This document shows positions 1 through 16,683 of a stretch of DNA of 16,683 nt, piece by piece. A program made the translations under genes and the position numbers. Numbering within the stretch: the stretch's first letter is position 1; the number at the start of each line of letters is the position of its first letter. The notes beneath the pieces were generated by a model. That model saw nothing but the letters and a program-made list of their open reading frames with translations, was not told the origin of the DNA and ran no database searches. The stretch comes from Porphyromonas sp. (lineage in GTDB: Bacteria; Bacteroidota; Bacteroidia; Bacteroidales; Porphyromonadaceae): positions 1-16,683 of the forward strand of contig JASBZJ010000015.1 of assembly GCA_029983495.1 (NCBI GenBank), written 5' to 3'.

Positions 1-177
1 TAAGGTGTCGCCTAGGGTGTGAGCTGATTCAGCTATAAGTGCGTTACTACCGGCATACATTCCCCCTGCTAGAACAAAGAGGGTAAAAAACAAATTCAAC
101 CAAAAGGTTAAGGCAATAGCATTACGAAACCCTTTAGGATGCAAAGATGCTTGAGGTATGGGGTTATGACAATACAT
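1..177 (-). CDS. Cation diffusion facilitator (CDF) family metal transporter, N-terminal fragment
   Basis: The first 59 codons, from an ATG at 177 to the window edge, are open; the rest of the gene lies outside. The peptide has a short polar N-terminus (MYCHNPIPQASLH), then a hydrophobic helix (about residues 21-42) and the start of a second helix with the segment IAESAHTLGD. CDF exporters carry an SxALxxDxxHxxxD pattern here, where the Asp/His residues bind Zn2+, Co2+, Mn2+ or Fe2+. In this protein the HxxxD part is intact and the first Asp is replaced by Glu (E50). The inferred role is metal-ion/proton antiport out of the cytoplasm; the metal cannot be told from this fragment. It starts 51 bases after the phosphatase gene and has a possible promoter of its own in that gap. 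Confidence 0.72.
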   Translation of the reverse strand, partial: MYCHNPIPQASLHPKGFRNAIALTFWLNLFFTLFVLAGGMYAGSNALIAESAHTLGDTL

Positions 178-214
178 AGTAACGGATGGTAACAAAACAA
201 AGGATTTGCTTACA

Positions 215-222
215 CAAAGCTA
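215..222 (-). promoter_or_regulatory. Candidate Bacteroidetes -7 promoter box for the CDF gene
   Basis: On the minus strand this reads TAGCTTTG, an exact match to the Bacteroidetes -7 consensus TAnnTTTG. It would place transcription initiation near 210 and give a leader of about 33 bases before the ATG at 177. I do not see a good TTTG -33 element at the usual 19-21 base spacing, so this rests on the -7 box alone. Confidence 0.4.
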
Positions 223-227
223 TGCCA

Positions 228-239
228 ATTACCGGTAAT
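228..239. promoter_or_regulatory. 12-base perfect palindrome, possible operator ahead of the CDF gene
   Basis: The sequence ATTACCGGTAAT is a perfect 12-base inverted repeat with no spacer. It covers the stop codon of the phosphatase gene (229-231) and ends 5 bases upstream of the TAGCTTTG box. That places it in the -12 to -30 region of the putative promoter, where a repressor or a MerR-type activator would bind. The regulatory role is inference; a 12-base palindrome can also occur by chance. Confidence 0.3.
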
Positions 240-765
240 CGATTGAAATTAAAGTTGCAAAAGGTGGAGTGGAAGCAAAAACTTGACGTAATGGCAGGCC
301 CGAAACAAGGCTACGGATAGCATTAATTACCCCACCATGGCAAAAAACCATAATATGGCTTAGCCCCACTTGCTTTTTTTCATCGAGAAAACTTTTTACG
401 CGTAACTGTTGCTCGCGCAAAGATTCTCCTCCCGGGAAAGGGTTTTCAACATAGTATTCGAAATATGCTTCGATATCTTCATTAACAAGTATTTCCTCCC
501 AAGGGTGCATTTCCAACTCACCAAAATTAAGTTCTTTGAGGCGGTTGTCGAAAACTATAGGCGAAAAGCCCACATACTCGGCCAAAAGCTTGGCTCGAGT
601 AAGTGGACTTGAAAAAATTGCATCGGGCTTTAAGTGTTGTACACTTTGCTTAAGGATTTCGGCCTCGGTAGCGAAGTTTGCCGAAACAGCAACATCGGTA
701 TTCCCATAGCATACAATATTACCATCGAGTTCAACCGAAGTGTGGCGAATAAGACTAAGATGCAT
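229..765 (-). CDS. cobC: Alpha-ribazole phosphatase, histidine phosphatase superfamily
   Basis: A 178-residue cytoplasmic enzyme of the phosphoglycerate-mutase-like histidine phosphatase superfamily. The catalytic set is visible: LIRHT with R7 and the phospho-accepting H8, the SPLTR segment with R57, the acid/base residue E78 in RLKELNFGE, and H143 in FCHGG. RHT in place of the usual RHG, followed by a CYGNTDV segment, is typical of CobC-type alpha-ribazole-5'-phosphate phosphatases. These remove a phosphate while the lower ligand loop of cobalamin is assembled. No other cobalamin gene is nearby, so the substrate is assigned from sequence resemblance only; a broader phosphatase role is possible. 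It begins 23 bases after the S4-domain gene and is probably co-transcribed with it. Confidence 0.8.
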   Translation of the reverse strand: MHLSLIRHTSVELDGNIVCYGNTDVAVSANFATEAEILKQSVQHLKPDAIFSSPLTRAKLLAEYVGFSPIVFDNRLKELNFGELEMHPWEEILVNEDIEAYFEYYVENPFPGGESLREQQLRVKSFLDEKKQVGLSHIMVFCHGGVINAIRSLVSGLPLRQVFASTPPFATLISIDYR

Positions 766-788
766 AGGTAAAATAACTGAGAGTTATA

Positions 789-1565
789 CTAATCGTTGAA
801 CTCGGAGTACTTATCAGCTCTTCTTCGCGAATCGTTATTACGGCGTTGATCGGGTCGCTTACTTTTGAAGTTCGCATTTTTAGGTCGCGAGGAGTTATTT
901 CGTGAGTTATTTTTCATTCCATCTCGGTTACGGTCGGGGCGTTGTGGACGTGGAGTATTATTAGAACGCTCGCCTTCCCGACTACGGGATGAAATAGAAG
1001 ATGAGGAGGAGCGCGACGAATATCCCGAAGACTTAACCGAAAAATCGGTTGGTTCGAATTCGCTACTCATAAAACCATTGTGATGTTCGGCAACGTTACG
1101 CATAGGTTTTGTAAAGCCTTTTTTCGAGCTTGAGGACTTATTATAACGCCGATTTTGTGAAGAAAAATCGTCCTCATCATCGAATTTTTTAAACTTGGCC
1201 GGTCGTCCTCCACCTTTGGCATTTCGCTTTCCTCCCGTGTAATCGCTTCCCTTACTCGTACGCTGCTTTCGCATCGAGGGACGAGCAAAATTATCGTCGT
1301 CGGTAAGGAAATCATCGTCGGCAAATCGCATTGCAGCAACCTGTTCGGCAATACGCATTTTTTGTTCAGCTGCATACTCGCGAATAATATCTTCAACCGG
1401 GAGTTCCTCGCCATCGAGAAGAACAATGTCGGTTTCTTCAACAACATCGCTCAGTTTTGCGAGTTCGCCGTTAATAGTAACACGGCAATCGGTAATAAGC
1501 TCTTCAACTTCGCGTCGGCTTCCAAGACCCGAATCGCTAAGCAATTTGTTAATACGGATGTTCAT
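789..1565 (-). CDS. S4-domain RNA-binding protein with long disordered basic tail, no catalytic domain
   Basis: A 258-residue protein. Residues 3-50 form an S4 RNA-binding domain (RINKLLSDSGLGSRREVEEL, then VTINGE and a DIVLLDGEEL end), as found at the N-terminus of RluB/RsuA-type pseudouridine synthases. In those enzymes the catalytic domain follows, beginning near a YLLLNKP-like segment. Here the chain instead continues as a charged helix (about 57-85), an acidic patch (DDDFLTDDD) and about 160 residues of Ser-, Asn-, Arg- and Lys-rich low complexity with almost no hydrophobic residues. The catalytic Asp motif is absent. I infer an rRNA- or ribosome-associated binding protein, not an enzyme. 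Its ATG lies inside the end of the glycosyltransferase gene (17-base overlap), which implies translational coupling. Confidence 0.75.
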   Translation of the reverse strand: MNIRINKLLSDSGLGSRREVEELITDCRVTINGELAKLSDVVEETDIVLLDGEELPVEDIIREYAAEQKMRIAEQVAAMRFADDDFLTDDDNFARPSMRKQRTSKGSDYTGGKRNAKGGGRPAKFKKFDDEDDFSSQNRRYNKSSSSKKGFTKPMRNVAEHHNGFMSSEFEPTDFSVKSSGYSSRSSSSSISSRSREGERSNNTPRPQRPDRNRDGMKNNSRNNSSRPKNANFKSKRPDQRRNNDSRRRADKYSEFND

Positions 1566-2511
1566 TGCTTTGAACTTGTTCGTTTTGGGGGTGAATCGTT
1601 TCGTTTATAGTTGTAATAATATTTGTAAGCATTGAGGTATTATTATCGTCCTCGAAAGGGTAAAGAGAAACCTTTGTTCCCACAAGTTCCGCTTCGAAAA
1701 GCAGGGAACTACTTGCACCTATAAGCAGGGTTAAACGCTGCAATAAATCGAGTTCGATAGGAAACAGCAAATTTATAGGTACACAGGATATACGGCTAGT
1801 ATTGCAAGGGATTTTTTGCGTAATAGACGGATGCGTAATATAAACCACAACAACTGTTGGGAATTTACTCAGTATTTCTCCTACAAATTCTGTAGCTTGC
1901 ACAATTCGAGCATTTGTAGGATGCTCGTCCTTACCAAAAGGGGCAAAACCTATTAAAGGAACGTTAGCGGGAAGAGATGGGCTAGCCTCCTGTAAAAAAG
2001 AGAGCTCTAATTTTGGAGAAAGGGGGGGACAAGCTATTTTGGGTGTTAGCAAAGCTCGGGCAAAAGTATTATCGATTTGCTCGCGAGCATAATTACGATA
2101 AACAAAAGGAATGGGTAAGGAAAATGATCGTGTGCGGGAAGACTCCTTACCAGTTCTGTATCGTTTTACGGCAATACGTTTGGTTTTCATCCGTAAAGAA
2201 ACATAAAACGAAAGTATGCGTGCGTAAAAACTACGATCGAAATCGAGTACTAAATCGAACCGCTGCTTAAATAACAAGCGAGCTAAACGCTGAATAACCA
2301 TCGGGCCAAAGTGCCCTTTTTTAGTGGCAATGGTCATAACTTCGAGGTTCGAAGGTGAATCGATAAGCAAACCAGCAATAGATGGCTTTATAAGATATAT
2401 AAACCTATACTGCGGATAACTATGCGCTACACAGTATAACGAACGCAAGGTTAAGGCTACATTGCATAACGAACTACCTTGTATAACAAGTACCTGCTTT
2501 GTTGTACTCAT
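1549..2511 (-). CDS. Divergent glycosyltransferase family 9 (heptosyltransferase-like) protein
   Basis: A 320-residue protein resembling GT9 enzymes, which transfer heptose or related sugars to the lipopolysaccharide core at the cytoplasmic face of the inner membrane. The N-terminal half has the GT9 Rossmann layout: VLVIQGSSLCNVALTLRSLY (residues 7-26), a YRFIYLI strand, then RFDLVLDFDRSFYARIL (84-100). The C-terminal half begins with LIGFAPFGKDEHP (186-198), matching the IGIAPF...K region of the family. The usual MDSANMHLA-type motif that helps bind the sugar nucleotide is eroded to IGASSSLLFEAEL (264-276). The enzyme may therefore have another donor or reduced activity. The gene starts about 110 bases after the folD terminator and overlaps the S4-domain gene. 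It carries a run of seven C on the coding strand (2022-2028). Confidence 0.68.
   Translation of the reverse strand: MSTTKQVLVIQGSSLCNVALTLRSLYCVAHSYPQYRFIYLIKPSIAGLLIDSPSNLEVMTIATKKGHFGPMVIQRLARLLFKQRFDLVLDFDRSFYARILSFYVSLRMKTKRIAVKRYRTGKESSRTRSFSLPIPFVYRNYAREQIDNTFARALLTPKIACPPLSPKLELSFLQEASPSLPANVPLIGFAPFGKDEHPTNARIVQATEFVGEILSKFPTVVVVYITHPSITQKIPCNTSRISCVPINLLFPIELDLLQRLTLLIGASSSLLFEAELVGTKVSLYPFEDDNNTSMLTNIITTINETIHPQNEQVQSNEHPY
2022..2028. repeat. Homopolymer tract (C7 on the coding strand) inside the glycosyltransferase gene
   Basis: Seven identical bases encode Pro162-Pro163 and the first base of the next codon of the GT9-like gene. A gain or loss of one base would truncate the enzyme. 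Tracts of this kind drive phase variation of surface-sugar enzymes in some bacteria, but seven bases is at the short end, and this role is inference. Confidence 0.35.
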
Positions 2512-2832
2512 ATATTTAATTTTTCATAGTCCTTTGCATTACGAAACCATTGAAAAAGTACTCTATAATACACCGCAATAATTATATAGGCTAGCAACTC
2601 TACGACAAAAATGAGCAAATAAAAAAGGCAAAGCCTTGGTGCATTACTACACTACAAAGCTTTGCCAAACATTTTTATTATAACAAAGTATACAAGCCAC
2701 ACTTAAAGCACCAACCCTTATAAGGGAGGCAAAACTAAAAGCCGTGAAAAAGAAAAAGATTGTCGAGCCTCGCTCGCAAGAGTAGTATGCTCTACTCGTT
2801 TGGGTCGGCAAAAAAAACATAGCAGGGCTTTG
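2512..2832. other. Intergenic region between folD and the glycosyltransferase gene
   Basis: I find no convincing gene, tRNA or promoter consensus in these 321 bases. The region holds the folD terminator (2621-2666). It also has a perfect 6-base stem, GAGTAG/CTACTC with a 6-base loop (2780-2797), in the folD 3' untranslated region, which lacks a T-tract. Bases 2512-2620 should contain the glycosyltransferase promoter. The nearest match to TAnnTTTG there is TACTTTTT, read on the minus strand around 2555-2562, and it is too weak to call. Confidence 0.5.
2621..2666 (-). terminator. Rho-independent terminator after folD
   Basis: On the minus strand a stem of 12 pairs with one mismatch is formed by 2655-2666 and 2627-2638. 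Its outer 8 pairs, GGCAAAGC/GCTTTGCC, are perfect. The 16-base loop is followed by six T and then ATTTG. It lies about 170 bases after the folD stop and closes the ftsK-to-folD run. Confidence 0.75.
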
Positions 2833-3720
2833 TTAAAAGCCTATTTCTTTACGTCCGGCTTTAAGTGTATTAATCATGAGCGAAACGATGGTCATAGGGC
2901 CTACACCACCAGGAACAGGGGTAATGTACGAACACTTAGGAGCGACCTCATCAAAAACCACATCGCCCGAAAGGCGGAAGCCACTTTTTTTCGTTGCATC
3001 GGGTACACGTGTTGTACCAACGTCAACAACAATAGCACCTTCCTTAACCATATCACCTTTAAGGAACCCGGGCGATCCCATTGCAGCGATAATTAAATCG
3101 GCATCGCGAGTATAGTTTTCAATATCTTTAGTTGCGCTATGGCAAACTGTAACCGTGCAATTACCTGGTTGTGCTTTGCGCATTAACAATTGTGCGATAG
3201 GCTTACCAACAATATTGCTACGCCCTAAAACAACACAATGCATACCCTTAGTATTGATATTATAGCGGTCGAGCAGTTCTATAATTCCCTGTGGTGTAGC
3301 CGAAACAAACCCGGGCAATCCAATTGATAGTCGACCAACGTTAATGGGGTGAAAGCCATCAACGTCCTTACGATAATCAACACGTTCAATTACCTTTTGC
3401 TCATCGATATGCTTGGGTAAAGGTAGTTGTACAATAAAGCCGTCTACATCGGGGTTGGCATTAAGCTTATCAATCGCTTCAAAAAGTTGCGCTTCGGTAA
3501 CATCAGCTTCAAAACGTATAAGCGACGAAGCAAAACCGACCTGTTCGCAGGCTTTTACTTTCGAGGCAACATAAGTTTCGCTTCCTCCATCGTGCCCAAC
3601 GAGTATAGCAGCTAGATGTGGTCGCTTACCGCCATTCTGCACAATACGTTCAACTTCTTTGGCAATCTCTTCCTTAATTTCGGTAGAGATTCTCTTTCCA
3701 TCAAGAATTTTGTAATCCAT
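2833..3720 (-). CDS. folD: Bifunctional methylenetetrahydrofolate dehydrogenase / methenyltetrahydrofolate cyclohydrolase
   Basis: A full-length FolD of 295 residues. It interconverts 5,10-methylene-THF, 5,10-methenyl-THF and 10-formyl-THF with NADP(H), supplying one-carbon units for purines and fMet-tRNA. Family signatures are clear. [13 protein letters not shown] carries the catalytic Tyr50 and Lys54. [15 protein letters not shown] and [14 protein letters not shown] form the folate pocket. The Rossmann region has [11 protein letters not shown], and [10 protein letters not shown] closes the C-terminal part. The start is the ATG at 3720, giving the usual MxxxILDGK beginning. It follows ffh by 69 bases with no terminator between them and is probably the last gene of the ftsK-lolA-panD-ffh-folD run. 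Confidence 0.97.
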
Positions 3721-3789
3721 AATTGGAATTGGGTATAAGGTTAATAGAAAAGACTAAATACTGAAAAACGAGGGTTGAATAAATATGGG

Positions 3790-5118
3790 TTAACGGCGTT
3801 TGGGTTTGCGTTTCATTGCACCACGCATGCCCATACTTTGTACCTGCTTCATCATTTTCCGTGCTTGGTCGAACTGCTTAATCAGCCGATTTACTTCTTC
3901 AATTGAAGTTCCACTACCTTTAGCAATACGTAAGCGACGCGACCCATTAAGTACGCCTGGATGGCTACGTTCCTCGGGGGTCATTGAATCGATAATGGCT
4001 TCAATACTCTTAAAGGCATCATCGCTAATATCGATATCCTTCATCATTTTTCCAACTCCAGGAATCATAGCGATGAGGTCTTTCAGATTTCCCATCTTCT
4101 TAATTTGGCGAATCTGCTTATGGAAGTCGTTAAAGTCGAACTGATTCTTAGCAATTCGCTGTTCAAGTCGCTTTGCTTCCTCGTCGTCGATTTGTTGCTG
4201 AGCTCGTTCTACTAACGAAACGATGTCGCCCATGCCGAGAATACGATCGGCCATACGAGACGGATGGAATACCGTAAGAGCATCCACTTTTTCGCCAGTA
4301 CCAACAAACTTTATAGGTTTGTTAACCACCGAACGAATCGAAAGTGCAGCTCCGCCACGCGTGTCGCCATCGAGCTTTGTTAAAACTACGCCATCGAAGT
4401 TTAACCTATCGTTAAACTCCTTCGCTGTATTTACAGCATCCTGCCCGGTCATAGCATCAACAACGAAAAGTATTTCGCTAGGCGAAATAGCCTCCTTTAT
4501 AGCAGCTATTTCGTTCATCATCTCTTCATCAACAGCTAAACGACCTGCGGTATCGACAATAATCGTGTCGAATCCATTCTCGTTTGCGTAAGCTATGGCA
4601 TGCTTGGCAATGGCTACGGGGTTTTTATTTCCTTCCTCGCTGTAAACAGGTGTTTTTAAAGTGTTGCCAAGCACTTTTAACTGTTCTATGGCTGCAGGGC
4701 GATAAACGTCGCCAGCAACTAGTAGAGGCTTCTTTTTATGTTCTTTTTTTAGGTAATTAGCAAGTTTCCCCGAAAAAGTTGTTTTCCCAGACCCCTGCAA
4801 GCCCGACATAAGAATAACTGTTGGCTGTTGCGAAAGGTTTAGCCCAACGGCTTCGCTACCCATAAGTTTGGTAAGCTCGTCGTGTACAATTTTCACCATC
4901 ATTTCGCTTGGGCGAACAGCAGTAAGCACCTGTTGCCCCAACGCTTCTTCCTTAACTCGTTCGGTAAAGGTTTTCGCAACATCGTAGTTTACGTCGGCAT
5001 CAAGTAATGCACGGCGTACATCTTTAAGCGTTTCGGCAACGTTTAATTCGGTTATTCGGGCTTCTCCCTTAAGATTTTTGAACGAACGTTCTAGTCTTTC
5101 GCTGAGATTTTCAAACAT
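3790..5118 (-). CDS. ffh: Signal recognition particle protein, SRP54-type GTPase
   Basis: A full-length Ffh of 442 residues. With 4.5S RNA it binds signal sequences on ribosome-nascent chains and docks with FtsY to deliver inner-membrane proteins to SecYEG. The N domain occupies about residues 1-95. The G domain has the P-loop GLQGSGKT (106-113), DVYRPAAIEQL (137-147), DTAGR (189-193), TKLDGDTRGGAALS (247-260) and the closing GTGEKVDALTVFHP segment. The methionine-rich M domain follows, with MGNLKDLIAMIPGVGKMM, GSGTSIEEVNRLIKQF and a basic GMRGAMKRKPKRR tail suited to RNA binding. It lies 40 bases after panD. Confidence 0.98.
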   Translation of the reverse strand: MFENLSERLERSFKNLKGEARITELNVAETLKDVRRALLDADVNYDVAKTFTERVKEEALGQQVLTAVRPSEMMVKIVHDELTKLMGSEAVGLNLSQQPTVILMSGLQGSGKTTFSGKLANYLKKEHKKKPLLVAGDVYRPAAIEQLKVLGNTLKTPVYSEEGNKNPVAIAKHAIAYANENGFDTIIVDTAGRLAVDEEMMNEIAAIKEAISPSEILFVVDAMTGQDAVNTAKEFNDRLNFDGVVLTKLDGDTRGGAALSIRSVVNKPIKFVGTGEKVDALTVFHPSRMADRILGMGDIVSLVERAQQQIDDEEAKRLEQRIAKNQFDFNDFHKQIRQIKKMGNLKDLIAMIPGVGKMMKDIDISDDAFKSIEAIIDSMTPEERSHPGVLNGSRRLRIAKGSGTSIEEVNRLIKQFDQARKMMKQVQSMGMRGAMKRKPKRR

Positions 5119-5158
5119 GTAGGGTTAGTATGGGCAATTAAAAAATGATTTTACGGTT

Positions 5159-5503
5159 TCAAATTCGGTTGTTCTCGTTAGGGAAAACAACCTTTGGTTT
5201 AAAGGTTTTTGCTTCTTCAGCATTAAGCCAACAATAAGCCATAACAATAACAACATCGCCAGGCTGAGCTAAACGAGCGGCTGCACCATTTAGGCAAACC
5301 ATTCCGCTACCTGCAGGCCCTTCGATAACATAAGTTTCGAAACGCTCACCATTATTGTTGTTTACAATCTGTACTCTTTCGCCAGGTAATATGCCTGTGG
5401 CATCGATAAGCTCTTTATCCAAGGTTATGCTTCCTACGTAATTTAGGTCGGCTTCGGTTACACGAGCACGGTGTATCTTTGCCTTTAGCATCTGTAACAT
5501 CAT
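5159..5503 (-). CDS. panD: Aspartate 1-decarboxylase precursor
   Basis: A 114-residue pyruvoyl enzyme that makes beta-alanine from L-aspartate for pantothenate and coenzyme A. The self-cleavage site is NYVGSITLD. With the ATG at 5503 it falls at Gly24-Ser25, the same numbering as E. coli PanD, which supports this start over the internal Met codons. [14 protein letters not shown] before the site and [24 protein letters not shown] residues after it are classic; here the second motif reads [17 protein letters not shown]. The substrate-binding Arg/Lys positions look intact. No panB or panC is adjacent. It sits 74 bases after lolA and 40 bases before ffh, so it is probably co-transcribed with them. 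Confidence 0.97.
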
Positions 5504-5577
5504 TACTTTCGAGGGTAATTTATTAGGAACAATCAGTTTCGTGTTTTATTTAAACCAGGAAAAAGGTTAAACCCATT

Positions 5578-6213
5578 CTACCGAAGATCAACAAGCTCAC
5601 TATTGGGGTACTGTTCTTCCTTTTGAACAAAATAATTACTGCTAAGGTCGCTTCGGGGTATAATCTTTGTTATTGTAATGTGCGAGGTTTCTCCTCCACG
5701 AAATTCCACATCAATCGCACTCACTGTTTTTCTTTTCGCATCCAAAGTTACTACAATACGCTGGTATAGACTACGATTATTTTTAGGTATGAGTTCAATA
5801 TTTTGTTCATTACCCCTACTGGATAACAAATTAAAGACGAAAAATTTTTCCCCACCACGCAATAATAGTATGGGGTTAAGCTGAATTATTTCCTCGTTAT
5901 TACTAGGGAGAAGTGTTAGCGTTCGTTCGCGATAATCGTAGTACGAAAGTTGCTCGCCATTATAGCAAACATCAAGGCTTTGATAACGAAGACGGAACTT
6001 ATTGTTGCTAAGTAAAAGGTTACCCGTACCACTAGCAAAAGGAGCTTGCTTGGCAATTGGCGATGAAATAGAAAAAAGCACTTCACTACCCTTTTGCAAG
6101 TGCAACGATACGGACGAAACAGTTTCGGCCGGCAACTGAGCTTTTACACGACCTGTAAACGCAACAAATAAACAAATAAGGACAAGCGAAACAAACAATC
6201 TACGAGTACTCAT
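5578..6213 (-). CDS. lolA: Periplasmic LolA-like outer-membrane lipoprotein carrier
   Basis: A 211-residue exported protein with a signal peptide (MSTRRLFVSLVLICLFVAFTG) and likely signal peptidase I cleavage after VKA (residue 25). The mature part fits the LolA/LolB half-barrel fold: GTGNLLLSNNKFRL (strands at about 62-75), SLDVCYNGEQLSYYDYRERTLTL (wydGktlw...Tl pattern), the IIQLNPILLL helix, and later strands in IVVTLDAKRKTVSAIDVEF. LolA carries lipoproteins across the periplasm to the outer membrane. The start lies 27 bases after the ftsK stop. A lolA gene directly behind ftsK is also seen in gammaproteobacteria, which supports the assignment. Sequence similarity is moderate, so another LolA-fold carrier remains possible. 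Confidence 0.75.
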   Translation of the reverse strand: MSTRRLFVSLVLICLFVAFTGRVKAQLPAETVSSVSLHLQKGSEVLFSISSPIAKQAPFASGTGNLLLSNNKFRLRYQSLDVCYNGEQLSYYDYRERTLTLLPSNNEEIIQLNPILLLRGGEKFFVFNLLSSRGNEQNIELIPKNNRSLYQRIVVTLDAKRKTVSAIDVEFRGGETSHITITKIIPRSDLSSNYFVQKEEQYPNSELVDLR

Positions 6214-6240
6214 AAAAACATCAACAAGCTAAAAGATTAA

Positions 6241-8754
6241 TTACTTTGACGAAAGACGCAAGTTATAGAGAATTTTGTTGAGGGAATCGAGATCCTGAAC
6301 TAAAACTTCGCGAGGTTTACTTCCCGATTGCTTGCCTACTATTCCGGCTCGCTCCAATTGATCCATCAATCGACCAGCGCGGTTAAATCCGATTTCGAAA
6401 TCACGCTGTATTTTACTTGTAGACCCCTGCCCCGATGATACGACCGCACGAGCAACAGTTTCGAATAATGCATCGAGTTTGTCGGTTGAAATTGACGACT
6501 CGGTCGACTCTTCTTCATGAACTTCGGGCAATGGGTAAGGAGCTTCGTAGCCTGGTTGGGCTGCAATAAAATCGACAATTCGTTGAGTTTCGGGCGTATC
6601 AACCAAAGCACACTGCAAACGAATCATTTCGCGCCCCTGATAAAACAACATATCTCCCCTACCTATTAACCTATTTGCACCCGTAGAATCGAGAATGGTT
6701 CGGCTGTCCATTGACGAAAATACTTTAAAAGCAATACGAGCAGGGAAGTTAGCTTTTATAGTTCCCGTAACCACGTCCGTAGTAGGTCGTTGTGTTGCAA
6801 GAATCATATGTATACCAGCAGCACGTGCTTTCTGGGCTAATCGAGCAATGGGTCGTTCAATTTCTTTGCCTCCCGTCATAATTAGATCAGCAAACTCATC
6901 TACCACCAATACAATATAAGGCATAAGTTCGTGGCCGTCTTCCTCGAGTAGCTCACCTGCTTTATAGGCTTTATTATATTCGGCAATGTTCCTTACTTTC
7001 GCATTGGTTAAACGCAAATAACGGTTATCCATCTCTTCGCATAACGACAGCAATGTGGGTATTACTCTATCGGTATCGGTAATAATGCACTTATTTTCGG
7101 TAGGTATTTTTGCAAAGAAGTGATGTTGCAGGTCGTTATAAATCGAAAATTCGAGAATCTTCGGGTCAATCATCACAAACTTCAATTCACTAGGATGCTT
7201 GGCGTATAACAACGATGTGATAATTACGTTCATGCCTACACTTTTACCCTGCCCTGTTGCCCCTGCAATAAGTAAATGAGGCATCTTGGTTAAATCGAAA
7301 GTAAAAATATCGTTGGTTATGGTACGCCCTAAAGCGATGGGTAGCTCGAACTTACTTTCAACAAACTTACGCGACGTTAGCATACTTCGCAAGCCAACAA
7401 CACGAGGTTTAGCATTGGGTACCTCAATTCCTATGGTTCCCTTTCCTGGTATCGGAGCAATAATACGTATACCATCGGCCTTTAAGCTCAAAGCTATATC
7501 ATCCTCGAGGTTACGAATGCGCGATATTTTTATACCCGCATCAGGTTCTATTTCGTAAAGTGTTACAGTAGGGCCTACAGTGGCTTTTATAGGCGTTACC
7601 TTTATTTTAAAACTTTCTAGGGTATCAATAATAAGTTGTTCGTTAGCCCGAATTTCCTTCATATCGGGGGGAACAAGCTCCTCGCTATCTTTTTCTAACA
7701 AATCGGGGGTAGGGAAAAGATAACCAGGTAAATCGCCTTGGTCTCGCTTAACAAACTGTTTTTCGCTCATGGGCTGACTATCCCCTTCGGCAACCTCAAC
7801 AACAAGTTTGCTTTCGGTTGCGTAAATATTCGATGGTTCCTTTTGTGGCGAAAGGTATTCCTCGCTGGGGTCAACTTCCTCAACATTATTATCTTCAAGA
7901 GGGGTAGCTTTAGTACTAGTTTCTTGAAAATCGCCTACAGGAGGCTCAGATGTAGTTTCAGTTGTAAACTCTTGTTCGTGGCTATTTTTTTCGGTTGGTT
8001 CAATAACATCAGCTTTATCCTTAGGTTTTCTGTGCCACTTTAACCAATTAAACGACAATGCATGACGAACATTAGCCTTACGGCGAGGGCGGAATAGTAC
8101 CCATGTTATTACAACTAATAACAACCCTAAAAAAGCCACTCCCCAAACACCAATATACATTGCTAACCACTCTCCCAATAGTTCACCATCGCGCCCCCCC
8201 CACCTAAAGGTAGTATAAGAGGATACAAAAGGCAAGGTTACCAAGTAAGCTAATAGCGATAATGTAATGGCAAAAAAGGTATACTTAACAAACACTTTAA
8301 GCAACTGCACTTTAGGGTGTGCCCCTATAAGCTTTAACGAAACCATTAATGGAAAAACTAAAAGTGCAAAAATACCCACGCCCAAAAAGCCATCTACCAA
8401 AGCATGCGAAACTATGGCACCTAACCACGAAAAGGTATTCTGCACTTCCCCTTTTTCGAGTTCAGATGCCGAAACACCATGCCCAGCAACAATACTCTGA
8501 TCGCTACTAGCTGTAAAGAAATAGCTAACACATGCAATAAAGCAGAAGAGCGTTGCAAACAATAATACCAAGCCAACAAGAAACCTTACGCTATCCTGCC
8601 GAGCTGTATTACGTATATTGTCCACAAAGTGCCTACTTCGGCTAGGCTTTGCAGTATTATTTTTACGAACTGGTTGTTTTTTTCGTTTATGAGTAGTTCC
8701 CTTTGGCATAGAATACTGTGCATTGTTCGCCAAACTTGGCACAATTACACGCAT
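6241..8754 (-). CDS. ftsK: DNA translocase FtsK/SpoIIIE
   Basis: An 837-residue septal DNA pump that clears chromosome termini during division and activates XerCD recombination. After a basic N-terminus there are four membrane helices (about 57-80, 113-140, 155-178, 198-221), then an acidic low-complexity linker (about 240-340). The motor follows with an alpha/beta region, Walker A GATGQGKS (498-505) and Walker B VLVVDEFADL (615-624), plus the LATQRP segment. A gamma winged-helix domain (about 755-837: SKIQRDFEIGFNRAGRLMDQLE) reads polar chromosome motifs. The linker is far shorter than in E. coli, as is usual in Bacteroidetes. Codon 16 (ATG at 8709, MPKGTTHKRKK) may be the true start, because a -7 promoter box overlaps the upstream flank of codon 1. 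A run of eight G on the coding strand (8194-8201) encodes the Trp-Gly-Gly before the fourth helix. Confidence 0.97.
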   Translation of the reverse strand: MRVIVPSLANNAQYSMPKGTTHKRKKQPVRKNNTAKPSRSRHFVDNIRNTARQDSVRFLVGLVLLFATLFCFIACVSYFFTASSDQSIVAGHGVSASELEKGEVQNTFSWLGAIVSHALVDGFLGVGIFALLVFPLMVSLKLIGAHPKVQLLKVFVKYTFFAITLSLLAYLVTLPFVSSYTTFRWGGRDGELLGEWLAMYIGVWGVAFLGLLLVVITWVLFRPRRKANVRHALSFNWLKWHRKPKDKADVIEPTEKNSHEQEFTTETTSEPPVGDFQETSTKATPLEDNNVEEVDPSEEYLSPQKEPSNIYATESKLVVEVAEGDSQPMSEKQFVKRDQGDLPGYLFPTPDLLEKDSEELVPPDMKEIRANEQLIIDTLESFKIKVTPIKATVGPTVTLYEIEPDAGIKISRIRNLEDDIALSLKADGIRIIAPIPGKGTIGIEVPNAKPRVVGLRSMLTSRKFVESKFELPIALGRTITNDIFTFDLTKMPHLLIAGATGQGKSVGMNVIITSLLYAKHPSELKFVMIDPKILEFSIYNDLQHHFFAKIPTENKCIITDTDRVIPTLLSLCEEMDNRYLRLTNAKVRNIAEYNKAYKAGELLEEDGHELMPYIVLVVDEFADLIMTGGKEIERPIARLAQKARAAGIHMILATQRPTTDVVTGTIKANFPARIAFKVFSSMDSRTILDSTGANRLIGRGDMLFYQGREMIRLQCALVDTPETQRIVDFIAAQPGYEAPYPLPEVHEEESTESSISTDKLDALFETVARAVVSSGQGSTSKIQRDFEIGFNRAGRLMDQLERAGIVGKQSGSKPREVLVQDLDSLNKILYNLRLSSK
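8194..8201. repeat. Homopolymer tract (G8 on the coding strand) inside ftsK
   Basis: Eight identical bases span the WGG codons between the third and fourth membrane helices of FtsK. It is the longest G/C homopolymer I noticed in the window. It is unusual in a gene expected to be essential, since a one-base slip would remove the motor domain. Confidence 0.6.
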
Positions 8755-8755
8755 G

Positions 8756-8763
8756 CAAAGTTA
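8756..8763 (-). promoter_or_regulatory. Candidate -7 promoter box for ftsK
   Basis: On the minus strand this reads TAACTTTG, an exact TAnnTTTG match. Initiation would fall near 8750-8752, right at the first possible ftsK ATG (8754). The box therefore favours the ATG at 8709, which would leave a leader of about 40 bases. No clear -33 TTTG is seen at 19-21 bases. A promoter is expected here, since a strong terminator lies about 95 bases upstream. Confidence 0.5.
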
Positions 8764-8860
8764 CTACTTTGGAATGAACTAAATGATGCTTTTGTTGCCG
8801 TATCGCCTATTTTTGGAAAAACACACCTAGTGAAACTAGCTAGAACATAGAACCAACTAT

Positions 8861-8892
8861 AAATAAAAAATACCCCTTAAAAAAGGAGTATT
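8861..8892 (-). terminator. Strong Rho-independent terminator after the sigma/anti-sigma operon
   Basis: On the minus strand AATACTCCTT pairs with AAGGGGTATT (8883-8892 with 8869-8878) around a TTTT loop. All ten pairs form if one G-U wobble is allowed. A TTTTTTATTT tract follows directly. It lies 28 bases after the stop of the beta-barrel gene and separates that unit from ftsK. Confidence 0.85.
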
Positions 8893-8919
8893 AAAATTAG
8901 GGTGTTCTCACAAGTATGT

Positions 8920-10266
8920 TTATTTAGCCAAAGGCATAAAGCGCAACCCAAAGGAAATTGAGAAGTTCAGCGGATGGCTTTTATAATATGTTTTTAGCTT
9001 TGTTCCATCATCGAAATAATAACTTAAACTAGGCGAAGCGTAAAGTGCCAATTGTGGTATTATATCAAAGGCGAACCCACTATGTACATTTACTGATAGT
9101 TGCCAAGGAAGAATATCAAGAGATTTTTGATTTAAACTTGAATACACGGCCTTATCCACAGCAAAATCTGCACCAGCATACAAATTAAACCGCTTGTAGC
9201 GAAATAGCTCTACATCAAATCCAAGGGGAATACCTACATAATGGATGCGCTGTTGCAAGCTTTCTCCGGGGAGGTAATTACTTGCTTTGCTAACTAGCAT
9301 AGTATAACGAATACCCGATTCGATAGAAATATATTTTGTAATAGGAAGCGAAACTCTTGCACCAGCCCGTAATGGCAATGCATGCCTAAAAGTTGTACTG
9401 TTGTACTTTAGCTGTTCATCCTCGTCCGAAGGAATACGCACAAATGGAGGAAGAATATTACGACTTTTCAGGATAAAACCACTTTGCTGAAGGGGTTGGG
9501 TATTGTACCTTGCAAGAGGAACCGTACTTGCTGTAGATAAGGCAAGGGTTTCGAGTACTCTGGTATCGTTATTTATCTCTTGGGCTAAACGAGAATCGTT
9601 AGGTTTGGAGAGTAACTTATTATAGTCATCGGGGAGCTCAACAGTTACCTCGTTATGGTTTGGTGCAACTGTACTTTCGTGCTGTACAAATTCGCTCGTT
9701 GCCATAGCATAATTTATTTCGCTAGCATATAGTTCAATATTTGTTTCCCGAGAGGGAAGAACAATATCCCTTGGAGCTATTGTTTGTAAGAGTGTGCTTT
9801 GCGAGCCATTGTCTGTGCTAACGGTCGTACTTTTACTTTGTGGCGTATTGCTTACCTCTGCATCGTGCGCAGATTTCATCCTATTGAATTCTGAAACATT
9901 CGGAGAGGATAATATTGCCGTTGGGTGCTTAGGTTGAAAAGGAATAGCTGTTTCGCTAGCGTTTTGGATAACAACCTTTGCAATAGTAGGCATGGGTTGT
10001 TGCTTATGCGCAAGTGTGTATATGCTAATTAGCAAACCTGCAACAGTAAGCACACTAGCGGCTACCATAACCATGCGACGAAAATAAACAATGTGGGGCG
10101 TTGCTTTGCCCTTTCCATCGAGTTTTTGCTCAATGCTAACCCATACCTGCTGGAGTTCGTCCGACAACGGCTGCTGAAGCTCTTCTCCTAAATGAGCCGA
10201 GCAACGTTGCTGTATCGAACTAAGCCATGGTTCGAGGGGTGCTTTTGTAGGTTTATTTTTCATCAT
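8920..10266 (-). CDS. Putative dual membrane-spanning anti-sigma factor (cytoplasmic domain, one TM helix, outer-membrane beta-barrel)
   Basis: A 448-residue protein with no cleavable signal peptide. Residues 1-63 are polar and cytoplasmic, with an LQQVWVSIEQKL helix resembling the 'LWxxIExxL' segment common in Bacteroidetes anti-sigma proteins. A basic YFRR then leads into one membrane helix (about 65-87). Residues 88-290 form a Ser/Thr/Asn/Gln/Pro-rich linker long enough to cross the periplasm. Residues 291-448 alternate hydrophobic and polar residues in about eight strands (RAGARVSLP, ISIESGIRYTML, IHYVGIPLGFDVEL, FNLYAGADFAV, LSVNVHSGFAF, LALYASPSLSYYF, FSISFGLRF), as in PorT-type outer-membrane barrels. 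This matches the Dma class from B. thetaiotaomicron, where an outer-membrane sensor controls its cognate ECF sigma. It starts 1 base after the sigma gene stop (ATGATG). The anti-sigma function is inferred from architecture and position. Confidence 0.72.
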   Translation of the reverse strand: MMKNKPTKAPLEPWLSSIQQRCSAHLGEELQQPLSDELQQVWVSIEQKLDGKGKATPHIVYFRRMVMVAASVLTVAGLLISIYTLAHKQQPMPTIAKVVIQNASETAIPFQPKHPTAILSSPNVSEFNRMKSAHDAEVSNTPQSKSTTVSTDNGSQSTLLQTIAPRDIVLPSRETNIELYASEINYAMATSEFVQHESTVAPNHNEVTVELPDDYNKLLSKPNDSRLAQEINNDTRVLETLALSTASTVPLARYNTQPLQQSGFILKSRNILPPFVRIPSDEDEQLKYNSTTFRHALPLRAGARVSLPITKYISIESGIRYTMLVSKASNYLPGESLQQRIHYVGIPLGFDVELFRYKRFNLYAGADFAVDKAVYSSLNQKSLDILPWQLSVNVHSGFAFDIIPQLALYASPSLSYYFDDGTKLKTYYKSHPLNFSISFGLRFMPLAK

Positions 10267-10267
10267 G

Positions 10268-10822
10268 TTATTGGTTATGGTTGTACCATTCGTTTATAGC
10301 CTTGGCAAGAAGCCTCTTAGCTCGTGTTAACTGCGAGGAACTACTTTTTTCGTTTATACCAAGCAACTTAGCAATTTCCTTATGGCTTTTTCCTTCGATC
10401 ACAAATAGTACAAATACGGTTCTATAGCCATCTGGGAGCGATTTAATAAACGATTCAAGAACCTCGCTAGGTAGAGTTTCGAGTTGCTCTTCAGTGGGAG
10501 AAGCAACCTCGCAAGCAACAACTTGCTCATCGTCTAGGGGAACTACAAGGTTTTTACTTTCACGGCGTAAAAACATTAAACACTCATTTGTGCAAAGCCT
10601 CCGTAACCATGCTGCTAACGAACCTTCCCCTTGGTAACGATACTTATTTATATTGTCGTAAATCCTTAGGAAACAATCTTGCAGTAAATCCTTCGCTTTT
10701 TCGTTATCGATAATATATCGACCAATAAGACGGAATAAATCGGGAGCATACAACGAGTAAAGAAGGCTAAAAGCACTACGCTCTCCAGCCTTAACCTTCT
10801 CGCTAAGTTCCTTTTCATTCAC
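10268..10822 (-). CDS. ECF-type RNA polymerase sigma-70 factor
   Basis: A 184-residue sigma factor with only regions 2 and 4, the ECF layout. Region 2 spans about residues 17-87 (FSLLYSLYAPDLFRLIGRYI, the KAKDLLQDCFLRIY core-binding and -10 segment, then SLAAWLRRLCTNECLMFLRR). An acidic linker leads to region 4 (about 122-177), with helix-turn-helix SHKEIAKLLGINEKSSSSQLTRAKRLL for the -35 element. The only sensible start is GTG at 10822, since the nearby ATG at 10818 is in another frame. It begins 3 bases after the lipoprotein stop and ends 1 base before the membrane-spanning partner, so expression is probably translationally coupled. ECF genes next to such partners are normally held inactive until an envelope signal arrives. 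Target genes are unknown. Confidence 0.95.
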   Translation of the reverse strand: MNEKELSEKVKAGERSAFSLLYSLYAPDLFRLIGRYIIDNEKAKDLLQDCFLRIYDNINKYRYQGEGSLAAWLRRLCTNECLMFLRRESKNLVVPLDDEQVVACEVASPTEEQLETLPSEVLESFIKSLPDGYRTVFVLFVIEGKSHKEIAKLLGINEKSSSSQLTRAKRLLAKAINEWYNHNQ

Positions 10823-10825
10823 ACG

Positions 10826-11860
10826 CTAAAGTGGTAGAAATACCAATGGTCCATTGCGAAAGTAACACTTTTTTTCCGTTCTGCCATTGTTATCCCCACT
10901 AAGAATAGTGGCATCATAAAATGGAATGCCTTCACTATCGAGCTTTGCCGTAAATTCTATTTCGAAAGAATGATCGAGAAGTACAAAAGTTAGTTTCTCC
11001 TTTTCGTAATTCTTCGCAGGGTCGAAAGGACCAAATGCAAAAAAGGTATTACCCCAATAACCGCTATTCGAGGTTAAGAAACTCGTTTTTCCACCATAAA
11101 GCGTAAGCTTATTAAGATAGATAGGATCTTTGCCTACTTCGTAATCATCATCATCACCATCTTCATCATAGTAGTCATCGTTATAGTGATAACGCTTGTT
11201 ATTGTACAATACAGCTACACGTTGTTTATTAATGTTTTCGAAGCTGTACTTCGAATTATAACTTGGCACAAAATAAAGAGTTACAGGCAGGTAAGTAGCC
11301 TCATGCCTATTCGAGCCGTAATTATCCCACTTTTTTCGGTCTACAACTAAGCGAATTTGAAATGGGTCTTCGGGATTATTAACGGGTACACCATTAACGG
11401 TTACCGACTTACGTATGTTGGGGTTCGTTCCTTTAGGACTTGCAGTATAAGTAAATCTTACATCGAATTCTCCAATGCCAGGAATTTCAATCTCTATCTT
11501 GGCATTTCTATAATGAGGTTGGAATTCGCCAAAGGTTAGCAAATAAGAACTTTTGCTTCGCTCCAGCGATACCCCCTTATAATATTCGGGAACAGCACGG
11601 AGTTGACGCGCTGGCAAACCTTCGTAACGATAAGTTTCGTCATCCCATTCGAAGGAAATGCTTTTTAGACGCTTATCGCCTTGACGTGTGTTCGGGTCGA
11701 TTAGTGAATGCCCGTCCTGATCGACTATTTCAATCTTTAGCACCTGGCTATTAAAATCCCAAATAAGGGGGTCGTTACCTCCATCGGGGCCAAGAGAACA
11801 TCCACTAATCGTTACCGCAAACAGGAGTAAGAACAAATAATTAACTGATATCTTTTTCAT
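10826..11860 (-). CDS. Lipoprotein of unknown function with an internal domain duplication, first gene of the sigma operon
   Basis: A 344-residue lipoprotein. The signal sequence MKKISVNYLFLLLFAVTISG ends at a lipobox with Cys21 (ISGC). The mature part starts CSLGPDGGND. It lacks the strongly acidic +2 to +6 stretch usual for Bacteroidetes surface export, so it may stay in the periplasm. The rest is beta-rich. Two segments resemble each other: YLLTFGEFQPHYRNAKIEIE...FDVRFTY (about 106-139) and FFAFGPFDPAKNYEKEKLTF...FEIEFTA (about 273-305). This indicates two tandem copies of a domain of roughly 150 residues. Between them lies a Tyr/Asp-rich loop (about 226-241). I do not recognise the family. 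Its place 3 bases ahead of the ECF sigma gene suggests a role in the same signalling system, perhaps as sensor, ligand or regulated product. Confidence 0.8.
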   Translation of the reverse strand: MKKISVNYLFLLLFAVTISGCSLGPDGGNDPLIWDFNSQVLKIEIVDQDGHSLIDPNTRQGDKRLKSISFEWDDETYRYEGLPARQLRAVPEYYKGVSLERSKSSYLLTFGEFQPHYRNAKIEIEIPGIGEFDVRFTYTASPKGTNPNIRKSVTVNGVPVNNPEDPFQIRLVVDRKKWDNYGSNRHEATYLPVTLYFVPSYNSKYSFENINKQRVAVLYNNKRYHYNDDYYDEDGDDDDYEVGKDPIYLNKLTLYGGKTSFLTSNSGYWGNTFFAFGPFDPAKNYEKEKLTFVLLDHSFEIEFTAKLDSEGIPFYDATILSGDNNGRTEKKCYFRNGPLVFLPL

Positions 11861-11898
11861 GTGAAAGTCGTATGGGTCAAAAAAAACAGCTTATTACT

Positions 11899-11952
11899 GA
11901 GGTGGGGAAGAAGGGCTTAAACTTGTTGTGCAAGCCACTTTTCCCCAACCTC
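11899..11952 (-). repeat. Long imperfect inverted repeat (54 bases) in the presumed leader of the lipoprotein-sigma operon
   Basis: The outer arms GAGGTTGGGGAA and TTCCCCACCTC pair perfectly apart from one bulged T. Pairing continues inward through GGCTT/AAGCC with about three mismatches, giving roughly 18 pairs around a loop of about 11 bases. It begins 38 bases upstream of the lipoprotein ATG. On the minus strand a TTTTTTTT run follows, but only after a 12-base spacer, so it is not a standard terminator. It could be a leader structure, an attenuator-like element or half of a small repeat element. Confidence 0.55.
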
Positions 11953-12254
11953 AAAGGGTTATTAGTCCAACCCTTGCATTCGGGCAATTCATCATTTCCA
12001 TGGTTGGTGCAAAAAGTTGATCCATTATAGGAATCTAACCTTCCCAAGGATGACTTTTCGAGGTGTTGGTGTTTATTGGTGCGTATGGTTCCGACATTTA
12101 ATGCCATTCCCCCTTGCGTGAAGCGCAACCAAGAAACCTCTTTATTACAATATTGGGGTTTATGTAGCTCGCCTTTTTCCTATGTTTATTATTGAGGGCT
12201 TATGCAAGATGTCGTTTTACGAATGCGATTCGCTAACCGCTTTCATATAGTAAA

Positions 12255-12285
12255 TGCCCCATACAGCAAAATACTGCATGGGGCA
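12255..12285 (-). terminator. Probable terminator hairpin after nhaD
   Basis: A perfect 8-base stem, TGCCCCAT/ATGGGGCA, encloses 15 bases that add a CAG/CTG inner pairing. On the minus strand only TTTACTAT follows, a weak T-tract, while a TTTTTTT run precedes the stem. It lies about 100 bases after the nhaD stop, the right place for a terminator. The orientation is less certain than for the other terminators here. Confidence 0.5.
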
Positions 12286-12382
12286 AAAAAATATTTCCTT
12301 AAGTCATTGTTGTTTAACAGGAAACGAATTGGCGAATACAAGCGACCATATCCCGAAATATATTTTACCTAGAAAAAGAGAA

Positions 12383-13702
12383 CTACCCAATATGGAGTTC
12401 AAGCCAAAGCGTTAACAGCCCACCAACATAACCTGCCAACGCTAAACCCGAAAAACGTTTAAAATAGTACCCAAAGGAGATTTTTTCAAGTCCCATAGCA
12501 GTAACCCCCGCTGCAGAACCAATAATCAGCAAGCTCCCCCCCGTTACAGCAGTATAAGCCACCGAGGTCCAGAACATACCATCAGCAAAAAAATCGGGCG
12601 ACAATGTTGCCGAGTCAAGCGGATACATCCCCATTGTACCAGCAACAAGAGCTACGTTATCAGTAAACGACGATGCCATACCTAACATGGTAGAAAATCC
12701 TAGTGGGGGGATACCACTTCGATCCACAGCGGATGCAGCTAACGAAAGAACTCCGCCTACATTAAGTGCTGCAACCGACATAAGCACGCCTAATAGAAAA
12801 AAAATCGAAGCAACATCGAGCTTTTTCATAAGTGTAACTACACGCAAGTTATCATCGAGAACCTTCGATACATTAAAAAACTTGGTATCGGTATAAATCC
12901 ACAATATAGCTAGTCCGAATAGTACACATAAAAATGGTGCAAGCCCTGTTACTATTTGGAATACAGGTACAAGGCTTAACGATAAGCAACCTATTACAAG
13001 GATTACACGTTGCGACTTGGCTCCAATAGCTTGTTGCTGAACATTTGGTTTTACTGGTACTTCGCGGAGTTTTTTATTACCCTTAAAGAGCCAAAAATAG
13101 GCAATTGTGGTAGGTATAACTAGGTTTACAATAGCAGGTAATATAAGGGTACCCATTTGGTGTAAGGGCGATAACCTTCCCGATGTCCAAAGCAAAAGTG
13201 TTGTTACATCTCCAATTGGAGACCACGAGCCACCAGCATTTGCTGCAATTACTATCATGCAAGCGTACTTTAGGCGGTCAACTTCGTTAGGAACCATACG
13301 ATGAAGAATAGAAAGCAACACAAGCACGGCTGCAATATTATCAAGCAATGCCGAAGTAACAAAAGCAATACCCACAAAAAATAGCAATAACGAACGTTTG
13401 CTATTGTTTTGTAATCGATCTGTTATAATCTGAAACCCTCCATATTTATCAACGATGCGAACAATTAACATTGTTCCAAGCACAAAAAATAGAGTTTCAG
13501 AAACATCGCCCAAGTGGTGAACGAATTTATCGTTGATAATATCGCCACTTTCGGTTTCTGTACTAAAGGTTAATATGGCCCACAGTACCGTAGCCATCAT
13601 TAATGCTATTGATCCTTTGTTTATGCGCACAACATCTTCAAGCGAAATCGCTAAAATGCCAAGGCCAAAAACAATAATCATAAGTAATTGGTAGGTCTCC
13701 AT
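12383..13702 (-). CDS. nhaD: NhaD-type Na+/H+ antiporter
   Basis: A 439-residue inner-membrane protein with about a dozen hydrophobic helices, of the NhaD/ArsB-like (IT superfamily) antiporter group. It exchanges Na+ or Li+ for protons and supports pH and salt homeostasis. Family signatures are present: FFVLGTMLIVRIVDKYGGF (72-90), SALLDNIAAVLVLL (117-130), VIAANAGGSWSPIGDVTTLLLW (151-172), FLLGVLMSVAAL, SSFTDNVALVAGTMGMY (344-360) and TGGSLLIIGSAAGVTAMG (387-404). Asp121, Asp165 and Asp348 lie in the segments that hold the ion-binding residues of this family. The gene stands alone, with a candidate -7 box at 13784-13791 and a leader of about 75 bases. It lies downstream of the LRR protein's terminator. 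Confidence 0.93.
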   Translation of the reverse strand: METYQLLMIIVFGLGILAISLEDVVRINKGSIALMMATVLWAILTFSTETESGDIINDKFVHHLGDVSETLFFVLGTMLIVRIVDKYGGFQIITDRLQNNSKRSLLLFFVGIAFVTSALLDNIAAVLVLLSILHRMVPNEVDRLKYACMIVIAANAGGSWSPIGDVTTLLLWTSGRLSPLHQMGTLILPAIVNLVIPTTIAYFWLFKGNKKLREVPVKPNVQQQAIGAKSQRVILVIGCLSLSLVPVFQIVTGLAPFLCVLFGLAILWIYTDTKFFNVSKVLDDNLRVVTLMKKLDVASIFFLLGVLMSVAALNVGGVLSLAASAVDRSGIPPLGFSTMLGMASSFTDNVALVAGTMGMYPLDSATLSPDFFADGMFWTSVAYTAVTGGSLLIIGSAAGVTAMGLEKISFGYYFKRFSGLALAGYVGGLLTLWLELHIG

Positions 13703-13783
13703 TCGGTTGTTTCTATAAGTTTGAATTCTAAAAGTTCGGTCATTGCAGGCTAATATGATTCAAAAACCTGTTTTCCGCAACGG

Positions 13784-13791
13784 CAAATTTA
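13784..13791 (-). promoter_or_regulatory. Candidate -7 promoter box for nhaD
   Basis: On the minus strand this reads TAAATTTG, an exact TAnnTTTG match lying between the LRR gene terminator and nhaD. Initiation near 13780 would leave a leader of about 77 bases. No good TTTG -33 element is seen at standard spacing. Confidence 0.45.
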
Positions 13792-13900
13792 GATGTTTTT
13801 TTCGGGAATATCCTTCATATTGGGCAAGTACTTTAGTAGCGTTCCATTGATGTATTACACTCAAATCATAAACAAATGCTCGTTATTTAAGAAATCAAAG

Positions 13901-13932
13901 AAAAAGGATCGGCAACAATTATCGCCGATCCT
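13901..13932 (-). terminator. Rho-independent terminator after the LRR surface protein gene
   Basis: The perfect stem GGATCGGC/GCCGATCC (13924-13931 with 13906-13913), extended by one A-T pair, has a 10-base loop. On the minus strand it is followed by TTTTTCTTTG. It lies about 60 bases after the stop codon at 13993. Confidence 0.85.
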
Positions 13933-13992
13933 AAATTCTGCATTTGGCTTGACCGATTATAGTATTCTATATTTATACCACTTTCGGTAATC

Positions 13993-16593
13993 CTACTTAA
14001 CAACAATTGCTTTAAGTGTATTATCAATAGCTAATAAATAATTACCCTTTGGTAACGATGATATATCGTAGCTTATTGTATCGCCATTTCTCAAAGCTGT
14101 TTTCTTGTTTAGTGTATCTACTAATTCTCCACTTGCAGTGTACAGTTTGATAAGGGTAGATTGGTTCACACCTTGCACATATAGGGTATTATGAACGGGG
14201 TTGGGGTATACCAAAACATTATGGTTATCAACAGAGTAAGTGGCAAGGTTCTCACCTCCATACTCTATTCCGCTTTTTCCCTCCTTTCCATCGCAGTAAT
14301 CCCTAACTTGCCAGCCTTTTTTCGTGATAAACTTAACGTTCTCTTTGGAGCATTTATTTCCCTCTTTTACACTGTAACGTGTATCAACAAGGAACAACGT
14401 AGCTTTATCATCAGGCGAATAAGTTGGTAATGTTTCGAACATTTTACGACAAGCCTCATTGGTAAGTTTATTTGTGTTTACAGCTAGGAACTTTAACTTG
14501 GGCGAATTATCAACTTTAACCGATGTGAGCTTGTTCTGGAAAATATGAAGGAACTCGAGCGATGGTAAGTTGCTAGCATCAATAGATTCGAGCTCGTTCA
14601 TTTGAAAAGCTGCATAGTTAAGGTGCTTAAGCCCCGTTATATTTACATGTTTAAGTTTTCCGTTGGGGCATTTTATATCGGTTAATGTTGCGCATCCACT
14701 AAAGTCGGCATCGTCAAGCTCGGTAGCATAAATGGCAATCTTCCTTATATCGCCTTTAATACGGATTTCCGAATTTACGATTTCGTATTCATTGTAAAAG
14801 CTCCTGTACTCGCTGTCAACCCCCTCAAGTGCTACACCAATGGCATCATCGGGCACTTCGATTCCTATTTTTGTTCCGTTGTTAACACACGATTCTGGTA
14901 CTCGAAGTGTAATTAAACCTTCTCCAACAGTGGGGTTTCCGTTAGCATCGTATCCCTTGTAAGGTTCATAATTCCCATTAACGTAATCATAAACAGTCCA
15001 TCCACGAATATCGGCATTGGCAACATCATTTTTACTGCAAAGAGTAAGCTCGTGCTCGGGCGAAGTCCCTGTCCCCAAGGGAACCAATGTTCCTTTTGCG
15101 TTAAAGGGTCGTATAGGCAAAGAGGCAACAAGAGCCTGAAAACTAGCACGATTAAAATTGTTTTTTCGAATAAGGATTTGACGTAGATTCTTATTCTTCG
15201 CAACACTCAACGCTTCAAGCTTACAGTTCGCAGCATCTAACACTTCCAAGTTTGTGCATCCCGATAAATCCAAACTAGTAATAGGGTTGCTAAAAATCGA
15301 AAGTTCCTTTAATAAAGAATTGCTACTAAGGTCGATAAAGCTAATTGCATTCGTGTTTACATCAAGTGATTGAAGCGATTTACAGCCCCTCAAATCAAGC
15401 GAAGTAATATTTCCTTCCGAACATTCAAAGTGCGTAATTTCACCTTTTATTATAACAGTGCCTTTGGTTAAGGTATACTCATTCCAGCCACTTTTAAAAG
15501 GTTCTTTAGCCCCATCAATTGTTATTGTACCCTTCCCCTTTATAAGTAGCGAAACCTTTGTATCCGTTCGATTACTATGCTTAAAGACCAGTGCATTATC
15601 TATTGGAGTTGGGTTATCGTTATCCAACTCTACAATGTTGGCAAAATCGCCAAATCCTGTAGCATTCTCGTAGGCCACCTTACTGCCTTTAGGAACACGC
15701 AACAACAGCTTCGAAACCTGCATACCACTAAAAGTATTTTCCTGGCAAGTAGGTGGTACACTAGCATAAATAATCATTTCCTTGCACAAGGCAATATCCT
15801 TAAAAGCCATCGCACCAATCGATTTCAGCGTTGAGGGGAATTGAACCTTTTCGATGGCGTTACAACGCCAAAAAGCAGCTCCACCAATTGTTTCTACGCC
15901 CTCAGGGATAACAACTTTGGTAAGCTCGGGATTCGAAAGGAAAGCCATCATGCCAATTTCCTTTAATCCAGTAGGGAATACAATATCTGAAATGTGAGTA
16001 TAAGCAAAAGCTTGTTTGCCAATTGAACGTAATGATTGGGGGAGAACGAGCTTTCCTTCGAGACCAGCCATATAAAAAGCCGATTGCTCAATCGAGGTTA
16101 CGCCATCAGGGAACTGTACGGTACTTAGTTTAGGTGTACCACCAAAAGCAAAAACTCCAATACGTGTTACATCCTTGGGTAAAACAATTTCCTCGAGTGT
16201 TGCTGCACCATCGAACATTTCATCCGAAATAGCATTATCCTCGGTATATAGGTCCTTCGAGGTTTCTTGCGATATACCATATGGGTTACCACCCTTTACA
16301 ATTTTTGCATCCCTAAGGTTCATCTTTTTCAGCGAACCGCCTTCAATCCCCTGCTTAGGAACAGCCTCAGTGGTCATTTCCTTAAGTACAACAATATCAT
16401 TGCCATTTAAAGGTCCCCTAACGGTTAGGCTTTCTATAGCCATATAGTCCGCGCCGAGTGTGCTACGCAAGGTTCCTGCTTGTGAAAGCGTTACCTCGCG
16501 CGATGTTTTTGTTTGCCCACAACGTGCTGTAATTCCAAGGGTTGCAAACAATATGCTTAGTAGCAACCGTAACGAAGTGGTAAATCTTCTCAT
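13993..16593 (-). CDS. Secreted BspA/internalin-like leucine-rich-repeat protein with type IX secretion sorting domain
   Basis: An 866-residue surface protein. A signal peptide (MRRFTTSLRLLLSILFATLG) is followed by BspA-type (TpLRR, LRR_5) repeats at about residues 130-300, with the period of LPKDVTRIGVFAFGG and IPEGVETIGGAAFWRC. Two related modules follow. Each opens with a beta region ending in IxIKGxI, continues with LDLSGC-type leucine-rich repeats, and closes with a CSKxxV...GWxVxDY segment (about 336-540 and 562-768). The C-terminal 80 residues (VLVYPNPVHNTLYV, LYTASGELV, YDISSLPKGNYLLAI, ending IVVK) are a type A sorting domain of the Por/type IX system. It is thus exported across the outer membrane and probably anchored via A-LPS. 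BspA and InlJ relatives mediate adhesion and biofilm formation; that role is inferred here. Confidence 0.92.
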   Translation of the reverse strand: MRRFTTSLRLLLSILFATLGITARCGQTKTSREVTLSQAGTLRSTLGADYMAIESLTVRGPLNGNDIVVLKEMTTEAVPKQGIEGGSLKKMNLRDAKIVKGGNPYGISQETSKDLYTEDNAISDEMFDGAATLEEIVLPKDVTRIGVFAFGGTPKLSTVQFPDGVTSIEQSAFYMAGLEGKLVLPQSLRSIGKQAFAYTHISDIVFPTGLKEIGMMAFLSNPELTKVVIPEGVETIGGAAFWRCNAIEKVQFPSTLKSIGAMAFKDIALCKEMIIYASVPPTCQENTFSGMQVSKLLLRVPKGSKVAYENATGFGDFANIVELDNDNPTPIDNALVFKHSNRTDTKVSLLIKGKGTITIDGAKEPFKSGWNEYTLTKGTVIIKGEITHFECSEGNITSLDLRGCKSLQSLDVNTNAISFIDLSSNSLLKELSIFSNPITSLDLSGCTNLEVLDAANCKLEALSVAKNKNLRQILIRKNNFNRASFQALVASLPIRPFNAKGTLVPLGTGTSPEHELTLCSKNDVANADIRGWTVYDYVNGNYEPYKGYDANGNPTVGEGLITLRVPESCVNNGTKIGIEVPDDAIGVALEGVDSEYRSFYNEYEIVNSEIRIKGDIRKIAIYATELDDADFSGCATLTDIKCPNGKLKHVNITGLKHLNYAAFQMNELESIDASNLPSLEFLHIFQNKLTSVKVDNSPKLKFLAVNTNKLTNEACRKMFETLPTYSPDDKATLFLVDTRYSVKEGNKCSKENVKFITKKGWQVRDYCDGKEGKSGIEYGGENLATYSVDNHNVLVYPNPVHNTLYVQGVNQSTLIKLYTASGELVDTLNKKTALRNGDTISYDISSLPKGNYLLAIDNTLKAIVVK

Positions 16594-16683
16594 AAAAATG
16601 TAGTCGTTTTTTATATACTAAATGAATTCCTTTTTGCTATTATTTGGTTCTTTATATTGGTTCTCAATAATGCACAAGATGGT

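Follow-up and report, generated by a model that had tools for sequence, protein, structure and literature searches.

The closest described systems join an ECF sigma factor to a barrel-bearing anti-sigma factor. In the Das/Dma systems of Bacteroides thetaiotaomicron (Dma1 and Dma2), according to the available sections of the report (PMC13088901), the sigma factor gene lies beside that of an anti-sigma factor made up of a sigma-binding N-terminal segment, a single membrane helix, a disordered tether and a C-terminal barrel, the operon includes an extra gene and the Dma2 operon rises on loss of Dma2, das2 being raised by a log2 value of 4.54 and BT_1557 by 6.00. Reo, the partner of EcfO in Phocaeicola vulgatus and Bacteroides fragilis, is a protein of the same kind described earlier than Dma, and is predicted to extend from the cytoplasm to the surface; the EcfO-Reo regulon includes surface lipoproteins, three of them NigD, and is switched on in the mouse gut as well as by antibacterial toxins (available sections of PMC9308784 and PMC13114119). 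While this regulon is on, cells partly resist the toxins BcpT and BSAP-3 (PMC9308784, in part). The NigD proteins of P. vulgatus are called surface lipoproteins in the accessible text of PMC13114119, according to which broth cultures make a NigD lipoprotein solely on loss of Reo or under stress, and its production in mice requires EcfO-Reo. The signal of the Dma/EcfO-type switches and the function of NigD are described as unknown in the same excerpts (PMC13088901, PMC13114119).

The window, that is the whole stretch of 16,683 nucleotides from Porphyromonas sp. analysed here, carries three genes head to tail on the minus strand, to which all features given below also belong: a lipoprotein gene (10826..11860; 344 amino acids, lipobox Cys21), first in the operon, an ECF sigma factor gene (10268..10822; 184 amino acids) and a barrel gene (8920..10266; 448 amino acids) for a candidate dual membrane-spanning anti-sigma factor of the Dma/Reo type. 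The gaps are of 3 and 1 bases. The three-gene unit proposed in an earlier sequence-only reading is confirmed, and the terminator claimed there was recovered as a terminator-like hairpin with a T tract past the last stop codon, 3' of the barrel gene (8869..8892). The flanking genes, named by eye, are antiporter-like upstream and ftsK-like downstream. The closest named relative found is Bacteroidales bacterium KA00251 (locus L001), whose sigma factor is 59% identical to that of the window and in which ftsK-, panD- and ffh-like genes (names by eye) follow in the same order. We consider it probable that the three genes form a Das/Dma-type (EcfO/Reo) unit that responds to envelope stress and induces itself, with the lipoprotein mainly as an induced output.

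The barrel protein is predicted to have the Dma layout of N-terminal segment, single helix, tether and barrel, and this part of the sequence-only reading stands on the structure model. Residues 1-63 (10078..10266), presumed to be cytoplasmic, are modelled with low confidence as two short helices and include the conserved Trp14 and Trp42, the former also invariant in a 20-row alignment. The single inner-membrane helix is placed at residues 57-88 in the model and at about 65-88 (10003..10074) when the hydrophobic sequence is considered along with it; the hydrophobic stretch begins at about residue 66, with basic residues ahead of the helix. The tether of about residues 89-280 (9427..10002) is modelled as disordered, with pLDDT below 50 across residues 88-278, while about residues 281-443 (8938..9426) are predicted to form the C-terminal outer-membrane beta-barrel that characterises Dma, so that the check run on the C-terminus agrees with the layout. 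The protein thus appears likely, as modelled, to span both membranes from the cell interior to the outer surface. Dma systems are further characterised by a sigma factor of group ECF21; the window sigma factor, encoded 1 base upstream of the barrel gene, was assigned at the level of ECF. The association with vesiculation drawn in the sequence-only reading is reported for Dma of B. thetaiotaomicron, and for that species only, in the available part of PMC13088901; the kind of protein it called recently described was known earlier as Reo.

Conservation was surveyed in 38 genomes from the family to which KA00251 belongs, as do L002 and L003 (both Porphyromonas). The barrel profile matches 17 of these genomes, and the sigma gene lies immediately upstream of the barrel gene at all 19 loci examined (18 by automatic test; at L047 the sigma gene overlaps a mis-called start), so that the sigma-Dma adjacency, proposed as a check, is conserved among relatives. 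The two-domain lipoprotein was identified in only seven of the genomes (G001, G002, G003, G006, G009, G012 and G023), six others having matches of one-domain length. It is encoded directly upstream of the sigma-barrel pair in six of the seven, and in G023, where a contig end interrupts the gene, its tail still precedes the pair; the partner, whose conservation had been posed only as a condition, therefore stands beside the sigma-barrel pair in 7/38 genomes. The order lipoprotein-sigma-barrel is found in the window, L001, L002, L003, L043, L044 and L045, and in G023 with the contig break. G012 carries four tandem lipoprotein copies.

Where the two-domain lipoprotein is missing, the neighbouring slot often holds other lipoproteins: DUF4840 proteins in G034, G028 and G016, a NigD in G033, divergently oriented NigD-like genes in G014, lipoproteins at both loci of G031 (141 bases upstream or 39 bases downstream) and, downstream in G030, a short gene that looks like one for a lipoprotein. 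No neighbouring lipoprotein was seen at the loci of G007, G038 and G036, the contig of G036 ending just past the barrel gene.

The window lipoprotein carries a signal peptide with a lipobox, Cys21 being invariant across 11 aligned sequences, followed by two related domains at about residues 37-176 and 190-344, modelled as beta-sandwiches with a mean pLDDT of 75. The halves are related to each other (hhalign probability 75%, E 2.6e-5) and each contains an FGxFxP motif. There was no Pfam family match up to E 1, and no convincing solved relative was found for the modelled domains; a search of about 5.8 billion proteins gave ten homologs with 30 to 98% identity. The two-domain class is clade-specific. 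A NigD-like identity was considered and rejected: no NigD match was obtained up to E 1, and profile comparison with the set of adjacent lipoproteins described below aligns only 28 signal-peptide columns. Separately, the stretch coding for residues 8-20 of the signal peptide (11801..11839) is conserved codon by codon, the codons of shared residues being identical in 97/122 comparisons against 473/1167 over the remaining gene (six sequences with two close pairs left out, the comparisons not being independent of one another).

The barrel profile was also applied to 247 genomes of the order Bacteroidales, of which 65 matched; of the 44 best places outside G001, 40 were retrieved. At 31 of these 40 loci the gene directly upstream of the barrel gene is matched by the sigma profile. 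A lipoprotein-like gene (at least 150 amino acids, either strand) lies within 500 bp of the unit at 35 of the 40 loci, as compared with 42 of 739 intervals drawn at random from these loci; L161, counted among the 35, resembles a permease, which leaves 34. These 34 include 12 matches to NigD_C, 8 to NigD_N, 4 to a related OB domain, 4 to LVIVD and one each to DUF4840, CNH (E 0.005) and serpin, domains of one protein being counted separately, and some match nothing. The serpin (L141) is encoded directly upstream of the sigma-Dma pair with a gap of 104 bases. Outside the clade, the slot is therefore filled by predicted NigD-like, DUF4840, LVIVD or serpin lipoproteins, and the NigD-like proteins (Pfam NigD_N, NigD_C) are tied to Dma-type loci as is the window lipoprotein. 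The extra genes near Dma2 differ from it, BT_1557 and BT_1556 being called DUF4943 and DUF4858 in the available text (PMC13088901), whereas the window partner is a two-domain lipoprotein outside any Pfam family and first in its operon. EcfO-Reo likewise has NigD outputs in the sections available, while the window operon has another lipoprotein class and the relatives' box, described next, links to serpins.

Alignment of upstream regions yielded a promoter-like box, TGCAGTAT-N13-GCATTTA, whose spacing of 13 is constant in the derivation set. The window carries it with no mismatch at 12251..12278, 418 bases upstream of the lipoprotein start as compared with 63-191 bases in relatives; shuffled windows gave a mean of 0.7 sites at up to 3 mismatches. 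The box stands upstream of the homologous operon in L001, L002, L003, L043 and L044 and of lipoprotein genes in L045 and L046, and three of the four tandem copies of G012 have their own, one of these with 2 mismatches. At up to 1 mismatch, the 38 family genomes contain 14 sites in nine genomes (backwards control, 1): eight precede two-domain lipoprotein genes, three precede serpins, two precede exported-looking proteins of G012 and one, in G014, is without clear assignment. The sigma operon of G007 has only 3-mismatch sites, at -257 and -237.

Exact sites number 12 in 393 order genomes (control, 0). Seven of the 11 outside G001 precede fitting genes, namely sigma-Dma operons (L174, L175 and L179), lipoproteins (L171, L172 and L180) and a lipoprotein serpin (L181; Pfam E 6e-112), and four are without a fitting gene (L173, L176, L177 and L178). 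L179 is the G148 site and had already been met; the other ten were not used in deriving the box, and two genomes of the exact-site set, G202 and G097, were among those of the survey. When up to 2 mismatches are allowed, the 435 kb of the 40 order loci contain 10 sites, spread over only seven loci. Two lie upstream of a sigma gene by script and, as judged by eye, one lies inside a mis-called sigma start (L129), four lie ahead of a lipoprotein gene that neighbours the sigma gene in divergent orientation (L129, L130, L131 and L132) and that of L134 heads a four-gene operon ending in sigma-Dma; the two sites of L137 are opposite strands of one near-palindrome, which precedes a lipoprotein gene located two genes upstream of the sigma gene. 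Because the other 33 loci have no site, the box as written is a property of one branch of these switches and not of all. It is promoter-like, as supported by comparison among genomes.

Eight serpin genes occur in seven of the 38 family genomes. Boxes at 0 or 1 mismatch lie upstream of three, one in G023 and both of G007; these three match Pfam at E 3e-20 or better, and the locus edge truncates the two in G007. The serpin of G028 has the exact variant box considered below, and that of G034 shows 2 mismatches. As background, a site with at most 2 mismatches was present in 14 of 3000 random 450-base stretches of the order loci. The serpins of G001, G004 and G024 have no box upstream. The barrel search found nothing in G004 and G024, whereas G001 has the unit, yet its single serpin lacks a box and is a clear exception. 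Lipoprotein serpins are known in the Bacteroidales, miropin of Tannerella forsythia being an example, and in relatives of the window their genes are found behind the box or inside the sigma-Dma operon. The window has no serpin gene, and the link is one of predicted regulation in relatives; because the box also precedes serpin genes in several of these, the response there probably includes protease inhibition.

The operons of G034 and G028 carry a variant, TGCAAGGTT-N12-GCATTTA, for which four sites with up to 1 mismatch were found in the 38 genomes (control, 0): three at sigma-Dma operons (G028, G034 and, with 1 mismatch, G016) and one before the only serpin of G028. The occurrence of one variant at both operon and serpin of G028 matches the prediction from a common sigma factor. 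On a tree of 50 sigma factors, 17 hand-labelled box loci require 5 changes against 14.4 when shuffled, and 16 fetched loci labelled by a plain rule require 8 against 13.8; under both labellings none of 500 shuffles was as low, so that the box label clusters on the sigma tree.

Other elements lie near the box. The window has a 14-pair inverted repeat overlapping it (12255..12285), and in L002, L003, L043 and L044 an inverted repeat ends, by eye, right at the box. The long leader between box and lipoprotein start (11861..12250) has a fold z-score of -1.8, and no Rfam match was obtained anywhere in the window. A leader motif, CCAACACACCAACAC, recurs in L002, L003, L043 and L044, is weak in L001 and is absent from the window by the same test. 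The codon-conserved signal stretch, this motif and the inverted repeat hint at a second layer of control.

The sequence-only reading had left the lipoprotein as sensor, ligand or output. Output is best supported by the genomic evidence, because the gene stands behind a promoter-like box and because it is amplified in tandem to four copies in one genome, three with their own box. Reasoning by analogy from the experiments on Dma2 in B. thetaiotaomicron and EcfO-Reo in P. vulgatus, the window lipoprotein is therefore most likely a product of induction that stands in for NigD. The sensor role is retained as an unlikely alternative, in which the lipoprotein would act as a co-sensor at the outer membrane, where its binding to the barrel or to a ligand would govern the hold of Dma on the sigma factor. 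The constant co-encoded order, with gaps of -4 to 16 bases in 7/7 of the family genomes having it (of 38), is what such a role would lead one to expect; the tandem amplification with separate boxes in G012 fits an effector better, unrelated lipoprotein families replace it beside similar sigma-Dma pairs and NigD is a known regulon member in the available text of PMC13114119. The co-sensor and effector roles are compatible with each other.

That the box might be the site of another, co-controlling regulator and not the promoter of this sigma factor is distinctly improbable, even though its half-sites, spaced by about two helical turns, often both start with TGCA and an inverted repeat lies across or next to the box, since the spacing of 13 is fixed in the derivation set with a geometry that could suit an ECF -35/-10 pair, box presence clusters on the sigma tree and the operon and serpin boxes of G028 share one variant. 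Very improbable is a third alternative, by which the barrel protein is an ordinary outer-membrane protein with its N-terminus as a mere anchor, the sigma factor having another anti-sigma partner. The low model confidence over residues 1-63 would allow it, but the sigma gene is directly upstream of the barrel gene in every family locus examined, Trp14 and Trp42 are conserved and the relatives Dma2 and Reo act genetically as anti-sigma factors in the portions available of PMC13088901 and PMC9308784.

If the three genes do form a self-inducing unit, the Dma protein would be embedded in the inner and the outer membrane at once and would keep the ECF sigma factor at the former by means of its N-terminal helices; the sigma factor would be freed, as suggested by the relatives, once the barrel in the outer membrane or the tether is disturbed. 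The free sigma factor would then recognise the observed box and transcribe its own operon, whose first gene would make the two-domain envelope lipoprotein in the slot that NigD-like lipoproteins hold elsewhere. A more specific proposal, which we regard as unlikely, is that the Das/Dma pathway of this group serves as a tripwire against attack of the envelope by proteases or toxins, with the long tether or the barrel as bait; once this is cut or disturbed, the sigma factor would fire from the box, lipoproteins (two-domain, NigD-like or DUF4840 by lineage) would coat the envelope and the serpin, where its gene is present, would act as a protease inhibitor and so close a negative feedback.

The kind of switch is already known, while the lipoprotein class, the box and the serpin link look new. 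No paper on these three was found in the literature searched, and part of this novelty may be in print in the first Dma paper (PNAS 2024) or the EcfO paper (2013). The presence of a lipoprotein gene beside most of the sampled Dma-type loci suggests that induction of a dedicated lipoprotein is a core task of such switches. A rare 28-base box marking the promoters of one branch would make regulons readable from genome sequence and open to direct testing. It has already indicated serpins as outputs; together with the lipoprotein and serpin company of these loci, it makes the outputs of such switches predictable.

The gene for the two-domain lipoprotein occurs in four tandem copies in genome G012 (locus L045, 6792-11006), upstream of a single pair of genes for the ECF sigma factor and the candidate dual membrane-spanning anti-sigma protein (Dma), and three of the four copies have their own promoter-like box, one of these boxes carrying two mismatches. 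A gene for a serpin lipoprotein is located immediately 5' of the sigma-Dma pair in genome G181 (locus L141, 6578-7813). At locus L134 (5038-8605), an exact box lies upstream of a unit of four genes encoding an exported-looking protein without a Pfam match, a lipoprotein, the sigma factor and Dma. A short open frame in genome G294 (locus L173, 1501-1770), coding for a small protein that contains a single hydrophobic stretch, is also preceded by an exact box.

An inverted repeat of 14 pairs (window 12255-12285, minus strand) overlaps the box, and the end of an inverted repeat falls exactly at the box in the fetched loci L002, L003, L043 and L044.

Two other minus-strand genes of the window were examined by eye. 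The long leucine-rich-repeat (BspA-like) protein (13993-16593) has a C-terminus resembling a type IX secretion sorting domain, and the protein encoded at 789-1565 combines an S4-like RNA-binding domain with a long low-complexity tail behind it and shows no recognisable catalytic domain.

The signal-peptide codons of the lipoprotein gene (window 11801-11839, minus strand) are kept codon by codon across species, although the lipoproteins themselves have diverged (44% identity between the window and the L001 locus of Bacteroidales bacterium KA00251), and this conservation suggests an element acting as RNA or DNA.
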